Notes under the pieces: generated by a model | Seen by the model: the letters and a program-made list of their open reading frames with translations, nothing else | Database searches by the model: none | What the model was told of the DNA's origin: nothing | Program-made: the position numbers and the translations under genes | Shown here: in pieces, positions 1 to 64,000 of the stretch | Position numbering within the stretch: the stretch's first letter is position 1 | How the letters are laid out: each line of letters starts with the position of its first letter | Source: an uncultured bacterium | GTDB lineage: Bacteria; Cyanobacteriota; Vampirovibrionia; Gastranaerophilales; Gastranaerophilaceae | Length of the DNA stretch: 64,000 nt | Assembly: GCA_902783835.1 (NCBI GenBank) | Contig: CACZSN010000044.1 | Coordinates: 1 to 64,000 of the forward strand | Reading direction: 5' to 3'

Positions 1-650
1 AAGAAAATCCCGTTTCTGCATTGATTGAAGAAGAAAAGAAAAAAGTTGCATCAGGAAGAATTGACAGAGTTAAATTCACGGATAAATTAGTTCATATGCA
101 AGAATCAGGCAAAATTGATCCGATGTCTTTTGAATTAATTATTAACTCAGCGATGGAACTTCCTCAAAATGATGAATTGGCAAGAAAACAATTTTCAAGA
201 ATTCAAAACCAAGACAACCATTCAATTTTCGATGAATTATTAAGAGAATCAACTCAAACAATCGAACACGTTCATCCTCACTCAAAAGGTGGTCCTAACA
301 ATACGGACAACTACCTTGCGGAATGCGGTGAATGTAACCATAAAAGAGGCAATATGTCTTACTTGAAGTGGATTAAAGTTCACCCTGAATACCCCGTAAA
401 TGCCCAAAAACATATCGAATGGTTCCAACAACAAATCGTTGACGGTAAAATTGACAACAGATATGACGATTACGGCACAAAAATTAAAGAAACTCTTTCT
501 AAAGAATCGAACGGCAGAATGGAATTAAAGGTTCTCGACAAACAAACAATCAGAGAACTCAGAGAAAGAGCCGAAGGCGGCGAAAAAATTAACGTTGCCA
601 AAGAAATTCAAAAACAAGAAGAAGCTGAAAAAGCAGCTGAAGAAGCTTAA
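1..650 (+). CDS. HNH-motif protein, carboxy-terminal part (cut by the window edge)
   Basis: The reading frame is open to base 1, so the true start lies outside the window and the TTG at 21 is unlikely to be a start. About 215 residues are visible. The centre carries a treble-clef/HNH-like signature: EHVHPHSKGG, then NNTDNY, then CGECNHKRGN. In HNH nucleases such His, Asn and Cys residues bind a metal and cut DNA. The tail is a charged, coiled-coil-like Lys/Glu/Ala segment ending in EEAEKAAEEA. A terminator follows 29 bases after the stop. The missing amino-terminal part could decide whether this is a nuclease or a structural zinc domain in a larger protein. Nuclease activity is inference from the motif alone. 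Confidence 0.75.
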   Translation, partial: ENPVSALIEEEKKKVASGRIDRVKFTDKLVHMQESGKIDPMSFELIINSAMELPQNDELARKQFSRIQNQDNHSIFDELLRESTQTIEHVHPHSKGGPNNTDNYLAECGECNHKRGNMSYLKWIKVHPEYPVNAQKHIEWFQQQIVDGKIDNRYDDYGTKIKETLSKESNGRMELKVLDKQTIRELRERAEGGEKINVAKEIQKQEEAEKAAEEA

Positions 651-678
651 TTAAACAGAAATTACTTACACATTATTG

Positions 679-707
679 AGCCCCTGACCACACGGGGGCT
701 TTTATTT
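679..707 (+). terminator. Rho-independent terminator of the HNH gene
   Basis: Stem AGCCCC (679-684) pairs with GGGGCT (695-700), followed directly by a T-rich run to 707. It lies just past the stop at 650. Confidence 0.85.
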
Positions 708-710
708 TGC

Positions 711-740
711 AAAAAAAGAGAAAACACACGGTGTTTCCTC
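711..740 (-). terminator. Terminator of the cyclophilin gene (possibly bidirectional)
   Basis: GAGAAAACAC (718-727) pairs with GTGTTTCCTC (731-740) with one mismatch. On the minus strand a seven-T run (711-717) follows. TTTT at 741-744 means it may also back up the plus-strand terminator. Confidence 0.7.
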
Positions 741-767
741 TTTTAAATAAAAATCAGAATATAAAAA

Positions 768-1241
768 CTATTCTTCGTCTGATGCCATAATCATTTTTAC
801 GATAATATCAGGATCTTCAACTTCGCCGCTATACGGAGCACCTTTTTTAATATTATCAACGTGTTCCATACCGTCAATTACCTGACCCCAAACCGTATAT
901 TGACCGTCAAGCCAATTACAATCTTTAAAACAAATAAAGAACTGACTATCAGCACTGTCCGGATGTTGAGCTCTTGCCATTGAAACAGTACCGCGTTTGT
1001 GAGGCAACTCGTTAAATTCCGCATCCAAATTTTGACCGCTGCCACCCATACCTGTTCCTGTCGGGTCGCCAGTTTGTGCCATAAATCCGTCAATTACCCT
1101 GTGGAAAACTATTCCGTCATAAAAACCTTCCTTAACAAGTTCCTTAATCCTTGCAACATGGTTTGGTGCCTTTTCGGGATACATCTCAATCGTTACTCTG
1201 CCGTCTTTTAAATCAAGATACAAAATATTTTCTTTATCCAT
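768..1241 (-). CDS. ppiB: Cyclophilin-type peptidyl-prolyl cis-trans isomerase
   Basis: This enzyme catalyses cis-trans isomerisation of Xaa-Pro bonds and assists protein folding. The 157 residues cover one cyclophilin domain, with FHRVIDGFMAQTGDP at 46-60 (catalytic Arg48), QFFI at 100-103 and WLDG at 110-113. There is no signal peptide, so it is cytoplasmic, and the length is normal for a bacterial PpiB. I place the start at 1241 rather than the in-frame ATG at 1256, because AAGGAG (1248-1253) sits six bases before it and the upstream ATG would overlap that site. The gene is monocistronic with its own terminator. Confidence 0.95.
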   Translation of the reverse strand: MDKENILYLDLKDGRVTIEMYPEKAPNHVARIKELVKEGFYDGIVFHRVIDGFMAQTGDPTGTGMGGSGQNLDAEFNELPHKRGTVSMARAQHPDSADSQFFICFKDCNWLDGQYTVWGQVIDGMEHVDNIKKGAPYSGEVEDPDIIVKMIMASDEE

Positions 1242-1373
1242 CTTAAACTCCTTCATATCTGCTTTCTAAATTATATCACGACTATATTTCCTTGCAGACT
1301 TTCTTTAAAACATTTTATATTAAGTTTTGTAACGTATAATATATACAAAAAGTCAATTTTTTCCGAGAACGAG

Positions 1374-1393
1374 ACTTTATATAAGAGTAGAGA
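1374..1393 (+). promoter_or_regulatory. Shared 20-base promoter/leader motif, copy 1
   Basis: ACTTTATATAAGAGTAGAGA occurs here and again, exactly, at 56050-56069 on the minus strand. In both places it lies upstream of a short reading frame. TATATAAG could act as a -10 element, with the purine-rich part forming the start of the transcript. The role is inferred from position and identity. Confidence 0.45.
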
Positions 1394-1410
1394 GAATAAG
1401 GAAATAAACA

Positions 1411-1488
1411 ATGATTACAGCACTTTTAAATTTCGTTAACAGAAAACAATCAAAGAAATTTTCACCTCTTTATCTTATCAATATGTAA
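1411..1488 (+). CDS. Possible 25-residue small protein
   Basis: ATG at 1411 is preceded by AAGGA about eight bases upstream and by the shared leader motif at 1374-1393. The 25 codons encode a short peptide starting MITALLNFVNRKQ, with a hydrophobic first third and a basic middle. The stop at 1486-1488 directly abuts the stop of the convergent thioesterase gene, and no terminator separates them, so the transcript would run antisense into that gene. No family is recognised. It could be a real small protein or only the 5' part of an antisense RNA. Confidence 0.3.
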   Translation: MITALLNFVNRKQSKKFSPLYLINM

Positions 1489-1896
1489 TTAATTGATAGC
1501 ATTGAGGAAGGCATCATAAATATCAGTCGGGAATTTGGTCAACTTCATATCGGACCCGCCGACGGCACAGCAAACGAACTCCGCAGTTATATGTATAACT
1601 CCGGATTTTTTGTTTTTAATCGTTTGTGAAAATGTTACCGTTCTTGATTTCAACTCCGTAATTTCGGTTTCGATTTCAATTTCTTCAAAAAGTACGGCAG
1701 GTGACTTAAATCTTACGTGCATGTCAATTACGGGAAATGTAATTCCGTTCGTATCGATTTTATCGAGGTTTATGCCGATATCTTTACAAATATTATATCT
1801 TCCGCGTTCAAAAAATCTCAAATATCCGCCGTGCCAAACAACGCTGTATGCGTCCGTATCACCGTACATTACGGTTGTTTCAAATATATTTTTCAT
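1489..1896 (-). CDS. YbgC/4-hydroxybenzoyl-CoA-type acyl-CoA thioesterase
   Basis: This is a hot-dog-fold thioesterase that hydrolyses acyl-CoA (or acyl-ACP) thioesters. The 135 residues match the family length. The amino-terminal signature YGDTDAYSVVWHGGY (about 11-25) includes the catalytic Asp (D13/D15) of the YGDTDxxGVVYHxxY consensus, with small changes (AYSVVW for AGVVY). RBS AAGG precedes the ATG. The gene follows the TPR gene at 1930-3531 on the same strand with a 33-base gap, so they may be co-transcribed. The substrate cannot be read from sequence. Confidence 0.85.
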   Translation of the reverse strand: MKNIFETTVMYGDTDAYSVVWHGGYLRFFERGRYNICKDIGINLDKIDTNGITFPVIDMHVRFKSPAVLFEEIEIETEITELKSRTVTFSQTIKNKKSGVIHITAEFVCCAVGGSDMKLTKFPTDIYDAFLNAIN

Positions 1897-1929
1897 TTCT
1901 TACCTTACACTTACCAAACTTATTCTCAA

Positions 1930-3531
1930 CTATGAGAATAAATCTTGAATTTTATCTTTAATTTCTTGAGGATCTAACTCGTTTGTGATGTTATTAATAT
2001 CCATCGCAACTTGATATAACTTCGCAGCTTCAACCTTATCGCCCGTAATTGCTATTGAGCGGGCAAGGTTATAATGAGCCAAAGCATAATTCGGATTGTA
2101 CTTAATTGCTTGTTCAAAAAGCTCAATCGCCTTTTGTACTCTGCCTAAGTCGTCAAGATAAATTACACCCAAATTGTTATATGCAATATCATATTCTTCA
2201 TCATACTTAATTGCGGTTTCATATGTTTTTATCGCTTCATCAAGCTGACCTTTACCCCAATACAAATAGCCAAGATTACAATAAATTTTTGCATTATGAG
2301 GTTCAAGTTCTATGGCTTGACGATAAACCGAAAGTGCATTATTATATTCACCTTTTTCATAAAAAGCACTGCCTAAATTGATATAAATATCAATATCTTT
2401 AGGTGTCAAAATAAATGCTGTTTGATATGCACCGATTGCAGCATCAAGGTTTTTGACATTTTCCTGAAATACATATCCCAAAGTTTGAGCAACAATACTT
2501 GTCCAAGTTATTTTCGGATTAATTGTAATTGCATTTTGGTATTGAGAAATTGCCCCTTGAATATCCCCCTTAAGGTACATAATGTTCGCAAGATTGCTGT
2601 GATATTCAGCCAAATAAGGCTGTATCGTTATCAATTTTTTGTAAATTTCCGCAGCACTGTCATAATCGCCAAGTTCCTCATATACTCGGCAAAGTGAACG
2701 ATATGCAAAAATATTTAAGCTATCAAGCCAAATTGCAAGTTTATACTCACAAATCGCCTCTTCAAATCTGCCAAGCATACTGTAAATATCACCGATAATA
2801 CAATACAAATGGACAAATCCAGGTGCTTTTTCCACCGCAGCCTGATAAACCTCAAGTGCTTTTTCCGGACCGTGCATTTGAGATTGAATATATCCTTTTA
2901 AAAGTACCGGTAAAAACTTAAAATATGACAATTTACGGGCCGTTTGCTTTTGTGCTTTTTTATCAAAGGGTAAAGTTAACGTAGACAAAAACATTTCCCA
3001 ATAACTTTTTGCCGTAACCTTAAAATCACGAAAAGCCGATACTCTGAGCAAACAAGCAATCAAATAATGAGCTCTCGAAGATTTCCACGGAGCAACCTTA
3101 ACCGCTTCTCTTGCAAACTCAGTCGCTTCATGAAAATAACCTTTTCTCATAAAGCATTCAGCCTTCATATATCGGGCATCGCCTGATTTTTCATCATTTT
3201 GAATAGAAAGTTCAAAATAATTAATCGCTTTATCGAGGTCATTTTTATAGAAAAATGCCATACCCAATTTATAAAAGATTTCCGCAGAATCAATATAAGA
3301 CTCAAGAGCTCTCTGATATTCGGAAATAGCTTCATCAGCATATTGTTTCGATTGATAAATATCCAAATGTTTTTCAAGATACAAATCCCCCAATTTTACG
3401 TGCAAATCAGGGTTTGTTCCGCAAGTTGCAAGTGCATACTGACAAGTTTCAATAGCCTTTTGCAAATTGCCTTGCCGTTGAAACTTGTTAATCTTTTTCT
3501 CTAATTTTTTTTGCTCTTGCGTTCTTGTCAT
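1930..3531 (-). CDS. Large TPR-repeat protein (paralogue of the gene at 10336-11958)
   Basis: The 533 residues consist almost wholly of tetratricopeptide repeats of 34-36 residues with the usual W/L/Y, G, Y and A-P spacing (for example NLGYLYWGKGQLDEAIKTYE). A short basic amino terminus (about 1-20) and a central non-repeat stretch (about 165-215) interrupt the repeats. There is no signal peptide or membrane segment, so it is probably a cytoplasmic scaffold. The carboxy-terminal half, with YNNLGVIYLDD, YALAHYNLARS and a final acidic helix ending LFS, aligns in order with the plus-strand TPR gene at 10336-11958, so the two are paralogues. No RBS is evident. The partner proteins are unknown. 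Confidence 0.85.
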   Translation of the reverse strand: MTRTQEQKKLEKKINKFQRQGNLQKAIETCQYALATCGTNPDLHVKLGDLYLEKHLDIYQSKQYADEAISEYQRALESYIDSAEIFYKLGMAFFYKNDLDKAINYFELSIQNDEKSGDARYMKAECFMRKGYFHEATEFAREAVKVAPWKSSRAHYLIACLLRVSAFRDFKVTAKSYWEMFLSTLTLPFDKKAQKQTARKLSYFKFLPVLLKGYIQSQMHGPEKALEVYQAAVEKAPGFVHLYCIIGDIYSMLGRFEEAICEYKLAIWLDSLNIFAYRSLCRVYEELGDYDSAAEIYKKLITIQPYLAEYHSNLANIMYLKGDIQGAISQYQNAITINPKITWTSIVAQTLGYVFQENVKNLDAAIGAYQTAFILTPKDIDIYINLGSAFYEKGEYNNALSVYRQAIELEPHNAKIYCNLGYLYWGKGQLDEAIKTYETAIKYDEEYDIAYNNLGVIYLDDLGRVQKAIELFEQAIKYNPNYALAHYNLARSIAITGDKVEAAKLYQVAMDINNITNELDPQEIKDKIQDLFS

Positions 3532-3579
3532 AATTCTATTTATAAATCGTAATTCTATTATGGTCTATTTTCAAAAAAT

Positions 3580-4824
3580 TTACAATATTTGATTTTTTAC
3601 GGGAGTTATAAATTTTTCAGGAGCCAATACTGCCAATACTTTTGGTGCAGAGAAGCACTTTTGAGCACATTTCAAAATGTCTTCGGATGTTACATTTTTG
3701 ATAGAATTTATGAATTTTTCTTCATAATCGCAACCAAGACCTTGAGCTTCATACATGCCCGTTACCGAAGAAATCAAAGCGTTTGTTTCAAAATAAAAAC
3801 CTCTTTTTCCGATAACATTATTCTTTGCATTATTAAGTTCTTCTTCTCCGACGGGAATAGTCTTGATTTTTTCAATTTCAACTTTAAATCCGTCAATAGC
3901 GGTCTTAATATTTTTGGGTTCGGTACCTATGTAAATAGAGAAAGTTCCGCATTTTGCTTTAGGCTCAAACACTGTTCTTACTGTATAAGCAAGACCTTGT
4001 TTTTCTCTGAGTTCAAGAAATAATCGAGATGACAAACCGCTTGAACCCAAAATTGAATTCATAACACAAAGAGTTGCATATTCTTTATCTGAATATGTCG
4101 GACAAAGCCATCCTTCAAGGATTTGAGCTTGTTTTGCATCGTCTTTTTCAACAATCGCAAGTTTGTCTTTTTCAAGAGTAACATTCGGAATTTTTGATGA
4201 AAAATCGTTGTTTTGAGTCATTTTGCCAAAATGTTTTTCCAAAACATTCATCAATTTTTCTCTGTCAAAATCACCGGCAACAGATATTATTTTCTTAGAA
4301 GTTGCTAAAATATCGTCATAATCCGCTTTTACATCTTCTTTTTTAATACTGTCAATTTCTTCCAAAATTTTTGTATAAGTATTGCCGTACGGATGATTTT
4401 CGAACAATGTTTTGTAATACGTATCATTTGCTTTTGTCTTCGGAGAATCAAGCTCAGCACCGATTTCGCCCTTCAATTTTATAACTTCTTTGTCGAAATC
4501 TTTCAACGTTGAATGAAGCATAATATCTTCCATAAGCTCAAGCATATAATCAAAATCTTCATTTAAGCAAAGACCCTTAAAACGAAGATAGTCGGCTTTC
4601 ATTTCGCTATATAATTCTATTGCATTTTCTTCCGTTTCGATTGCAATATCTTCGGCGGAACGCTTTTCTGTACCTTGAAGAAACAATCTGTTCAAAATAA
4701 CATTTTCACCGGCTTTTTTTTCGGAATTTTGCAAACAAAGATAAAACGTAACAGCAACTCTCGGAGTATTTTTGTTTTCGTTTAAAATTACCGTAATACC
4801 GTTATTTAATTGAGTTTTTTCCAT
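3580..4824 (-). CDS. M16-family peptidase homologue lacking the zinc motif
   Basis: The 414 residues have the M16 (insulinase/processing peptidase) two-domain fold. The catalytic HxxEH is absent: the aligned region around residues 44-52 reads NRLFLQGT. The carboxy-terminal R/Y-type motif typical of the non-catalytic half is present (SSRLFLELREKQGLAYTV, mid-protein). In two-subunit M16B enzymes a zinc-binding subunit pairs with such a subunit, and the neighbour upstream is the intact one. The ATG begins directly after the partner's stop at 4825, so translation is probably coupled. I infer a heterodimeric peptidase of unknown substrate. There is no signal peptide. Confidence 0.88.
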   Translation of the reverse strand: MEKTQLNNGITVILNENKNTPRVAVTFYLCLQNSEKKAGENVILNRLFLQGTEKRSAEDIAIETEENAIELYSEMKADYLRFKGLCLNEDFDYMLELMEDIMLHSTLKDFDKEVIKLKGEIGAELDSPKTKANDTYYKTLFENHPYGNTYTKILEEIDSIKKEDVKADYDDILATSKKIISVAGDFDREKLMNVLEKHFGKMTQNNDFSSKIPNVTLEKDKLAIVEKDDAKQAQILEGWLCPTYSDKEYATLCVMNSILGSSGLSSRLFLELREKQGLAYTVRTVFEPKAKCGTFSIYIGTEPKNIKTAIDGFKVEIEKIKTIPVGEEELNNAKNNVIGKRGFYFETNALISSVTGMYEAQGLGCDYEEKFINSIKNVTSEDILKCAQKCFSAPKVLAVLAPEKFITPVKNQIL

Positions 4825-6195
4825 TTATTTTTCCTCCGGCAAAAGAACCGCAAACGTTGCATGTTTTAAGTTCAAATATTTTTCCGCAAATGCTTGAACA
4901 TCATCAATCGTAATAGCCTCAAGCGTTGTTATGTATGAATTAATCGATTCTGTTCCTTCACAAACAGTCAAGTAATAACCGATTGTTTCCGCAATATCAG
5001 AAACAGTTTCACTTGATTCCGCAAAACGAGCCTTCAACTTTTTAACAGCTTTTTTGAGTTCTCCGCTTGTGATTTTTTCTATGTAAAGCTTTTCTATTTC
5101 TGATTTTACAGCTTCAACTGCTTCTTCTTTTTTATCGGGTTGGAAATTGGCCTGAACGAAGAAATTACCGCCATCCTTAAAACTGTAATAATCAGCGGCA
5201 ACGATATTAAATATCGGTTTTTCAACTTTTTCAATCAAGTTCTGATAAAGTCTTGAACTTGAGCCATCGCCCATAATAATTGCAACCATATCACCCAAAA
5301 TCGAGTTTTTGAGGTCATTTGCAGGAGGACAAAGGTATCCTACTGTTAAAAATCCTGTAGTAATATCCGATTTTTGCTCAACATATTTTGTTTCTTGTGT
5401 CGGCTCATCAATTTTGTTAACTCGTTGAGGATTATTCTTTCTGCCGTTAAAATCAAAAGCCTTAACAACGTGTTCAAGAACAGTATCAAAATCGAACTCA
5501 CCGGCTATTATTGTTGTCATCGTCGCGGGAGTATAATGGGATTTATAATAATCCAAAACGGTTTCTCTCGGCATTTCGGCAATCAATTTTGCAGTACCGA
5601 TTACATCAAATTTATACGGATGAGAAGTATACATATTATGGTTACAGAGATTGTAAACTCTTGTCCACGATTGGTCTTCTCTCATACGGATTTCTTCAGT
5701 AACAACGTGACGTTCACGTTTTGTTTTGATTTGAGGATTATCAATATCAAACGTATCACCGATTTCTTCAGGCGGAACGACAGGATTTAACATCATATCG
5801 GCATGCAAATCGATTGCGAGGTTAAAATACTCGTCATTAGGACCTTTCGGAAGTGTCACATAATAGAAAGTGTAATCTTTCCAAGTTGCGGCATTTACAA
5901 TAGCACCTTTTGATTCAAGAATTTTATCAAATTCACCGGCTTTATGGTGAGTAGTTCCTTTAAACATCAAGTGTTCCAAAAAGTGCGAAACACCGTTATT
6001 GCTTGCATCTTCATTAATAGAGCCTGTTTTCACCCAAGTACTTACATTTACCAAAGTACCTTTTTTGTAAGCAAGCACAATTCTATGACCGTTTTCACGT
6101 TCGTATATCATTACGGGCTTTTGCAAAAACGGATATATCATTTCTTTTTTTACGATTTTTTCTTCCAAAATAAAGTCCTCATTTTCTTTTAACAT
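4825..6195 (-). CDS. M16-family zinc peptidase, catalytic subunit
   Basis: This is a zinc metallopeptidase of 456 residues. HFLEH at 71-75 is the inverted zinc motif, and VVTEEIR at about 164-170 supplies the distal Glu ligand. The distance between them is longer than usual because of an insertion around residues 141-160 (EEIGDTFDIDNPQ region). The carboxy half retains the R-Y substrate-binding region (SSSRLYQNLIEK). It precedes the inactive paralogue with no gap, the standard arrangement of M16B pairs. An amino-terminal extension of about 20 residues is charged and is not a signal peptide, so the enzyme is likely cytoplasmic. No clear RBS is seen. Confidence 0.92.
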   Translation of the reverse strand: MLKENEDFILEEKIVKKEMIYPFLQKPVMIYERENGHRIVLAYKKGTLVNVSTWVKTGSINEDASNNGVSHFLEHLMFKGTTHHKAGEFDKILESKGAIVNAATWKDYTFYYVTLPKGPNDEYFNLAIDLHADMMLNPVVPPEEIGDTFDIDNPQIKTKRERHVVTEEIRMREDQSWTRVYNLCNHNMYTSHPYKFDVIGTAKLIAEMPRETVLDYYKSHYTPATMTTIIAGEFDFDTVLEHVVKAFDFNGRKNNPQRVNKIDEPTQETKYVEQKSDITTGFLTVGYLCPPANDLKNSILGDMVAIIMGDGSSSRLYQNLIEKVEKPIFNIVAADYYSFKDGGNFFVQANFQPDKKEEAVEAVKSEIEKLYIEKITSGELKKAVKKLKARFAESSETVSDIAETIGYYLTVCEGTESINSYITTLEAITIDDVQAFAEKYLNLKHATFAVLLPEEK

Positions 6196-6231
6196 AATTG
6201 TACCATTAAAACGTCAAAAGGTGAAATCGGT

Positions 6232-8199
6232 TTAGTTTTCGTAAATTTTTGAATAATTATATCTGCTTCTGTAAACCTTTTTTATGTAATATTGTGATTC
6301 GGGATACGGAATACTTTCTACAAATTCATCAGAATCAAGAGTCTTAAATTTTTCTCTCCAAGAATTTACCGCATTGGGACCGCCGTTATAACCGCCGGTT
6401 GCATACATCGGAACATTATTCACAACATCTAAAACATAAGAGAAATAAGCCGTTCCGATTGCAATATTGTAAGTAGGATTTTGAAGTTTAAAATCATCGG
6501 GAGCTTCAAAACCTTTCTTTTCCGCAATAAATGAAGCTGTCGGCAACATAACCTGCATTAAGCCGAGAGCATTTGACGAACTTCTTGCTTTAGCATCAAA
6601 ATGACTTTCTTCCCGCATTAACGCAAGGATGTGGAAAGCATCAAGATTTCTCATTTCACAATTTTTATTAATTTCATCCGCAAAATATATAGGAAATGCC
6701 AATTTCCAAACAGGACTTGAATAATCAAGCGGTTCTTTTTTCTCCTGTAAATATTTGTCGGCAAGGTACGTCGAGAGCGGAATATTGCCTTTTTTATATT
6801 CATTCCAAGATGTTACGGCATTATTTTTGAGCAAAACATCATCCCATACAGACCTGTCACCCAAGTCCACAAATACCTTAGCAATCGCGACATCCTCCGA
6901 TTTCAATGTCTTATACGGAAAAGGTATTTCTTTGAATTCAGGAAGGGTTGCTTTTGTAAATGCCCAAGAACTTAAAGACTCAACCCTCGCCCTTGAAGCA
7001 CGGAAAGCATAATAAGAATCTTCATATTTGTATTGAAGCATTTTGAAATATTTATCCGCTTCTTCAGCCCTTTTTAATTTTAAAAGATATTTCCCCGTCC
7101 AAAAAAGTATTTGCGGCTCAAGCGGAGCATCCGGAAATTTTTTAATATAAATTTCACCGACTTTCACAGCGGAATTGTACTGTTTTTTTGCGGCAAAATC
7201 AAAAAATACACCGACGAGACATTCGTCAAGAAATTCACTTTTTCCGTATTTTTTAACTATGTCTTTATAAATAGAAACTTTTTTATCTTGCGGCAAAAGT
7301 TGTGCAATTCTGTAAAGAAAATAATCGGGAATAGCCTTACCCAAAGAAGATTTTTGCAATTCATACAAACATTTTAAAACATCATTTTGCGTAGAAACAT
7401 AAAAATCTATAAATGTCTTTAAATCTTGCAAATTAATATTCGCAGCATATTTTGCAAATCCGTCCTTTATTGTTGCCTGATATTTTTCAAAATCATTTTT
7501 ATAATATTGAGCAATAGCCACGTATGTCCAACTCTTAGCTATCGGAACATCTTTCAGAACAACCAAAGCCTCATCATACTTTTGATTTGAAAGAAAAATC
7601 TTCGCAACCGTAATTGCTTCATCATCAGAAAGAGCCATATCCATTCCGTCATAGGCTATTGTTAATGAATATGTGCCGGAAGGAGAATTTTTCAAATAAG
7701 AAAAATAATATTTTTTTGCTACTTGTGAAAGGTTTTTAGCAAGCGAAATTTTGCCTAAAAAATAATCTGCGGCATAACGATAATCCTCGATTGGTGAATT
7801 TTTCTTTATATCAAGAAAATCTTTTATCGCCTTATCATAATTTTTTGTCATGTATCTTGATTTAGCAAGAGAATATTTTGCTTTTGCCGTGAAAGTATTG
7901 CTTTTTGACCCAAATAAAAATTTTTCATATTTACTTTCCGCAACAGCCCAATCATTTAATTTTTCAGCAGACAAAGCCTGTTTAAAAACAGCAACTTTAT
8001 GATATTTTGAAAAATATTTAATCTTTAAAAATTGAACGTATGCTTCTTGATAATTACCGTTTTCATACTGCTTTTCAGCAATTTCATATTGCTTTTTATT
8101 GTCAAAACCCCAGCTGTTAACAAAGTACAACCCAAATCCGATTGCACAAATTAAAAATAAAACAACAAAAGATATTATTAACTTAACTTTTATAGACAA
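6232..8199 (-). CDS. Membrane-anchored soluble lytic transglycosylase (SLT, Slt70-like)
   Basis: This murein lytic transglycosylase cleaves MurNAc-GlcNAc bonds in peptidoglycan. Residues 5-27 form a membrane anchor or uncleaved signal. Residues about 30-480 form an alpha-superhelical, TPR-like region. The SLT domain lies at about 510-645. The catalytic Glu is in ALMREESHF (E531), followed by SSNALGLMQVMLPTA and the GGYNGGPNAV motif. Architecture and length (655) resemble Slt70. The start is TTG at 8199, with AAGGGAA seven bases upstream and an in-frame membrane segment just after it. It follows the gene at 8238-9107 by about 38 bases and is probably co-transcribed with it. Confidence 0.93.
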   Translation of the reverse strand: MSIKVKLIISFVVLFLICAIGFGLYFVNSWGFDNKKQYEIAEKQYENGNYQEAYVQFLKIKYFSKYHKVAVFKQALSAEKLNDWAVAESKYEKFLFGSKSNTFTAKAKYSLAKSRYMTKNYDKAIKDFLDIKKNSPIEDYRYAADYFLGKISLAKNLSQVAKKYYFSYLKNSPSGTYSLTIAYDGMDMALSDDEAITVAKIFLSNQKYDEALVVLKDVPIAKSWTYVAIAQYYKNDFEKYQATIKDGFAKYAANINLQDLKTFIDFYVSTQNDVLKCLYELQKSSLGKAIPDYFLYRIAQLLPQDKKVSIYKDIVKKYGKSEFLDECLVGVFFDFAAKKQYNSAVKVGEIYIKKFPDAPLEPQILFWTGKYLLKLKRAEEADKYFKMLQYKYEDSYYAFRASRARVESLSSWAFTKATLPEFKEIPFPYKTLKSEDVAIAKVFVDLGDRSVWDDVLLKNNAVTSWNEYKKGNIPLSTYLADKYLQEKKEPLDYSSPVWKLAFPIYFADEINKNCEMRNLDAFHILALMREESHFDAKARSSSNALGLMQVMLPTASFIAEKKGFEAPDDFKLQNPTYNIAIGTAYFSYVLDVVNNVPMYATGGYNGGPNAVNSWREKFKTLDSDEFVESIPYPESQYYIKKVYRSRYNYSKIYEN

Positions 8200-8237
8200 A
8201 ACTTAATTCCCTTGACAGTATTATACTTTAGCGAAAA

Positions 8238-9107
8238 TTAATATTCAATATATGCGGGAGAAGTTAATTTAATAGTAGCCGTAGTTCCTTTATTAATATA
8301 AACATTATCGCCCTTGTGAAAAAGAGCAATCACGGGAGATACAACCGTATCACCGACTAAAAATACAGCACCCGGAAGGTATGTAAACGGAGTTAATATT
8401 GCACCGGGACCGTTCCACAATTTCTTCGTTACTTTCATTGATTTTCCGTAAAAAGTTTTCGCGGGCTGTCTTACTTTTTGAATACCTTTAAAATATCCGT
8501 TATCTCCCTTAACATTATTGAACAACACCGCTTTATGATTTAAATTTACCAATTTACCTTCACAATATGAAGTTCTTCCGTTGTACTTAATATAATCAGC
8601 TTTAATCGCAATTAAACCGCCGTTCCCAAGCATTTGCGGAGCATGAGAATTTACAACGGTACCGTATATTACAGTTCCGGACGGAAGAGTTAAATGTTTA
8701 GTAACAACAGGAGCTTGTGTTATAAACGTAACTTTTGCCCCTTTGGATGTTCTGTCCGAAACATTTGTATTAAACTTAACGTTAATTTTTTTGCCCCATC
8801 CAAGCTTTGAAGTTCTTACATTGATTTTTTGAGGAACTTTCGGCAAGTCAGTTTTTAATGTCGGTGTATTTGTCTCTGTCGATTTTGTAATCGTAGGAGC
8901 AGACGGAACTTCCGCTTGAGCAGGCTTATTTCCGCTGAAAATAGTCTTCGATTCAACAGATTTTGGTGATGTTTTCGGTAATGCGGGCAAAGATGATGTG
9001 TTATATTCCTTCTTTATAAATTCATCAATAGAATCATCCGCCTCAACCGCTGAAACCACCATCGCATTCAATATAAAAAATATTACTAATACTAAAACTT
9101 TTTTCAT
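8238..9107 (-). CDS. Secreted protein of unknown function, Pro/Lys-rich with beta-rich carboxy domain
   Basis: The ATG at 9107 gives 289 residues starting with a clear signal peptide (MKKVLVLVIFFILNAMVVSA). An upstream TTG at 9125 would add six residues before it, and no Shine-Dalgarno is seen for either. After the signal comes a low-complexity Pro/Lys/Thr linker (about 30-95), then a beta-rich domain with LPSGTVIYGTVV (about 145-160), loosely like the TrbI/VirB10-type PSGT motif but not enough to assign it. A hydrophobic Gly/Pro segment, PGAILTPFTYLPGAVFLVG, lies near residue 240. The adjacent lytic transglycosylase suggests an envelope role. I do not recognise the family. Confidence 0.75.
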   Translation of the reverse strand: MKKVLVLVIFFILNAMVVSAVEADDSIDEFIKKEYNTSSLPALPKTSPKSVESKTIFSGNKPAQAEVPSAPTITKSTETNTPTLKTDLPKVPQKINVRTSKLGWGKKINVKFNTNVSDRTSKGAKVTFITQAPVVTKHLTLPSGTVIYGTVVNSHAPQMLGNGGLIAIKADYIKYNGRTSYCEGKLVNLNHKAVLFNNVKGDNGYFKGIQKVRQPAKTFYGKSMKVTKKLWNGPGAILTPFTYLPGAVFLVGDTVVSPVIALFHKGDNVYINKGTTATIKLTSPAYIEY

Positions 9108-9161
9108 ATTGATATGATAAATCAATTTTCAAAATGAGGGAAAAAATTTATTTATTTTAAC

Positions 9162-9190
9162 AAAAAAAATGCCTTGACGATAGCCAAGGC
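9162..9190 (-). terminator. Terminator of the coiled-coil protein gene
   Basis: GCCTTG (9171-9176) pairs with CAAGGC (9185-9190). On the minus strand the stem is followed by eight Ts (9162-9169). Confidence 0.85.
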
Positions 9191-9214
9191 AGAACACACA
9201 CAATAAATTTTAAT

Positions 9215-9231
9215 AGAGAGAGATAGAGAGA
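9215..9231 (-). repeat. CU-rich run in the 3' UTR
   Basis: AGAGAGAGATAGAGAGA on the plus strand reads as a CU repeat in the minus-strand mRNA between the stop codon of the coiled-coil gene and its terminator. It is complementary to the purine-rich leader of the same transcript. A similar run occurs at 55732-55749 in the same position relative to another gene. Confidence 0.6.
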
Positions 9232-9243
9232 AAATTTTGTTTA

Positions 9244-10134
9244 TTAGACTTCAACCATTTCTTCTGCTTGTAAGTCTTCGTAAGCTCTTTGTGCTTCAGC
9301 AAGTTTAGCGGTTGCTTCTGCTAATTGAGCTTTTGCAAGGTCAGTTCTTTCGTGAGCAACTCTTGAGTTTGCATCTTTTTTGTTAACGTTTTCTTGCAAT
9401 TTAATCATTCTGTCAGTCATTTGAGCTTTAACATCAGCGTTTGCTTGTTCATATTGTTCTTTTGCTCTGTCTAATCTTGCTTGAGCAACTTCCAATTTTT
9501 CTTGAGCAACTCTTTCTGATTCTTCACGTCTTTCAACTTGCATGCTCAATTGTTCTTGTTTTTCTTGAGCTTTTGCATATTTGATTTGTGCTTTTTCAAG
9601 AGGAGTTAAAACTCTTTCTTCTTCTTTTTCTTCATCGTTAGCTTCAACAACTTCAGCTGCTTCAGGAGTTTCAGTAACGTCTCTTGCTTCAACATCTGCT
9701 ACAACTTCGGGTTCTTCTTCTTGTTGTTGTTGAACATTTTGTTGATTGAATTGAACTTGGAGTTGTTGCATTGCAGGATTGTTAGCCATCAAAGCTGCTG
9801 ATAATTCTTGTCTGAAAGATTGACCTTTACCTGAGAAAAGGAAAGCTGCTGATGCAACGAGGAATAATCCGGGGCAAAAACCGAGAGCAAAACCTGCCAA
9901 GTAGAACATCGGAATTGATTTTAACAAAACACCCAATTTGCTTGTGTTAGGTTGGAATGTGTCTTGTGTAATTGTTGCGGAAAGTCTCGGTTGTTCTTCA
10001 TTAGCATTAACGTTTACATTGTTATTGCTTCTAACGGAAAGTGCCATTGAACCAAATGGAGGACGAATAGCAAGTTGTGTATTTTCTTGTCTTCTCGTAT
10101 TGTTTACATTTGTCATATTTGCTGAAATTTCCAT
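9244..10134 (-). CDS. Coiled-coil protein with one hydrophobic hairpin, unknown function
   Basis: The 296 residues have three parts. An Asn/Arg/Gln-rich amino terminus (1-65) carries no signal peptide. A hydrophobic segment, about 70-100 (KSIPMFYLAGFALGFCPGLF then LVASAAFLF), could be one or two membrane helices. A long Gln-rich, then Glu/Ala/Lys-rich coiled coil (about 120-296) has heptad-like repeats such as LAEATAKLAEAQRAYEDL. RBS GGAAACG lies before the ATG. The leader carries a relative of the ATAAGAG motif (10151-10173), and a terminator follows. The composition suggests a structural, membrane-tethered protein. No family is recognised. Confidence 0.75.
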   Translation of the reverse strand: MEISANMTNVNNTRRQENTQLAIRPPFGSMALSVRSNNNVNVNANEEQPRLSATITQDTFQPNTSKLGVLLKSIPMFYLAGFALGFCPGLFLVASAAFLFSGKGQSFRQELSAALMANNPAMQQLQVQFNQQNVQQQQEEEPEVVADVEARDVTETPEAAEVVEANDEEKEEERVLTPLEKAQIKYAKAQEKQEQLSMQVERREESERVAQEKLEVAQARLDRAKEQYEQANADVKAQMTDRMIKLQENVNKKDANSRVAHERTDLAKAQLAEATAKLAEAQRAYEDLQAEEMVEV

Positions 10135-10150
10135 CTTTTCGTTTCCTTTT

Positions 10151-10173
10151 TCTCTCTTATGTCTTATTAAAGT
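10151..10173 (-). promoter_or_regulatory. Promoter/leader motif related to the 1374 and 56050 copies
   Basis: The minus strand reads ACTTTAATAAGACATAAGAG followed by AGA. It matches the 20-base motif at 1374 and 56050 at ACTTTA, ATAAG and the trailing GAGAGA, with a short insertion. It sits 17-39 bases before the ATG of the coiled-coil gene. Confidence 0.4.
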
Positions 10174-10296
10174 ATTCCAAAACCATGAAATTGCCTGATT
10201 TTAGCATGTTTGTGAAGAAATGTTACAATAAGCATATATCAATATATAAAACTAAGAAAAATCATATAAATACAGGTCTTAATCGGATAAAAAAAT

Positions 10297-10305
10297 TGGT
10301 ATAAA
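10297..10305 (+). promoter_or_regulatory. Extended -10 promoter of the TPR gene
   Basis: TGG followed by TATAAA (10300-10305) fits an extended -10 (TGnTATAAT). The same TGGTATA core precedes the genes starting at 45012 and 52614. No good -35 is seen. Confidence 0.4.
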
Positions 10306-10335
10306 TATAATGTAAGAATTAATTACTGAGGCGAA

Positions 10336-11958
10336 ATGAACGAACAAACATCCGAAATGACTTTAGAACGTGCAAGAGAAGCTCATGAACGTTGGTTAAT
10401 TAAGAATAACAAGAATGATTTAGACAAAGCAATTGAATATTATTCAAGAACACTTTGTGAAAATCCTACTATTCCGGAAAGTTATTACCGATTAGCTATG
10501 TTGCTTTGGGAAAGCGGTCAAATCGGCTTGACATCAGCCATAAACAAGTGTCAGTTGGCATTAACCGTTTCGCCGGAAAATATCAATGCACATCTTTACA
10601 CGGGATATTTTTTCAAACTTGCGGAAAAATTTGACGAAGCGGAAAAAGAATTTAAAAAAGCGATAGATATCAGTCCTATGTTTTCTTCGCGAGCAAGATT
10701 AAATTTAGGTTTATTAAATGCAGAAAAAATTCTTTCAGGCAAATTCAGATTAACTTATGCCTTAAAATCGGCTTATTACCTTACAACAGGAACACTTTTC
10801 GGGATATTGGATTATCCTTATGTGAGAATGGGCATGCAAAAAATAAGGGAAAGTTTTTCAGTTGGAAAATATCTCGTGACGGGAGCCTTACTCCAAAAAT
10901 TCGGATTAGATAAAAAAGCAATAAACACATTTAAGACAGCACAATTTGAAACGGGTCGTTCTGAAATTTTCGGAAAATTAATCGGTGATTTGGACATTAA
11001 AAACGAAAATGTTGATGCGGCACTTGAATCTTATGAAAATGTTTTAAAGGTAAATCCTCATGACAGAGAATCGTTATTAAAAAAAGCAACGATATTACAA
11101 ACATATTACGAAGGCCGTGAAGAAGAAGCAATTGAAGCATATACAAGAGCTCTCGAAACAGATGGTGACAAAGATTATATATATTATGAATTGGGTCACT
11201 TATATTTGAAAAAAAATGAGATTATTAATGCAATAACGGCATTTAAACTTGCTGTTGAAAAAGACCAAACAAATGCATTTTTCCACAATGCACTCGGATT
11301 TGCGTTGTTTACGGCAGGTCAATATGATGATGCGGAAGATCATTATCTTGTCGCAATCAATATGAATCCTGACGCGGAATGGACGGCTACAGTTTGCAGA
11401 GCTTGTGCGTTAATTTATTCCGATGTCAAAAAGAACAACGAAAAAGCAATCAGAATGTATATGCAATCACTTTCGCTTTACCCTGATTGTGCGGATACTT
11501 ATCTTTCGTTGGGTGATTTGTATTTTGACGAAGAAGATTATGACAAAGCACTTGAAAACTACACAAAATCGATTGAATTAAATCCTCAAGACCATTATGC
11601 TTTCAACAAACTTGCAACTTGTTTGTGGCAAAAAGATTTTGTTGAAGAAGCTATAATTTCTTACCGTCACGCAATTGATTTAAATCCCGATTATGATGCG
11701 GCCTATAATAATTTAGGTGCCGTGTATCTTGACGGAAAACAAATGTATAACCAAGCAAAAGATTGTTTCTTAACTGCAATTGAAAAGAATTCGGAATATG
11801 AAATGGCATATTACAATGCAGGAAGAGCATTTGAGGAGCTTGGTGACAAAATTCAGGCAGCAAAATATTATCAAAAAGCATTAGAACTTAATGAAAAGAC
11901 AAAACAAATTACGACAATTGACATACAGTCAAAAATCTTTGAATTGTTTGAGGACTAA
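10336..11958 (+). CDS. Large TPR-repeat protein (paralogue of the gene at 1930-3531)
   Basis: The 540 residues contain roughly a dozen TPR units, with a non-repeat central segment (about 135-190, with KSAYYLTTGTLFGILDYPY) in the same place as in the minus-strand paralogue. Shared blocks include AEWTATVCRACALIYSDVKK against a WTSIVAQTLGYVF block, and YNNLGAVYLDG near the end. There is no signal peptide or membrane helix, so it is probably a cytoplasmic protein-protein interaction scaffold. RBS GAGGCG precedes the ATG. The stop overlaps the stop of convergent aroA by bases 11955-11958, with no terminator between them, so the two transcripts must overlap. Confidence 0.87.
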   Translation: MNEQTSEMTLERAREAHERWLIKNNKNDLDKAIEYYSRTLCENPTIPESYYRLAMLLWESGQIGLTSAINKCQLALTVSPENINAHLYTGYFFKLAEKFDEAEKEFKKAIDISPMFSSRARLNLGLLNAEKILSGKFRLTYALKSAYYLTTGTLFGILDYPYVRMGMQKIRESFSVGKYLVTGALLQKFGLDKKAINTFKTAQFETGRSEIFGKLIGDLDIKNENVDAALESYENVLKVNPHDRESLLKKATILQTYYEGREEEAIEAYTRALETDGDKDYIYYELGHLYLKKNEIINAITAFKLAVEKDQTNAFFHNALGFALFTAGQYDDAEDHYLVAINMNPDAEWTATVCRACALIYSDVKKNNEKAIRMYMQSLSLYPDCADTYLSLGDLYFDEEDYDKALENYTKSIELNPQDHYAFNKLATCLWQKDFVEEAIISYRHAIDLNPDYDAAYNNLGAVYLDGKQMYNQAKDCFLTAIEKNSEYEMAYYNAGRAFEELGDKIQAAKYYQKALELNEKTKQITTIDIQSKIFELFED

Positions 11959-13235
11959 TCTTTTGTAATTTTGCTCATTAATTCCTGAAATTCCGGGAAA
12001 GAAGTATTTACCCACTCAAATTCTTTGATTAATAACGGTTGTTGAGTTATTAAACCTGCAACATAAAAGCTCATAGCCGTTCTGTGGTCGTGATGTGTAT
12101 CAATCTCGATACCGCCCGTTAATGAGGTTTTGCCGTTAATAATCATACCGTCGGGACGCTCTTCAATATCTGCCCCGATTGCTTTGAGTTGGCTTACAAT
12201 CGTCGAAATTCTGTCTGATTCTTTATTTCTCAAATCAGATGCATCTTTAATGACCGTGGTACCTTCTGCCTGAGTTGCAAGAACGGCAATCACGGGAATT
12301 TCGTCAATCAATCTCGGAATGTCCGCTCCTTCTATTGTTGTACCCTTTAAATCGGAATATGAAACTTTGATGTCTGCAACAGGTTCTCCTGAAATGTTGC
12401 GTTCATTCAAAAGCTCAATATTTGCTCCCATTCGTTTAAATACATCAATAATTCCTGAACGGGTATGATTTACACCGACATTTTCAATAATTATTTCTGA
12501 ATTTTGAACAATTGCAGCGGCAACCATAAAAAATGCGGCAGAAGAAATATCTCCGCAAACTTCCATGTCCTTGGGAGTTAAAATGCACGGTCTGATTGAA
12601 GTTGAGGTCAAAGAATTTTCCACAATATCGGCCTCAAGATACTTGAGCATTAACTCGGTGTGGTTTCTTGATTGATAAGGCTCATTGACAGTCGTAATAC
12701 CGTCTGCAAACATTCCAGCAAGCAGCACAGCAGATTTAACCTGAGCTGATGCAAGCGGAGAATTATAAGTAATTGCGTGAAGTTTTCCGCCTGTAATTTT
12801 AAGAGGTGCTTTATAGTTGTTATGACTGAATTTTGCCCCCATTTCAGTCAAAGGAGAAATTATTCTTTTCATCGGTCTCTTACTCAAACTTGCATCACCG
12901 AAAAGGGTGGAATTAAAAGGTTGTCCCGCAAGTATTCCCGACATCATTCTCATTGTCGTACCTGAATTTCCGCAATCCAAATCGGAATTCGGAGCCTTTA
13001 GGGCATTTTTAGCATTGATTGTTAAATCCATATCCGTGTGAAATTTTACTTCGCAACCTAATTGTTGCAGAATTTTCAACGTTGAATGACAATCAGCTCC
13101 TTTTGAAAAATTTTTAATATTTACAACACCTTTTGTAAGTGAAGCAAACATAGCGGTTCTGTGACTTATAGACTTATCCGGAGGGATAACAATATTACCT
13201 GTTAATTTTTTTGCATTTTTAGTTTTGTAATCCAT
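11955..13235 (-). CDS. aroA: 3-phosphoshikimate 1-carboxyvinyltransferase (EPSP synthase)
   Basis: AroA joins shikimate-3-phosphate and phosphoenolpyruvate to form EPSP, the sixth step of the shikimate pathway. The 426 residues are a normal length. PPDKSISHRTAMF (about 18-30) holds the PEP-binding Lys, Ser and Arg. GNSGTTMRMM (about 93-102) and LFGDASLSKRPM are the other signatures, and ESDR near residue 340 is the second-domain motif. It is the last gene of a probable trkA-trkH-aroA operon, 10 bases after trkH. No other shikimate gene is in the window. Confidence 0.96.
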   Translation of the reverse strand: MDYKTKNAKKLTGNIVIPPDKSISHRTAMFASLTKGVVNIKNFSKGADCHSTLKILQQLGCEVKFHTDMDLTINAKNALKAPNSDLDCGNSGTTMRMMSGILAGQPFNSTLFGDASLSKRPMKRIISPLTEMGAKFSHNNYKAPLKITGGKLHAITYNSPLASAQVKSAVLLAGMFADGITTVNEPYQSRNHTELMLKYLEADIVENSLTSTSIRPCILTPKDMEVCGDISSAAFFMVAAAIVQNSEIIIENVGVNHTRSGIIDVFKRMGANIELLNERNISGEPVADIKVSYSDLKGTTIEGADIPRLIDEIPVIAVLATQAEGTTVIKDASDLRNKESDRISTIVSQLKAIGADIEERPDGMIINGKTSLTGGIEIDTHHDHRTAMSFYVAGLITQQPLLIKEFEWVNTSFPEFQELMSKITKD

Positions 13236-13245
13236 TTTGTACTCT

Positions 13246-14709
13246 TTACTTTTTGATGTAATAAAAATCAGGGTGTAACAATGCTAAAAAAGGTATCAAT
13301 TCAAGACGTCCGATTAGCATGTTGAAAATAAAAATAATTTTTGTAGAAGTTTGCAGGAAATCGAAATTTCCCATCGGACCTAAAACCCCAAGTCCAGGTC
13401 CAATGTTGCCAAGAGAAGCGATAGCACCCGTGCAGCCGATTGTAATATTATGTTCAATCATGGTTGAAATAAATGCGGTAATTGCAAATATTCCGAAATA
13501 GAAAATTACAAATGACATCATTTGAGCCATAATTTCATTCGGAACCGTAGAACCGTTTACCCGAACCGGAACAACAGCATTCGGATGCAGAATTTTAAAC
13601 AATTCACGTCTGATGTATTTATAAACAAAAACGAGTCTTATAATCTTCAAACCGCCTGATGCGGAACCTGCACAAGCCCCCGTGAATAATAAAATTGCCA
13701 AAATCATTTGTGCAGCAAACGGCCAGGTTGTATAATCCACAGTCGCAAATCCCGTAGTCGTAATGACAGATATCGTTTGAAATAAACTTTCTTCTATTGC
13801 AGTCGAAAAATAATACGTTTTTCCGAAAAACAATATCAACATAATAGCCAAAGCACAGAATAATGTTACCGAAAGATATGTAAAAAATTCATCATTTTTA
13901 AACAAAATTCTTATTCTTTTTTGAACAAAAACCCGATACAACATCGAAAAACCGGTTCCCGATAAGAACATGAAAAATGCAATAACCCAAACAAATTGAG
14001 GATTGTTATAACCGATTATGCTGTCAGGGTTGGGAGAAAATCCGCCGCAAGAAATTGTGGACATAGCATTACAAATCGCATCATATAACGGCATTCCCAT
14101 AAATTTCAAAATAATAATCAATACAACCGTAAAAGCCGTATACATATTCCATAAAACAGCCGCCGTGGATTTAACACGGGGAGTGAACTTTCCGTCCGTC
14201 GGTCCGGGAGATTCTGCCGAAAACATTTGACGACCAGCAACCGCAAATTGAGGCAAAATTGCAATAAACAAAACGATAATTCCCATACCGCCTAACCATT
14301 GAGTAAATGATCGCCAAAAGAACATCGTCTTGGGATACATCGAAAAATCCGTCAAAATTGTAGAACCGGTAGTAGTAATTCCAGAAACAGCTTCAAACAA
14401 AGAATTTACGGGACTCAAGCCGTAAAATAAATACGGAATCATGGAAATAAAAGACATTATTATCCACGAAAATGCAACCGTACCAAGTGCTTCAACCTTT
14501 TTAAAATCATTCAGCAAATCAGGTTGAATACGTTTAGGGTTAAGAGAAAAGCCTATAATCAAATTAACCAAAAGCGTTACGGCAAAAGCGATTGCGGAAG
14601 AATAATCTTTAAAATACAAAGCAACGGCAATAGGAACTAACATAACAATCGTCATGTATTTTAAAACCAAACTTATTGCCACTGCCAAAAAACGTAATCT
14701 CATAGCCAC
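13246..14709 (-). CDS. trkH: Potassium uptake channel subunit TrkH/KtrB
   Basis: This is the membrane ion-conducting subunit for K+ uptake, gated by the cytosolic TrkA. The 487 residues hold about ten hydrophobic helices in four M1-P-M2 repeats. Filter regions include SGITTTGST, TISCGGFS and VITTTGFATVDY, and WLGGMGIIVLFIAILP follows the first pore. The GTG start at 14709 directly follows the stop of trkA, and an ATG two codons later (14703) is the alternative. There is no separate RBS, so translation is probably coupled to trkA. The fourth pore loop (SLGNIGPGLG) is intact, so it should be functional. Confidence 0.94.
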   Translation of the reverse strand: MAMRLRFLAVAISLVLKYMTIVMLVPIAVALYFKDYSSAIAFAVTLLVNLIIGFSLNPKRIQPDLLNDFKKVEALGTVAFSWIIMSFISMIPYLFYGLSPVNSLFEAVSGITTTGSTILTDFSMYPKTMFFWRSFTQWLGGMGIIVLFIAILPQFAVAGRQMFSAESPGPTDGKFTPRVKSTAAVLWNMYTAFTVVLIIILKFMGMPLYDAICNAMSTISCGGFSPNPDSIIGYNNPQFVWVIAFFMFLSGTGFSMLYRVFVQKRIRILFKNDEFFTYLSVTLFCALAIMLILFFGKTYYFSTAIEESLFQTISVITTTGFATVDYTTWPFAAQMILAILLFTGACAGSASGGLKIIRLVFVYKYIRRELFKILHPNAVVPVRVNGSTVPNEIMAQMMSFVIFYFGIFAITAFISTMIEHNITIGCTGAIASLGNIGPGLGVLGPMGNFDFLQTSTKIIFIFNMLIGRLELIPFLALLHPDFYYIKK

Positions 14710-16050
14710 CTAACAACTTTTTAAATACTTTTGAATAGGAGCGGAATTTTCCTGCATCGTAAATATAATTAAGTGGTCTTCAGGCATAATCAACGTGTCG
14801 CCTTTTGGGATGATAACGTGTTTACGACGTTCAATGATTGCAATTACAGCCTTATGAGGAAGTCTCAAATCCATAACTTTTCTCTGCTCAAAAGTTTCCG
14901 GTAATTGAATTTCAACGACTTCGCCCTGACCGCTTTCAACCGTTGCAAGGATTGAGATATCAGGAACAATAAAGTGGTCGTAAATGTCGTGCATAGCCGC
15001 TTCGTTTTGAGATATCGCAACATCGATTCCGACTTTTTCAAACAAATCAACGTTTAAACCTTTTGACACGCGGGATACGACCTTTTTTACACCGGCTTGT
15101 TTCGCAAGCAAAGAGCATAGCAGATTTTTTTCGTCATTGTCGGTTACACAAACCAAAACATCGGCATCTTCAGCTTGTTCATTGAGAAGAAGCTGAATAT
15201 CCGTACCATCGCCGTTAATGACAAGTGTTTTTTTCAAAATTTGAGAAATTTGTTCGCAACGCTTGTAATCTTTTTCAAAAATTTTACACTTAATATCAGC
15301 CTGTTCAAGTCTTTCCGCGAGTAGCAAACCGACGTTTCCTCCACCGACAATGGCAACGAAACCGACTTTCGTATCCTCTCTAAACACTTCCGCAGCAAGC
15401 AAATCGAGTGATTTAACCGAACCCATAAAGATAACTTTATCACCGACTTTAAGTTCCGTATCCCCTGACGGTATAGAAAGATGACCGTCTCTTGTAATAC
15501 CGACAATCAGGGTTTCTTCGGGAAAAGAACATTCTTTTACTTTTTTATTGACAATCGGAGAAGAATCTTTAATCGGATACTCAAGCAAACGAGCTTTACC
15601 TTTTGCGAAAATTTCCACTTGAGTAGCACTCGGAACGGTAATAATTCTAAAGATTTCACCCGTCAAAAGTTCTTCGGGTCGAATGATATAATCGGGTAAA
15701 ATTTCTCTGTCAAATTTTCCGTTTTTGATGCTCCAAACAGACTCGTAATACTCTTCATTACTTATAAAGCAAACCGTTCTTGCCGATGAAACAGCTTTCA
15801 TCATAATACAAGCAACGATATTAACCTCGTCACTGTCGTTGCAGGCAATAAAGACATCACATTCATCAAGGTGATTTTCTTTCAAAAACTTGATATCTGA
15901 AGCGTTTCCTTCAAGAACTTCTATGTCTAATTTGTAGAAATCCGAAGAGATGTTTTCGGGCTTGTCGACAATAATAATGTCGTGGTCCTCGAACAAAGAA
16001 GTTGCGATTAAGCACCCCCTGTTATTTGCTCCAAATATAACAATTTTCAT
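14710..16050 (-). CDS. trkA: Trk system potassium uptake regulator TrkA (two RCK domains)
   Basis: This NAD(H)/nucleotide-binding gating subunit sits on the cytosolic face of TrkH. I place the start at 16050 (446 residues, AAGGAA upstream). A frame extension to 16194 lacks an RBS and would run through the promoter of hom. Two Rossmann/RCK_N domains are visible: MKIVIFGANNRGC at 1-13, where the usual GxGxxG is altered to GANNRG, and VGGGNVGLLLAERLE at about 230. Each is followed by an RCK_C (TrkA-C) domain. The change in the first glycine motif may shift its nucleotide preference. trkH follows immediately. Confidence 0.94.
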   Translation of the reverse strand: MKIVIFGANNRGCLIATSLFEDHDIIIVDKPENISSDFYKLDIEVLEGNASDIKFLKENHLDECDVFIACNDSDEVNIVACIMMKAVSSARTVCFISNEEYYESVWSIKNGKFDREILPDYIIRPEELLTGEIFRIITVPSATQVEIFAKGKARLLEYPIKDSSPIVNKKVKECSFPEETLIVGITRDGHLSIPSGDTELKVGDKVIFMGSVKSLDLLAAEVFREDTKVGFVAIVGGGNVGLLLAERLEQADIKCKIFEKDYKRCEQISQILKKTLVINGDGTDIQLLLNEQAEDADVLVCVTDNDEKNLLCSLLAKQAGVKKVVSRVSKGLNVDLFEKVGIDVAISQNEAAMHDIYDHFIVPDISILATVESGQGEVVEIQLPETFEQRKVMDLRLPHKAVIAIIERRKHVIIPKGDTLIMPEDHLIIFTMQENSAPIQKYLKSC

Positions 16051-16122
16051 TAACAAATTCCTTTTTGAGCTAATTTTACATAAACAATAAAATATTTTCA
16101 ATAGATTGTTAAAATCGAGTGT

Positions 16123-16151
16123 TTGTGCTTTAATAAACCTATATTTAATAT
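16123..16151 (+). promoter_or_regulatory. Candidate sigma-70-type promoter of hom-thrC
   Basis: TTGTGC (16123-16128) and TAATAT (16146-16151) are separated by 17 bases and lie 21 bases before the hom start, in the divergent trkA-hom gap. The downstream ATATAAGAGAG resembles the leader motif seen at 1374. Confidence 0.45.
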
Positions 16152-16171
16152 TATATAAGAGAGGCTCTCTG

Positions 16172-17443
16172 ATGGGAAAAATAAAAATCGGCATAATCGG
16201 ACTCGGAACAGTGGGTTGCGGAGTCGTAAAAACATTAAGAAATTTCGATGAACAAGTCGAAATAGTAAGAATTGCCGTTCACAATTTGAATAAGAAAAGA
16301 AATATTGATAATTTGGATGAATCGATTTTAACGGACAATCCGTTCGAAATTGTTGATGACAAAGATATTGACATAGTAGTCGAAGTTATGGGGGGTGTAA
16401 ACCCGGCATTTCAACTTCTCAAAAAGGCAATCGAAAACGGCAAACATATCGTTACCGCTAACAAGGAACTTCTTGCAAAACACGGCGAAGAACTATTCCA
16501 ATCAGCAAAAGAAAAAAATGTCGTAATTCTTTATGAAGCGGCAGTTGCAGGCGGTATTCCAATTATTATGCCGATTAAAACGATTTTGCGTTCAAATAAA
16601 ATCACAAAAGTTAAAGGTATTTTGAACGGCACAACAAACTACATTTTGACAAAAATGGATGAGGATTGTGCATCTTACGAAAAAGTATTGAAAGAAGCAC
16701 AGGAATTGGGTTATGCGGAAACAGACCCGACAGGAGATGTTGAAGGTTATGATGCTGCATACAAAATCGTAACACTTGCAACAATTGCTTTCGGAAAAAG
16801 AATTAAAATTGAAAATACATATCGTGAAGGAATTACAAAAATTTCAGCAAAAGATATCCAAAGAGCAAACGAATTAGGCTATAAAATTAAGCTTATTGCA
16901 TCAGCGGAACTTGATGAAAACGGTACGGCAGATGTAAGAGTTCATCCGATGCTTGTCCCGAAAGAACACGTTCTTGCAAAAATCAATAACGTCACAAACG
17001 CAGTAATGTTAACGGGAACCCCCGTCGGAGAAATTATGTTTACAGGCCCGGGGGCCGGTGAATTTCCGACAGCAAGTTCTGTTGTAGGAGACATTTTGGC
17101 TCTTTGCTCGGAAGTAAGAAGAACGGCATATCCTTTGCCAATGATGAGATGTAATCACACGGAAACCGCAAAAACATTGAGCATTGACGAAACGACAAAT
17201 CGTTATTACATAATGCTTAATACCGTGGATACCCCGGGTGCAATCGGTATTATCGGAACTATTTGCGGAAAACATAACATAAACCTTTCCGATATCCTTC
17301 AAAAAGGAGCAAAAGACGGAAAAGCAGAAGTTGTTGTAATTACCGGCTTATGCAACGAAGGTAATATGAAAAATGCACTTGAAGATATGAAAAATTCAAA
17401 TGTAATTGAAGAAATAAAAAGTTTAATCAGAGTAATGAATTAA
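16172..17443 (+). CDS. hom: Homoserine dehydrogenase
   Basis: It reduces aspartate semialdehyde to homoserine with NAD(P)H, the branch point toward threonine and methionine. The ATG at 16172 (423 residues) has GAGAGG upstream and begins directly at the Rossmann strand: [12 protein letters not shown] at about 5-16. The frame extends to 16106 but that part carries no RBS. Catalytic-region motifs include [11 protein letters not shown], the [14 protein letters not shown] segment (about 185-198) and AAYK. A regulatory ACT domain occupies about 345-423 ([12 protein letters not shown]), as in threonine-sensitive enzymes. thrC follows 10 bases later. Confidence 0.96.
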
Positions 17444-17453
17444 GGATAAAAAA

Positions 17454-18524
17454 ATGAGTACAGATAAACATTATCAAGGTTTAATCAATAAATACAGAGA
17501 ATATTTGCCCGTTTCGGACAAAACTCCGGTCGTCACTTTAAACGAAGGAAACACACCGCTTATCAAAGCTGACAACTTGGCAAAAAAAATCGGTCTTGAT
17601 GCTGAAATTTACTTGAAGTTTGAAGGTTCAAACCCGACAGGCAGTTTCAAAGACCGCGGTATGACAATGGCTGTTTCAAAGGCAAAAGAAGAAGGCTCAA
17701 ATGCAATCATTTGTGCTTCAACAGGTAACACAAGTGCAGCAGCCGCAGCATACGGTGCAAAAGCAGGAATGAAAACATTCGTACTTATTCCGGACGGTTA
17801 TATTGCCCTCGGAAAACTTTCGCAAGCTATGATGTACGGTGCAAATATCATCGCAATCAACGGCAATTTTGACGAAGCTCTCGAAAGAGTTATCGACATT
17901 TCAAAAAATTACCCGATTACAATGGTTAACTCACTCAACCCGTACAGAATCGAAGGTCAAAAATCAGGTGCATTCGAAATTATCGAAGCATTAGGCGATG
18001 CACCGGACTACCACTTCATTCCCGTCGGAAACGCAGGAAACATCACTGCCTACTTCAAAGGTTACGAAGAATGGCTCGCAATTAATAAATCAACTCACTT
18101 ACCCAAAATGATGGGATTTGAAGCGGAAGGTGCAGCAGCAATCGTTCGCGGCGAAAGAATTATGCACCCCGAAACTCTTGCAACAGCTATCAGAATCGGC
18201 AACCCCGCAAGCTGGGAAAAAGCTGAACGAGCAAGAGACTTGTCCGGCGGTGTAATCGATAGCGTTACAGATGATGAAATCGTCGAAGCATACAAAATGA
18301 TTGCATCAACAGAAGGTATCCTCTGCGAACCCGCATCAGCAGCCTCAGTTGCAGGTTTGATTAAGTCAAACAAGGCAAAAGCAGTAAAAGAAGGTTCAAA
18401 AATCGTTTGTATTTTGACAGGAAACGGATTGAAAGACCCCGATAACGCAATCAAATATGCACTTGCAGATGTTAAAAAGACAAGTTCGGATATTACAGAT
18501 ATCTTGAGAGCGATGAACATTTAG
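17454..18524 (+). CDS. thrC: Threonine synthase
   Basis: This PLP enzyme converts O-phosphohomoserine to threonine. The 356 residues match the short class. [13 protein letters not shown] at 58-70 contains the PLP Lys66, and the phosphate-binding glycine loop reads PVGNAGN near residue 190. The start has AAGGA nine bases upstream. It completes hom-thrC; the homoserine kinase gene (thrB), needed between the two steps, is not in the window. A strong terminator follows. Confidence 0.96.
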
Positions 18525-18547
18525 TATTCACAAAATTTTTTCATAAG

Positions 18548-18571
18548 GCGGTCAGAAATGACCGCTTTTTT
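18548..18571 (+). terminator. Terminator of hom-thrC
   Basis: GCGGTCA (18548-18554), loop GAAA, TGACCGC (18559-18565), then six Ts. Confidence 0.93.
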
Positions 18572-18616
18572 AATGCACGATTTGCTCATTACACTGAAAC
18601 AAATCCTAAATATACA

Positions 18617-18737
18617 GGACTGCCACGGGCAAAGCCCTCGCAGAGACAGTGAATATTTAGTCATACTGAAGCTTTAGCCGAAGTATCCGTTTTGAAACCA
18701 TTGGATTTCACAGATTATTCGCTACGCTCAGAATGAC
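18617..18737. repeat. Two adjoining intergenic palindromic repeats
   Basis: The left unit, about 18617-18653, holds CCACGGGCAAAGCCCTCGC with an internal GGGC/GCCC hairpin. The right unit, 18660-18737, is an imperfect inverted repeat: GTCATACTGA at its left end against TCAGAATGAC at its right end, with further paired blocks GAA, ATC, GT and GAAA toward the centre. Both resemble short intergenic repeats common in bacterial genomes (REP or MITE type). No reading frame is present. This rests on pattern recognition; copy number in the genome is unknown. Confidence 0.6.
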
Positions 18738-18741
18738 AATT

Positions 18742-19611
18742 TTATTCCCCATAAACCCAATTTTTACGGGCAAACCATTGAATTAAAGACAAAATTGCGA
18801 TGATAACAAACAAAACGTATGCCGTAGCCGATGCTCTTCCGACTTCAAAATATTCAAAAGAATTTTTATAAAGCCAATAGACCAAAACGTCCGTAGCACC
18901 GTCAGGGCCGCCTTGCGTCATCAAATAAATCAAATCGAAAACTTGAAACGACGATATTGTCGTGATGATTAAAACAAAAAATATCACGGGACTTAACAAA
19001 GGTAAAGTTACTTTGAAAAATGTCTGAAAATCATTTGCACCATCGATTTTTGCAGCTTCGGGAAGAGAAGAATTTATGCCTGCATAACCGCCAATTAGCA
19101 TAACGGTGTTGTATCCGATTAATTTTACAACAGAAACCAAAATCACCGCAAACATCGCCGTATCTGGATTGTAAAGCCACTGAATGTTTGTTCGCAAAAT
19201 ATAATTCATCAATCCGATATTAGGGTCAAAAATCCAAGCCCAAACAAGTGCAACAACAAGCATAGGTGTAATAAACGGGATAAAATATATTGTTTTAAAC
19301 AAATCAGAAAACTTGAATTTTTTATTTAATATATCAGCCAAAAATAGCGGGATTAAAACGGCAAATAACGTCGTAAATACCGCATAAACAACAGTATTAT
19401 TCAAAACCCGAAAGAATTCGGGCTCCTTAAAAAGTTCTGTATAATTTTCAAAACCGACAAATTTCGGAGTCGATAATAAATCCCATTCAAAAAAACTTAA
19501 TCCGAAAGAACAAAACACGGGAATAATAATAAAAACAAGACAGCCTGCCACACAAGGAAGCAAGAACCAAAATGCGATTTTATTATCCGGAAATTTTTTT
19601 TCTTTATTCAT
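18742..19611 (-). CDS. Sugar-type ABC transporter permease (MalF/UgpA family), orphan
   Basis: This inner-membrane permease belongs to the carbohydrate-uptake CUT1 family. The 289 residues hold six hydrophobic helices and the EAA loop that contacts the ATPase (EAAKIDGANDFQTFFKVTLP, about 190-210), as well as the family's TQGGPDGATDVLVYW segment. It is complete. No partner permease, ATPase or solute-binding protein lies beside it: the upstream neighbour is divergent phosphohexomutase and the downstream side is the repeat region. Either the partners are elsewhere or this is a remnant of a larger operon. The substrate is unknown; glycerol-3-phosphate or oligosaccharide would be typical. Confidence 0.92.
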   Translation of the reverse strand: MNKEKKFPDNKIAFWFLLPCVAGCLVFIIIPVFCSFGLSFFEWDLLSTPKFVGFENYTELFKEPEFFRVLNNTVVYAVFTTLFAVLIPLFLADILNKKFKFSDLFKTIYFIPFITPMLVVALVWAWIFDPNIGLMNYILRTNIQWLYNPDTAMFAVILVSVVKLIGYNTVMLIGGYAGINSSLPEAAKIDGANDFQTFFKVTLPLLSPVIFFVLIITTISSFQVFDLIYLMTQGGPDGATDVLVYWLYKNSFEYFEVGRASATAYVLFVIIAILSLIQWFARKNWVYGE

Positions 19612-19676
19612 AAGAAATCCATGTTTGAGTTATTATTTATATTATAATTATTACGTCAACAATACAAGGAGTTTAC

Positions 19677-21128
19677 ATGATTACGTTAAAAGCATTCGGA
19701 AAAAACGATATAAGAGGAGTTTACGGAGAAACCGTAACGGAAGAATTATTTGAAAAAGTCGGAAGAGCTTATGTTTATTACGTTAAGGAACGTTTAGGCA
19801 AAGATAAAGTAACTCTTTCTGTTGTAAGAGATGCAAGATTGCACTCACTTCCGCTTGCAAAAGCAATCGTAGACGGTGTTTTGGCTGCAGGTGGCGACGT
19901 AATCGACCTCGGAATGGGACCGACACCTTTCGGGTATTATTCAGAATTTATTGAAACTCCTTACGGCACGGTTGACGGTGCATTAATCATTACGGCAAGC
20001 CACAATCCGCCTGAATATAACGGTTTGAAGATGACTTGCGAAAAACAATCACTTCACGAAGAACAAATAAAAGACGTAAAAAATATTACTCAAAAAGTTA
20101 TTGACGGTGAGTACAAAGATGCCGATAAAAAGGGCAATTACCACGAATTTAACATGGTTGACAAATATATCGAAAAACAAATCGAACTTTTTGGAACAGA
20201 TAAAAAAGACGTAAAAATTGTCACAGACTGTGCAAATGCAGCTGCAGGTGTTGTTGCTCCGCAAATGTTGAAAAAATGCGGATATGAAGTTGTTGAACTC
20301 TTTACGGAACCCGACGGAAGATTTCCTAACCACCACCCGAATCCGAGCATCGAAAGCACTTTAGATACACTTAAAAAGACAGTTGTCGAAACAGGTGCCG
20401 ATATCGGGGTTGCATTTGACGGTGATGCTGACAGAATCGGTGTTATTGATTGTGACGGTAACTATTTGACGGGAGATAAATTACTCTACATCTACTCGAC
20501 AGACATCATTCCGAGATTTAAAAATGCAGACAAAAAACCTGTTATCGTTTCAGAAGTAAAATGTTCGCAAGTTTTATTTGACAGCCTGAATAAATTAGGA
20601 GCCGAAGCTGTTATGTGCAAAACAGGACACGGATATATTAAGGCGAAAATGAAGGAAACAGATGCGATTGCAGCAGGTGAAATGTCAGGTCACATGTTCT
20701 TTAAAGAAAACTGGTACGGCTTTGATGATGCGGTTTATGCGGCATCAAGAATTGCGGCACTTGTTAACGAAAAGAAAAAAGAAAATAAAAACTTTAAACT
20801 GACAGAACTTCTTGAACCGTTCAATGCCGTTTACACATCTGCGGAAGTTCGTTTCCCTTGCAAAGACGAAATGAAAAAACCCGTACTTGCTAAAATCGAT
20901 GAAGAGATTGGAAAAAATCCGAAATTTTTCGGAGATGAAATAAAAGACATTATAAGATTAGACGGATTGAGAATTGTATTTGACGGTGGATTTGCGATGA
21001 TAAGACAAAGCAACACCGAACCTGTATTCACTCTCAGATTTGAAGGCAGAAACGAAGAAATTTGCAACCAATATAAAAAATCAATGCTTGACGAATTGGA
21101 AAGAATTTGTAAAGAAATGAAGGCATAA
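19677..21128 (+). CDS. Phosphomannomutase/phosphoglucomutase
   Basis: This alpha-D-phosphohexomutase interconverts hexose 1- and 6-phosphates for glycan or glycogen synthesis. The 483 residues show the four family domains: active-site TASHNPP with phospho-Ser108, metal loop DGDADR at 248-253, sugar-binding GEMSGH at about 335-340, and the phosphate-binding RQSNTEPVFTLR near 445. AAGGAG lies seven bases before the ATG. Whether glucose or mannose is preferred cannot be told by eye. sppA starts two bases after its stop. Confidence 0.94.
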   Translation: MITLKAFGKNDIRGVYGETVTEELFEKVGRAYVYYVKERLGKDKVTLSVVRDARLHSLPLAKAIVDGVLAAGGDVIDLGMGPTPFGYYSEFIETPYGTVDGALIITASHNPPEYNGLKMTCEKQSLHEEQIKDVKNITQKVIDGEYKDADKKGNYHEFNMVDKYIEKQIELFGTDKKDVKIVTDCANAAAGVVAPQMLKKCGYEVVELFTEPDGRFPNHHPNPSIESTLDTLKKTVVETGADIGVAFDGDADRIGVIDCDGNYLTGDKLLYIYSTDIIPRFKNADKKPVIVSEVKCSQVLFDSLNKLGAEAVMCKTGHGYIKAKMKETDAIAAGEMSGHMFFKENWYGFDDAVYAASRIAALVNEKKKENKNFKLTELLEPFNAVYTSAEVRFPCKDEMKKPVLAKIDEEIGKNPKFFGDEIKDIIRLDGLRIVFDGGFAMIRQSNTEPVFTLRFEGRNEEICNQYKKSMLDELERICKEMKA

Positions 21129-21129
21129 A

Positions 21130-22137
21130 ATGGTGAAAAATAAACTTTTTATCATAGTTTTGACCCTCTGTATAATTTCAATGTTAGCAGGATTAATATC
21201 TCCATTGTTTAATAATTCAGAGAATAACAATGATAAAGGCAAAGACAAGGCAAAAAGCAATATCAGCAAAATTCTGAATTCCAATAAAGTTGCCGTAATT
21301 TCATTGAACGGAGTAATTAATTCTACTCCTGAAAATAACATTTTCGTTGAAGAAAATTCATCGCTTGTTGCACTCAGAGCGTTAAATCAAGCCGAAGATG
21401 ATGAGAATGTAAAAGGAGTAATATTAAGAATAAATTCTCCGGGAGGAACCGTCGGAATGTCTCAAAGATTGTACTCGGCGGTAATGAACTTAAGAAAGAA
21501 GAAACCGGTAATTGCGGTTCTTGATGATATTGCAGCAAGCGGCGGATATTACGTTGCAAGTGCGGCAGACAGAATTATAGCCCTTGAAGGAACAATGACG
21601 GGCAGTATCGGTGTAATTATGTCAACGACAGATGCACATGAACTTTTGACAAATAAATTAGGTATTTCTCAAAATGTTATAAAGAGCGGAAAATTCAAAG
21701 ATATAGGTTCTTCAACAAGAGCGATGACAAAAGAAGAACGTCAACTTTTGCAAGATATGGTTAATGACTCATATCAACAATTCAAAGAAGCAATAACAAA
21801 AGGCAGAATTGACAGAAAAGATAAATACAATGCCCAAAAAGCTGCATTGACAAAAAACAATCTCAATAAATATGCAGACGGCAGAATTTTCACAGGCAGA
21901 CAAGCTTTAAAATTAGGATTTGTTGATTCAACAGGCGGAAACCGCGAAGCAAAAGATATGATGTTAAAAATTCTTGCGGACAAAGGCTATACGAAAGATA
22001 ATATCGACTTTGCCGATTACGGTAAAACAAGTAATTTCTTATCATCATTGGGATTAAATCAAAAGACAACGATTTTAGACGGACTTGTTCCCGCAAGCGT
22101 AAAATATGCAAGAAAACCGCTTTATCTATGGGAGTAA
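21130..22137 (+). CDS. sppA: Signal peptide peptidase SppA, short single-domain form
   Basis: This inner-membrane serine protease digests cleaved signal peptides. The 335 residues match the half-length SppA of Gram-positives and cyanobacteria rather than the double-length E. coli form. A membrane anchor spans about 5-26. The catalytic Ser137 lies in DIAASGGYYVAS, and the catalytic Lys in SGKFKDIG (K188 or K190), followed by SSTRAMTKEE. RIFTGRQALKLGFVD near residue 255 is also conserved in the family. It lies in a compact four-gene run with the phosphohexomutase upstream and the YIP1-like gene four bases downstream. Confidence 0.94.
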   Translation: MVKNKLFIIVLTLCIISMLAGLISPLFNNSENNNDKGKDKAKSNISKILNSNKVAVISLNGVINSTPENNIFVEENSSLVALRALNQAEDDENVKGVILRINSPGGTVGMSQRLYSAVMNLRKKKPVIAVLDDIAASGGYYVASAADRIIALEGTMTGSIGVIMSTTDAHELLTNKLGISQNVIKSGKFKDIGSSTRAMTKEERQLLQDMVNDSYQQFKEAITKGRIDRKDKYNAQKAALTKNNLNKYADGRIFTGRQALKLGFVDSTGGNREAKDMMLKILADKGYTKDNIDFADYGKTSNFLSSLGLNQKTTILDGLVPASVKYARKPLYLWE

Positions 22138-22140
22138 ACG

Positions 22141-22704
22141 ATGAATAAATACTTTGAAAATTTATATAAAGTTTTATTTGAGTTTAATTTCGATGATATT
22201 TCCCCTGAAAGACCCATATATAAACCAATGCTGACTCTTATTTGGACATCATTGTTTATATATTTACCCAATCATAACCTGCCGAGCGGACTGACGGAAG
22301 ATATGTTATTCATTGGCGGAATAGGTATTTATCTTATCGGAATATTGTTTGTATGGATGATGTCCGCAATATTTTTCGATTTTATTGCGAAAATTTTCAA
22401 CAGAGGCGGAAATATCAGACAATTATTGACATTTTCGGCATATACACTGTTGCCGTATATTTTTGTGGCACCATTCGAAATTCTTAAAAAATCATCGGAT
22501 ATCGGCTATTTTTTAGGAACTAAATTTGAAATTTTGTTACTCTTATGGGTAATAATTTTGTACGTAAAAACCCTTGCCAAAACGTACAATTTAACAAAAG
22601 CATCATCAATTATGCTTGTTTTTCTTCCGTCCTTAACAATTGGATTGGCTCTTATTTGGCTGATAGGAACTTGTTTCAATATGGGGTATATTTATACCGT
22701 ATAA
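22141..22704 (+). CDS. YIP1-like integral membrane protein
   Basis: The 187 residues form five hydrophobic helices (about 30-48, 58-85, 98-115, 125-145 and 155-180). The pattern, with RGGNIRQLLTFSAYTLLPY between helices, is that of bacterial YIP1-domain proteins, which have no defined biochemical role. GGGAG precedes the ATG. It sits three bases after sppA and 12 before the next gene, so it is almost certainly co-transcribed with both. Confidence 0.8.
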   Translation: MNKYFENLYKVLFEFNFDDISPERPIYKPMLTLIWTSLFIYLPNHNLPSGLTEDMLFIGGIGIYLIGILFVWMMSAIFFDFIAKIFNRGGNIRQLLTFSAYTLLPYIFVAPFEILKKSSDIGYFLGTKFEILLLLWVIILYVKTLAKTYNLTKASSIMLVFLPSLTIGLALIWLIGTCFNMGYIYTV

Positions 22705-22716
22705 GGGGATACGGTT

Positions 22717-23697
22717 ATGAAGAAAATTATTTTAACAGCGACAATGTTGTTCACATTGTCCTGCCAAGTTTACTGTGCGGAAATTTCTGACATTTCGGCA
22801 ATCGAAAAAGATTTATTCGGTGTTGAATATAAGGAAGAACAAATTCCGACAAGACTCAACAGAATAGAAGAATATGTCTTTGGCGAAAAAAAATCAGGCA
22901 CAAATACGGACAGAATAAAACAAATTACCGATGCAACAGGTGTTTCTACAGAGCCTAAGAAAACAGAAAACGAAAAAAGAATCGCGGAAGCTGAATATCT
23001 TCCCGAAGACAAAAACGTCACCTATCCTGTCATTGATATGATGGAAGATAAAGTTTTTAATAAAACCTACCAAGGTGAAAATGTTTATAAACGTGTTGAA
23101 AGATTGGAAAAAAAGACATTCGGCAAAATTTCACAAGGAGAGCTTTCCGACAGAACGGATAAACTTAAGGCATCAGTACTTGCAATAAATGCAAACGAAA
23201 GCATGCTTGCAAACAATTCCGAGCCGCAACCTACAACACCTGAAGAATTTTACAGACAATCACCGCAAAATTATTACACTCCGCAAGAGAGAAATTTCTC
23301 ATTCGGAGGAACAACAATGGGCGGCTTCAAAACGGGAAGTTCAAACAATCCGTACAGTTACGGCAATTCAAAAAACAATACTTATTCTTCTTACCCGACA
23401 GGAGGAGCCGCAGCATATCACGATGATTTTCAACAGGCATTGTCCTCTGCAGAAAGTATGATTTTGGGCAAAACGAACCCCAATGCAACAGAAAATGAAA
23501 GACTTTCAAAATTAGAGAAAAAAGTTTTTAAGAAAACTTTCAACGGAGACAGCCTTACAAGGCTTGACAGAGTTGTGAGTGCAGCACATGCTCAAAAAAC
23601 TGGAGCAGGTTATCACGAAAATAAATTCGACAGATATTTATCTGGAGGATTGCAAGCGGGAATGATTTTATTAATGATTTTGGCCATGATTTTATAA
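22717..23697 (+). CDS. Secreted protein with repeated RLxxIExxVFG-type motif and carboxy-terminal helix
   Basis: A signal peptide (about 1-21, ending QVYCA) is followed by at least four degenerate copies of a short repeat: an acidic/aromatic VFG or VFN core, then a variable linker, then an RL/RV helix. Examples are RLNRIEEYVFGE (about 45-56), MEDKVFNKTYQGE and RLEKKTFGKISQGE (about 105-138), and LEKKVFKKTFNGD (about 265-277). A Ser/Asn/Tyr/Gly-rich linker spans about 165-240. The last 16 residues are hydrophobic (AGMILLMILAMIL), suggesting membrane insertion at both ends or a sorting tail. RBS AAGGGG is present. I do not recognise a named family. Confidence 0.78.
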   Translation: MKKIILTATMLFTLSCQVYCAEISDISAIEKDLFGVEYKEEQIPTRLNRIEEYVFGEKKSGTNTDRIKQITDATGVSTEPKKTENEKRIAEAEYLPEDKNVTYPVIDMMEDKVFNKTYQGENVYKRVERLEKKTFGKISQGELSDRTDKLKASVLAINANESMLANNSEPQPTTPEEFYRQSPQNYYTPQERNFSFGGTTMGGFKTGSSNNPYSYGNSKNNTYSSYPTGGAAAYHDDFQQALSSAESMILGKTNPNATENERLSKLEKKVFKKTFNGDSLTRLDRVVSAAHAQKTGAGYHENKFDRYLSGGLQAGMILLMILAMIL

Positions 23698-23784
23698 TTT
23701 AATTTAACATTATTTAATACCTTGAGTTTCTCTCTTATGTTTATGTGACAATAGTGTAACAAGACTAATAAGGGAGAACTTAAT

Positions 23785-24942
23785 ATGAAAGATAAAACAT
23801 TTTTGATGATTCCGGGACCGACTCCTGTACCCGAAAGCGTATTGTTATCAATGGCAAAACACCCGATAGGACACAGAAGCACGGAATTTTCCGCAGTATT
23901 AAAAAGAGTTTATGAAGATATGAAACTCTTATTCCAAACAAAAAATGATGTTTTAGTATTTACGGCAAGCGGAACGGGTGCTATGGAAGCAGCTATTTTC
24001 AACCTCGTTAACCCCGGCGACAAAGTTTTATCTTTGGTAATCGGAAACTTTGGTGAAAGATGGGCAAAAATTTCAGAAATGAAAGGTGCTGTCGTAACAA
24101 GATACACAGTTGACCCCGGTTGTGCAATCGATCCTGCTGAAGTTAAGAAAATCTTGGATGCTGACGTCAATAAAGAATACAAAATCGTAACATTGACTCA
24201 CAACGAAACAGCAACAGGTGTTACAAACGATGTTGAATCAATCGTCAAAATCATCAGAGAACACGGTGCATTGTCAGTTGTTGACGGTGTAACAAGTTTA
24301 GGTGCATTACCTTGTAAAATGGACGAATGGGGCATCGATGTTCTCATTTCAGGTTCACAAAAAGGCTTTATGATTCCTCCGGGACTTTCATTCTTAGCAG
24401 CAAGCGAAAGAGCAATCAAAGTAAGCGAAGAATGTGCAAACCCGAGTTTCTATTTCAACTGGAAACAAAACAGAAAATCAGTTCTCGACGCATCAACAGC
24501 TTGGACACCTGCAGTAAACCTCTTTGTTGCACTTGATACAGCACTTCAAATGATGAAAGAAGAAGGTCTTGAAAATATTTGGGCAAGACACGCAAGAATC
24601 GCATCAGCAATCAGAGCGGGTGTAAAAGCTATCGGCTTAGAATTGCTCGTTAAAGATGAAAAAGTTGCTTCAAACGCAATCACAGCAGTTCTTCCGCCTG
24701 AAGGAATTTCAGTTCCGGATATCAGAAAGACTATCAAAAAAGACTTCGATATCGTAGTTGCAAACGGTCAAAAAGAACTCAAAGATAAGATTTTCAGAAT
24801 CGGTAACTTAGGCTTCGTTTCAGACAGAGATGCAATCACAGCAATCGGTTCATTAGAAGCATCACTTTACAAATTAGGTTACAAATTTGAATTAGGTGCA
24901 GGTGTTGCAGCAGTAATCAAAACACTTGCAGAAAAAGCGTAA
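23785..24942 (+). CDS. Class V aminotransferase (serine/alanine-glyoxylate type)
   Basis: This PLP enzyme transfers amino groups between serine or alanine and a 2-oxo acid. The 385 residues begin with the family signature IPGPTPVPESVL, include ASGTGAMEAA and VDGVTSLGA, and hold the PLP Lys193 in SGSQKGFMIPPG. serA begins 14 bases downstream. In cyanobacteria and many anaerobes this type of enzyme sits beside serA and may replace SerC as the phosphohydroxypyruvate aminotransferase. That assignment is inference from the neighbour. RBS AGGGAG is present. Confidence 0.9.
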   Translation: MKDKTFLMIPGPTPVPESVLLSMAKHPIGHRSTEFSAVLKRVYEDMKLLFQTKNDVLVFTASGTGAMEAAIFNLVNPGDKVLSLVIGNFGERWAKISEMKGAVVTRYTVDPGCAIDPAEVKKILDADVNKEYKIVTLTHNETATGVTNDVESIVKIIREHGALSVVDGVTSLGALPCKMDEWGIDVLISGSQKGFMIPPGLSFLAASERAIKVSEECANPSFYFNWKQNRKSVLDASTAWTPAVNLFVALDTALQMMKEEGLENIWARHARIASAIRAGVKAIGLELLVKDEKVASNAITAVLPPEGISVPDIRKTIKKDFDIVVANGQKELKDKIFRIGNLGFVSDRDAITAIGSLEASLYKLGYKFELGAGVAAVIKTLAEKA

Positions 24943-24956
24943 GAAAAGGACAGATA

Positions 24957-26546
24957 ATGAAAGTTTTAATTACAGATAAAATTAACGAAAGTGCCGGAAA
25001 AATCCTCGAAGGTGTTGCAGAAGTTGTCTTTTTGCCTACAAAAACAGAAGATGAACTTTGCGAAATCATCGGCGAATACGATGCACTTATGGTAAGAAGC
25101 CAAACAAAAGTTACCGCAAAAATTATCGAAGCGGGTAAAAACCTTAAAATCATCGGTAGAGCAGGCGTCGGCGTTGACAACATTGACATCGAAGCAGCAA
25201 CACAAAAAGGTATTTTGGTTGTAAACTCTCCCGACGGAAACACAAATGCAGCAGCAGAACACACAGTTGCTTTGATGCTTGCGATGTCAAGAAATATCCC
25301 AATTGCAGCAACTTCAACAAAAGCAAAAAACTGGGAACGTTCAAAATTCACAGGTGTTGAAGTTTTCGGCAAAACATTGGGTATTATCGGATTTGGTAAA
25401 ATCGGTTCACACGTTGCACAAGTTGCACTCGCTCTCGGTATGAAAGTAATCGTTTCAGACCCATACACTTCACAACAAACTGTTGAAAAAGCAGGTGCAA
25501 AATATGTTCAATCATTAGATGATCTTTGGGGAGAATGTGATTACATCACCGTTCACGTTCCGAAAACTCGCGAAACAATGCACTTAATCAATAAAGACAC
25601 TATTGCAAAGATGAAAAAAGGTGTAAGACTTATCAACTGTGCAAGAGGCGGAATTATTGACGAAGCGGACTTGAAAGAAGCATTGGAATCAGGTCAAGTT
25701 GCAGGTGCAGCAATCGACGTTTACGAAAATGAACCCGATATGACAAAATGCGTACTTTGCGACTGCGACAAGAACGTTGTTTTGACTCCTCACCTTGGTG
25801 CAAGTACAAAAGAAGCACAATTAAACGTTGCAATTGACGTAGCGGAACAAATCAGAGACGTTCTCTCCGGCGGAAGTGCAAAAGCAGCAGTTAACATTCC
25901 TGCTTTGAAACCTGCCGTTTTGGAACCTGTAAAACCGTATATGGCAATAGCCGAAAATGTCGGAGCTATGGCATTCCAAATCGCAAACGGAAACTTGAAA
26001 TCAATAAATCTTACAGTAGAAGGAAAATTGGCTGATTTAGACATCTCACCGATTACAATCGCTGTTTTAAAAGGCGTTTTCTCATCAATTGATGAAGGTG
26101 TAAACTACGTCAATGCCCCTGTTATCGCTAAGAAACGTGGCATCAACGTTGTAACTTCAAAATCACAAAACGAATGTTCATATCAAGGTATCATTACCGT
26201 TAAATTGTTGACAGACCAAGACGAAATCTGCGTTTCAGGTGCATTAATTGCTAACGGTATGCCAAGAATTACCGAAATCAACGAACACAAAATGTGCATC
26301 GAACCTGAAGAACACATGATTGTTCTTCCGCACGAAAACAAACCGAGTATGATTGCAAAAGTTGCAACAGTAATCGGTTCAAACAACGTCAACATCAGCA
26401 AAATGCACGTTGCTGACAACAACGGTTCTGACCCGCTCTCAATTATGATTTTGAGCACAGATACAAAAGTCGACAACGATACGTTGAAAGCAATTTCTGA
26501 AATCGACGGCATTAAAGATGCAAAATACATCCACTTGAATGCTTAA
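24957..26546 (+). CDS. serA: D-3-phosphoglycerate dehydrogenase
   Basis: SerA oxidises 3-phosphoglycerate to 3-phosphohydroxypyruvate, the first step of serine synthesis. The 529 residues are the long form. The NAD-binding glycine loop is GFGKIGSHVA (about 144-153), the catalytic region includes CARGGIIDE, and HLGAST holds the catalytic His. An intervening domain lies at about 315-450, and a carboxy-terminal ACT domain (about 455-529, HENKPSMIAKVATVIG) is typically the serine-feedback site. AAGGA precedes the ATG. It forms an operon with the aminotransferase and ends in a terminator. Confidence 0.96.
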   Translation: MKVLITDKINESAGKILEGVAEVVFLPTKTEDELCEIIGEYDALMVRSQTKVTAKIIEAGKNLKIIGRAGVGVDNIDIEAATQKGILVVNSPDGNTNAAAEHTVALMLAMSRNIPIAATSTKAKNWERSKFTGVEVFGKTLGIIGFGKIGSHVAQVALALGMKVIVSDPYTSQQTVEKAGAKYVQSLDDLWGECDYITVHVPKTRETMHLINKDTIAKMKKGVRLINCARGGIIDEADLKEALESGQVAGAAIDVYENEPDMTKCVLCDCDKNVVLTPHLGASTKEAQLNVAIDVAEQIRDVLSGGSAKAAVNIPALKPAVLEPVKPYMAIAENVGAMAFQIANGNLKSINLTVEGKLADLDISPITIAVLKGVFSSIDEGVNYVNAPVIAKKRGINVVTSKSQNECSYQGIITVKLLTDQDEICVSGALIANGMPRITEINEHKMCIEPEEHMIVLPHENKPSMIAKVATVIGSNNVNISKMHVADNNGSDPLSIMILSTDTKVDNDTLKAISEIDGIKDAKYIHLNA

Positions 26547-26562
26547 TTAAAAAATCAATCAA

Positions 26563-26595
26563 GAAAAAAGCACCCCGAAAGAGGTGCTTTTTTTA
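26563..26595. terminator. Bidirectional terminator between serA and rubredoxin
   Basis: AGCACC (26569-26574) pairs with GGTGCT (26583-26588). Ts follow on the plus strand (26588-26594), and As at 26564-26569 give a T run on the minus strand, serving the convergent rubredoxin gene. Confidence 0.88.
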
Positions 26596-26602
26596 TGAAA
26601 AT

Positions 26603-26740
26603 TTATTGTTCAACAAACATATCCTTGCCTACTCCGCAAACAGGACAAACAAAATCTTCCGGCAAATCTTCAAATTTTACATTGTCGTGCTCTGCAGGTA
26701 CATAAATCCATCCGCAAGCGGTACATACGTAATTTTCCAT
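26603..26740 (-). CDS. Short rubredoxin
   Basis: This small iron-sulfur-less electron carrier holds one Fe between four cysteines. The 45 residues have the two CxxCG knuckles, CTACGW at 6-11 and CPVCGVGKD at 32-40, with [10 protein letters not shown] between them. It is shorter than the usual 52-54 residues: most of the loop after the first knuckle (normally about YDPxxGDPDxGIxPGT) is missing. AAGGAG (26747-26752) lies six bases before the ATG. Partners could be a rubrerythrin, desulfoferrodoxin or flavodiiron protein, but none is in the window. Confidence 0.93.
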
Positions 26741-26849
26741 ATAATTCTCCTTTCATCTCAACTAAAATATCCCCTTTACTGCAAAATTTCATACCCCGTG
26801 TGATTAATATCCCGTTACAATTATTTGACAACTTATGATTTGATTGCTA

Positions 26850-26880
26850 TCAAACAAACTAATCAAACGTTTGTTTGATT
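26850..26880 (+). promoter_or_regulatory. Operator of the TetR-controlled export operon
   Basis: ATCAAACAAAC (26850-26860) and GTTTGTTTGAT (26870-26880) form a perfect 11-base inverted repeat, with an inner palindrome CAAACGTTTG (26865-26874). It lies just past TTGACA (26826-26831) and a TGC-extended -10, TATCAA (26849-26854), spaced 17 bases, so a repressor bound here would cover the -10 and start site. The operator ends 15 bases before the TetR-family gene, so autoregulation is likely. Confidence 0.75.
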
Positions 26881-26895
26881 AATAGGAAATAAAAA

Positions 26896-27522
26896 ATGGA
26901 ACAAGAAAATAAAGAAATAGCAAAACAGAGAATATTGAAGGTTGCGACAAAACTGTTTGGACAAAAGAGTTTTGACGGAGTAAGCATTCGGGAAATATGC
27001 AAAGAAGCAGATGTAAATGTTTCGATGATTTCGTATTATTTTGGAGGAAAGCAAGAGCTTTACAACGCAATTTTGTCAGATTTAGTAAAAAGGCAAACTG
27101 AATTTGAGGAAACGATTTGTAACATATATGGAAACCCTTTCGAGCTTGAAAGAGATATGCAGATTGACATTTTGTATAAGCTTATTGACAGGTCGATTGA
27201 CTTTTTCTATTCAAATATTACGGGAGATATGATTTTATTTTTGGTCAAAGCCCAACAAAGCCCAGACTTTAAGATGACGACACCTGCTTTTGAATTTTTA
27301 AAAAAGTTACTCGCTTCAATTTTGCACATCAAAGAAAATTCGAAGGAGTTAGTCTTTAAAATGCTTACAATAATCTCTTTTATTAATTCACATAAAATTA
27401 TGCAGGGTATTTCACTTCGCCAACTTGGGCAAGAGGATTTTACCGAAGAAGATATTAAAATAATAAGAAGTAATTTGAAAAATTATTTGAAGATGTTAAT
27501 AAAGGAGTCGGACATTGTTTAA
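26896..27522 (+). CDS. TetR/AcrR-family transcriptional repressor
   Basis: The 208 residues have an amino-terminal helix-turn-helix (about 8-55): QRILKVATKLFGQKSFDGVS, then IREICKEADVNVSMISYYFG. The ligand-binding half is variable. The gene heads the operon, follows a perfect palindromic operator, and its end overlaps the next gene by eight bases. The layout parallels E. coli CecR-YbhGFSR, where CecR represses a similar exporter. The ligand is unknown. Confidence 0.92.
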   Translation: MEQENKEIAKQRILKVATKLFGQKSFDGVSIREICKEADVNVSMISYYFGGKQELYNAILSDLVKRQTEFEETICNIYGNPFELERDMQIDILYKLIDRSIDFFYSNITGDMILFLVKAQQSPDFKMTTPAFEFLKKLLASILHIKENSKELVFKMLTIISFINSHKIMQGISLRQLGQEDFTEEDIKIIRSNLKNYLKMLIKESDIV

Positions 27523-28831
27523 AAAGTTATTTATAATAATTGTTTTAACAGCAATAGCTCCTTGTAGTTTTGCGATGAATAGGGAAGAATTGAACATAGA
27601 TTTTTTCTCAAAATTCAACGATGATTGCCTTCCTTTTTACATAAATTCAGCATTAGAGAACAATCACGAATTAAAAAAAGCGGAGAAGGTTGTAGAACAA
27701 TACAGGCAGCAGGCTAAAATTTCTTTGGGAAAAGAATTACCATCTTTGAACGTCAGTGCAAACTATTTGGGAGTTCATGTTCCTAAATTAGATAATTTTC
27801 AATTAACTAAAAATGCCTTTGTTTTACCGTTTTTTGCTAATTACGAAGCTGATTTTTTGTTAAAAAACAGGGATAAAACAAGAAGTGCAAATAAAGCCTA
27901 TGAAGCAAGTCAAGAAAGAGAAAAGGCTGTTTTTATCGCACTTTTAACAGATGTGGCAACGGTATATACAAATATTATGCAATACGACGAATTGATAATA
28001 ATTGCACAAGAAAATGCTGCGATTGCCAATAACATTTTCAAATCCGACGAACGGAAATTGAAACGCGGAACAATCAGCATAACACAATACAATAACTCAA
28101 AAAACAGAGTTGAAACAGCTAAAAACAATCTTATAAATTTAGAAAAACAAAGAGATATTTTGCTGATGCAACTTGCCGTACTTTCAGGGATTTCTCCCAA
28201 TGAAGCGAAAAATTTGCAAAGAGGAACGTTAGATGATTTTGAATATTGTGAGAAAATTCCGACTGAAATTTCATCTGATGTAATTTTTAGTCGCCCAGAT
28301 GTTCTTATGGCGGAAAAGAACCTTGAAAAAGCGAAAATCGATGTGAGAGTAGCCCGAAAAGAATTTTTGCCTACTTTCAATATAACGGGAGTCTGGGCAT
28401 TTAATACGATAGCATCAGGAACGTTTTTTTCTTGGGAATCATCACTTGCTGCACTTTTAGCAGGAGCGGCTCAAGATATTTTTACGGGCGGAAGAAAAAT
28501 TGCCAATCTGAAATTGAAAAAAGCAAAATACGAAGAATTATTTGAAGAATATAAACAGACTGACTTAATTGCGGTAAAAGAAGTCAACACTGCACTTTGC
28601 CTGATAAAAAATGACAGAAGTACAGAACTTAATACAACATCAAAACTTCAAAATTCACTTGGTAATTTAGACAATTCAAAGAAAAAATTGAAAAGAGGAA
28701 TAATTTCAAATCCCGAATATTTAGCGGAATTATCCGAATTTTTAAAAGTTCAAAATGAATTTGTGCAACAAAAAACGCAGAGAATAACTGATTATTACAC
28801 ACTTTATAAAGCGGTCGGAGGACAACTATGA
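27515..28831 (+). CDS. Outer-membrane efflux factor (TolC family)
   Basis: The outer-membrane channel of a tripartite pump. The TTG start at 27515 has AAAGGAG eight bases upstream and leads straight into a signal peptide (about 1-21, ending PCSFA). The 438 residues contain two OEP repeats of coiled-coil helices (SALENNHELKKAEK near the start, and ARKEFLPTFNITG in the second half, with YxxLYKAVGGQL at the end). Some TolC-family members carry a lipid-anchor cysteine; here a Cys lies at about 17 within APCSFAM, but it is not in a clear lipobox. It overlaps tetR and the next gene by 8 and 4 bases. Confidence 0.92.
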   Translation: MFKKLFIIIVLTAIAPCSFAMNREELNIDFFSKFNDDCLPFYINSALENNHELKKAEKVVEQYRQQAKISLGKELPSLNVSANYLGVHVPKLDNFQLTKNAFVLPFFANYEADFLLKNRDKTRSANKAYEASQEREKAVFIALLTDVATVYTNIMQYDELIIIAQENAAIANNIFKSDERKLKRGTISITQYNNSKNRVETAKNNLINLEKQRDILLMQLAVLSGISPNEAKNLQRGTLDDFEYCEKIPTEISSDVIFSRPDVLMAEKNLEKAKIDVRVARKEFLPTFNITGVWAFNTIASGTFFSWESSLAALLAGAAQDIFTGGRKIANLKLKKAKYEELFEEYKQTDLIAVKEVNTALCLIKNDRSTELNTTSKLQNSLGNLDNSKKKLKRGIISNPEYLAELSEFLKVQNEFVQQKTQRITDYYTLYKAVGGQL

Positions 28832-29667
28832 AAAAAATATTGATATTGCTATTAATAATAATTGCAGCCGGAGCAACAGCATTTTACCTGTTTACCAACA
28901 AAAAACCGACCGACGAGTTGACATTGTTCGGAAATATTGAAATACGTCAAGTTGATTTAAGTTTTCAAGTTTCCGGTCAAATAGCAAAAATGTTGAAAGA
29001 AGAAGGCGATAACGTTAAGGCAGGCGAACTTATCGCAGAACTTGACAATAAAGATTACAAATCAAATTTGGCCAAAGCAACTGCAGAAGAAGCTAAAACA
29101 CTTGCTCTAAGCAAAGATGCCAATTCAAAATACGAAAGAAATTACCCTCTTTGCTCAGACGATACAATTTCAAAACAAGACTGTGACAGCTTTGTAAACA
29201 ACAAAGATAAAGCAAATGCAGACTATCAATCAGCAATTGCACAAAAAACATTTGCAAAAAACCAACTTAATTACACAAAACTTTATGCCCCCGAAGAAGG
29301 AACAATAACGGTAAGAGTCCAAGAAAACGGAGCAACAGTAACAAAAGGACAACCCGTTTATACAATGGCAAAAACCCATCCCGTGTGGATTAGAGCTTAT
29401 GTTAACGAAACAGATCTCGGAAACATAAAATACGGAATGAAAGTAAAAGTTTTAACAGACACTATTAATCCAAATACAGGTGAACAAAGAGTTTACGACG
29501 GACAAATCGGATATATCTCTCCCGTTGCTGAATTTACTCCAAAAACCGTACAGTCAACAGACATAAGAACAAGCCTTGTTTACAGAATAAGAGTTTATAT
29601 TCAAGATACCGACGAATTTTTGAGACAGGGAATGCCGACAACAATTAAAATAGATTTGAAATCGTAA
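28828..29667 (+). CDS. HlyD-type membrane-fusion protein (YbhG-like)
   Basis: This periplasmic adaptor links the ABC transporter to the outer-membrane factor. The 279 residues start with a membrane anchor (about 3-21). Biotinyl-lipoyl-like halves are visible at SFQVSGQIAKMLKEEGDNV (about 51-69) and in the YAPEEGTITVRVQENGATV segment (about 152-170), with a short coiled-coil hairpin between (about 80-145) containing two cysteines, one in CSDDTISKQDCDS. A beta-barrel follows. The ATG overlaps the stop of the preceding gene (ATGA). Confidence 0.93.
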   Translation: MKKILILLLIIIAAGATAFYLFTNKKPTDELTLFGNIEIRQVDLSFQVSGQIAKMLKEEGDNVKAGELIAELDNKDYKSNLAKATAEEAKTLALSKDANSKYERNYPLCSDDTISKQDCDSFVNNKDKANADYQSAIAQKTFAKNQLNYTKLYAPEEGTITVRVQENGATVTKGQPVYTMAKTHPVWIRAYVNETDLGNIKYGMKVKVLTDTINPNTGEQRVYDGQIGYISPVAEFTPKTVQSTDIRTSLVYRIRVYIQDTDEFLRQGMPTTIKIDLKS

Positions 29668-29670
29668 AAT

Positions 29671-31155
29671 ATGTATGCAGTAGAAATCAAAAATTTAACA
29701 AAAAAATTTGATAGCAGAACAGCACTTGATAATTTGTCTTTGAATATTAAAAAAGGTAAAATCACAGGGCTTATCGGTGCTGACGGTGCAGGCAAAACCA
29801 CACTTTTACGATTGATTATCGGACTTCTTTTGCCAAATAACGGAAACATAAAAACATTGTCTTTAAACCCCACAACGGAAAAAGAAATTCTGACACCCAA
29901 AATCGGGTATATGCCGCAAAAATTTGGTTTATATGAAGATTTAAGTGTCATCGAAAATTTAAAACTTTATGCGGATTTAAAACACGTCTCATACGACTTT
30001 GAAAAATTGTTGAATTTTACAAAATTAGAACCCTTTCAACAAAGAAAAGCTGGTGCATTATCCGGCGGAATGAAACAAAAATTGGGACTGGCATGTGCAT
30101 TACTCGGTAAACCTGAATTTCTTGTGCTGGACGAACCATCCGTCGGTGTTGACCCTATTTCGAGACGTGATTTGTCTAAAATGGTTAAAAATCTCATAAC
30201 TCCCGAAACCACTGTTCTATGGTCAACGGCATATCTTGATGAAGCACACGACTTTGACACGGCCGTGGTTATTGACAAAGGTAAAGTCATTTACAACGGA
30301 AAACCGCACGATTTGGCTGAAACTTCAAAAGAATTTGAGGAAAAAGTAATTGAACTTATGGGCGGTTACAAACCTGAAATATCAAAAATAGCAGAGAATT
30401 ACAAAGATACCGCAGATGTCCTTGAATGTACGGTTGAAGCAACTAATCTCGAAAAAAAATACGGCGATTTTTATGCTGTAAAGAATAATTCATTTTGTAT
30501 ACAAAAAGGTGAAATTTTTGGTCTTTTGGGGCCAAACGGAGCAGGAAAATCGACATCTTTTAAAATGATGTGCGGACTTACAACCCCAACTTCAGGCACT
30601 GCAAAAATTTCTGGAGTCGACATTCTCAAAAATCCGAGTAAAGCACGCTCTAACCTTGGTTATATGGCACAAAAATTTTCTCTGTACGGAAGTTTAACCG
30701 TAAGACAAAATCTTGAATTTTTTGCGGCAGCATACGGAATCGGTCTTTTTGACAGAAAAAAACGAGTGGATGAAATTGTTGAAATTTTTGACTTTCAAGA
30801 AATTCAACATCAAAAATCCGAAGATTTACCCCTCGGATTTAAACAAAAACTTTCAATGGCTTGTGCGCTCATTCACAACCCGCCGATATTGTTTCTTGAC
30901 GAACCTACATCGGGTGTTGATATTGTAACTCGCCGTGAGTTTTGGAACCACATAACACAACTTGCAAAAAAAGGGGTAACAATTCTCGTTACAACACACT
31001 TTATGGACGAGGCAGAATATTGCGACCGCATAAGCCTTTTCTACAAAGGAGAAACTATTGCAATCGGCACTCCGAAAGAATTAAAACAAAAAGCAAATGA
31101 ATCAACTATGGAAAATACTTTCATAAAATTAATCAAGGAGTCTGACGAAAAATGA
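29671..31155 (+). CDS. Double ABC ATPase (YbhF-like)
   Basis: Two complete nucleotide-binding domains in one chain of 494 residues power the export pump. Domain one: Walker A GADGAGKTTL at about 36, signature LSGGMKQKLG, Walker B FLVLDEPSVGVD. Domain two: Walker A GPNGAGKST at about 288, a degenerate signature LPLGFKQKLS in place of LSGGQ, and Walker B ILFLDEPTSGVD. The unusual Ser-Ala wording of the H-loops (WSTAYLDEAHD, TTHFMDEAEY) suggests the first site is weaker: the His is missing there. This is an asymmetric ABC pair. It starts three bases after the HlyD gene. Confidence 0.94.
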   Translation: MYAVEIKNLTKKFDSRTALDNLSLNIKKGKITGLIGADGAGKTTLLRLIIGLLLPNNGNIKTLSLNPTTEKEILTPKIGYMPQKFGLYEDLSVIENLKLYADLKHVSYDFEKLLNFTKLEPFQQRKAGALSGGMKQKLGLACALLGKPEFLVLDEPSVGVDPISRRDLSKMVKNLITPETTVLWSTAYLDEAHDFDTAVVIDKGKVIYNGKPHDLAETSKEFEEKVIELMGGYKPEISKIAENYKDTADVLECTVEATNLEKKYGDFYAVKNNSFCIQKGEIFGLLGPNGAGKSTSFKMMCGLTTPTSGTAKISGVDILKNPSKARSNLGYMAQKFSLYGSLTVRQNLEFFAAAYGIGLFDRKKRVDEIVEIFDFQEIQHQKSEDLPLGFKQKLSMACALIHNPPILFLDEPTSGVDIVTRREFWNHITQLAKKGVTILVTTHFMDEAEYCDRISLFYKGETIAIGTPKELKQKANESTMENTFIKLIKESDEK

Positions 31156-32261
31156 GAATTTTATCAGCATTGATTAAAAAAGAATTTTTACAAATTTTGC
31201 GAGACCCGAGCAGCATAATAATTGCGTTCGTATTACCGCTTATCTCAATATTAATCTACATGTACGGCATAAACCTTGACACTGTCAGCGTAAAAATGGG
31301 GATTAAAAATGACGATGCAAATCCCGAAGTTACTACCCTTGTAAAAGCCTACGGCCACAGCAAATACATCAATTCCACAGTATACGACAACGAAAATGAA
31401 TTAACAGAAGATATTGTTCGTTCAAAATTAAAAGGCGGAGTAATTATTCCAAACGATTTTTCAAAGAAAATTTCGAAAGGGCAAACAGCCGAAATTCTCG
31501 TAATCACGGACGGTTCCGAAGTTAACACAGCAAACTATGTTCAAAATTATGCCTCACAAATCGCAAATCAATGGCTTTTAACAGGAAAATACAAATACCT
31601 TGCTCAAAAACCGATTGTAACTCCGGAAATAAGAGTTTGGTATAATGAAGATGTCAACAGTCACTACTTTATTCTCCCGGGCTCAATCGCAATTACTATG
31701 ACTCTCATAGGTATTTTGCTTACGGCACTTGTTGTTGCAAGAGAATGGGAAAGAGGTACAATGGAAGCACTTTTGAGTACTCAAGTAAAAAAAACACAAA
31801 TAGTGTTAAGCAAATATATTCCTTATTTTACTCTCGGAATGCTTTCAATTTCGTTTAATGTTTTTATGTGCACAGTTGTTTTCGGAGTGCCTTTCCGGGG
31901 AAATTATCTCGTTTTATTTTTCGTAAGCGGATTATTTTTGTTCACATCATTAGGAATCGGTCTTTTGATTTCAACCGTATTGAAAAATCAATTTTTAGCA
32001 AGTCAAGTTGCAATCGCAATAGGCTTTTTGCCCGCATTAATGTTATCGGGATTAATGTTTCCGATTAATTCAATGCCGACGTTTTTTCAATATTTAACAC
32101 AAATTCTTCCGCCGAGATACTTTATAACATTCATCGAAAGTGAATTTATGACAGGAACCGTGTGGGAAATTGTTATTATAAACTCAATTTTTCTTACTGT
32201 CATCGGAGTTTTCTTCTTTATTCTTGTTTGTAAAAAAACCGAAATGAGGTTGAACAAATGA
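31152..32261 (+). CDS. ABC-2 type export permease, first subunit (YbhS-like)
   Basis: The 369 residues have an amino-terminal membrane helix (about 20-40), a large periplasmic domain (about 45-175) and five carboxy-terminal helices. The family motif REWERGTMEALLSTQ lies near residue 197. The ATG overlaps the ATPase gene's stop by four bases, and the last codons overlap the second permease. With its neighbour it forms the heterodimeric membrane core. Confidence 0.93.
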   Translation: MRILSALIKKEFLQILRDPSSIIIAFVLPLISILIYMYGINLDTVSVKMGIKNDDANPEVTTLVKAYGHSKYINSTVYDNENELTEDIVRSKLKGGVIIPNDFSKKISKGQTAEILVITDGSEVNTANYVQNYASQIANQWLLTGKYKYLAQKPIVTPEIRVWYNEDVNSHYFILPGSIAITMTLIGILLTALVVAREWERGTMEALLSTQVKKTQIVLSKYIPYFTLGMLSISFNVFMCTVVFGVPFRGNYLVLFFVSGLFLFTSLGIGLLISTVLKNQFLASQVAIAIGFLPALMLSGLMFPINSMPTFFQYLTQILPPRYFITFIESEFMTGTVWEIVIINSIFLTVIGVFFFILVCKKTEMRLNK

Positions 32262-33370
32262 TAAAAGAGAGCCTCATCAGAATTTTTGCATTAATAAAAA
32301 AAGAATTTATCACAATATGGAAAGACCCGAAAAGTCGGGGAATTATCGTTGCTTTACCGCTTTTACAACTATTTGTGTTTGCTAATGCGATTACAATGGA
32401 AGTAAAGAATATTGATGTGGCGATAATTGATAAAAGTAATTCTGCGGAATCTCGGGAAATGCTGTCAATGTTCGAGCATTCACCAAGATTTAGGACATTT
32501 TATTATCTTCAAAATGAAAAAGATTTTAAGGATAAAATTGATACACAAAAAGTTCAATTAGGTCTTTATATAAATAACGATTTTGCGAAAAATGTCAGAG
32601 CCAAAAAGCCTGCAAATGTGCAAATTGTGGCAGACGGAAGACAAACGAATTCCGCATCAATAGGTGCCGGATATGCATCGCAAATTATAAATTCATATGA
32701 TGAAACAATTAATCCTCACACAGGAGCAAAAATTAACCCGATAGTAAGAAATTGGTATAACGCAAATTTGGATTACAAACGTTACATTTTAACGGTCATT
32801 GTTTCCATGTTAGCATTAATCGTAACGCTTTTGTTGACGGCTCTTTCTGTAGCACGAGAAAGGGAAACGGGAACATTTGACCAACTGATAGTAAGTCCTC
32901 TGACCTCGTACGAAATTCTTGTAGGAAAAACAGTTCCTCCTCTAATCATCGCTATGGGAATGACAAGTGTGATGACTCTAATCGTTATCACCGTATTTAA
33001 AGTGCCCTTTGTCGGTTCTCCATTATTGTTTTTAGTATCAATTTTTATTTCTTTGCTCTCAATTGTCGGTGTCGGATTATTTATTTCTTCAATTTCCAAA
33101 ACTCAACAACAAGCAATTTTGGGAGTTGTAACGTTTCAAATGCCGGCTGTATTGTTATCGGGATTTATCTCTCCAATCGAAGATATGCCTATATTTTTGC
33201 AATACTTGACCTATTTGAACCCAATCAGATTTTTTATGGTTTTAACACGAGGAATATTCCTTAAAGGAATGGGATTTGCAGATGTTTGCTCTAATCTTCT
33301 TCCGCTGATTTTGATTGCAATTTTAACCTTAACCCTTGCAAGCCGTGCTTTTAAAAAGAATTTAGACTAA
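32258..33370 (+). CDS. ABC-2 type export permease, second subunit (YbhR-like)
   Basis: The 370 residues share the topology of the first permease: one amino-terminal helix, an external domain carrying DIAIIDKSNSAESREML-like sequence, and five helices. The signature ARERETGTFDQLIVSP lies at about 203. The LPLLQ segment near residue 28 and the SGFISPIEDMP loop are shared with YbhR-type proteins. It is the last gene of the operon; no plus-strand terminator is evident beyond it. Confidence 0.93.
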   Translation: MIKESLIRIFALIKKEFITIWKDPKSRGIIVALPLLQLFVFANAITMEVKNIDVAIIDKSNSAESREMLSMFEHSPRFRTFYYLQNEKDFKDKIDTQKVQLGLYINNDFAKNVRAKKPANVQIVADGRQTNSASIGAGYASQIINSYDETINPHTGAKINPIVRNWYNANLDYKRYILTVIVSMLALIVTLLLTALSVARERETGTFDQLIVSPLTSYEILVGKTVPPLIIAMGMTSVMTLIVITVFKVPFVGSPLLFLVSIFISLLSIVGVGLFISSISKTQQQAILGVVTFQMPAVLLSGFISPIEDMPIFLQYLTYLNPIRFFMVLTRGIFLKGMGFADVCSNLLPLILIAILTLTLASRAFKKNLD

Positions 33371-33395
33371 AAATGCCCCACATAATGTGAGGCAT
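33369..33395 (-). terminator. Terminator of ilvA-ridA
   Basis: ATGCC (33373-33377) with CACA pairs with TGTG and GGCAT (33391-33395) around a TAA loop. On the minus strand ATTTTTAG follows. The T run overlaps the stop region of the plus-strand permease. Confidence 0.7.
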
Positions 33396-33417
33396 ATTAA
33401 AAAAAAATAATAATATA

Positions 33418-33789
33418 TTATTTCACTGCAATAACTTCGATTTCAGCAAGTGCATTTTTCGGAAGAGCCTTTGCCGCAACACATGAACGTGCCGGCTTTG
33501 AAATGAAATATTTTTCATAAATTCCGTTAAATGTTCCAAAATCAGCCATATCAGACAAAAAACAAGTCGTTTTTACAACATTCCCGAAGCTCATACCTGC
33601 TGCTTTCAAAACACCTTCGACATTTTTACAAATTCTTTCAGTTTGAGCAACAATGTCGCCTTCGACCATTTTTTGAGTTTCCGGGTCAATTGCAATTTGT
33701 CCGGAAGCATACAAGGTATTATTTACCAAAACTGCCTGAGAATAAGGACCAACCGCCTGCGGAGCATTTTTTGTAGAAATAATTTCCAT
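33418..33789 (-). CDS. ridA: Rid-family enamine/imine deaminase
   Basis: RidA hydrolyses reactive enamine/imine intermediates such as 2-aminoacrylate or the enamine of 2-aminobutenoate that PLP dehydratases release. The 123 residues match the family length. The substrate-binding Arg lies in PARSCVAAKALP (about 98-109) with a nearby ALAEIEVIAV motif at the end. AAGGA precedes the ATG. It starts three bases after ilvA on the same strand, a pairing that makes functional sense because IlvA generates the toxic intermediate. Confidence 0.95.
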   Translation of the reverse strand: MEIISTKNAPQAVGPYSQAVLVNNTLYASGQIAIDPETQKMVEGDIVAQTERICKNVEGVLKAAGMSFGNVVKTTCFLSDMADFGTFNGIYEKYFISKPARSCVAAKALPKNALAEIEVIAVK

Positions 33790-33792
33790 ATT

Positions 33793-34992
33793 TTATCCTT
33801 TAATTATGTTATAACCTTTGTTTTCAAGTGCTTTTTTAATTTCAGCAAGATGTTCGTGATTTCTTGTTTCCATCGAAACCTTGAGATAACAACCGTTGAT
33901 ATCGGTATTTTTTCCGCCCGGGTTGTGGTGAACTCGAACAACATTTGCACCTAAATCGGCAATTGTTGAAGCAACTTCCTTCAACTGACCGGGTTTATCC
34001 AACAGTTCGATTGTAAGTTCTGACAATCTTCCTGATGTCATAAGACCTCTGTTAATAACCCTTGAAAGTATTGTTACATCAATATTACCGCCTGATACAA
34101 CGCAAGCGATATTTTGATTTGCAATCGGCAATTTATTAAACATAGCTGCCGCAACAGAAACCGCACCTGCACCTTCTGCAATAAGTTTTTGTTGTTCAAT
34201 CAATGTCAAAATCGCAGTTGCGATTTCATCTTCCGTAACAGTTACAATATCATCAACATATTTTTCACAAAGGTCAAAAGTCAAACTGCCCGGAGTTTTT
34301 ACTGCAATACCGTCTGCAACGGTAGAAACTCTGTCCAATGTATGTAATTCGTGCAATTCCATAGCATTAACCATACTCGGAGCACCTTGAGCCTGAACAC
34401 CGTATACTTTGCAACGAGGATTGATATTTTTTATACAAGTTGCAATACCCGCAATCAAACCGCCGCCGCCTATCGGAACGATAACCGCATCAAGTTCAGG
34501 AAGTTGTCTCAAAAGTTCAAGACCGATTGTTCCCTGTCCCGCAATTACAAGTTCATCATCAAACGGATGAACAAATACCGCACCGCTTTCTTTATAATAT
34601 TTTACGGCAGCTTCATATGCATCATCATAAACACCGTCAATCAGTCTGACTTCAGCTCCGTAGCTCTTTGTCGCTTCAATCTTTGACAAAGGAGCAATAC
34701 TCGGAATAAAAATCGTTGATTTAATATTATTCTTTTGAGCGGAAACAGCTACACCTTGAGCGTGATTTCCCGCAGAACATGCAACTACACCCTTTTCACG
34801 TTCTTCTTGTGACAATTGCGAAATTTTATAAAAAGCCCCTCTTATCTTAAACGAGCCTGTAACTTGTAAATTTTCACATTTTAAATATATATTTGCATTC
34901 GGGACAATATTCGGAGCTTGAATTAAATCAGTAACTCTGATATTTCCGTTCAAAACCCTTGCCGCATCGTGTATTTGTTCTAATGATACCAT
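33793..34992 (-). CDS. ilvA: Threonine ammonia-lyase with a carboxy-terminal ACT-like domain
   Basis: It deaminates threonine to 2-oxobutyrate, leading to isoleucine or to propionate-type fermentation. I choose ATG 34992 (399 residues, AGAGG five bases upstream) over a TTG at 35007 that would cover the RBS. The PLP Lys lies in TGSFKIRGAF (about 50-59), and the phosphate cup in GGGGLIAG (about 178-185). A single ACT domain ends the protein (LLDKPGQLKEVA, about 330-341), the medium-length form without the double regulatory domain of biosynthetic E. coli IlvA. ridA follows at three bases. Confidence 0.94.
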   Translation of the reverse strand: MVSLEQIHDAARVLNGNIRVTDLIQAPNIVPNANIYLKCENLQVTGSFKIRGAFYKISQLSQEEREKGVVACSAGNHAQGVAVSAQKNNIKSTIFIPSIAPLSKIEATKSYGAEVRLIDGVYDDAYEAAVKYYKESGAVFVHPFDDELVIAGQGTIGLELLRQLPELDAVIVPIGGGGLIAGIATCIKNINPRCKVYGVQAQGAPSMVNAMELHELHTLDRVSTVADGIAVKTPGSLTFDLCEKYVDDIVTVTEDEIATAILTLIEQQKLIAEGAGAVSVAAAMFNKLPIANQNIACVVSGGNIDVTILSRVINRGLMTSGRLSELTIELLDKPGQLKEVASTIADLGANVVRVHHNPGGKNTDINGCYLKVSMETRNHEHLAEIKKALENKGYNIIKG

Positions 34993-35054
34993 AATTCCTC
35001 TTTTCAAAAAAATTATATCACATCAAAAATTTTATTATTACTTATTCTTATATT

Positions 35055-36392
35055 TTACTTGATTACGGGCAAATATTCTTTCTTGAGTTTTTTCATTCTT
35101 CTAAGAACAAAATACATTTCAACAAAAGCAATCGCTAAACCTGCCATAAATAAACCAATCCAAAAACCTTTTAGAGGGAGAGGTCGAGTATGTGCAAGAT
35201 AAAACCCTACCGGCAAACCAACAAACCAATATCCTGCAAAAACAGAAAACGTAACTTGTTTCGTCATTTTTAAACCTTTTAAAATACCTCCCAAGGCAAT
35301 TTGAAGACCATCAATAATTTCATAGAAAACAAACAATGAAACTATAGGCAAAGCAACATTATAAAGTTCTTTATCGTGAGTAAATATTCCGATAAATATA
35401 TCGGGCATAACCGCAAACATGAATGAAGCAAATATCATAAAAGTAAGACACATCATTACCCCGACAATACCGAAATTTCTAATTTCATTGTAATTTCTTG
35501 CACCGTTGTAAAATCCGACTTTTATCGCAATTGCCGAAGAAATAGCAAGAGGTATCATAAATGCGGCATCTACAAGAGTTATCAAAATATTGTGAGCAGC
35601 TGCATAAATTGCAGAATGACGACCTAAAGCCAATGTAACTATATTAAATCCTAAAAATTCAACCAAAAAACCTATACCGATTGGACATCCGACTTTCAAT
35701 ATATTTTTGACATATTCCATATCGTAAATTTGATTTCCGTGACCGGATTTTTTAATAATATTCCAAGTATAAACAACCATCGCGATACCAAGAATTATAC
35801 GAACGAGCAAAGTTGCAACGGACAAGCCCAAAACACCCATTGAAGGTATAAATCCCCATCCGAAAACAAATATCCAGTTTAATACCAAGTTCAATAATAC
35901 AGAAGATATCAACAAATAATTCGGGAAATTTACAATTTCATGGGCAAGCAAAAACTCTTTAATCCCTTGAAATAAATACATTCCGAAAACTGAAAATGAA
36001 GTTACATACAAATATATTTGAATATCTTTAACAAGATGAGGTTCAAATCCAAATTTCGGGACAAAATAAGTTATCGCAACAAGTGCAAGCCAAGTTATAA
36101 AAGCAAGCACTTGTGATAACATTACACCGGATGAAAAATAGCGTTTTGTATGTTGTTTTGCCCCGCGGTAATTTGAAAGAACAATTGATATTGCAATCAA
36201 AAAACCTATTCCGAGCATAGAAACAGTAAAAAATATAGAATTTGCAATTGCAATTGCGGCAAGTGCATCAACAGAATATTTTGCCGCAACAAAAACGTCT
36301 ACCGCACCCGTCAATGTATGTCCCAAGTTTCCGACAATCAACGGTGCGGCAATAGTACAAATTTCCAAAAAATATTTTTTGAACTTTTCCAT
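35055..36392 (-). CDS. MATE-family efflux transporter
   Basis: This is a cation-coupled drug/toxin exporter of the inner membrane. The chosen ATG 36392 gives 445 residues and begins MEKFKKYFLEI, immediately before the first helix; the frame extends to 36431 without an RBS. Twelve hydrophobic helices in two MatE halves are visible, with NLGHTLTGAVDVFVAA early and VEFLGFNIVTLALGR at the start of the second half. It is downstream of the radical SAM genes by 75 bases and could be co-transcribed with them. Its substrate is unknown. Confidence 0.9.
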   Translation of the reverse strand: MEKFKKYFLEICTIAAPLIVGNLGHTLTGAVDVFVAAKYSVDALAAIAIANSIFFTVSMLGIGFLIAISIVLSNYRGAKQHTKRYFSSGVMLSQVLAFITWLALVAITYFVPKFGFEPHLVKDIQIYLYVTSFSVFGMYLFQGIKEFLLAHEIVNFPNYLLISSVLLNLVLNWIFVFGWGFIPSMGVLGLSVATLLVRIILGIAMVVYTWNIIKKSGHGNQIYDMEYVKNILKVGCPIGIGFLVEFLGFNIVTLALGRHSAIYAAAHNILITLVDAAFMIPLAISSAIAIKVGFYNGARNYNEIRNFGIVGVMMCLTFMIFASFMFAVMPDIFIGIFTHDKELYNVALPIVSLFVFYEIIDGLQIALGGILKGLKMTKQVTFSVFAGYWFVGLPVGFYLAHTRPLPLKGFWIGLFMAGLAIAFVEMYFVLRRMKKLKKEYLPVIK

Positions 36393-36467
36393 ACAAAACC
36401 TGATAAAATCCCGTAAACAAAATCTTATCACAAATCAATTTTTTATACCAAATTTTCAAAATAAATT

Positions 36468-37532
36468 TTAAACTTGGCAACCGTCTTCGTTTTGTTTGTG
36501 TTCTTCTTCGTATTTTCCAAACGAAGCATATTCGTACGGAATAAAATCATAATTCGGGAAATCTTGTTCATTATTAACAAAATATCTCGCTGAATTATAC
36601 AATATAATTTGCAAACCTAATTCCGTTGCACGCTCATGCATAAAAGAAATTACATCACGGGCATGTTGCGGGAAAGCAGCTTTTTCTCTTTGTCGCTTAA
36701 ACCATTCGTGTTCAATATCGATTACAATAGAACGAGCACCGCATTCATACGTCATATTCAGCCATTTTTCAGCCTCTTCAATATTGTCATTGATATTAGG
36801 CATTATAATGTATTTTGTCGCAACCAACGGAATATTATTAACATTTTCAGCTTCCGCATATCGACGAACATTTTCGACAACTTTATCGTATGCATCAACA
36901 TTTTTTATTTTTCTGAAAGTTTCTCTTGAGCCTGAATCAAGTGACAACACAACATCAACGATTCCTGCACTGATTCCTCTTGCAATAGCAGGCGAATATT
37001 TGATACCGGAAGTATGAATAATAACTTTAGGAACTTTCTTTTCCACAAGCAAATCAAGTAATTCTTCAAATTCATCAAGAATTGTCGGTTCTCCGCCGGC
37101 AAATGTTATTTCCCCACCGCCTCTGAATAATTTTTTATCAAACATATCTTTTACAACCGGCAAAACATTGTAATAACGTTGTTTATTGAAAAAGTCCTTA
37201 TTGTAATCCGTAAAGCAGTAAATACATTTACAATTACAATGTGTCCAATGGTTAAAGTGAAGATAATTGAAATAATGATCTTCATCATCCCAATTTTTTT
37301 CCCATAAATTGAAACAACCTTCGCATTTCGGATTAATTTCTCCACGTTTATTTTCGTCAACAAAAGCCTTTTTGAGTTCAAAAATTTCGTCCCAATCCAA
37401 AGGTTCACCGTTATAAGGCTGTTTAACATACAAATTTCCGCCACCGACATGACATCTTAAACAACACATTTCAATGTGTCCCGGCTCAAAATTCATACCA
37501 TGTGTTATCCAATTACAACTGTTATATTTCAT
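36468..37532 (-). CDS. Radical SAM enzyme with amino-terminal cysteine set, paralogue A
   Basis: The 354 residues hold a radical SAM core with CX3CX2C at C99-C103-C106 and an extra C101 (HCNCKCIYC), followed by GGGEITFAGGEP, a SAM-binding motif at about 139-150. Ahead of it is a conserved block: C6, then HGMN (11-14), C23C24 plus C27, GGG (30-32), LDWDEIF (45-51) and CEGC (70-73). The five shared cysteines could hold a second iron-sulfur cluster amino-terminal to the core, the reverse of SPASM proteins, where extra cysteines are carboxy-terminal. AAGGAA precedes the ATG. The substrate is unknown. Confidence 0.9.
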   Translation of the reverse strand: MKYNSCNWITHGMNFEPGHIEMCCLRCHVGGGNLYVKQPYNGEPLDWDEIFELKKAFVDENKRGEINPKCEGCFNLWEKNWDDEDHYFNYLHFNHWTHCNCKCIYCFTDYNKDFFNKQRYYNVLPVVKDMFDKKLFRGGGEITFAGGEPTILDEFEELLDLLVEKKVPKVIIHTSGIKYSPAIARGISAGIVDVVLSLDSGSRETFRKIKNVDAYDKVVENVRRYAEAENVNNIPLVATKYIIMPNINDNIEEAEKWLNMTYECGARSIVIDIEHEWFKRQREKAAFPQHARDVISFMHERATELGLQIILYNSARYFVNNEQDFPNYDFIPYEYASFGKYEEEHKQNEDGCQV

Positions 37533-37562
37533 AATTTTTCCTTTGAATTTATAACTGAATTT

Positions 37563-38546
37563 TTATGCTTGTTGTGCAATTTGTGCGTCTTTTTGACGTT
37601 TTTCTTCGAGCATATGTGCCGCACGTTCATATACCCCGTATAATAATCCTCTATTCAATGCACCTTGTTTTGCATATTCAAACAAGTCATATATATATTG
37701 AGGAACTCTGTCCCGTCTTGCATAAAACCATTGTGATTCAATTTCCTGTAAAACATGCCCGATACCGCACTCAACTGCTTTATCAAGCCAACTGTCAATT
37801 TCCGCCTTTGTATCATTTACCCCCGGAATAACAATGTATTTTGCCATTACAAGTTCGGGGCGTTGTTGAACAGATGCATATCTCTTCAAATTTTCCCAAA
37901 CTCTGTCATAAGTTTTTACCTCTTTTATAAGGGCATGCATTTCTTCCGTTCCGGAATCAACAGAAACAATTAAATCAACTTTTCCTCTGCGTAAGCCGTC
38001 TTCTATAACTTTTGAATAATCAATACATCCCGTATGAATTCGGATAAAATAGTCGTAATCGAGAAAAATTTGTAAGCATTCTTCAAATTCTTTGAGCAAA
38101 CAAACTTCTCCGCCTCCAAAACTTACGTCTCCGCCTCTTATCAAAAGATTTTTGGAAATCATATCTTTTAAAATAGGCAAAAAGTCATAATTTTTTTTCG
38201 TATTATAAATATCTTTTTTGTTATGTGTATGACAATAAATACAATTGCAATTGCAATATGTCCAATAATCAAGGTTAAAGAAATTAAATTGGTCGGACTC
38301 CTCCCAATCACGTTCTTCCAAATAAATACAACCTTCACATTTATGGTATGTTCCGCCTGATTTATGCAAATCTTTTATTTCTTTTTTAAAAGCAAAAAAT
38401 TTGTCCCAATCAATCGGACCGCCTTGATAATTTTCAATAACTTTTGTGTCTCCGCCGCCTTTTGCACTATATTGGCAACAAAGTTTTATTGAATCGATGT
38501 CAAAGTTTATTCCGTGTTCTATTTTTGTGCAACTTTTATAAATCAA
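37563..38546 (-). CDS. Radical SAM enzyme with amino-terminal cysteine set, paralogue B
   Basis: The 327 residues align end to end with A and C: C6, HGIN, C23C24, GGG, IDWDKFF, CEGC (70-73), and the core cluster C98, C102 and C105 with extra C100 (YCNCNCIYC), then GGGDVSFGGGEV in place of GGEP. C27 of A is absent (S27). The start is TTG at 38546, with GGAG ten bases before it, overlapping the stop of paralogue C by four bases. The GGEV variant is a small change in the SAM-contact loop. It lacks the acidic tail of A. Confidence 0.88.
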   Translation of the reverse strand: MIYKSCTKIEHGINFDIDSIKLCCQYSAKGGGDTKVIENYQGGPIDWDKFFAFKKEIKDLHKSGGTYHKCEGCIYLEERDWEESDQFNFFNLDYWTYCNCNCIYCHTHNKKDIYNTKKNYDFLPILKDMISKNLLIRGGDVSFGGGEVCLLKEFEECLQIFLDYDYFIRIHTGCIDYSKVIEDGLRRGKVDLIVSVDSGTEEMHALIKEVKTYDRVWENLKRYASVQQRPELVMAKYIVIPGVNDTKAEIDSWLDKAVECGIGHVLQEIESQWFYARRDRVPQYIYDLFEYAKQGALNRGLLYGVYERAAHMLEEKRQKDAQIAQQA

Positions 38547-39565
38547 TGTCCGTATTCTCCACGATGAATATTCATATCATTTGCTCGGTCATACAACTCA
38601 CAGCGTATCATTCCGAGTTCTTTCGCTTTATTTACACCGTAATCAATAAGATCATAAATATGTTGAGGAACTTCGTGTTTATGCCACTGATACCAACCGC
38701 CTTCAATGTCAAGCACAATCCATCTTACACCGGCATCAACAGTAAGTTCAAACCATTTTTCAAGTTCTTCAAACGTGTCATTATACCCCGGAATAATAAT
38801 AAATTTCGTTCTTGCCAAGCCTTTATCTTTTGTTTGGGCATCCGCATAACGTCTGATATTTTCCCAAACTTTATCAAATAAAGGTACATTTTTAATCTTC
38901 TTATAAGTTTCTGCCGTACCTGCATCGGGAGAAACAACAACATTTAATATTCCTTCGGAAATTCCTCTTGCAATAGCAGGTGAATACTTAATTCCCGAAG
39001 AATGAACTCTGATATTATCCATGCCCGCATCAATAAGCAAATTGACAAGCGGTTCAAATTCATCCAAAATTGCAGGTTCACCGCCACCGAAACCGACTTC
39101 TCCGCCTGCTCTTAACTGTTTTCTTTCGGCAAGTTCTTTAATTTGTTCAAAAATCGGATAGTTAGGACGTTTTGCAAATTCTTCAAAGTTTTCGGAAGTA
39201 AAGCAATAGTTACACTTGCAATTACATCTTGTCCAATGATTGAAAACCATAAAAGATATATAATCTTCATCATCCCACTCACGTTCTTTCAGGAAGAAAC
39301 AACCTTTGCATCTGTCAAGAGTAATGCCTTTCTTGTTGAGTTCACGCATTTCCCGTTTTTCTGCAAAAAATTTATCCCAATCAATTTTTTCACCGTAATA
39401 ATCAGGGATTAAAATCTGACGTCCGCCACCTTCATGGGTATTCATACAGCACATTTTAATGTCTTCATAATCAGCATTAAAACCGTGTTGAATGTATTCA
39501 CAACTCAAATAGCGGTGCTTCGACTTGTTCTTATTAAACATATCTTTTATGCTTTGAAAATTCAT
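38543..39565 (-). CDS. Radical SAM enzyme with amino-terminal cysteine set, paralogue C
   Basis: The first gene of the triplet, 340 residues. A 16-residue Lys-rich leader precedes the block seen in A and B: C22, HGFN, C39C40, GGG, IDWDKFF, CKGC (86-89), the core C114, C118 and C121 with extra C116, and GGGEVGFGGGEP. A strong GGAG lies eight bases before the ATG. C starts the probable operon C-B-A and, with a 75-base gap, the MATE gene. The nearest upstream minus-strand gene ends in its own terminator at 39664-39689. Confidence 0.9.
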   Translation of the reverse strand: MNFQSIKDMFNKNKSKHRYLSCEYIQHGFNADYEDIKMCCMNTHEGGGRQILIPDYYGEKIDWDKFFAEKREMRELNKKGITLDRCKGCFFLKEREWDDEDYISFMVFNHWTRCNCKCNYCFTSENFEEFAKRPNYPIFEQIKELAERKQLRAGGEVGFGGGEPAILDEFEPLVNLLIDAGMDNIRVHSSGIKYSPAIARGISEGILNVVVSPDAGTAETYKKIKNVPLFDKVWENIRRYADAQTKDKGLARTKFIIIPGYNDTFEELEKWFELTVDAGVRWIVLDIEGGWYQWHKHEVPQHIYDLIDYGVNKAKELGMIRCELYDRANDMNIHRGEYGH

Positions 39566-39663
39566 TTTGAACTCCGTTAAAAACTTAGTTCATGATAATA
39601 CTAACTAACCATTTTTACAAGTATATAGCTAACAGCAGTGTAATATATTTTATGATTTTTTAC

Positions 39664-39689
39664 AAAAAAAAGACCTCTTTCGAGGTCCT
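39664..39689 (-). terminator. Terminator of the first CHAP protein gene
   Basis: GACCTC (39672-39677) and GAGGTC (39682-39687) around TTTC, followed on the minus strand by eight Ts (39664-39671). Confidence 0.9.
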
Positions 39690-39699
39690 TTTATTAAAT

Positions 39700-41451
39700 T
39701 TATGAAACAATGTCTGAAAGTTTGATGAAACCTGTAAGAGACTTGTCATAAATACTTTTCTTATTTGACTTAACTTGGTCGCTTGAGTTACCTTCAACGG
39801 TTGTGAATGTTCCGTCTGATTTAATTGATTTAACGATACCAGTGTGAGAAGCACCGTTGCTTTTCCAAATGATAACATCGCCGACTGACAAGTTATTTTT
39901 AGCGTAATCAAGTTTTTGGTTGTTGGACATTTTTGATGTGTTATCGAATACACCGTTCTTTTGTGCCCAAGACATAAGATTTGATACTGCCGGTGAACCG
40001 AAGCCTGAAGCAACTTTAAGACCGTTTTCTTTAGCATATTCTTTTACTACGTATGTTACGAAGTCTGCACACCAAGATTCAGTTCTTCCGTTTGTAAACA
40101 TTTTATATGAGCCGTCTTTTTCGTTGATACCCATATATTTGCTTGCAAGGTCAACCAAACCGCTTCCGACGTCATTAGCCATTTTACCTTTGTTTACACC
40201 GGCTTGTTTAGCTTCTTTCTTTTGTGCTTTTTCTTTTGCTTCGATTTTTTCATCAATCTTAGCTACATCTTTTGTCTTTTGTGCTTTCAATTCTTTGATT
40301 GAAGAATTCAAAGAATCAATTTTCTTGCCAAGAGAAGGACTTTGTTCGCTAATTTGTTTTTCAACATTCTTAACGTTCTTTTGTTGTTCTTTTTCTTGTG
40401 CTTGTAATTTTGTTATTTTAGCTTCTTCGTTCTTAATTTTTTCTGAAAGTTTTGTTTTCTTTTCTTTCTTTGCTGTTAAAGACTCTTTGATTTTTGATAA
40501 TCTTGATTTGTTTTCTTTATTAACTTTTGAATTTTTTGTATCTGTCTTAAGTTGACCTTTTTCACCTTCAAGAGCGGCAATACTTGCTTCCAAATCAGCT
40601 AAGCTTGCTTTGTGAGTTGCTAATGAAGATTGAGTGTCTGACAATTTTGATTGGATATCAGACAATGCTTTTTGTTGAGATGAATATTCAGCTTTGAGTT
40701 CTGAACTGATTTTGTTATCATCTGCGATTAGTTTATCTTTTTTGCTTTGTTTTTGTTCGATTTTCTTATCTGCATCTGAAATTGTTTCTGATCTTTGTTT
40801 TCTCAATTCTTCAACTTCATCAGCCGCAGTTTTTGTTTGAGTTTTTGAACTGCTGTTTGTGCCTGAGTTGTAGTTTGAGTTTGACCTTGAAGTTGAACCG
40901 CTTGTGCTGCCTGCTGATGAAGAAGAACTTGCGGAAGAAGTTGATTTAGGAGCTGATTGTGCAAGAAGTTTTTGTTCTGCAAGATCATCTTCAACTCTTT
41001 GGAAAGCTTCTTTAATCAATTTTTCCAAATCTGATTCAGTTGTTACGCTTATTGAATCAATAAATTCATCAATATCATTTTGAGTAAGGCTTGTAGCATC
41101 ACCGTCATAACCTGCAAGGTTTTGCATAAATGCTTTAGCTTCATCTTCCGAAACACCGTCAACACCATCAGTATCAGCAAGTTCTTGAACTTGGTCATTT
41201 GACATTAATGATTGGAAGATTGATGATAAATCTCCGTTCTTTGCTTTGTTTGCAGAATCTGCTTTACCTGAAGTTAATGCATCTATTGCCGAAGTGTAAT
41301 CAAAATTTTCAAGATTTGAGAAACTAATGTCATCAAAAATTGAAGTGTTTGATTTTGTCGTACTTGAAGAAAAGTAATCGGCAGATGTCTTGGAACTGTT
41401 AGCTTGTTCCAATCTTTTCAATATGTATTTTGATACATCTAAGTTTGCCAT
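39700..41451 (-). CDS. EF-hand-like, coiled-coil, CHAP-domain protein (paralogue 1)
   Basis: ATG 41451 gives 583 residues; the frame extends to 41481 but the paralogue at 41568-43370 begins with the same MxNLxxxxYxLK pattern. There is no signal peptide. An acidic DTDGVDGVSEDEA loop (about 95-107) looks like an EF-hand Ca site, followed by a Ser-rich linker (about 170-205), a long Lys/Glu/Gln coiled coil (about 215-430) and a carboxy-terminal CHAP domain (about 450-575). The CHAP catalytic Cys is in SWCADFV, the His in ASHTGIV, and EGNSS follows. CHAP domains cut peptidoglycan peptide bonds. How it would leave the cell is not evident. Confidence 0.85.
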   Translation of the reverse strand: MANLDVSKYILKRLEQANSSKTSADYFSSSTTKSNTSIFDDISFSNLENFDYTSAIDALTSGKADSANKAKNGDLSSIFQSLMSNDQVQELADTDGVDGVSEDEAKAFMQNLAGYDGDATSLTQNDIDEFIDSISVTTESDLEKLIKEAFQRVEDDLAEQKLLAQSAPKSTSSASSSSSAGSTSGSTSRSNSNYNSGTNSSSKTQTKTAADEVEELRKQRSETISDADKKIEQKQSKKDKLIADDNKISSELKAEYSSQQKALSDIQSKLSDTQSSLATHKASLADLEASIAALEGEKGQLKTDTKNSKVNKENKSRLSKIKESLTAKKEKKTKLSEKIKNEEAKITKLQAQEKEQQKNVKNVEKQISEQSPSLGKKIDSLNSSIKELKAQKTKDVAKIDEKIEAKEKAQKKEAKQAGVNKGKMANDVGSGLVDLASKYMGINEKDGSYKMFTNGRTESWCADFVTYVVKEYAKENGLKVASGFGSPAVSNLMSWAQKNGVFDNTSKMSNNQKLDYAKNNLSVGDVIIWKSNGASHTGIVKSIKSDGTFTTVEGNSSDQVKSNKKSIYDKSLTGFIKLSDIVS

Positions 41452-41512
41452 TATTTTACACTTACACCTTTCATGTTTCATGTCGGCAATTTAGATGATT
41501 TCTTTAATAAAT

Positions 41513-41546
41513 AAAAAAAGATTGTAACGAAATTGTTACAATCTTT
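41513..41546 (-). terminator. Terminator of the second CHAP protein gene
   Basis: GATTGTAAC (41520-41528) pairs with GTTACAATC (41535-41543), with a seven-T run on the minus strand (41513-41519). Confidence 0.88.
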
Positions 41547-41567
41547 AATTCTTACTTTCTTAAAATT

Positions 41568-43370
41568 CTATGATAATTTTACATAACCAAGAATGTTACC
41601 GCTGTTTCTTTTCTTGGAAGCTACTTGGCTTCCTGAGTTATTACCCGAAGTATTACCTTCGATGGTTTCAACTGTTCCGTCTCCGTTAACACCGATTACA
41701 TAACCGATGTGATCAGCATTTCCGTCGCCGTCCCAGTCAAACAATACCGCATCACCTGCTTGAGCTTGTTCCGCACCGACAAATGCATTATTTGCCTGAG
41801 CATTTCTCATAATGTCGGGGCAATATGCTCTGTTACAATTTTTGTACCAATCAGGAAGATTTTCTTCTCCAATTGTTTGGCTTGCGATGAAGCTTACGAA
41901 ATCTGCACACCATGCTCCGTTATCGAATTGATAACCTTTAGCTCTCATGATTTCACGCATTTCGTCTTGAGTTTTGCCTTCAAATTGTTTTGCGAGATCA
42001 ATAACGTCATCACCGGAGAGGAATGAATTTTCCTTCATGAATCCGTCACGTTCTTCTTTTTGTTTTGCATCTTGAAGTTGAACGTTCAATTCTTGAATTT
42101 CGCTTCTGAGTCCTGCAACGGTTTGTTCTTTTTGAGCACGAATGTCAGCGATTTTTGTATCATATTGAGCAATTTGTTGCTTCATTTGTTCAACAGCTTG
42201 TGAAGAACCTACTCCTTTTGCAAATCCTGCTGAATCATCCAAAGTTTTTGACAAAAGTTCTTGTTTTTGAGTTTCAAGTTGTTGTTTTTGAGTTTGAGCA
42301 GTTTGAACCGCTTCTTTTTCTTTTGCGTTTTCTTCTTCTAATTTTTTGTTATCTTCTTGAACTGATTGTAATTTTGCTTCAAGATTATCAATTTTTTGTT
42401 GAATTTCTGATTTTTTAGAAGATGCATTTTCATCATCACCGGAAACTGCACCTAACGCTGTTTTGTTATTTGCAATTTGTGATTCCAAAGAGCTGATGTA
42501 ATTGCTGTTAGAAGAAATTGTAGCTTCATTTTGAGAAATCTTTTCGTTATGACCGTCTATTTCCTTATCTTTTGCGGTAATATTGTCTTCTAATTTCTTT
42601 TCTTGTTCTTTGTAAACTTCGTATTCTTTTTCAGAAACACCTGCTTGTTCCATAGCGGTTTTCTTAGCTTCTTCTTGCTCTTCAATTTGAGCTTGAGCAT
42701 CTTCTTCCGCTTTGGTTATTTCGCCTTCTTTGTCTTTAATTTTTTGTTCTAATTCATCAACCGTTTCGGCAGTTGTTTTTGTTTGATTAGCGTTGTTAAC
42801 GGATGAACCGTAATTTCCGCCTGATGAATAATTGCCGCCTACGTTACCTGAAGTTCCGTTAGTGTTTGCAATTTCTTGATTTTTCTTTGTATCTTCAATT
42901 GCTTCTTCTTCGTCAAGACCGAGAGATTCTTCAATTGCTTTATCAATTTCATCATTCAAATCAATATTTAACGATTGAATAACAGTATCCAAATCGTCCA
43001 TTGTCAAATTTGTCAAATCACCGTCAAAAGCCATTGCACTCTTTAAAAATTCAAGGGCTTCATCTGCATCTAAATCACCGCTTTTGTCTGTATCGGCAGC
43101 TTGAACAACACCGTCAACGTCCAAAAAAGCTTTAACCATTTCAGCCAATGCTTTTTGGTCTGCTGATGCGTTTTCATCAACTGCATCAAGTGCATCATCG
43201 GAAGCCAATAATTTTTCGATATCAAGATTTTTTAAATCTTCAATCGTTGCAGAATCAAATGCCGAAACATTTTGATATTGTTCAAATTTGTTAGCTGTAA
43301 GAGTTCCGAAAGAAGAACCGTCAAGGGCAATCTTCTTTAATAAATAGCTATTAAAATTTAAGTTTGTCAT
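41568..43370 (-). CDS. EF-hand, coiled-coil, CHAP-domain protein (paralogue 2)
   Basis: The 600 residues share the order of the neighbour: an amino terminus MTNLNFNSYLLKKIALD, a canonical-looking EF-hand loop DTDKSGDLDADE (about 98-109), a Gly/Ser/Asn linker (about 170-195), a coiled coil (about 200-455), and a CHAP domain (about 460-600). The CHAP Cys is in AWCADFVSF, the His in ADHIGYVIG, and the third site near EGNTS. There is no signal peptide here either. The gene has its own terminator and a divergent gap before nadA. Each CHAP gene is therefore a separate transcript of duplicate origin. Confidence 0.85.
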   Translation of the reverse strand: MTNLNFNSYLLKKIALDGSSFGTLTANKFEQYQNVSAFDSATIEDLKNLDIEKLLASDDALDAVDENASADQKALAEMVKAFLDVDGVVQAADTDKSGDLDADEALEFLKSAMAFDGDLTNLTMDDLDTVIQSLNIDLNDEIDKAIEESLGLDEEEAIEDTKKNQEIANTNGTSGNVGGNYSSGGNYGSSVNNANQTKTTAETVDELEQKIKDKEGEITKAEEDAQAQIEEQEEAKKTAMEQAGVSEKEYEVYKEQEKKLEDNITAKDKEIDGHNEKISQNEATISSNSNYISSLESQIANNKTALGAVSGDDENASSKKSEIQQKIDNLEAKLQSVQEDNKKLEEENAKEKEAVQTAQTQKQQLETQKQELLSKTLDDSAGFAKGVGSSQAVEQMKQQIAQYDTKIADIRAQKEQTVAGLRSEIQELNVQLQDAKQKEERDGFMKENSFLSGDDVIDLAKQFEGKTQDEMREIMRAKGYQFDNGAWCADFVSFIASQTIGEENLPDWYKNCNRAYCPDIMRNAQANNAFVGAEQAQAGDAVLFDWDGDGNADHIGYVIGVNGDGTVETIEGNTSGNNSGSQVASKKRNSGNILGYVKLS

Positions 43371-43449
43371 GATTCAATCTTTCTTGTTTCACTTACCTAC
43401 AATTACTAAATCGGCAAAAATGCATGTTTCTTTAGGGTTTCCGCGATTT

Positions 43450-43467
43450 TGTTTACATTTGTTAACA
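43450..43467. promoter_or_regulatory. Imperfect palindrome between the CHAP gene and nadA
   Basis: TGTTTACATTTGTTAACA matches its own reverse complement at 14 of 18 positions. It sits in the divergent gap about 60 bases before the nadA start. It could be an operator for nadA or for the CHAP gene; this does not match an NAD-repressor motif I can name. Confidence 0.3.
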
Positions 43468-43527
43468 TAGTTATTATTTCTGAAAATTTTAAAGTACAAT
43501 CATATTGTTAGGAACAGAGATAAAATT

Positions 43528-44445
43528 ATGAGAAACATACATCATTTAGCCGATAAAATAAATAAATTAAAAAAAGAAAAAAATGCAGTAATTTTGGGAC
43601 ACTGTTATCAAAATCCCGAGATTGATTTAGTTGCCGATTTTGTAGGTGATTCATTACAATTAAGCAGGTTGGCGGCCAATACAGATGCAAAGATTATTGT
43701 CTTTGGCGGTGTATATTTTATGGCGGAAACAGCAAAAATTTTATCTCCTGAAAAGAAAGTTTTGTTGCCTAATATTGAATCAGGTTGCAGAATGTCGGAT
43801 ATGGTTGATTTAAAACAAATCAGAGAATTTAAAGCGATGTATCCCGATGTTCCGGTAGTTTGTTATGTAAATTCTTCGGCAGAAGTTAAAGCAGAAGCTG
43901 ATATTTGTTGCACAAGTGCAAATGCAGTACATGTTGTAAAATCAATGAACGTACCGAAAGTACTTTTTGCTCCTGATAAATACCTCGGAACCTATGTAGG
44001 AAACCAATTAGAAAATGTTGAAGTAATTACATATCCCGGATATTGCCCGACACACTTGGGAATTTTGGTTGAAGATGTTGAAAAAGCTAAAGCCGAACAT
44101 CCGAATGCTAAAGTTCTTGTTCACCCTGAATGTCATCAGGCAGTAACAGCTTTCGCCGATTATATCGGTTCGACGACGGGTATTATGAAATATGCAAAAG
44201 AGTCCGATGAAAAAGAATTTATTATTGTTACGGAAAAAGGTGTTTCTGACAGACTTACAAGAGATTATCCCGATAAAAAATTCTATCTTGTTTGCAAAAG
44301 AGCAGTTTGCCCGAACATGAAATTAAATACTCTTGAAGATGTTTTGAGGGTTCTTGAAACGGAAGAAAATGAAATAACCGTTGATGAAGAAATTGCATCA
44401 AAAGCAAGACAAGCTATTGAAAGAATGATTGCAATAAACGGATAA
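43528..44445 (+). CDS. nadA: Quinolinate synthase A
   Basis: This [4Fe-4S] enzyme condenses iminoaspartate with dihydroxyacetone phosphate to quinolinate, for de novo NAD synthesis. The 305 residues are the usual length. The three cluster cysteines are in SGCRMSDM, HPECHQAV and VCPNMKLN; HCYQNPEIDLVADFVGDSL is the substrate region near the amino terminus. AGGAACAGAG precedes the ATG. nadB and nadC are not in the window. The lability of the cluster fits anaerobic growth. The downstream gap contains no gene. Confidence 0.95.
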   Translation: MRNIHHLADKINKLKKEKNAVILGHCYQNPEIDLVADFVGDSLQLSRLAANTDAKIIVFGGVYFMAETAKILSPEKKVLLPNIESGCRMSDMVDLKQIREFKAMYPDVPVVCYVNSSAEVKAEADICCTSANAVHVVKSMNVPKVLFAPDKYLGTYVGNQLENVEVITYPGYCPTHLGILVEDVEKAKAEHPNAKVLVHPECHQAVTAFADYIGSTTGIMKYAKESDEKEFIIVTEKGVSDRLTRDYPDKKFYLVCKRAVCPNMKLNTLEDVLRVLETEENEITVDEEIASKARQAIERMIAING

Positions 44446-44771
44446 TCATTTTTTCATCCCTTTTTAGAAAAAGGGACAACAAGACATAAACTCTTGACGG
44501 AGAAATGAAAGATTTTCTAAAACTATATAAAATTCTCTTTTTTAATTTGTAAAATAGTCAGGTTTTAAAAACATATTTTAAAGAAAAATTTTCAATTTTC
44601 TTCGCACATTCGCCAAAAGTTTTCAACAAAAATACCCCTGACAGATTGTCTTGACCCGTTCGCAATAAACGTGTCTGCGGTTGATTGCTGAATAATCTAT
44701 TATTCCGCAATCAAGCCTCCGCACTCTGCTCACGGGTCGCTCGAACGTAAATACGTTCTCGTTCGTTCGTC
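44446..44771. other. Noncoding gap after nadA with hairpins
   Basis: No reading frame or tRNA is seen. It contains a perfect nine-base stem TCCCTTTTT/AAAAAGGGA (44457-44465 and 44468-44476) without a T run, a long imperfect inverted repeat (44653-44738, listed separately), and GAACGTAAATACGTTC about 44743-44758. A small regulatory RNA cannot be excluded. Confidence 0.5.
44653..44738. repeat. MITE/REP-like long inverted repeat
   Basis: The arms are 44653-44696 and 44699-44738. Paired blocks from the outside in are GACCCGT with ACGGGTC, GCGG with CCGC, TTGATTGC with GCAATCAA and GAATAAT with ATTATTC. The whole would fold into a long hairpin with small bulges. No transposase gene or clear target-site duplication is seen. 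Confidence 0.65.
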
Positions 44772-44812
44772 AAAAAAAAATTAAAGAGGGCTAAAAATTT
44801 TGTCCTCTTTAA
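44772..44812 (-). terminator. Terminator of tRNA-Arg
   Basis: TTAAAGAGG (44781-44789) pairs with CCTCTTTAA (44804-44812), with a T run on the minus strand (44772-44780). It follows the tRNA end by two bases. Confidence 0.8.
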
Positions 44813-44814
44813 TT

Positions 44815-44888
44815 TACCCCTGACACGATTCGAACGTGCGACGCCTTCCTTAGGACGGAAGCGCTCTATCCAGCTGAGCTACAGAGGC
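44815..44888 (-). tRNA. tRNA-Arg (anticodon CCU)
   Basis: A cloverleaf of 74 bases on the minus strand. The acceptor arm GCCTCTG pairs with CAGGGGT through wobble positions. The D-arm region contains TAGCTCAGCTGGATAGAGC. The anticodon stem CTTCC/GGAAG encloses the loop GTCCTAA, so positions 34-36 read CCT. The T-arm holds the GTTCGAATC loop. It decodes AGG. The 3' CCA is not encoded. Confidence 0.95.
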
Positions 44889-44984
44889 ATTTGACTATAT
44901 AAAAATTCTTATTTCGACTGTTTTTAGATTATTTTACGACACTATAAAGCTTTTTTCAAGTCGATATATAAATCATACAAAGTA

Positions 44985-44993
44985 TGGTATAAT
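44985..44993 (+). promoter_or_regulatory. Extended -10 promoter of the acyl-CoA ligase gene
   Basis: TGG followed by TATAAT (44988-44993), 19 bases before the start codon. Its TGnTATAAT extended form resembles those at 10297-10305 and 52550-52558. Confidence 0.55.
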
Positions 44994-45011
44994 TTTTTCA
45001 GGAGAAATTAT

Positions 45012-46865
45012 ATGGGTTATTGTTCGGTTTTTGATATATGGAAAAAAGCATCTGAAAAGTTTCCTGAAAATGTTGCCCTGTCTGACGGCAATTCATACAA
45101 TGATATCACTTTCCTGACTGCGTTTCGGGAAATTTGTTATCTTGCGGAAAAATTCAAAAACTTTGGCATAGAAAAAGGGGACAAAGTTTGTATTTTTGCG
45201 GAAAATTTTCCTCATTGGTTACTTCTTGAACAAGCAACAATTTGTCTTGGAGCAATCAGTGTTGCAAAAAATTCAAAAATCGGGATACTTGAATTAAACT
45301 ACGTATTCAACAACAGTGACTCATCGTCATTAATCACTGACAATCCGGATATTATCGATTATTTTATGGAAAATTACCCAAATTTTCTTTCGAAAATGAA
45401 AATGATTATATACACGGGACAAGATGAAAAATATCGAAAAAATGAGAAAATTATATATTTTTCAAATTTAATGTTAAATTTCAACAAAAATACGGAATAT
45501 TTTTCAGATTACGATAATAAACCCGACGATATTTGCTATATTTATTACACATCAGGAACTTCATCAATGCCCAAAGGAGCGGTTCTTGTAAATTACGGAA
45601 TGGCATATCAAGTCGAAGAAATCGAACGTGTTTTAGACGGTGAACATCCCAAAATATTTCTTGAAACATTCCCGCTTGCAAGTGCAGGAGGAAAAACATT
45701 TAATTTGTATGCAATTTCTATGGGATGTAAAATTATCTACACTCCATATGCTGGATTTTTTGAAAAATTACAAGAAATCAGACCGTCTTTACTGCATTTT
45801 GCTCCCAAAATCGTCATGACTTTGCTCGGAAAATATTATGCATACATCAATTCGAAGAATGTATTTTATCGTAATTGGTTCAAGTTGAATTATTCGATAT
45901 CAATGAGAATAATGAAATTACAAAGAAAATTTTATGCGAAAAGAAAAGCTAACACTAAGGCAAAAGGACTTGACGGACTTTGCGAAAAATTTCTTTCATC
46001 TTTGAGAAAAATTCAGGATAAAATAATTTATAAAAAAATCAGAAACCTTTATATAAATGATGAAACAGTGCTTGCTATCGGTTCCGCAAGTCTTGCGAAC
46101 AAAGCTGAAGACTTTTTCAGCATTATCGGCATAAGATTTTTACAAGCCTACGGAATGACCGAAACCACGGGTCTGACCACTCATGCAACAATTCAAGACC
46201 AACAGGAACGACCCTATACTGTCGGTGTTCCGTTTAGCAAAACTCAATACAAAATTGTAAATCCTGAAACAATGGAATCGCTTCCGCCAATGGAAAAAGG
46301 ATTATTATTACTAAAAGGTCCTGAAATTTTAAAAGGTTATTACAACAATCCCGAAGCAACCGCGAAAACTTTAACCGCTGACGGTTGGCTTATTACGGGT
46401 GATTTAGCATTTGCATATCCCGATGATTACCTTGTTATTTTATCAAGATACGATGACGTTATCGTCATGATGAACGGCTATAACGTATACGCACCGCCAA
46501 TTCAAGACCAAATAAACGCATCGGAATTTGTTAAGCAATCTGTTGTTGTCGGACAGGCTAAACCTTATCTTGCTGCTATAATTTCACTCGATAAAGATGC
46601 CTATAATAAATGGTGCGAAGAAAACTCCGTTGAAAAAGTTTCGCCAAACAACAATGAAAAATTCAAAGAATTTTTGCTGCAAAATATCAATGAATTAATT
46701 TCAAAAAAAACTTATTATAAATATTATGAAAAAATCAAATACGTTTATTTGTTAGACGATGATTTTTCCGTTGAAAACGGAACGTTGACAAATACGTTAA
46801 AAATCAAATACCGCAAGGTTTGTGAACTTTACAAAGAACAAATTGATAATTTATACAAAGCATAG
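45012..46865 (+). CDS. Long-chain acyl-CoA synthetase-like AMP-forming ligase
   Basis: It adenylates a carboxylic acid and loads it onto CoA. The 617 residues fit the long-chain acyl-CoA ligase (FadD/FAA) type. P-loop YYTSGTSSMPKGAV lies at about 177-190, AYGMTETTG at about 378, and the adenylate motif WLITGDLA at about 457. The usual GRxKD is replaced by SRYDDVIVMMNGYNV, so the hinge residue that starts the second half-reaction differs. A 50-residue basic insertion between the two halves (about 295-345, RKFYAKRKANTKAK region) is notable. A true long-chain fatty acid substrate is inference. RBS AGGAG is present. Confidence 0.9.
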   Translation: MGYCSVFDIWKKASEKFPENVALSDGNSYNDITFLTAFREICYLAEKFKNFGIEKGDKVCIFAENFPHWLLLEQATICLGAISVAKNSKIGILELNYVFNNSDSSSLITDNPDIIDYFMENYPNFLSKMKMIIYTGQDEKYRKNEKIIYFSNLMLNFNKNTEYFSDYDNKPDDICYIYYTSGTSSMPKGAVLVNYGMAYQVEEIERVLDGEHPKIFLETFPLASAGGKTFNLYAISMGCKIIYTPYAGFFEKLQEIRPSLLHFAPKIVMTLLGKYYAYINSKNVFYRNWFKLNYSISMRIMKLQRKFYAKRKANTKAKGLDGLCEKFLSSLRKIQDKIIYKKIRNLYINDETVLAIGSASLANKAEDFFSIIGIRFLQAYGMTETTGLTTHATIQDQQERPYTVGVPFSKTQYKIVNPETMESLPPMEKGLLLLKGPEILKGYYNNPEATAKTLTADGWLITGDLAFAYPDDYLVILSRYDDVIVMMNGYNVYAPPIQDQINASEFVKQSVVVGQAKPYLAAIISLDKDAYNKWCEENSVEKVSPNNNEKFKEFLLQNINELISKKTYYKYYEKIKYVYLLDDDFSVENGTLTNTLKIKYRKVCELYKEQIDNLYKA

Positions 46866-46963
46866 AAACAAAAAATCTTATATCATTTCAACATTCTGTG
46901 CTCTGTCCGTCAATTCATAAAAAACTTCCAAACATTCAACACTCTTGCTATCTTGAGCAAAAC

Positions 46964-46995
46964 TTGAATTTTATTTTCCATAAAATGAAATTCAA
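46964..46995. terminator. Hairpin between convergent ligase and nrdG genes
   Basis: TTGAATTT (46964-46971) pairs with AAATTCAA (46988-46995), extended by ATTTT/AAAAT. It has no T run after it on the plus strand and only a short one on the minus strand, so termination is uncertain. Confidence 0.35.
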
Positions 46996-46998
46996 TAA

Positions 46999-47490
46999 CT
47001 ATTCCTCGTGAAGAACAATTTCGTCACGTTCCAAAGACTTTTGAACATCGATGACTCTTTGGTTTGCACTGCCTTTCCAATGAAGATTATTATCCTTCAA
47101 ATCAGCCATAAATTCGCCGTCAACCAAAACATCAATGTATTTCATAATGTCCAAATCTTTGATGTTTTCCCAAGAAAATCCGGTATAAAGCCACGCTGTC
47201 TTTTTAGGTTCAAGTTCCTTGAACTTCTTCGCGAGTCGTGTAATTTCACCTTGATTAAACGGGTGCAAAGGGTCACCGCCACTGAATGTTACCCCTGAAA
47301 CATAATCAGGCTTCAATGCTTCAAAAAGTTCGTTCTCAGCATCTTCATCAAACGGCAAACCACCAGCCAAATCCCAAGTTATAGGATTTTGACATTCAGG
47401 GCATTGGTGGGTGCAACCAGCAACCCACAAAACTACCCTTAAACCGTCGCCGTTTAGCATGTCATCTTTTGTAATATTATGGTAATTCAT
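46999..47490 (-). CDS. nrdG: Anaerobic ribonucleotide reductase activating enzyme
   Basis: This radical SAM enzyme installs the glycyl radical in NrdD. The 163 residues are typical. The cluster motif is CTHQCPEC (about 26-33), followed by FSGGDPLHP and TWLYTGF-like segments. It overlaps the stop of nrdD by one base (TAATG), so translation is coupled. It is the last gene of the operon. Confidence 0.95.
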   Translation of the reverse strand: MNYHNITKDDMLNGDGLRVVLWVAGCTHQCPECQNPITWDLAGGLPFDEDAENELFEALKPDYVSGVTFSGGDPLHPFNQGEITRLAKKFKELEPKKTAWLYTGFSWENIKDLDIMKYIDVLVDGEFMADLKDNNLHWKGSANQRVIDVQKSLERDEIVLHEE

Positions 47491-49754
47491 TACATGCTTA
47501 CTCTGTCTTTGATTTCTTCCATTTTTGCTTCGTTAAGACGAGTATCGCCGTTAACTCTTGAGTATGAAAGATATCCGTTCATTCTGTCGATTTTAGTGAG
47601 GTTTTTGCTACCGCACTTAGGACATACATCCATTGATAATTCTTGGTGTCCGCAATCATCGCAATATGCAAGAGAAAGGTTTACACCTTCATAGAAACCT
47701 TTGTCCATTGCTCTGTGGATAAGTGTTTCAATCGCTTCTGTATTGTATGAAATAGGATATTTTACATATTGGATTTTTCCACCGTTAAACAAATCCCAAA
47801 ATCTCTTTTCAAGGTCTTGTTTTTGGATAGGTGTAACGTGTTCTGTAACGTGGCAGTGGAATGAGTTTGAAACATATCCTCTGTCAGAAACTTTTTCTTG
47901 AATACCATATTTGTTTCTGAATTGTTCAACTTGCAAACCGCAAAGTCTTTCAGCAGGAGTACCGTAAATTGCGTACAAATTACCGTCTTCTTCCTTATAC
48001 TCATTGATTTTCTTATTGATATATTCCATTACTTCAATTGCAAATTGACCGTCTTCAACAAGTGATTTTCCGTTATAAAGTTCTTGAAGTTCGTTCAATG
48101 CAGTAATACCGAACGATGCAGTTGCCGATTTCAAAATCGGTTTGATTTTATCGTGCGGCTTCAAGTGTCCGCCGTAGAATCCGCCTTCGCAATAAGCAAG
48201 CGGGTTTACGGAAGCTCTCATTTCTCCCAAATAATCATAAGTTCTGATGTGGATTTTTCTGATTAATTCCATATAATAATCAAGAACTTCATAGAAATCT
48301 TTGCTTTCTTTTCTTGCTTTTGCCAAAATCATCGGCAAGTGCAAGCTTACTGCACCGATATTAAATCTTCCGACAAATACAGGTTCATCGTTTTCATCGG
48401 CAGGTTTCATTCCGCCGCGTTCAAACCAAGGTGACAAGAACGCTCTGCAACCCATCGGTGAAATAACTTTTTTATACTTCTTGTAAATCGAAGCAACATA
48501 ACCTTCGCCCGTCAATGACAACCAATCAGGGTACATAGCTCGTTTTGAACATTCAACACCTGCTTTATAAACATCATAAAGCGGTTTGCCTTCACCGTGA
48601 AGTTCTTCGTCATACAAGAAAACAACTTTCGGGAAAAGAACAGGTTTCTTGTTATTCTTTTTGCCTTGTCCTTTTTCACGGATTTTGAGCATTGTAATTG
48701 ATGCCATTTTTTCAAATTCACCCGTTCCAAGTCCCATTGTCATCGTAATGAACGGATAGTCACCTCTTGAAGAAGCAACAGTGTTGAACTTATATTCCCA
48801 ACCTTGGAAACCTTGTTCAAAATCATTTTGAACATCTTTAACCGCTTCTTCTCTTGCCTTTTCAAGTGACAAGCCCATGCAAGTGTAACGTTCTAACTGT
48901 CTGTCAAAAGTTCTTTGTGCATAAGGAGCAAGAAGTTTGTCAACTTCAGGAACTGTAAATCCGCCGTATTGTTGGCTTGCAGCAGCCATAACAATATCAC
49001 CGATTACATCGAATGCAACGTCCAATGATTTCGGTTCGTTATACCAAAGGTTACCCATTTCAAAGCCACCTTTTAAAACTTCGCCAACGTTGAACAAGCA
49101 GCAATTCATCGTATCACGTCTTGCTGACATATCGTGAATGTAAATATAACCGTCACGAATTGCTTGAAGTTCATCAACGTTCAAGAAGAATTGTTTGTAA
49201 AGTTCTTTATTTAATTGATTGAAAATCAAAGAACGTTTAGTCGAAACCAAAGCAGAATCAGCGTTTGAGTTTTCCTTGTCGCCAATATACATAATCTTTT
49301 GGCTTTCTCTATAAACTTTATCCAACATGTGGACAAATTCTGTCTTATAGTTTCTATAATTTCTGTAACTTTGTGCAACTTTCGGACTTACCGCATCAAG
49401 AGCAGTTTCAACAATAAAGTGAATTTCTTTAATATCGATATCGTTTTTGTTCAAGAGCAAAATTTGCTCTTTTACAATATTGCAAATTTGTCTCAACTGA
49501 TTTTCGTTAAATTTAATCAACATTCTTTCAGCAGATTTTGAAATAGCATTGATAATTTTTTGGATATTAAATTTTTCGTGAGTACCGTCTTTTTTCACAA
49601 TACAAATTTTATTTTCGTTTAAAATTTGCATATCCAAAAGAAGTTGCGGTGTAAAATCAGACGGATTAGCCATCGCTTTTACGGCATTAGCCAAAACTTC
49701 ATTTTGTTGTTTATTTTCATTCAAATTACTATTATTCTTTGCAGAACTTTGCAT
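47490..49754 (-). CDS. nrdD: Anaerobic ribonucleoside-triphosphate reductase
   Basis: This class III ribonucleotide reductase makes deoxynucleotides without oxygen. The 754 residues begin with a Gln/Asn-rich leader, then an ATP-cone regulatory domain (about 48-135, KKDGTHEKFNIQKI). The carboxy end has the zinc site CDDCGHQ and CPKCGS (about 705-722) and the glycyl-radical loop RMNGYLSYSRVNG (about 728-740). NCCLFNVGEV lies in the substrate barrel. AAGGAG lies six bases before the ATG. The promoter TTAAAG-17-TATAAT is at 49852-49880. Confidence 0.97.
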   Translation of the reverse strand: MQSSAKNNSNLNENKQQNEVLANAVKAMANPSDFTPQLLLDMQILNENKICIVKKDGTHEKFNIQKIINAISKSAERMLIKFNENQLRQICNIVKEQILLLNKNDIDIKEIHFIVETALDAVSPKVAQSYRNYRNYKTEFVHMLDKVYRESQKIMYIGDKENSNADSALVSTKRSLIFNQLNKELYKQFFLNVDELQAIRDGYIYIHDMSARRDTMNCCLFNVGEVLKGGFEMGNLWYNEPKSLDVAFDVIGDIVMAAASQQYGGFTVPEVDKLLAPYAQRTFDRQLERYTCMGLSLEKAREEAVKDVQNDFEQGFQGWEYKFNTVASSRGDYPFITMTMGLGTGEFEKMASITMLKIREKGQGKKNNKKPVLFPKVVFLYDEELHGEGKPLYDVYKAGVECSKRAMYPDWLSLTGEGYVASIYKKYKKVISPMGCRAFLSPWFERGGMKPADENDEPVFVGRFNIGAVSLHLPMILAKARKESKDFYEVLDYYMELIRKIHIRTYDYLGEMRASVNPLAYCEGGFYGGHLKPHDKIKPILKSATASFGITALNELQELYNGKSLVEDGQFAIEVMEYINKKINEYKEEDGNLYAIYGTPAERLCGLQVEQFRNKYGIQEKVSDRGYVSNSFHCHVTEHVTPIQKQDLEKRFWDLFNGGKIQYVKYPISYNTEAIETLIHRAMDKGFYEGVNLSLAYCDDCGHQELSMDVCPKCGSKNLTKIDRMNGYLSYSRVNGDTRLNEAKMEEIKDRVSM

Positions 49755-49851
49755 TCAATTCTCCTTATATTCCAAACGGAATATTTCCCAATTACATAAA
49801 ATCAATCCGAGAGCATGCCTAAAACACTTACATCTTATCGGTATTTACTAA

Positions 49852-49880
49852 ATTATAGTACAAGTTACACTTAACTTTAA
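49852..49880 (-). promoter_or_regulatory. Sigma-70-type promoter of nrdD-nrdG
   Basis: On the minus strand TTAAAG (49875-49880) and TATAAT (49852-49857) are 17 bases apart. The start of transcription would give a leader of about 90 bases including the hairpin at 49767-49784. Confidence 0.55.
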
Positions 49881-50151
49881 AGCGTGGATTTAGTCAGTCT
49901 TTTGTTGAATATATCTATAAGGTGGACTCTGTATGAGTTTCAGAGATTTTGCAAATTATTAAGTTTTTGCAATATAAAATCAGTTTAGCAAAAATGCACG
50001 CTACAAGTGAGTTTCAGGCTGTTCAACCCCGTAACATACCCACTCAGACAGTTTCAAATCTTGTCAAGTTTTGAAACGCAATAATAACTTAATTTTGAAC
50101 TTTACAAAAAAGTTTACATTTTAACACATATATTCACAATCGCATTAACGC

Positions 50152-50185
50152 AAAAAAGCAAAGGGTTTCGAGCATGCCCGAAACC
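50152..50185 (-). terminator. Terminator of the response regulator gene
   Basis: GGTTTCG (50164-50170) pairs with CGAAACC (50179-50185) around AGCATGCC. On the minus strand a T-rich run including six Ts follows (50152-50157). Confidence 0.75.
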
Positions 50186-50210
50186 TCAAACGCTTTGATA
50201 TCAAGGATTT

Positions 50211-50930
50211 TTATTTTTTCTTTTTTTCCATTCCCTCTGGAATTAATCTATAACCCCCACCATAAATGGTTTCTATGTATTGTTTGTCACCAGAAATTTT
50301 ATCTAATTTTGTTCTGATATGACGAATGTGGACACGGATTGTTTCAACGTCGTCATCCGGATTATAGCCCCAAATATCGGTCAAAATTTTTGCCCCCGAA
50401 ACCATGTTTCCATAATTTTGCATAAGTAAATTTATAATATCAAATTCAATCGGAGTAACTTTAGCGGTTTTCCCTTTAATTTCGACAGAGTAAGTTTCAG
50501 GAATAAGCGTAATGTCGCCCATTTGCAAGATTTCTCTTGTTGTTGCGGACTTAGGCATTTTATCGGAACGTTTAAGCAAAGCACGAACACGCATTTTAAG
50601 TTCTTCGATTTCGAAAGGTTTAACAAGATAATCGTCAACACCTATATCAAAACCTTTCGCTTTATCCTGAAGCATGCCGAGAGCCGTCAACATAATTATC
50701 GGAGTATCTTTAATTCCGTCATTTTCACGAATTCTTTTTGCGACCGTGTATCCGTCCACATCAGGCATCATAACATCAAGCACAATTAAATCGGGCTTTT
50801 CCTGCTTAGCCATAGCAAAACCTTTAATGCCGTCAGTTGCGGAAAAAACCTCATATCCCGCAAGTTCCAAATTTATTTTTACAAGTTCATTAACCGAATC
50901 ATCATCATCAATTACGAGAATTTTATTCAT
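50211..50930 (-). CDS. OmpR/PhoB-family response regulator, orphan
   Basis: A two-component DNA-binding regulator of 239 residues. The receiver domain shows acidic IDDDD (7-11), the phospho-acceptor D52 in VLDVMMPDVDG, and Lys in DDYLVKPF (about 101-108). A winged-helix domain occupies about 135-230 (IWGYNPDDDVETIRVHIRHI). The wording resembles cyanobacterial RpaB-like regulators, but no histidine kinase is adjacent. AGGAG precedes the ATG. The upstream glycosyltransferase-like gene ends nine bases before it, so the two may be co-transcribed. Confidence 0.94.
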   Translation of the reverse strand: MNKILVIDDDDSVNELVKINLELAGYEVFSATDGIKGFAMAKQEKPDLIVLDVMMPDVDGYTVAKRIRENDGIKDTPIIMLTALGMLQDKAKGFDIGVDDYLVKPFEIEELKMRVRALLKRSDKMPKSATTREILQMGDITLIPETYSVEIKGKTAKVTPIEFDIINLLMQNYGNMVSGAKILTDIWGYNPDDDVETIRVHIRHIRTKLDKISGDKQYIETIYGGGYRLIPEGMEKKKK

Positions 50931-50938
50931 AATTGCTC

Positions 50939-51910
50939 CTAATTACTTTTCAATTTTTTTATTTTATCAATAATTGTACGTATTCTTATTTGAACAGAAT
51001 GGTTGTTTACAGCCGCCATTCTTGCATTATCTGCAATTGTGCGTGCGAATGACGGATGTTCAAGATAAAATTCAATTTTATCAATCAACTCTCTTGAATA
51101 CTTATAAGTTTCAATTTCTCTGCCAACATCGAAAAGTCTTTTCACCTCAGAAGTTTCTTCACAGATTGCAAATCCCGAAGACGCAATAACTTCAAACACC
51201 GTAAAATCAACACCTTGATGATTGTGAGAAGCCGGAACAACGGTCACAAAACTTGTCGACATAACTTTGGAACGCTCACGTTCACTTGAAATATCTCCGC
51301 CATATGACTTTCTGTATGCATCTTTAAGTTCGGGATTATTCAACTCGTCCCACAATTCATTTTCCAAACTGTGCAAGTAATCGAACTCATCAGCAAAAAA
51401 CGTAATCTTTCCAAAATGCTCAATCAAATCCGTCATTATTTTTAAATTATTTATATCATCGGGATTTGCAAACATCGAAATACCTTGATTATAACCTTCA
51501 AAAAGGTTTTTATACTTACGAACGTTAACTCCGCAAGGAAGGTAAACGGAATTTTCAATTATCGGCAAATTAGACTTATCTGCCGTAAAAATCAATTTTT
51601 TACCACCAAAATGGCTTAAATTTGCTATATCTTTTTTATGGGTTTTGGCATTGATTGCCGTCAAAAAATCAAAAATGAACAAACAATTGGGATTAATTTT
51701 ATGCAAATTTTCAAGAATACCGTCGTTAAGTTCCATAAAATCAAAACACATAACAATGTCCGGATTAAAATCGATAAATTTATTATCATCAAGTTCCGAA
51801 GAAAAAGATTTCTCCATATAAAAACCGGCATGCTTAAAACCTTTGGCAAAACTTTTTGCACAAAGTGAATAAGGAGGTTTATCAGGTAAAACAACAAATA
51901 CTTTTTGCAT
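50939..51910 (-). CDS. Glycosyltransferase-like protein (CgeB/GT-B type)
   Basis: The 323 residues have a Rossmann-like amino half (KVFVVLPDKPPYSL at the start) and a carboxy half with HQGVDFTVFEVIASSGF (about 230-246) and ENE/EETSEVKRLFDVG, as in CgeB-like GT-B proteins where such sequence binds a nucleotide-sugar. A late helical region, EFYLEHPSFARTIADNAR, fits the family's terminal helix. No donor or acceptor can be named. There is no signal peptide. It precedes the response regulator by eight bases. Confidence 0.7.
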   Translation of the reverse strand: MQKVFVVLPDKPPYSLCAKSFAKGFKHAGFYMEKSFSSELDDNKFIDFNPDIVMCFDFMELNDGILENLHKINPNCLFIFDFLTAINAKTHKKDIANLSHFGGKKLIFTADKSNLPIIENSVYLPCGVNVRKYKNLFEGYNQGISMFANPDDINNLKIMTDLIEHFGKITFFADEFDYLHSLENELWDELNNPELKDAYRKSYGGDISSERERSKVMSTSFVTVVPASHNHQGVDFTVFEVIASSGFAICEETSEVKRLFDVGREIETYKYSRELIDKIEFYLEHPSFARTIADNARMAAVNNHSVQIRIRTIIDKIKKLKSN

Positions 51911-51921
51911 AAAAACCTATT

Positions 51922-51948
51922 AAAAATGCCGCTTTACGAGAAAGCGGC
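51922..51948 (-). terminator. Terminator of rpsP
   Basis: GCCGCTTT (51928-51935) pairs with AAAGCGGC (51941-51948), with ATTTTTA on the minus strand after it. Confidence 0.9.
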
Positions 51949-51968
51949 ACGTGAAATTTTCAAAAAAA

Positions 51969-52334
51969 CTATTCAGCTTTTTCTTCTGTAGCTTCAGCCG
52001 CTGCAGCTGCTTCTTCCGCAGCTTTTGCTTCTTCTTCAGCTTTCTTAGCCAATGCTTTCTTTGACAATTTTTCTACTGTTGATTTTTTGTAGTTCAAAGT
52101 ACCGTCTTCGTTAGCATTGTTGATAAGATATTTAACTGTTTCAGTCGGTTGAGCACCTTTTGAAATCCAATCGAGTGCTGCTGCTTTATCCAACTTCATT
52201 TCTTTTGTTTTCGGGTTGTAATGACCTAATTGTTGAATTGCCGCACCGTCACGTTTTGTAGTTGCGTTGATAACGATGATTCTATACAAAGGGTTTCTCT
52301 TGTAGCCCATTCTCTTAAGTTTGATTTTAACCAT
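51969..52334 (-). CDS. rpsP: 30S ribosomal protein S16
   Basis: S16 is a core small-subunit protein. The ATG at 52334 gives 121 residues with the S16 start MVKIKLKRMGYKRNPLYRI; the frame extends 46 codons further but that part has no RBS and runs into the promoter region. AAGGAGA lies 12 bases before the ATG. The last 30 residues are an Ala/Glu/Lys tail (KAAEEAAAAAEAT) that goes beyond the conserved domain. In many genomes rpsP is followed by a KH-domain protein, rimM and trmD; here it is alone with its own terminator. Confidence 0.96.
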   Translation of the reverse strand: MVKIKLKRMGYKRNPLYRIIVINATTKRDGAAIQQLGHYNPKTKEMKLDKAAALDWISKGAQPTETVKYLINNANEDGTLNYKKSTVEKLSKKALAKKAEEEAKAAEEAAAAAEATEEKAE

Positions 52335-52549
52335 TTTAAAGGTTCTCCTTGTTTTACTGTAACAACTTTGGGAAGAAATACTTGACCATTTCGCTCCCAA
52401 AAGCGGAATTTCCGCCTTGCCGCAACGATAAGTTTTGAGGATAACATATCGCCAGTACCTAAATTTAAGCATAACAAAACATCAAAATCAATATTATTTT
52501 TGCAAAAATTTTTTAATATATTTACAAATTATGTATTTGAACGTTTCTA

Positions 52550-52558
52550 TGGTATATT
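52550..52558 (+). promoter_or_regulatory. Extended -10 promoter of the TPR-lysC transcript
   Basis: TGG followed by TATATT (52553-52558), about 56 bases before the TPR start. A matching TGGTATA core precedes genes at 10336 and 45012. Confidence 0.4.
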
Positions 52559-52613
52559 ATTTTTGTTAAGACTGACGGTTTCAGGTAAACAGAAAATTTC
52601 AGCGGGGAAAATA

Positions 52614-54326
52614 ATGAAAAATTTTTTCAAGTCGATTGCGGAAAAAATAAAAGAATTTGATAATTCGCTTAAAGATTATTCTCAAAAGACAGAAGGCACC
52701 GGACAAATTCCGTATCTTGCCTATGTTAACTGGGGTGTTAATTTATCATTGAGCGAAGATTTGGATGAAGCAATTGAAAAGCTTGAAACTTCCGCTCTTA
52801 TGCAACCTCACGCACCTATTGTTCAAATGAATTTAGGTCGTGTTTATATGAAAAAAGGTTTATACCAAGAAGCAATTGAACGTTTTAACAAAGTAATAAG
52901 ACTCGAAAAAACAAACAGTACGGCTTATTCTCTTGCTGCAGCATGCTACATTCTTCAAGATGAATTCCGAGAAGGAGAAAATTATTACAAAAAAGCATGC
53001 AAGGTAGGTCCCAACAATCCGCAAGTTCATACAAATTATGCAACGGCACTTGCTCAAAAAGGAAAAAGATTTAAGTCCATAGAAATTTATAAAGCAGCCT
53101 TAAAAATTAACGAAAGTGATTTTGAAGCTTTGCATTATATGGGCATTATCCTTTGCGATTTGGGACGATTTGACGAAGCGGAAGAAGCTTTGGAAGCGGC
53201 TGTAAAAGTTGAAAACAAAAATCCCGTTACGTATTTTTATCTTGCAGTTGCCAAATTCAGACTTGATAAACCGCAAGAATGCTTGGATTTAATTGATAAA
53301 GCACTTGAACTTAAACCCGATTATTCCGATTGTATGATGATTAAGGGTGTTGCTCTTGCAAAAATCGGCAAAGAAGCTGAATGTATTTCCTGTTTTTCAG
53401 CAAATGCAAAAGGCGAAGAAAATAATCCGCAATACTTCACCTATTGGGGTATTTCACTTCAATTATTCGGTCGTTACGAAGAAGCAAAAGAAAAATTCTT
53501 GCAAGCATTTGAACTCAACAGAGATGATGAATACAACCTTTTTTATCTTGCTGAAAACTATATAAAAGAAGGAAATTCAACTCCCGCTTTACAACTTTAT
53601 ACAAAAATTGTTGAAAAAAATAACAATAATGCGGTTGCACACGAAAAAATCGGTGATATTTTATACAGAAAAGGTGAATACAAAGGTGCTATAAACGCAT
53701 ATTTAAACGGAATTAAAGTTTCAAGAAAACACACACATTTGTACAATAAAATTGCAAAATGCTATTATTATCTTGAAGATTTTGCAACAAGCGAAGCTTA
53801 TTACATTAAAGCAATCGATTATAATCCCGATCTTATTGAAGCATACACGGGATATACAAACCTTTTGATTTTAAAAGGAAATACAAAAGAAGCATTAAGA
53901 AAAATCAGAACAGCTTACAAAAAAGCACCCGATGCATTCGATGTAATTGCCCTTTATGCAAGAGTTTTGGTTAAATCGGAAATGTATTACGATGCAATAG
54001 AAAAATTGGATAAAATTTTAGAAATTGATCCAAAATACTATGAAGCCGTATTTACAAAAGCGGAAGTTTTAAATTCATTAAAAAAACCGCAAGAAGCAAT
54101 AGGAGTATTGCAATCATTACCGAAAGAACTGCACGATACAAGAGATTTCTTGTACATCAGCACAATTTCTTATGACAATATTGCACAACAATCTCCTACG
54201 CAATACAATATAAACAAAGCCATCGAGTTCTGTAATCGTTTAACGGATAAATATTCATCAGAATATAAGTTAGACGACATTAGAAATCGATTGGAAGAAT
54301 CGTTAAAGACAATTAAAGGTGAATAA
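52614..54326 (+). CDS. TPR-repeat protein upstream of lysC
   Basis: ATG 52614 (GGGGA upstream) gives 570 residues; the frame extends back to 52500 without support. After about 60 residues of helical leader (MKNFFKSIAEKIKEFDNSLK) come about 13 TPR units, such as MNLGRVYMKKGLYQEAIERF. There is no signal peptide. It shares general TPR design, but not the central block, with the genes at 1930 and 10336. It runs into lysC two bases later, so both are probably on one transcript. What a TPR scaffold does next to aspartate kinase is not known. Confidence 0.85.
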   Translation: MKNFFKSIAEKIKEFDNSLKDYSQKTEGTGQIPYLAYVNWGVNLSLSEDLDEAIEKLETSALMQPHAPIVQMNLGRVYMKKGLYQEAIERFNKVIRLEKTNSTAYSLAAACYILQDEFREGENYYKKACKVGPNNPQVHTNYATALAQKGKRFKSIEIYKAALKINESDFEALHYMGIILCDLGRFDEAEEALEAAVKVENKNPVTYFYLAVAKFRLDKPQECLDLIDKALELKPDYSDCMMIKGVALAKIGKEAECISCFSANAKGEENNPQYFTYWGISLQLFGRYEEAKEKFLQAFELNRDDEYNLFYLAENYIKEGNSTPALQLYTKIVEKNNNNAVAHEKIGDILYRKGEYKGAINAYLNGIKVSRKHTHLYNKIAKCYYYLEDFATSEAYYIKAIDYNPDLIEAYTGYTNLLILKGNTKEALRKIRTAYKKAPDAFDVIALYARVLVKSEMYYDAIEKLDKILEIDPKYYEAVFTKAEVLNSLKKPQEAIGVLQSLPKELHDTRDFLYISTISYDNIAQQSPTQYNINKAIEFCNRLTDKYSSEYKLDDIRNRLEESLKTIKGE

Positions 54327-54328
54327 AA

Positions 54329-55600
54329 GTGGGTATTATAGTACAAAAATTCGGCGGAACATCAGTCGCCGATCCGCAAAAAATCCACAATGTAGCGAAA
54401 GCCGCACTAAAAGAACAAAATAACGGAAATCAGGTAGTTGTTGTAGTTTCAGCGATGGGACATACAACGGACTATTTGGTCAGCCTTGCAAAAGAAGTTA
54501 CCGAATCACCTTCACCAAGAGAAATGGACATGCTCCTTTCAACAGGCGAACAAGTTTCGATAGCTCTTTTATCAATGGCAATCCAAGCTGAAGGCGGAAA
54601 AGCTATAAGTATGAATGCTACGCAGGTAGGAATTATAACCGAATCTGTTCACGGCATGGCAAGGATTTTAGACGTAAAAACTGAAAAGATTATAAAGAAC
54701 CTTAAAAAAGGTAAAATAGTTGTAATTGCTGGATTCCAAGGTATTACACCGGATGGTGAAATTACAACATTAGGCAGAGGCGGAAGCGATACTTCCGCAG
54801 TTGCGATTGCTGCTGCATTGAACGCAGACAGATGTGACATTTACACCGATGTTGACGGTATTTATACCGCTGACCCGAGAATTGTTCCTACCGTTCAAAA
54901 ATTGGAACAAATTTCTTACGAAGAAATGCTTGAATTAGCAAGAGTCGGTGCAAATGTTTTGCACCCTCGTTCGGTTGAAACCGCAAAACAATGTAATGTT
55001 TTGATGAGAGTAAGAAGTTCTTTCAAATTGGAAGACAAAGGAACATTAATATTAGGAGTCGATGACATGGAAATTTATAAACCCGTCGCAGGTACTGCAG
55101 CAGATACTTCGCAGGTCAGAATCGTTTTGACACACGTTAAAGATGCACCGGGAAATGCGGCTTTGCTCTTCGGTAAACTTGCCGAAAATAACATTAGCGT
55201 TGATATGATTATTCAATCTTTCGGAAGAACTTCAGGTTCTAACGATATTGCTTTCACAGTTTCAAAGGATGATAAAGCTCAAACTATTAAAGTTTGTGAA
55301 AGCTTGCTTCCTGAATTGGATAAATCCGGTGAAATTTACGTTGACGAAGATATCGCCAAAGTTTCAATCGTCGGAGCAGGAATGGTTGACCGCCCCGGTA
55401 TCGCGGCTTCGATGTTCCGTGCTCTTGCAAACGTTGGTATCAACATCAAAATGATTTCAACTTCCGAAATCAAAATCAGCTGCCTCGTTAACAAGGGAAA
55501 TGAAAAACTTGCAATCAAAACTCTTTGCAAAGAATTTAACCTCGATTGCGAAGAAGCTGCGGTTGTCAACGGAGATTTACCTCCCGGAGAAACAAAATAA
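54329..55600 (+). CDS. lysC: Aspartate kinase
   Basis: It phosphorylates aspartate, the first step toward lysine, threonine and methionine. The 423 residues have the kinase domain with KFGGTSVAD (7-15) and GRGGSDTSAVAIAAALNADR (about 150-170), and two ACT domains (about 270-420, with IQSFGRTSGSNDIAFTV and MVDRPGIAASMFRALANV). The start is GTG 54329 with AAGGTGA upstream. ACT domains imply feedback control by lysine and/or threonine. A terminator follows. Together with hom-thrC it supplies the threonine branch in this window. Confidence 0.96.
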   Translation: MGIIVQKFGGTSVADPQKIHNVAKAALKEQNNGNQVVVVVSAMGHTTDYLVSLAKEVTESPSPREMDMLLSTGEQVSIALLSMAIQAEGGKAISMNATQVGIITESVHGMARILDVKTEKIIKNLKKGKIVVIAGFQGITPDGEITTLGRGGSDTSAVAIAAALNADRCDIYTDVDGIYTADPRIVPTVQKLEQISYEEMLELARVGANVLHPRSVETAKQCNVLMRVRSSFKLEDKGTLILGVDDMEIYKPVAGTAADTSQVRIVLTHVKDAPGNAALLFGKLAENNISVDMIIQSFGRTSGSNDIAFTVSKDDKAQTIKVCESLLPELDKSGEIYVDEDIAKVSIVGAGMVDRPGIAASMFRALANVGINIKMISTSEIKISCLVNKGNEKLAIKTLCKEFNLDCEEAAVVNGDLPPGETK

Positions 55601-55620
55601 TAGTTTTTACTCTATAAGAA

Positions 55621-55659
55621 AAGACCTGAGTTTTATTAAGAAATTCAGGTCTTTTTTTT
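55621..55659 (+). terminator. Terminator of lysC
   Basis: GACCTGA (55623-55629) pairs with TCAGGTC (55645-55651) and eight Ts follow. Confidence 0.9.
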
Positions 55660-55692
55660 ATATTTGTACTTATATTTGAATTTGTGTATAAA

Positions 55693-55719
55693 AACAAAAA
55701 AAAGTCCTCTTGCGAGGAC
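55693..55719 (-). terminator. Terminator of the 67-residue protein gene
   Basis: GTCCTC (55704-55709), loop TTGC, GAGGAC (55714-55719); on the minus strand Ts follow (about 55695-55703). Confidence 0.85.
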
Positions 55720-55731
55720 AAAAGAGATTTT

Positions 55732-55749
55732 AGAGAGAGAGAGAGAGAG
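55732..55749 (-). repeat. CU repeat in the 3' UTR of the small protein gene
   Basis: An 18-base AG repeat on the plus strand reads as CUCUCUCU in the minus mRNA. It lies between the stop of the 67-residue gene and its terminator, next to a TTCGGC/GCCGAA hairpin (about 55751-55766). Confidence 0.7.
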
Positions 55750-55805
55750 TTTCGGCTTATGCCGAATAGATAGTTTACATCTGTTTTAAATTTGTATGAA
55801 ACAAA

Positions 55806-56009
55806 TTAATTATTACTTAGCACAAGTTTAAATGTGGCAAGTTTCTTTATCGATAACATTTTATGTTCAATTTTTTGAGCATTTGAGATATTCATAATTC
55901 TAACGATTCTTTCAATTTCTTGGCGATTTTTTCTCGTTGACAAATCATAAACATTTTTTTCGGGATCTGCAATTACACCCATAATCGTCATCAATTGATT
56001 TTCGTTCAT
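55806..56009 (-). CDS. Small protein of unknown function (67 residues)
   Basis: Basic and amphipathic: MNENQLMTIMGVIADPEKNV, then a helical Arg/Lys-rich region (RKNRQEIERIVRIMNISNAQ, about 26-45) and a short hydrophobic tail. AGAGG lies nine bases before the ATG, a 20-base promoter motif lies 40 bases further up, and a terminator follows, so it is very likely expressed. There is no signal peptide or metal motif. The family is not recognised. Confidence 0.65.
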   Translation of the reverse strand: MNENQLMTIMGVIADPEKNVYDLSTRKNRQEIERIVRIMNISNAQKIEHKMLSIKKLATFKLVLSNN

Positions 56010-56049
56010 TATAAATACCTCTATCTTCTCTTTTTAATTGAATTTGTAA

Positions 56050-56069
56050 TCTCTACTCTTATATAAAGT
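56050..56069 (-). promoter_or_regulatory. Shared 20-base promoter/leader motif, copy 2
   Basis: Exact copy, on the minus strand, of ACTTTATATAAGAGTAGAGA at 1374-1393. It is 41 bases before the start of the 67-residue gene. Confidence 0.5.
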
Positions 56070-56168
56070 ATTTGTTCACTAAAATATTGCTTTTTTGCCT
56101 ATTGTTATGTTAAGATTTGTTTACAAAACATTTTACAAACCAAATAAACACGAAAAGGCAGGTATAGC

Positions 56169-56618
56169 GTGATTATTGACGAGTTGAAAAATTTTAAAAA
56201 TTACATAAATATAAATGAAAAATTCAAAAAGGTATCAGAATTTTTAGAATCTAACGATTTATCAAACATGACCGCAGGAAGTTATGAGATTGACGGAAGA
56301 GACATCTATGTGAACATTGATGAATACAAAACAAAAGCCGTTACTGACTCTATTCCGGAAGCTCACAGAAAATATATTGATATACAAATTGTAATCAACG
56401 GGCATGAAAAAATAGGTTTTGCAAATGTAGAAAACGGACATACAGAACTTGCCTATGATGAAAACAGAGACATAGAATTTTTGAAAGCAAAATGTGAATA
56501 TATAAAAGCATATGCGGGAAGATTTTTTATATTTTTTCCGCAAGACTTGCATCATCCTTGCATAACGGACGATAAGCAATCTGAAATTAAAAAAGCTGTT
56601 TTTAAAATAAAATTATAA
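56169..56618 (+). CDS. YhcH/YjgK/YiaL-family protein
   Basis: The 149 residues match the DUF386-type family, cupin-fold proteins (E. coli YhcH, YiaL, TabA) linked to sugar or sialic acid use and to biofilm control. The signature EAHRKYIDIQIVINGHEKI lies at about 72-90 and FFPQDLHHPC near residue 118; His in both could bind a metal. The start is GTG with AGGT upstream. No sialic-acid genes are in the window, so the substrate stays open. Confidence 0.88.
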   Translation: MIIDELKNFKNYININEKFKKVSEFLESNDLSNMTAGSYEIDGRDIYVNIDEYKTKAVTDSIPEAHRKYIDIQIVINGHEKIGFANVENGHTELAYDENRDIEFLKAKCEYIKAYAGRFFIFFPQDLHHPCITDDKQSEIKKAVFKIKL

Positions 56619-56643
56619 AAAAAAGAGCGAAATAATTCGCTCT
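56617..56643 (-). terminator. Terminator of the SGNH-like gene pair
   Basis: AGAGCGAA (56624-56631) pairs with TTCGCTCT (56636-56643). On the minus strand an eight-T run follows (56617-56624), overlapping the end of the plus-strand gene. Confidence 0.8.
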
Positions 56644-56750
56644 GCTGTCTGGAATTAAGAATAGTTGGAAGTATGAAAAAGATACTATAACTATATCTCA
56701 TAGAAATCCTTTCGCAATTAGTCAGTCGGGTAGTTCAAAAGGGTAGATGC

Positions 56751-57707
56751 TTACAGAGAGAAATGTTTGATTAACGCAGGAACGACTTCACTCCAAGCGG
56801 AATACGAAGGGTGAGGTCTTTCCATATCGTCTGGAATTCTGTCAGTTTTTCCGTCCATTTTTCTGCCGATTAAATCTTCTGTCGAAACAGCTGTTATCCC
56901 AAGATTTTCAAATCTTTTACGGATTTCGGAAGAATACAAAAAGTCAAATGATTTATCAATTCGTTCTTTGTTTTCTTTTTCATTCAAATTAAAATTTTCA
57001 CTCAAATCATTATTCACATCTGAATACAAAAGCACAATAAACTTGCTGTCAGGAAATTTTTTGTCACATTCAGCCTTAACAGCTTCGACAATTTTGAAAA
57101 AGAAATCAATGTTTTCCTCAAACGACAATTCCCAAAGATATCTTTGAAATTTAGTGTTTTGAATATATTGAACAGACCAAAGTTTATAAGCGAAGTTATA
57201 GCCCTGATTCGGGATAAGATTTCTTTTTCTGTAAGAATCAAAATTTTGCCATTGACCGCAACGTTGTATATGGTCAAACATATAAGTATATATAATATAC
57301 TCGGGAGTTTGGAGGTTTTTATCTTTATTATTATCGAACAACAACAACGCTTCCGAAATATTATATCCGCTTAAACCGAAATTATAGCATAATCTTTTTG
57401 TTGCTTTTTCTACAAGATACGGAAATGTTTCATCATCTGAAAGTCTGTAACCATATGTATAAGAGCATCCTAAAAACAAAATCGGTCTTTTTTCATGCTT
57501 TTCAATATGCTTTTCCGCCCTTAATTTTGACCAAGACGGAATTGAATTTATTTCAGTTTTTCCGCTGACAAAATTTGCTACGGAACCGGCATTTGAGGTG
57601 TATTTACAATATGAAAAAAATTCAAACAATAACAGCAACGAAACAATACAAACGACATTAATTGCCAATATTTTGAATATTTTATTTTTTTCGCCAAAAA
57701 GTTTCAT
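56751..57707 (-). CDS. Membrane-anchored SGNH-like hydrolase, paralogue 1
   Basis: The 318 residues start with a membrane anchor (about 11-33). The block-I motif GCSYTYG (about 79-85) holds the nucleophile Ser, GLSGYNIS is block II, and the terminal His is in RPHPSYSAW. The residue three before that His, which is Asp in classical GDSL enzymes, is Glu (MERPH). SGNH proteins often deacetylate or acetylate envelope polysaccharides. It is a tandem duplicate of the gene at 57721-58677, with a 13-base gap. Confidence 0.8.
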   Translation of the reverse strand: MKLFGEKNKIFKILAINVVCIVSLLLLFEFFSYCKYTSNAGSVANFVSGKTEINSIPSWSKLRAEKHIEKHEKRPILFLGCSYTYGYRLSDDETFPYLVEKATKRLCYNFGLSGYNISEALLLFDNNKDKNLQTPEYIIYTYMFDHIQRCGQWQNFDSYRKRNLIPNQGYNFAYKLWSVQYIQNTKFQRYLWELSFEENIDFFFKIVEAVKAECDKKFPDSKFIVLLYSDVNNDLSENFNLNEKENKERIDKSFDFLYSSEIRKRFENLGITAVSTEDLIGRKMDGKTDRIPDDMERPHPSYSAWSEVVPALIKHFSL

Positions 57708-57720
57708 AAGTTTACACCCA

Positions 57721-58677
57721 TCAAAGATTAAATTTTTTCACAAATTCAGGGGCAATTTGTTGCCAAGCGGAATACGAAGGATGAGGTCTGTTTTCATCAT
57801 TTGCAACTCTGTCTTCAACTCTGTCCATCTTTCGACCGAGTAATTCCTCCGTCGATACAACTGTTATGCCCATTTTTTCAAATCTTTTTCTAAACTCCGA
57901 AGAGTTTAAAAGTTGAAAAGTTTTATCCAAATCGTTATTTACGGCTTCGTATTTATCAGATAAACTTTTGCTCAAATCTTTGTTTACGTCGGAATATATC
58001 AAAACAACAAATTTGCTGTCGGGAAACATTTTATCACATTCGGATTTTACAACCGCAAGAATTTTAAAATAAAAGTCAATATTTCCTGCAGTATCTAAAT
58101 TTGAAAAATATTTCTTCGCTAATCTTGCACTTTGAATGTATTGAACCGACCACAGTTTATACAAAAAATTGTACTTCTGGTCAGGTATCAATCCACGTAT
58201 TCTGAAAGAATCAAATAAATTCCAATAATCATTTCTGTTAATATGGTCAAACATATAGGTATAAACTATATATTCAGGCTTTGAAATTGTAAGCAATTTA
58301 TCTTTGAATTTTTTAGAATCGATTAATAACAACTCTTCACTGATATTATATCCAATCATGCCGAAATTATAGCAATTTCTACCTGTCAATTTTTCAACAG
58401 TCGCCGAAAATGTTTCTTCATCTTTTAAATGAAAACCGTATGTATATGAACCGCCAAAAAATAAAATCGGTCTTTTCTTATTATCGTCAAGATGCTTTGT
58501 TTCTCTTATTTCCGCCCATGTCGGGATTGATTTTTCACAATTATAGCCACCAACAAAATTAGGCTTGTAATCAATTTTTTTTAAAAACAAAGAATAAGAA
58601 ATATATTCAAAACATAAAAATATAATAATCAAGAAAATCAGATTAATTAATATTTTTGAAAAACCTCTTTGTCCCAT
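57721..58677 (-). CDS. Membrane-anchored SGNH-like hydrolase, paralogue 2
   Basis: Also 318 residues, with a membrane anchor (about 7-27), GGSYTYG (about 74-80), GMIGYNIS and the terminal RPHPSYSAW. Here the position three before the His is Asn (ENRPH). Sequence identity with paralogue 1 is high and continuous, so this is a recent tandem duplication. It is the first gene of the pair. No RBS is evident before its ATG. An extracellular or periplasmic position of the catalytic part is inferred from the anchor. Confidence 0.8.
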   Translation of the reverse strand: MGQRGFSKILINLIFLIIIFLCFEYISYSLFLKKIDYKPNFVGGYNCEKSIPTWAEIRETKHLDDNKKRPILFFGGSYTYGFHLKDEETFSATVEKLTGRNCYNFGMIGYNISEELLLIDSKKFKDKLLTISKPEYIVYTYMFDHINRNDYWNLFDSFRIRGLIPDQKYNFLYKLWSVQYIQSARLAKKYFSNLDTAGNIDFYFKILAVVKSECDKMFPDSKFVVLIYSDVNKDLSKSLSDKYEAVNNDLDKTFQLLNSSEFRKRFEKMGITVVSTEELLGRKMDRVEDRVANDENRPHPSYSAWQQIAPEFVKKFNL

Positions 58678-58710
58678 ATTTTTACAATAATATAAACAAA
58701 AAAATTGTTC

Positions 58711-58745
58711 AAAAAAAGAAACGGCACCTTTTTTCGAAGTGCCGT
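58711..58745 (-). terminator. Terminator of the metal efflux operon
   Basis: ACGGCAC (58721-58727) pairs with GTGCCGT (58739-58745). On the minus strand TTTCTTTTTTT follows (58711-58720). Confidence 0.85.
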
Positions 58746-58752
58746 TTTCTTT

Positions 58753-61700
58753 CTATTTTTTAACTTTAATCTTATAAAAAATTCGCCTGAATTTTTTCTT
58801 CAAATCAACTTTTGTGTCACCAAAAAGACTGTAAAGAACAGGCAAAACGATTAAAGTTAAGAACAATGACGATATCAAGCCGCCGATAATGACTGTTGCA
58901 AGCGGTTTTTGAACTTCTGCACCCGAACCGGTTGACAGAGCCATCGGCAAAAAGCCCAAAGCCGCAACCATTGCCGTCATTAAGACAGGACGCAATCTCG
59001 TTGCCGTACCTAATCTGATTACATCGTGCATCGAGTGACCTTCGGCTTGCAATTTATTGAATGTGGAAATCAAAACCAAACCGTTCAAAATTGCGACCCC
59101 GAAAAGTGCGATAAAACCAATAATTGCAGGGACACTGATATACATACCCCTTAGCCATAATGCCGCAATTCCGCCGACCGCCGCAAATGGAACATTGAAC
59201 ATTACCAAGACGGCATCTCGAACAGACGAGAATGTACCGAGCAAAAGCAAGAAAATTATGGCAATCGAAATCGGAACAACAACCGCAAACTTTGCCATAG
59301 CACGTTCCTGATTTTCAAACTGACCGCCCCATTGAATGTAATAACTTGGCGGAAGTTTGATTTTAGCATCGATTTTCGATTGAGCATCTTTTACGAAACT
59401 GCCGATGTCTCGACCTCGAACGTTGCATTGGATAATAATTCTGCGTTCACCAAATTCCCTGTTTACCGCCTCAATTCCGTTATCAATTCGAACAGTTGCA
59501 ACCTGACCGAGCGGCACTTTTCTTCCGTCTTCTGTATCGACCAAGAGATGTTTAAGATACTCAACGTCATTGTTTCTGCACGTTTCAGAAAATTTTACAC
59601 GGAGAGCAAAACGTTTTTTGCCGTCCAAAATTTCAGAAACACTTTCACCCAAAGTTGCAGTCGTCACGAGCGTTTTGATATCATCAATATCGATTCCGTA
59701 CCTTGCAATCGCAAGTCTATCAGGAACAATCGAAAGTTGATTTTGACCGGAAAGTTGCTCAACTTGAATATCCACAGCACCTTTGACCGTTTGCAAAACA
59801 CTTTCGATTTGCTCAGCCTTCTTCGTCAAAATATCCAAATCCTCGCCGAAAAGTTTTATCGCAATATCCGATTTAACCCCTGAAACGAGTTCGTTTACTC
59901 GCATTTCAATAGGTTGAGTAAAACTGAAATTTACACCTGGGACTTTTTCTTGCAATACTTTGTCCATTTCGATGCCGATTTTTTCTTTGTTCATACCAAA
60001 CCGCCACTTCGATTTCGGTATCAAATTGACATACATATCTGTTTCATATACGCCCATCGGGTCTGTCGCAAGGTCGGCACGTCCAATTTTCGAAACAACT
60101 TCCTTTACTTCAGGAATATTTTCTTTCAAAGTTTTTTCAACGAGCGTCGTAGTCTTGACCGCCTCAGACAATGAAATACTCGGCAAGTCCGCTATCCCAA
60201 TCGAAAAACAACCTTCATCAAGGCTTGGAATAAACTCCGTTCCCTTGAATGAAAGTGAAAAAATGCTTACAACAAATAGTGTTATCGCTACTAACACGGT
60301 CTTTAAGCGGTGTTTCATAACGACTTCAAGAAAATCATTATATGGTTTTCTAACCTTCGAAACAATCACGCTTGGTTTATCTTTGTTATCATTTTTAAGG
60401 AAAATGCTGCACAACACAGGGGTCAAAAACATTGCAACCATAAGTGAACCCAAAAGTGCAAAACATACCGTAAACACCATTGGAGAGAACATTTTGTACT
60501 CCATTCCCTCGAGGGTCAAAACTGGCATATAAACAACAGTGATAATCAAAACACCAAAGAAAATCGGCTTCGCCATTTCTTTTACGGCGTTTTCGATGAT
60601 TTCAAGTTTTGACATTTTGCCATGCTGTTCGCCGAGTCTGTGAATGATATTTTCCGCCATAACAATCGAGCCATCAACAATCATACCAAAGTCAATTGCA
60701 CCCAAACTCATAATGTTTGCACTAATTCCGAGTGCTTTCATACCAATAAATGAAAACATCAACGACATCGGAATTGTAAAGGCTACAATCAGTGCGGCTC
60801 TAATGTTTCCGAGCATTAACAAAAGCACGAGTACAACGAGCATACCCCCTTCAACGAGGTTAGTTTTAACGGTTTTAATTGTTTGCTCAACAAGGTTTGT
60901 TTGGTCGTAAAACGGTTTAATTTTTACCCCTTCGGGCAAAGATTTTTTGATTTCTTCCATTTTCGACTTGACATGTTTAATGACGTTACGGCTATTTTCG
61001 CCCTTCAACATCATTACAATTCCCGTGACGACTTCACCCTTGCCATCTTTTGTTGCAGCACCTTGACGGAACATTTCACCATACTGGACTTTTGCAATAT
61101 TTCTGACGAAAATCGGAGTACCGTCACGATAAGCAACGACAATGTTTTCGATATCATCGAGCGAATTAATCAAACCTTGACCTGAAACGATATATTGTTC
61201 AGAGGAATGTTCAATAATACCTCCGCTAAAGTTAGCATTATTGTTCTTTAAAGCCTCAAAGACTTGTTTCAGGCTCAAATTGTATGCCAATAATTTTTCA
61301 GGATAAAGCACGACCTGATATTCTCTCGTTTTGCCGCCCCAAGTGTTGACTTCATTGACACCGGGGACAGTTCTGAGTTGATATTTTATATCCCAATCGT
61401 GTAAAGTTTTGAGTTCATCCGGAGAGTAGCCTTTACCCTCGATTGCGTATTGATAAATTTCGCCCATACCCGTTGTGATAGGCCCCATTTCCGGAGAAAC
61501 ACCTTCCGGCAATTTTCCGATAGCGGATTGCAGACGTTCATTAACAAGTTGTCGTGCAAAATAAATGTCCACATTATCCTTGAAAACAACCGTTACAAGT
61601 GATAATCCGACTTTTGAGACAGAACGGATTTGAACAACATTCGGAATACCGTTCATCATCGACTCAATCGGCATCGTGACAAGCTGTTCCGACTCAGTCG

Positions 61701-61869
61701 GAGACATTCCCAACGTATCCGTCAATATTTGAACCTGATTGTTTGTTAAATCCGGAAAAGCATCAATCGGCAAGTTTCTGAAAGCTAAAATTCCGCAGAT
61801 GAAAATTACCGCAAACAAAAGGCAAACAGGTATTTTATTTTTAATTAATTTAGCTAATATCTGTTCCAT
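58753..61869 (-). CDS. czcA: Heavy-metal RND efflux pump (CzcA type)
   Basis: The inner-membrane RND pump of a tripartite metal exporter. The 1038 residues have the 12-helix, two-loop layout. Helix four reads AIDFGMIVDGSIVMAEN (391-407), giving Asp393, Asp399 and Glu406. CzcA-type Co/Zn/Cd pumps have such an Asp-Asp-Glu set, whereas the Cu(I)/Ag(I) CusA proteins lack the first Asp, so a divalent metal is the better guess. RBS GAGGTC precedes the ATG. It is the last gene of the operon, eight bases after czcB. Confidence 0.95.
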   Translation of the reverse strand: MEQILAKLIKNKIPVCLLFAVIFICGILAFRNLPIDAFPDLTNNQVQILTDTLGMSPTESEQLVTMPIESMMNGIPNVVQIRSVSKVGLSLVTVVFKDNVDIYFARQLVNERLQSAIGKLPEGVSPEMGPITTGMGEIYQYAIEGKGYSPDELKTLHDWDIKYQLRTVPGVNEVNTWGGKTREYQVVLYPEKLLAYNLSLKQVFEALKNNNANFSGGIIEHSSEQYIVSGQGLINSLDDIENIVVAYRDGTPIFVRNIAKVQYGEMFRQGAATKDGKGEVVTGIVMMLKGENSRNVIKHVKSKMEEIKKSLPEGVKIKPFYDQTNLVEQTIKTVKTNLVEGGMLVVLVLLLMLGNIRAALIVAFTIPMSLMFSFIGMKALGISANIMSLGAIDFGMIVDGSIVMAENIIHRLGEQHGKMSKLEIIENAVKEMAKPIFFGVLIITVVYMPVLTLEGMEYKMFSPMVFTVCFALLGSLMVAMFLTPVLCSIFLKNDNKDKPSVIVSKVRKPYNDFLEVVMKHRLKTVLVAITLFVVSIFSLSFKGTEFIPSLDEGCFSIGIADLPSISLSEAVKTTTLVEKTLKENIPEVKEVVSKIGRADLATDPMGVYETDMYVNLIPKSKWRFGMNKEKIGIEMDKVLQEKVPGVNFSFTQPIEMRVNELVSGVKSDIAIKLFGEDLDILTKKAEQIESVLQTVKGAVDIQVEQLSGQNQLSIVPDRLAIARYGIDIDDIKTLVTTATLGESVSEILDGKKRFALRVKFSETCRNNDVEYLKHLLVDTEDGRKVPLGQVATVRIDNGIEAVNREFGERRIIIQCNVRGRDIGSFVKDAQSKIDAKIKLPPSYYIQWGGQFENQERAMAKFAVVVPISIAIIFLLLLGTFSSVRDAVLVMFNVPFAAVGGIAALWLRGMYISVPAIIGFIALFGVAILNGLVLISTFNKLQAEGHSMHDVIRLGTATRLRPVLMTAMVAALGFLPMALSTGSGAEVQKPLATVIIGGLISSLFLTLIVLPVLYSLFGDTKVDLKKKFRRIFYKIKVKK

Positions 61870-61877
61870 TTTGACCT

Positions 61878-63086
61878 CTAATCTTCTTCCGCAAATTCTG
61901 ATTTAAGCATTTCCGATTTGAGGGTGAAACTACCGTTGCCGACGACTTTATCGCCCAAATTCAAGCCCTCGTTGACGAAATACCCTTCATTGTCACGTTC
62001 GCCCAAAACAACCTCTTGTTTTTTGTATTTCCCATCGCCCAAATCCAAGAATACAAAGGTTTCTTTGCCATATTTTTGAACAGCAGAAATAGGAACATAA
62101 GCCTTATTTTCCTTGTGGTTATTGATAATTTTTATATCTCCGTACATTCCGGGACGAAGGAGAGACAATGAATTGTCCATAAATGCTCTCGCCACAAATG
62201 TTTGAGTTGCATCATTACTTTGAGGTTGAATATAATCAATCGTGCCGTAGAATTTTTTTCCGCTCAAACTGTCAGGGGTAAATTCTACCTTTTGTCCCTT
62301 TTCAACTTGTGCAATATCTGATGAATACAAAGTTATATCAAGCCAAAGTTTTGACATATCCGTAATTTCAAATAAGACTTGCTCCGGAGTAACAACTTCG
62401 CCCAATTTAATACTTTTCTTTGTTATAATTCCCGATTTCATTGCACAAATCGGATTTTGGGTTGCAAGATTTTCCGTATCAAAATTCGGTCTTACACCAT
62501 AAGTTCCCATTATAGCGTTAACCTCTTGTTTTATGTGAGTTTCACGTTCCAATGACATAGCCAAATCATCTTTCGCCAAAAGATAATCACTTTGAGCCTG
62601 AATTAAATCTTTTTGGGGACTTATTCCTTCCTGATACAATCTTTTTTCACGTTCATAATTGGCTCTTGCAAGATTTAAACGTGTTTTTACCTGTCTTATT
62701 GCAATTCTGTTTTCATGTAAAGATTTCGTGGCCTCCGCATTAATCCTTGTAATTTCAGGATTTTGTATATATGCCAAAACTTGCCCCGCACGTACGTAAT
62801 CACCTAATTTTACGGGAGCTGAAGTTATTCTTCCCATTATCATTGAACTTACGGAATAAAATTTATCTTCATCGGTTTTAATTTCACCCGTTGTTGTAAT
62901 CGTCGTCGTAACAGGTTTTTCCATAACGGTAACTGTTTCGATTTTACTTTCTTTAACAACATCTTCGGAAAGTTCAATGAAATCATTCACTTCCGCCTGA
63001 TTGTCTTCATCTTTTTGACAAGCTGTCATTATCGGCATAACCGCCAATATTATCATTAATACAAATATTTTTTTATAATTCTTCAT
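61878..63086 (-). CDS. czcB: Metal efflux membrane-fusion lipoprotein (CzcB/CusB type)
   Basis: The periplasmic adaptor of the RND pump. ATG 63086 (402 residues, GGAG nine bases upstream) is favoured over 63107. A signal peptide ends in a lipobox-like MTAC (about 19-22), so it is probably anchored by a lipid. Biotinyl-lipoyl halves flank a long coiled-coil hairpin (about 100-215, RLNLARANYEREKRLYQEGI), followed by a beta-barrel and a carboxy domain (ISAVQKYGKETFVFLD, about 330). It overlaps the upstream gene by 14 bases. Confidence 0.93.
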   Translation of the reverse strand: MKNYKKIFVLMIILAVMPIMTACQKDEDNQAEVNDFIELSEDVVKESKIETVTVMEKPVTTTITTTGEIKTDEDKFYSVSSMIMGRITSAPVKLGDYVRAGQVLAYIQNPEITRINAEATKSLHENRIAIRQVKTRLNLARANYEREKRLYQEGISPQKDLIQAQSDYLLAKDDLAMSLERETHIKQEVNAIMGTYGVRPNFDTENLATQNPICAMKSGIITKKSIKLGEVVTPEQVLFEITDMSKLWLDITLYSSDIAQVEKGQKVEFTPDSLSGKKFYGTIDYIQPQSNDATQTFVARAFMDNSLSLLRPGMYGDIKIINNHKENKAYVPISAVQKYGKETFVFLDLGDGKYKKQEVVLGERDNEGYFVNEGLNLGDKVVGNGSFTLKSEMLKSEFAEED

Positions 63087-64000
63087 TACTGTTTGCTCCC
63101 AATGCACGTTCTAAATCACTTAGCGATGTATGATAATTTGCAATCGCATCAGTATAACCGTTTCTTGCTTTTTCATATGCCTGCTGCGAAGTCAAAAGCA
63201 TTAAAATATCACTTTTTCCTTCTTTAAAACTCATTTCTGATTTAGTCATAACTTCTTTTGCTTTTGGCAAAAGTTCGTTTTCATAAATCTTTAAAGCGGC
63301 AGCCGTTCTTACGACCGAAGAATAAGCATTTTTTACTTCCAGCTCAACTTTATTCTCTTCAGCTTTCAAGTCTTTTTCCAATTTGACTCTTTGAGCTTTT
63401 GCTTCTTTTAAAGCAGCCTGCCCGCGGTTAAATACCGGCAAATCTATTGCAACCGTTGAATAAACACTAACGTGCGTTACTTGTCCTTTTTCGGTATTTT
63501 CTATCATAACGTTAGGTCCGACGGCAAGCGTCAAATCAGGCACTGCCGTAGCTCTTGCAAGTTTCTCCAATTGAATGTTTTGTTCAAGCAGTTTTGAAAT
63601 TCGTTTTAATTCGGGACGATTATCCTTAGCTTCTTTAATCAAAATTTCCTGAACATTTTTATCATCGATTTCCGATTTACCGTAATCATTATTAAGTTCA
63701 GGCTTTTTAAGTTCAATATCTTCCGGCAAAACTTCACCGATATAAAAACTCAAATTGTGTATAGCCTTTGCTTTTTCAAGTTTTATAGCTTCAATATCAC
63801 TTTTTGTATTTATTTCAAGAATTTCTGCCTGCAAAACATCAAGTTTAGCAATATCACCGGCGAGTTCTTTTTTTCTTGCAATATCGCTCATCGACTTTGT
63901 AATTTTTAAAATTTCAAATTCGGTATTTAACTTTTCTTGAGCGGAATACAACTGAATATATGCCGTACGTATTTGAGCACGCAAATCAATTATCGAAGTC
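63073..64000 (-). CDS. czcC: Metal efflux outer-membrane factor (CzcC/TolC type), amino-terminal part missing
   Basis: The reading frame stays open through the right edge; a TTG at 63984 is only an internal codon. About 309 residues of the OEP family are visible, mainly long coiled-coil helices (ARKKELAGDIAKLDVLQAEI) with an RPELKRISKLLEQN hinge typical of the middle of TolC-like repeats. The stop overlaps the start of czcB. As the outer-membrane channel it would complete czcC-czcB-czcA. Confidence 0.9.
   Translation of the reverse strand, partial: TSIIDLRAQIRTAYIQLYSAQEKLNTEFEILKITKSMSDIARKKELAGDIAKLDVLQAEILEINTKSDIEAIKLEKAKAIHNLSFYIGEVLPEDIELKKPELNNDYGKSEIDDKNVQEILIKEAKDNRPELKRISKLLEQNIQLEKLARATAVPDLTLAVGPNVMIENTEKGQVTHVSVYSTVAIDLPVFNRGQAALKEAKAQRVKLEKDLKAEENKVELEVKNAYSSVVRTAAALKIYENELLPKAKEVMTKSEMSFKEGKSDILMLLTSQQAYEKARNGYTDAIANYHTSLSDLERALGANSNEEL

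Follow-up and report, generated by a model that had tools for sequence, protein, structure and literature searches.

Three radical SAM (rSAM) genes and a gene for a MATE transporter form an operon in the Gastranaerophilales DNA analyzed here (a stretch of 64,000 nucleotides, the window), and profile comparison and structure prediction indicate that the enzymes carry a Twitch domain in front of their rSAM core. The reading we prefer, at a probability of roughly 45%, is that these proteins, termed C, B, and A, are Twitch rSAM oxidoreductases tailoring a sugar- or glycan-type substrate, whose product the MATE protein would move. Two aspects stand out, namely a lineage-restricted multiplication of the family and the fusion of an rSAM enzyme to a MATE transporter; in the open-access literature searched, no paper on the former and no description of the latter were found.

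Operon layout of C, B, A, and the MATE gene

ORF analysis of the window placed the rSAM genes on the minus strand in the transcription order C, B, A, with the MATE gene downstream.

38543..39565, minus strand: gene C, N-Twitch radical SAM protein of 340 aa, first gene of the operon
39242..39517, minus strand: predicted relocated Twitch domain of C, residues 17-108, with Cys22, Cys39, Cys86, and Cys89 (AlphaFold2 topology, profile comparison, conservation)
39203..39226, minus strand: core motif of C, CNCKCNYC, with Cys114, Cys118, and Cys121 as predicted SAM-cluster ligands; Cys116 is not conserved
37563..38546, minus strand: gene B, N-Twitch radical SAM protein of 327 aa, whose TTG start overlaps the end of C
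38268..38540, minus strand: predicted relocated Twitch domain of B, residues 3-93 (profile comparison, conservation)
36468..37532, minus strand: gene A, N-Twitch radical SAM protein of 354 aa, with relatives fused to MATE in five species
37254..37526, minus strand: predicted relocated Twitch domain of A, residues 3-93, with Cys6, Cys23, Cys70, and Cys73 (profile comparison, conservation)
37215..37238, minus strand: core motif of A, CNCKCIYC (sequence and conservation)
35055..36392, minus strand: MATE-family transporter, 75 bases past A, first ATG at 36392 (PF01554, TIGR00797)

Each of the three proteins displays a C-x16-CC motif, CxGC about 45 residues further on, and then CNCxCxYC with one rSAM core that matches PF04055 (E 1e-11 to 4e-20). 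Their pairwise identities of 39-46% reflect homology rather than chance. ORFs, Pfam matches, and identities thus confirm the original prediction of three tandem rSAM paralogues with shared amino-terminal Cys motifs and a MATE gene 75 bases downstream. The transporter belongs to the MATE family according to both PF01554 (E 2.5e-39, 135 bits versus a cut-off of 24.9) and TIGR00797 (194 bits versus 147), and its nearest solved structures are those of NorM (E 2e-38). Intergenic gaps in the operon span 0-75 bases. Judged by gap lengths, neither this operon nor orthologous C-MATE loci have room for a precursor peptide gene as found in RaS-RiPP operons, and a gene for a small peptide, to be looked for in related genomes according to the original prediction, has no place there. 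No glycan gene adjoins the C-B-A-MATE operon of the window.

Upstream of the operon, two proteins of ~600 aa that combine CHAP domains with long coiled coils are encoded on the minus strand (window 39700-43370). CHAP relatives precede the triplet in locus L099 and a CHAP-type end does so in L100, with none beside the operon in L098. A link between CHAP proteins and the operon was rejected, as a terminator-like hairpin near 39665-39695 separates the two and the arrangement is not conserved.

A Twitch domain in front of the rSAM core

A profile search of the amino-terminal block, proposed together with the original prediction, yielded no Pfam, NCBIfam, or PHROGs assignment for residues 1 to 90-110 of C, B, and A; the block does align with Twitch domains and resembles, below cut-off, the layout of NF033640. 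Twitch domains consist of a hairpin followed by a helix; in BtrN, four Cys ligate a [4Fe-4S] cluster, and in SkfB the hairpin is flanked by one Cys on each side while the helix is followed by two more (PMC6231123). The AlphaFold2 model of C (63 homologues, mean pLDDT 93.6, pTM 0.89), judged by the order of its secondary-structure elements, runs from Cys22 via a beta hairpin (28-32/35-37), Cys39, and a helix (63-78) to Cys86-x2-Cys89. Model and profile alignment both contain hairpin and helix in this order, with a Cys on either side of the hairpin and CxxC after the helix.

Aligning a profile for residues 15-108 to carboxy-terminal Twitch domains, taken from SPASM-type proteins of the same order, gave a score of 24.5 with all four Cys in register, versus 9.9 +/- 1.9 (maximum 17.1) in 200 column shuffles of that profile. 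When the whole family is compared with whole SPASM/Twitch proteins, the score rises from 147 to 164 once the block is placed behind the core. The short Twitch alignment has a modest absolute probability of 28%, and the case therefore rests jointly on register, shuffles, permutation, and model. Foldseek searches of the C model against the PDB matched mainly the core, as is expected of a permuted domain. Taken together, profiles and model indicate that the Cys block represents a Twitch domain transferred to the amino-terminal side of the core, very probably binding one auxiliary cluster. Its reading as an auxiliary set has thus held up, whereas its separation from SPASM/Twitch enzymes has not: a relocated Twitch does not amount to a novel class of cluster domain.

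Across 261 family members, C6, C23, C70, and C73 are conserved along with core C99, C103, and C106 (A numbering), the core Cys being kept in 260 members. The shared Cys set proposed earlier stands in these positions, except for the second Cys of the "CC" motif, which varies (Cys in 212 of 241 members with a residue there). The extra core Cys of CxCxCxxC had been taken for a family feature, but this middle position holds Cys in 109 members, Ser in 98, and other residues in the rest. Apparent losses of the first two Twitch Cys are mostly late starts picked by the ORF caller. One small subgroup truly lacks the Twitch Cys set while keeping the core Cys (L053:920-1786, L040:3957-4823, L057:8963-9829, L055:8966-9844). 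The B orthologue at L058:2217-3197 has CNCNGIYC as its core motif, with Gly in place of the second ligand Cys; this protein may be inactive, or else the change is an assembly error.

An amino-terminal Twitch layout is already known from phage rSAM proteins such as that of KVP40 (Q6WHP4) and from NF033640, named N_Twi_rSAM in NCBIfam, which likewise place Twitch before a single rSAM core. Foldseek against viral models returned full-length matches to phage N-Twitch proteins (TM about 0.6). The family nevertheless stays far under the NF033640 cut-off of 170 bits, at about 17-31 bits (A 30.8, B 16.7), and no protein of the window's own genome exceeds it. Unlike NF033640 and the phage proteins, it has a signature of its own (SCxxIxHGxxF...CC...GGG...DW), a MATE partner, and a massive copy number. 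By these sequence comparisons the family is similar to NF033640 and not a member of it. BtrN, a 2-deoxy-scyllo-inosamine dehydrogenase, shares the single auxiliary site, the four Cys, and the hairpin/helix order (PMC6231123), but its Twitch lies behind the core, and its sequence match to the family covers the core only. The best PDB matches to the family core in sequence or fold, BlsE (cytosylglucuronate decarboxylase) and GDGT-MAS/Tes, differ in Twitch position as well, with likeness confined to the core save for weak pieces in Tes.

Family expansion in Gastranaerophilales

All 63 of 63 members examined match PF04055, placing them in the radical SAM superfamily. The window's own genome (G000, 1.88 Mb, 92% complete) contains 18 full-length paralogues, three of which are C, B, and A. 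A 4-row alignment, with which remote relatives beyond the order may go unnoticed, was used to scan a genome collection and recovered 76 loci, mostly from the gut of rabbit, ruminant, deer, and chicken; all belong to Candidatus Gastranaerophilales or unnamed bacteria, bar one doubtful Endomicrobia bin. That contig, L064 (CAJOJJ010000068.1), shares its gene layout with the Gastranaerophilales contig L060 and is probably mis-binned. Strong family matches number 10-42 per genome in 29 metagenome-assembled genomes, with 42 in G097. In broad samples of the order and phylum, with few candidates scored per genome, the expansion is restricted to genera g1, g13, and g45; some sister genera have one or two remote relatives (E 1e-32 to 1e-47), and none were found elsewhere in those samples. 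As far as these sequence scans reach, the family with its 10-42 copies per genome is exclusive to Gastranaerophilales. A phage or plasmid origin was rejected, since phages, plasmids, and viral contigs yielded no full-length relatives.

In the family tree, A, B, and C sit in three separate clades, which rules out a recent tandem triplication. Phylogeny thus presents the triplet as an assembly of old paralogues. Most other paralogues are single genes amid unrelated housekeeping genes, with no MATE gene. Several members deviate in structure or arrangement. The G000 paralogue at L016:9518-10500 (G000:C40) is broken by an in-frame TAG inside the amino-terminal domain and is likely a pseudogene. Tandem fusions of two family members in one open frame of ~650 aa occur at G003:C35:43978-45912 and G004:C19:5333-7267. 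An rSAM hotspot of eight genes on both strands, with no other gene between them, lies at L177:5441-14592 (G097 contig C9), where family members are mixed with N_Twi-type rSAM genes whose products match the Twitch positions of NF033640 in their own amino-terminal part.

MATE partnership and the likely product

The C orthologues of 32 genomes group in one clade (support 1.0). In 31 of these genomes, the MATE gene lies in the same operon, headed by C; in the lone exception (L088/G016), MATE is located elsewhere in the genome. At C-MATE loci, the MATE gene usually overlaps the preceding rSAM gene by 11-80 bases. Five g1 genomes have the order C-B-A-MATE. In five species, C is followed by a single ORF of 758-764 aa comprising an A-type rSAM domain and a MatE domain, both above their Pfam cut-offs, and the rSAM part falls within the A-type clade (support 0.98). 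These five fusions are monophyletic and 57-72% identical, indicating that the fusion is old and maintained. The absence of MATE linkage in relatives had been named beforehand as a refutation; linkage is instead real and stronger than could be seen from the window. MATE linkage as a family-wide trait was rejected, being confined to the C and A lineages. B-type and A-type genes of other genera (L094, L096, L103, L181) adjoin at a locus separate from C-MATE, and both loci are united as one operon in g1. This repeated assembly of B-A with C-MATE is the best evidence, at the level of gene order, that the four products work together.

Genomes without the expansion carry a single-copy MATE orthologue in a different setting, such as the vicinity of ndk and tgt, so that the rSAM-MATE partnership must have been acquired. 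The same orthologues would also suit a housekeeping efflux pump, co-expressed as a guard against rSAM side products, while the targets of the enzymes would be cell constituents that never pass through the pump. We regard this as quite improbable, because co-expression alone is hard to square with an A-type fusion kept in five species at 57-72% identity, or with repeated joining at different loci.

Glycan-related genes were found around single-copy remote homologues from sister genera. These homologues include GT2-rSAM fusions in L203 and L238, and in L202 an rSAM-hexapeptide acetyltransferase fusion next to a PGA_cap capsule gene, an arrangement that L244-L246 share as judged by gene order. 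The rSAM gene adjoins a polysaccharide pyruvyl transferase and GT2 in L205, shares an operon with a TPP enzyme, a methyltransferase, and GT2 in L109, and is followed by a MurJ-family flippase and GT2 in L233. Altogether, 11 of 24 remote homologues are fused to GT2 or at most two genes away from it, versus 11/248, 0/221, and 3/61 background genes in other loci (about 0-5%), counts that come from small, partly related samples and are indicative only. At five C-MATE loci, C is immediately preceded by a GT2 gene, which is of one kind in L063, L077, and L084 and of another in L066 and L080; within the expansion, 1/18 and 0/34 members are near GT2. Fusions and neighboring genes of the remote homologues favor a sugar- or glycan-type substrate over a peptide. 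The earlier idea of a modified metabolite or peptide exported by the MATE pump therefore stands as regards an exported metabolite, with a peptide now less favored.

On the preferred reading, C, B, and A would each hold two clusters, a [4Fe-4S]-SAM cluster in the core and, ahead of it, a single Twitch cluster ligated entirely by Cys. The core cluster would cleave SAM, and the resulting 5'-deoxyadenosyl radical would abstract an H atom from the substrate, presumably a sugar-containing or glycan-type small molecule. The Twitch cluster would accept the second electron, resulting in oxidation, as suggested for the auxiliary cluster of BtrN (PMC6231123, PMC9012708). The three enzymes would work on the same or successive intermediates, probably in successive steps, and hand the product to the MATE protein for passage across the membrane. 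Counting against this reading are the lack of a glycan gene next to the operon, the solitary position of most expansion paralogues, and the NorM-like, drug-pump type of the MATE protein, which also occurs without the rSAM family.

The enzymes might instead build a non-sugar small natural product, a modified peptide or other metabolite, for MATE export, the glycan context of the remote homologues then belonging to a different branch. Tryglysin (RaS-RiPP) clusters likewise combine an rSAM enzyme with an adjoining MATE exporter, WgkD, whose model the window MATE matches weakly (84 bits, cut-off 510); the core is structurally near the RiPP enzymes SkfB and SuiB, and glycan neighbors are absent for most family members. 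Unlike tryglysin clusters, however, C-B-A-MATE lacks a precursor gene, for which the operon gaps are too small, and a carboxy-terminal SPASM domain; the place before the core is taken by Twitch instead of a peptide-recognition domain, and relatives carry glycan fusions. We consider a non-sugar product unlikely, albeit a serious contender.

Some family genes have other neighbors. A protein of ~450 aa without Pfam match, c1, with a weakly papain-like fold and conserved Cys, GGHE, and CNDT motifs, is encoded at L010:5662-7014 and in 35 related loci (L021-L057, L106, L107), next to another cluster, in which 4-5 family rSAM genes are laid out as a divergent pair. A calpain-like protein adjoins the C25 paralogue. 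Related proteins of ~300 aa with an N-terminal membrane segment are encoded near some family rSAM genes (window 56751-58677; L018:6819-7739 and 10468-11355) and flank one rSAM gene on both sides in L018; the one tested, window:56754-57707, had no Pfam match.

Papain-fold or CHAP proteins of this kind could be substrates if the family modified proteins, as 36 loci have c1 beside the other rSAM cluster, the calpain-like protein stands beside C25, and CHAP proteins precede the window operon. The hairpin between the CHAP gene and C, the L098 operon without CHAP genes alongside, and the C-MATE loci of other genera, free of c1-type and CHAP genes, argue against this, and we judge protein modification to be very unlikely.

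Returning to a sugar-type product, the N-Twitch rSAM-MATE fusion could act as a modify-and-export machine in one polypeptide, feeding its product straight into the pump, with the 10-42 fold multiplication diversifying exported or surface sugars; we offer this as a speculative extension, more probably wrong than right. The fusion would allow a direct test of hand-over between radical enzyme and pump, and the relocated domain supports the view that Twitch can serve the core from either chain end. For uncultured, non-photosynthetic cyanobacteria of the gut, 10-42 copies per 2-Mb genome represent an unusual share of coding capacity, and such a copy number points to unrecognized chemistry in the gut.

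Follow-up and report, generated by a model that had tools for sequence, protein, structure and literature searches.

Sigma-28 (FliA) makes the late flagellar substrates in flagellated bacteria, and some of the Cia proteins of Campylobacter jejuni are under its control. FlgJ and SltF are flagellar wall hydrolases, and PcsB of Streptococcus pneumoniae is a Sec-exported protein of monoderm bacteria. The flagellar T3SS of C. jejuni exports non-flagellar proteins by way of an N-terminal sequence, as described in PMC2764114. Here we analysed a stretch of 64,000 nucleotides (the window) from a Candidatus Gastranaerophilales MAG that encodes two predicted wall hydrolases, A and B. We propose, at a probability of roughly 0.6, that a filament-less flagellar-type T3SS exports these enzymes and that their conserved N-terminus serves as the signal, a route absent from the proposals of the initial annotation.

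The proposed system resembles FlgJ and SltF in that wall hydrolases, of glucosaminidase and SLT types among others, appear tied to a flagellar export system. Unlike FlgJ and SltF, these proteins occur in several copies per genome and carry an EF-hand-type loop and a long coiled coil, and no FlgJ rod-binding domain is among the Pfam matches of the family. With Cia export it shares sigma-28-type control, a flagellar-type core and, as set out in PMC2764114, proteins that lack a Sec signal and have an N-terminal export sequence, the last being our proposal here. C. jejuni, however, has a full flagellum, whereas here no filament or L-ring was detected, FlhA belongs to a second clade, and the candidate cargo consists of modular wall hydrolases and protease-like proteins. 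Non-motile Buchnera, according to PMC8109811, likewise keep basal body and export genes without a filament; unlike Buchnera, relatives within the Gastranaerophilales hold the second system beside a complete flagellum, and a candidate cargo regulon is visible. A core without a secretin in its locus is also found in the non-flagellar T3SS of the Myxococcales, which PMC3459982 reads as an intermediate and not as decay, but that system is described there as being without FlgB, FlgC, FliE and FliG, whereas FlgB, FlgC and FliE are present here.

Proteins A and B and their N-terminal family

The features of the locus, all on the minus strand, are as follows.

39664..39687 (-): hairpin followed by T8, 3′ of A; the stem (39687-39672) was flagged by the scan on the plus strand only, the T8 was seen in the sequence
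39700..41451 (-): gene of protein A, 583 aa, ATG at 41451; N-terminal module, EF-hand-type loop, Ser-rich linker, coiled coil and CHAP
39787..40086 (-): CHAP domain of A
40996..41451 (-): N-terminal module of A, conserved in the alignment and matched by a profile in its own genome; proposed to serve in export or targeting
41140..41175 (-): EF-hand-type loop of A, DTDGVDGVSEDE, partly degenerate
41480..41506 (-): sigma-28 (FliA)-type promoter of A, TAAAG-N14-GCCGACAT, 11/13 consensus bases
41517..41546 (-): terminator hairpin 3′ of B, just upstream of the A promoter, flagged by the scan on the minus strand
41568..43370 (-): gene of protein B, 600 aa, parts in the same order as in A
41652..41924 (-): CHAP domain of B
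42030..42761 (-): residues 204-447 of B, predicted to form a coiled coil of four long helices
42915..43370 (-): N-terminal module of B, conserved in the alignment and matched by the profile; model pLDDT 82.8
43059..43094 (-): EF-hand-type loop of B, DTDKSGDLDADE
43408..43434 (-): sigma-28 (FliA)-type promoter of B, TAAAG-N14-GCCGATTT, 11/13 consensus bases

The initial annotation had described two paralogous EF-hand/coiled-coil/CHAP proteins, and both ORFs are present and 25.5% identical end to end (E 1e-34), as diverged paralogues. The longest ORF of A starts at an upstream ATG at 41481, adding 10 residues that contain no hydrophobic core. CHAP (PF05257) is matched in the pair with E-values of 2.6e-11 and 7.3e-12 (44.3 and 46.1 bits; curated cut-off 26), and the Cys and His of the site, reported earlier as intact, are so in both proteins, as is the Glu (C488/H554/E571 in B; Cys461/His536 in A). 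A and B are predicted CHAP peptidoglycan hydrolases. The long coiled coil is predicted in B as four helices (204-242, 247-308, 316-379 and 390-447). Searches of A and B with NCBIfam profiles returned only coiled-coil and weak matches, and a search of solved structures with B gave a single coiled-coil match (E 0.005). Coiled coil followed by CHAP is the arrangement of PcsB, the best Foldseek match of the full-length model, although a weak one (E 4.5e-3, TM 0.14-0.22); unlike PcsB, A and B have an EF-hand module. Of the two terminators claimed, that of B is flagged on the coding strand, whereas the hairpin of A is flagged only on the opposite one, even though eight T follow it on the minus strand.

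A profile search of the same genome, as suggested by the initial annotation, recovered two further copies of the N-terminus on other wall-hydrolase C-termini, giving four members that end in CHAP, CHAP, a glucosaminidase-like and a lysozyme/SLT-like domain. Among the 22 members collected, which include orthologues and are not independent, the C-termini are CHAP, glucosaminidase, SLT, Amidase_6 and, on one member, an esterase-type domain. A sister genome (G003) contains eight matches to B with differing enzyme types. The MxNLxxxxYxLK start is shared by A and B as claimed, but the motif of the wider family is M-x-F/L-x-x-Y/F-L/I-x-K, and MxNL is particular to the pair and their orthologues. The acidic calcium loop, too, stands in part. 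It fits the EF-hand form (a 12-residue loop, acidic at positions 1, 3, 5 and 12), with partial degeneracy in A, and across the 22 members position 1 is D in 20 and N in two whilst position 12 is E in all. Pfam, however, gives only a weak EF-hand_1 match for B (E 0.25) and none for A, with EF-hand_7 matching 6/22 of the family. A known fold for the N-terminal module was rejected, since Foldseek of the B module model against the PDB gave zero matches at E <= 0.001.

No Sec or Tat signal had been visible initially, and hydropathy bears this out: the peak over 12 residues within the first 60 is 0.38-1.29 in the 22 members, all under the 2.0-3.07 of four signal-bearing controls. Relative to 113 background proteins, the N-termini are enriched in S/T/N/Q (p 3.6e-5 for nine regulon proteins, p 6e-7 for the 22 family members); both this test and the leader pattern were settled on once the sequences had been seen. 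Conservation of the module across members with unlike C-termini is as expected of a delivery or targeting module. The earlier idea of an unrecognised export signal is thus partly supported, by this conservation, by the sigma-28 promoters and by the export machine that is kept; we regard the N-terminus as a candidate T3SS export signal, export itself being what these features lead us to infer.

Sigma-28 promoters and a flagellar-type export core

Genes of the family are preceded by TAAAG-N14-GCCGATAA, the pattern of a sigma-28 (FliA) flagellar promoter, for which PMC2859248 gives the consensus TAAAGTTT-n11-GCCGATAA. At least 11 of 13 bases at the exact spacing were found for 15/22 members, against 7/4,400 dinucleotide shuffles, and the pattern extends to 19/22 when a spacing of 14 or 15 nt is allowed. 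Nine of 285 other listed genes reach this threshold, three of them further family genes. At two mismatches the counts scarcely exceed a backward control (126+118 vs 105+100), and therefore only exact and near-exact sites mean much. A sigma-70 scan found 11 sites vs 11.1 in shuffles and was thus uninformative. Among seven family genes checked in other genera, only the one in G035 (L163) has a sigma-28-type promoter; the other six (L159, L160, two genes of L161, L164 and L165; genera g8 and g52) lack it. The sigma-28 link is therefore restricted to genus g1 and G035 and does not extend across the entire N-terminal family, and universal control was rejected on the strength of g8 and g52. The genome itself encodes FliA (TIGR02479 above the curated cut-off; G000:C46:32630-33292). 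Further sigma-28 sites precede calpain-like proteases, an HD protein and an EF-hand protease, all without signals, and one exact site precedes an MFS transporter, which is not a cargo.

The same genome has a flagellar-type rod and export core: FlhA, FlhB, FliP, FliQ, FliR, FliO, FliI, FliH, FliF, FliE, FlgB (19.8 bits, just below the cut-off of 20.7), FlgC and two FlgF/G-like proteins. The protein at the FliG position has no Pfam match, and an SLT protein without a signal lies within the operon at the position of FlgJ. The C-ring protein (388 aa) has two FliMN_C (SpoA) stretches, an arrangement that is the SctQ type of injectisomes. Flagellin (PF00669) went undetected in this genome, a MAG of 92% completeness, and in 5/5 genomes of the genus, all of which agree on the absences; the L-ring gene FlgH (PF02107) is missing here and from 24/24 flagellin-negative genomes. 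No hook gene was detected in a search with the Flg_bbr_C profile: the lone Flg_bbr_C gene is FlgC, compared with 3-9 such genes in flagellin-positive genomes. The export loci contain no recognisable outer-membrane ring, and the sole secretin is encoded on a different contig in an unrelated gene context. A pure injectisome, defined after PMC3459982 by a secretin in the system and by the lack of FlgB, FlgC and FliE, was rejected because these rod genes are present.

Proposed export of the wall hydrolases and its alternatives

We infer export by this machine along the following lines. Sigma-28 RNA polymerase would transcribe the genes of A and B, whose products would leave the cytoplasm via a flagellar-type T3SS that no longer builds a hook or filament. 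The FlhA-FlhB gate may read M-x-F/L-x-x-Y-L-x-K together with a polar, poorly ordered stretch and the helical module with its EF-hand-type loop. The protein would be threaded out unfolded and calcium outside may help it to fold, so that the enzyme would be harmless inside. The coiled coil may set the reach of the catalytic domain or keep the enzyme inactive until release. With its interchangeable C-termini the family would then amount to an array of wall-cutting enzymes, whose likeliest targets would be neighbouring gut bacteria or shed wall material.

The same apparatus might instead export the enzymes only to the periplasm, where like FlgJ they would cut into the wall of their own cell to let the rod through or to remodel the wall, and nothing would leave the cell. 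FlgB, FlgC and FlgF/G-like rod genes without FlgH suggest that the channel may end in the periplasm, and the signal-less SLT protein in the operon and the lack of any immunity gene seen next to A or B fit this reading. We consider it unlikely: the operon already has that SLT protein of its own, the eight varied enzymes of the sister genome far exceed what assembly needs, and neither the esterase-type domain nor the protease-like sigma-28 partners would have a role in boring through the wall. Export by a different system (type I, IV, VI or VII), with sigma-28 control incidental, is improbable. An N-terminal module with a coiled coil and swapped toxic C-termini is known from such systems, the LXG proteins of type VII systems being an example; no LXG domain is among the listed Pfam matches of A, B or the family. 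TolC- and HlyD-like genes, named by eye, lie in the window at 27515-29667, although gut Melainabacteria are described in PMC3787301 as lacking a type I system. Some family members have no sigma-28 promoter, but no type I, IV, VI or VII system could be linked to the genes, the marker profiles of those systems lying outside our searches.

Equally improbable is release by bursting cells, with A and B as cytoplasmic autolysins or bacteriocin-like enzymes whose synthesis sigma-28 merely times. Lysis, or action in the cytoplasm, was the other possibility raised by the initial annotation. Endolysins act through lysis, the CHAP parts have matches among phage endolysin families (for B phrog_21357, E 3.5e-19), and a Sec/Tat-like signal is absent. 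The likeness to phage endolysins is, however, limited to the catalytic part. Phage records align with no more than the final fifth of B (3 of 50,697, coverage 16-21%), and with no whole-length phage homologue we rejected a phage lysin as the main reading. Moreover, the surroundings are chromosomal housekeeping genes with no phage genes evident by eye, and release by lysis would not call for one conserved N-terminal module on a range of exchanged C-termini.

A second FlhA clade in the Gastranaerophilales

The Gastranaerophilales are hardly cultured dwellers of human and animal guts and a sister lineage to the photosynthetic cyanobacteria. In papers from 2013 and 2014 the partial sets of flagellar genes in this group are taken as loss or decay, and our literature search found no paper on a T3SS of this order for acting on neighbours or host. 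As a tentative wider proposal, for which we put the chances slightly below even, the order may carry throughout a second flagellar-type T3SS that consists of rod, export gate and two-SpoA C-ring protein and has no hook, L-ring or filament of its own, and in non-motile lineages sigma-28 may now be devoted entirely to secreted wall hydrolases and proteases. Such a system would add a third kind of T3SS, intermediate between flagellum and injectisome, and would account for the incomplete flagella reported since 2013. If true, non-motile species would retain these flagellar genes because they encode a conserved export machine with cargo under sigma-28 control; that cargo would be a set of effectors open to testing, and the system would be a further case from which to learn how flagella turn into secretion systems.

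The FlhA of our genome belongs to a clade apart from canonical FlhA with 100/100 support, and flagellated relatives carry the canonical FlhA as well. Since these relatives have both a complete flagellum and the second system, the latter is a paralogous system in its own right, more than just a remnant. FlhA occurs in 22 of the 24 flagellin-negative genomes (20 full length, two in fragments). The N-terminal family is present in only 32/146 genomes of the order and FlhA is nearly universal; the machine therefore cannot exist for that family alone. The second FlhA is almost equally like flagellar FlhA (424.7 bits) and injectisome SctV (403.4 bits), whilst the canonical FlhA of a relative scores 559 bits against flagellar FlhA vs 447 against SctV.

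Paired CHAP proteins and a modular family

Proteins A (583 aa) and B (600 aa) have the part order that the initial annotation described, namely N-terminal module, acidic loop, low-complexity linker, coiled coil and CHAP, with the CHAP Cys, His and Glu present in both. The separate terminators claimed for the two genes were also found.

43370-41568, minus strand: gene B, in tandem with A; hairpin and T-run 3′ of the gene
41451-39700, minus strand: gene A, in tandem with B; hairpin and T-run 3′ of the gene

A and B are old paralogues, with a full-length identity of 25.5%. The named nearest relatives comprise Candidatus Gastranaerophilales together with other MAGs from rumen or gut. The lack of a signal peptide noted for A and B extends to all 22 family members: within residues 1-60, 0/22 have a segment as hydrophobic as a signal peptide. 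Immediately downstream of A are three tandem radical SAM-like paralogues (36468-39565, minus strand; named by eye).

Searching with the N-terminal module recovered four copies in the same genome. A and B are accompanied by a tandem pair.

L029:9882-11711 and 11862-13802: family tandem pair on contig 14; C-termini not CHAP

Pfam calls (E ≤ 0.01) on the 22 aligned members assigned the C-terminal domains as CHAP (7), Glucosaminidase (4), Amidase_6 (3), SLT_2 (2), SLT (1) and Esterase (1). The family is modular, the N-terminal module and coiled coil being constant while the enzyme part varies. In the first acidic loop, position 12 is E in 22/22 and position 1 is D or N, likewise in 22/22. Across the 22-member alignment, the MxNLxxxxYxLK start proposed initially widens to M-x-F/L-x-x-Y/F-L/I-x-K. 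Structure prediction of the N-terminal module gave a small helical domain with fair confidence (pLDDT 82.8; residues 21-23 below 50), and no related solved structure was found at E ≤ 0.001.

Sigma-28 sites and their genes

The DNA 5′ of family genes carries TAAAG, a 14-base spacer and GCCGATAA, which is the sigma-28 consensus, TAAAGTTT-n11-GCCGATAA, printed in PMC2859248. At least 11 of 13 core bases at consensus spacing occur in 15/22 members versus 7/4,400 dinucleotide shuffles, rising to 19/22 with a promoter when a spacer of 14 or 15 is allowed, although the members are not independent because orthologues are included. Among other listed genes at related loci, 9/285 reach the promoter mark (in a wider window), three of these being further family genes. 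Of seven family genes from other genera, two already among the 22, only one has the promoter (that of G035, a genome of another genus). The genome encodes FliA, scoring above the curated threshold.

Between the -10 box and the gene lies a conserved leader motif consisting of two start-stop codon pairs, present in 20/22 members versus 6/183 background genes, the pattern having been picked after the fact.

43396 and 41465, minus strand: leader motif ATGTAAGTGTAA, also 5′ of most family genes

Eight exact sigma-28 sites occur in the genome, and at 8/8 an ORF of at least 70 aa begins within 150 nt. A single family member is encoded there, along with three proteins of unknown type, an HD-domain protein and two calpain-type proteins, of which one carries an EF-hand; the eighth product, an MFS-like transporter, does not fit. 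Near-exact sites precede two further calpain-like proteins and the following.

L096:871-2670, minus strand: 600-aa protein with an HExxH-like stretch (by eye); no Pfam match
L094:2440-3375, plus strand: 312-aa RTX-like-repeat protein

None of the nine non-transporter regulon proteins tested has a segment of signal-peptide strength, and their mean S/T/N/Q fraction in residues 1-30 is 0.38 versus 0.23 in 113 background proteins. With two mismatches the pattern gives 244 sites, scarcely exceeding the 205 of a backward control, and therefore weak sites carry no weight. Separately, L030:8980-10692 (minus strand) is a chimeric ORF in which a radA-like gene is fused to sequence of another kind and unknown residues form a run; this points to misassembly or contamination of that MAG contig.

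Flagellar-type export genes

G000:C44 (the contig of A and B): export operon with FliI, FlhA, FliH, a protein in the FliG position, FliF and FliE
G000:C44, further operon genes: SLT protein, FlgC, FlgB and two FlgF/G-like rod proteins

Outside the operon the genome encodes FliR, FliQ, FliP, FliO, FlhB and a C-ring protein that carries two SpoA stretches; neither flagellin nor FlgH was found in it, and there is a single Flg_bbr_C gene. Flagellin is absent from 24/59 genomes (this one counted), of which 22 have FlhA (20 full length, 2 fragments), 23 FlhB and none FlgH. Between fliQ and fliR on contig 6 sits a 114-aa protein (L168:6278-6619, minus strand) with a Sec-like signal (by eye) and no Pfam match, a candidate component of the export system in the periplasm or outer membrane. 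On contig 7, a stand-alone 495-aa protein (L085:6686-8170, plus strand) matches the FlhA cytosolic half only (PF00771 321-655, E 5.7e-43); similar partial matches are present in most relatives, and the protein may be an export docking platform that has become detached.

For gut Melainabacteria, incomplete sets of flagellar genes have been read as reduction and non-motility (PMC3787301, PMC4040986), the term 'type III' being absent from the main text of both. Literature listings for type III secretion under the names used for this group contained no such paper. Flagellated relatives have two FlhA genes, and six genomes gave one per clade (split support 100/100). Because these pairs fall into two clades, the system of the non-motile species would be a second system kept by most relatives, and not simply a flagellum remnant. 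The second FlhA scores 403.4 bits against the SctV-type full-length 'Low calcium response protein' and 424.7 against flagellar FlhA among PDB chains, versus 447 and 559 for the canonical copy, though this near-equality could also stem from a long branch. Since FlgB, FlgC and FliE are present, the system is flagellar in type by the criteria of PMC3459982. Without filament, L-ring or hook, it fails as a flagellum.

A proposed export route

Given the family, promoters and genes, all observed directly, it is most likely that wall enzymes made under sigma-28 are exported via their conserved N-terminus through the flagellar-type gate. What we infer is the export itself, folding driven by calcium, the part played by the coiled coil, and the target: cargo genes would be switched on by sigma-28, the N-terminus taken up by the gate, and the enzyme would cross unfolded, fold outside with calcium and then cut the wall. 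This scheme is weakest at the outer membrane. The single secretin lies in another neighbourhood, apart from the export genes, and since FlgH is also absent, the main rival, a channel that ends in the periplasm, is possible. For export through the flagellar-type gate, the nearest working parallels are the export of non-flagellar proteins in Campylobacter, the basal bodies of Buchnera and the secretin-less system of Myxococcales (PMC3459982).
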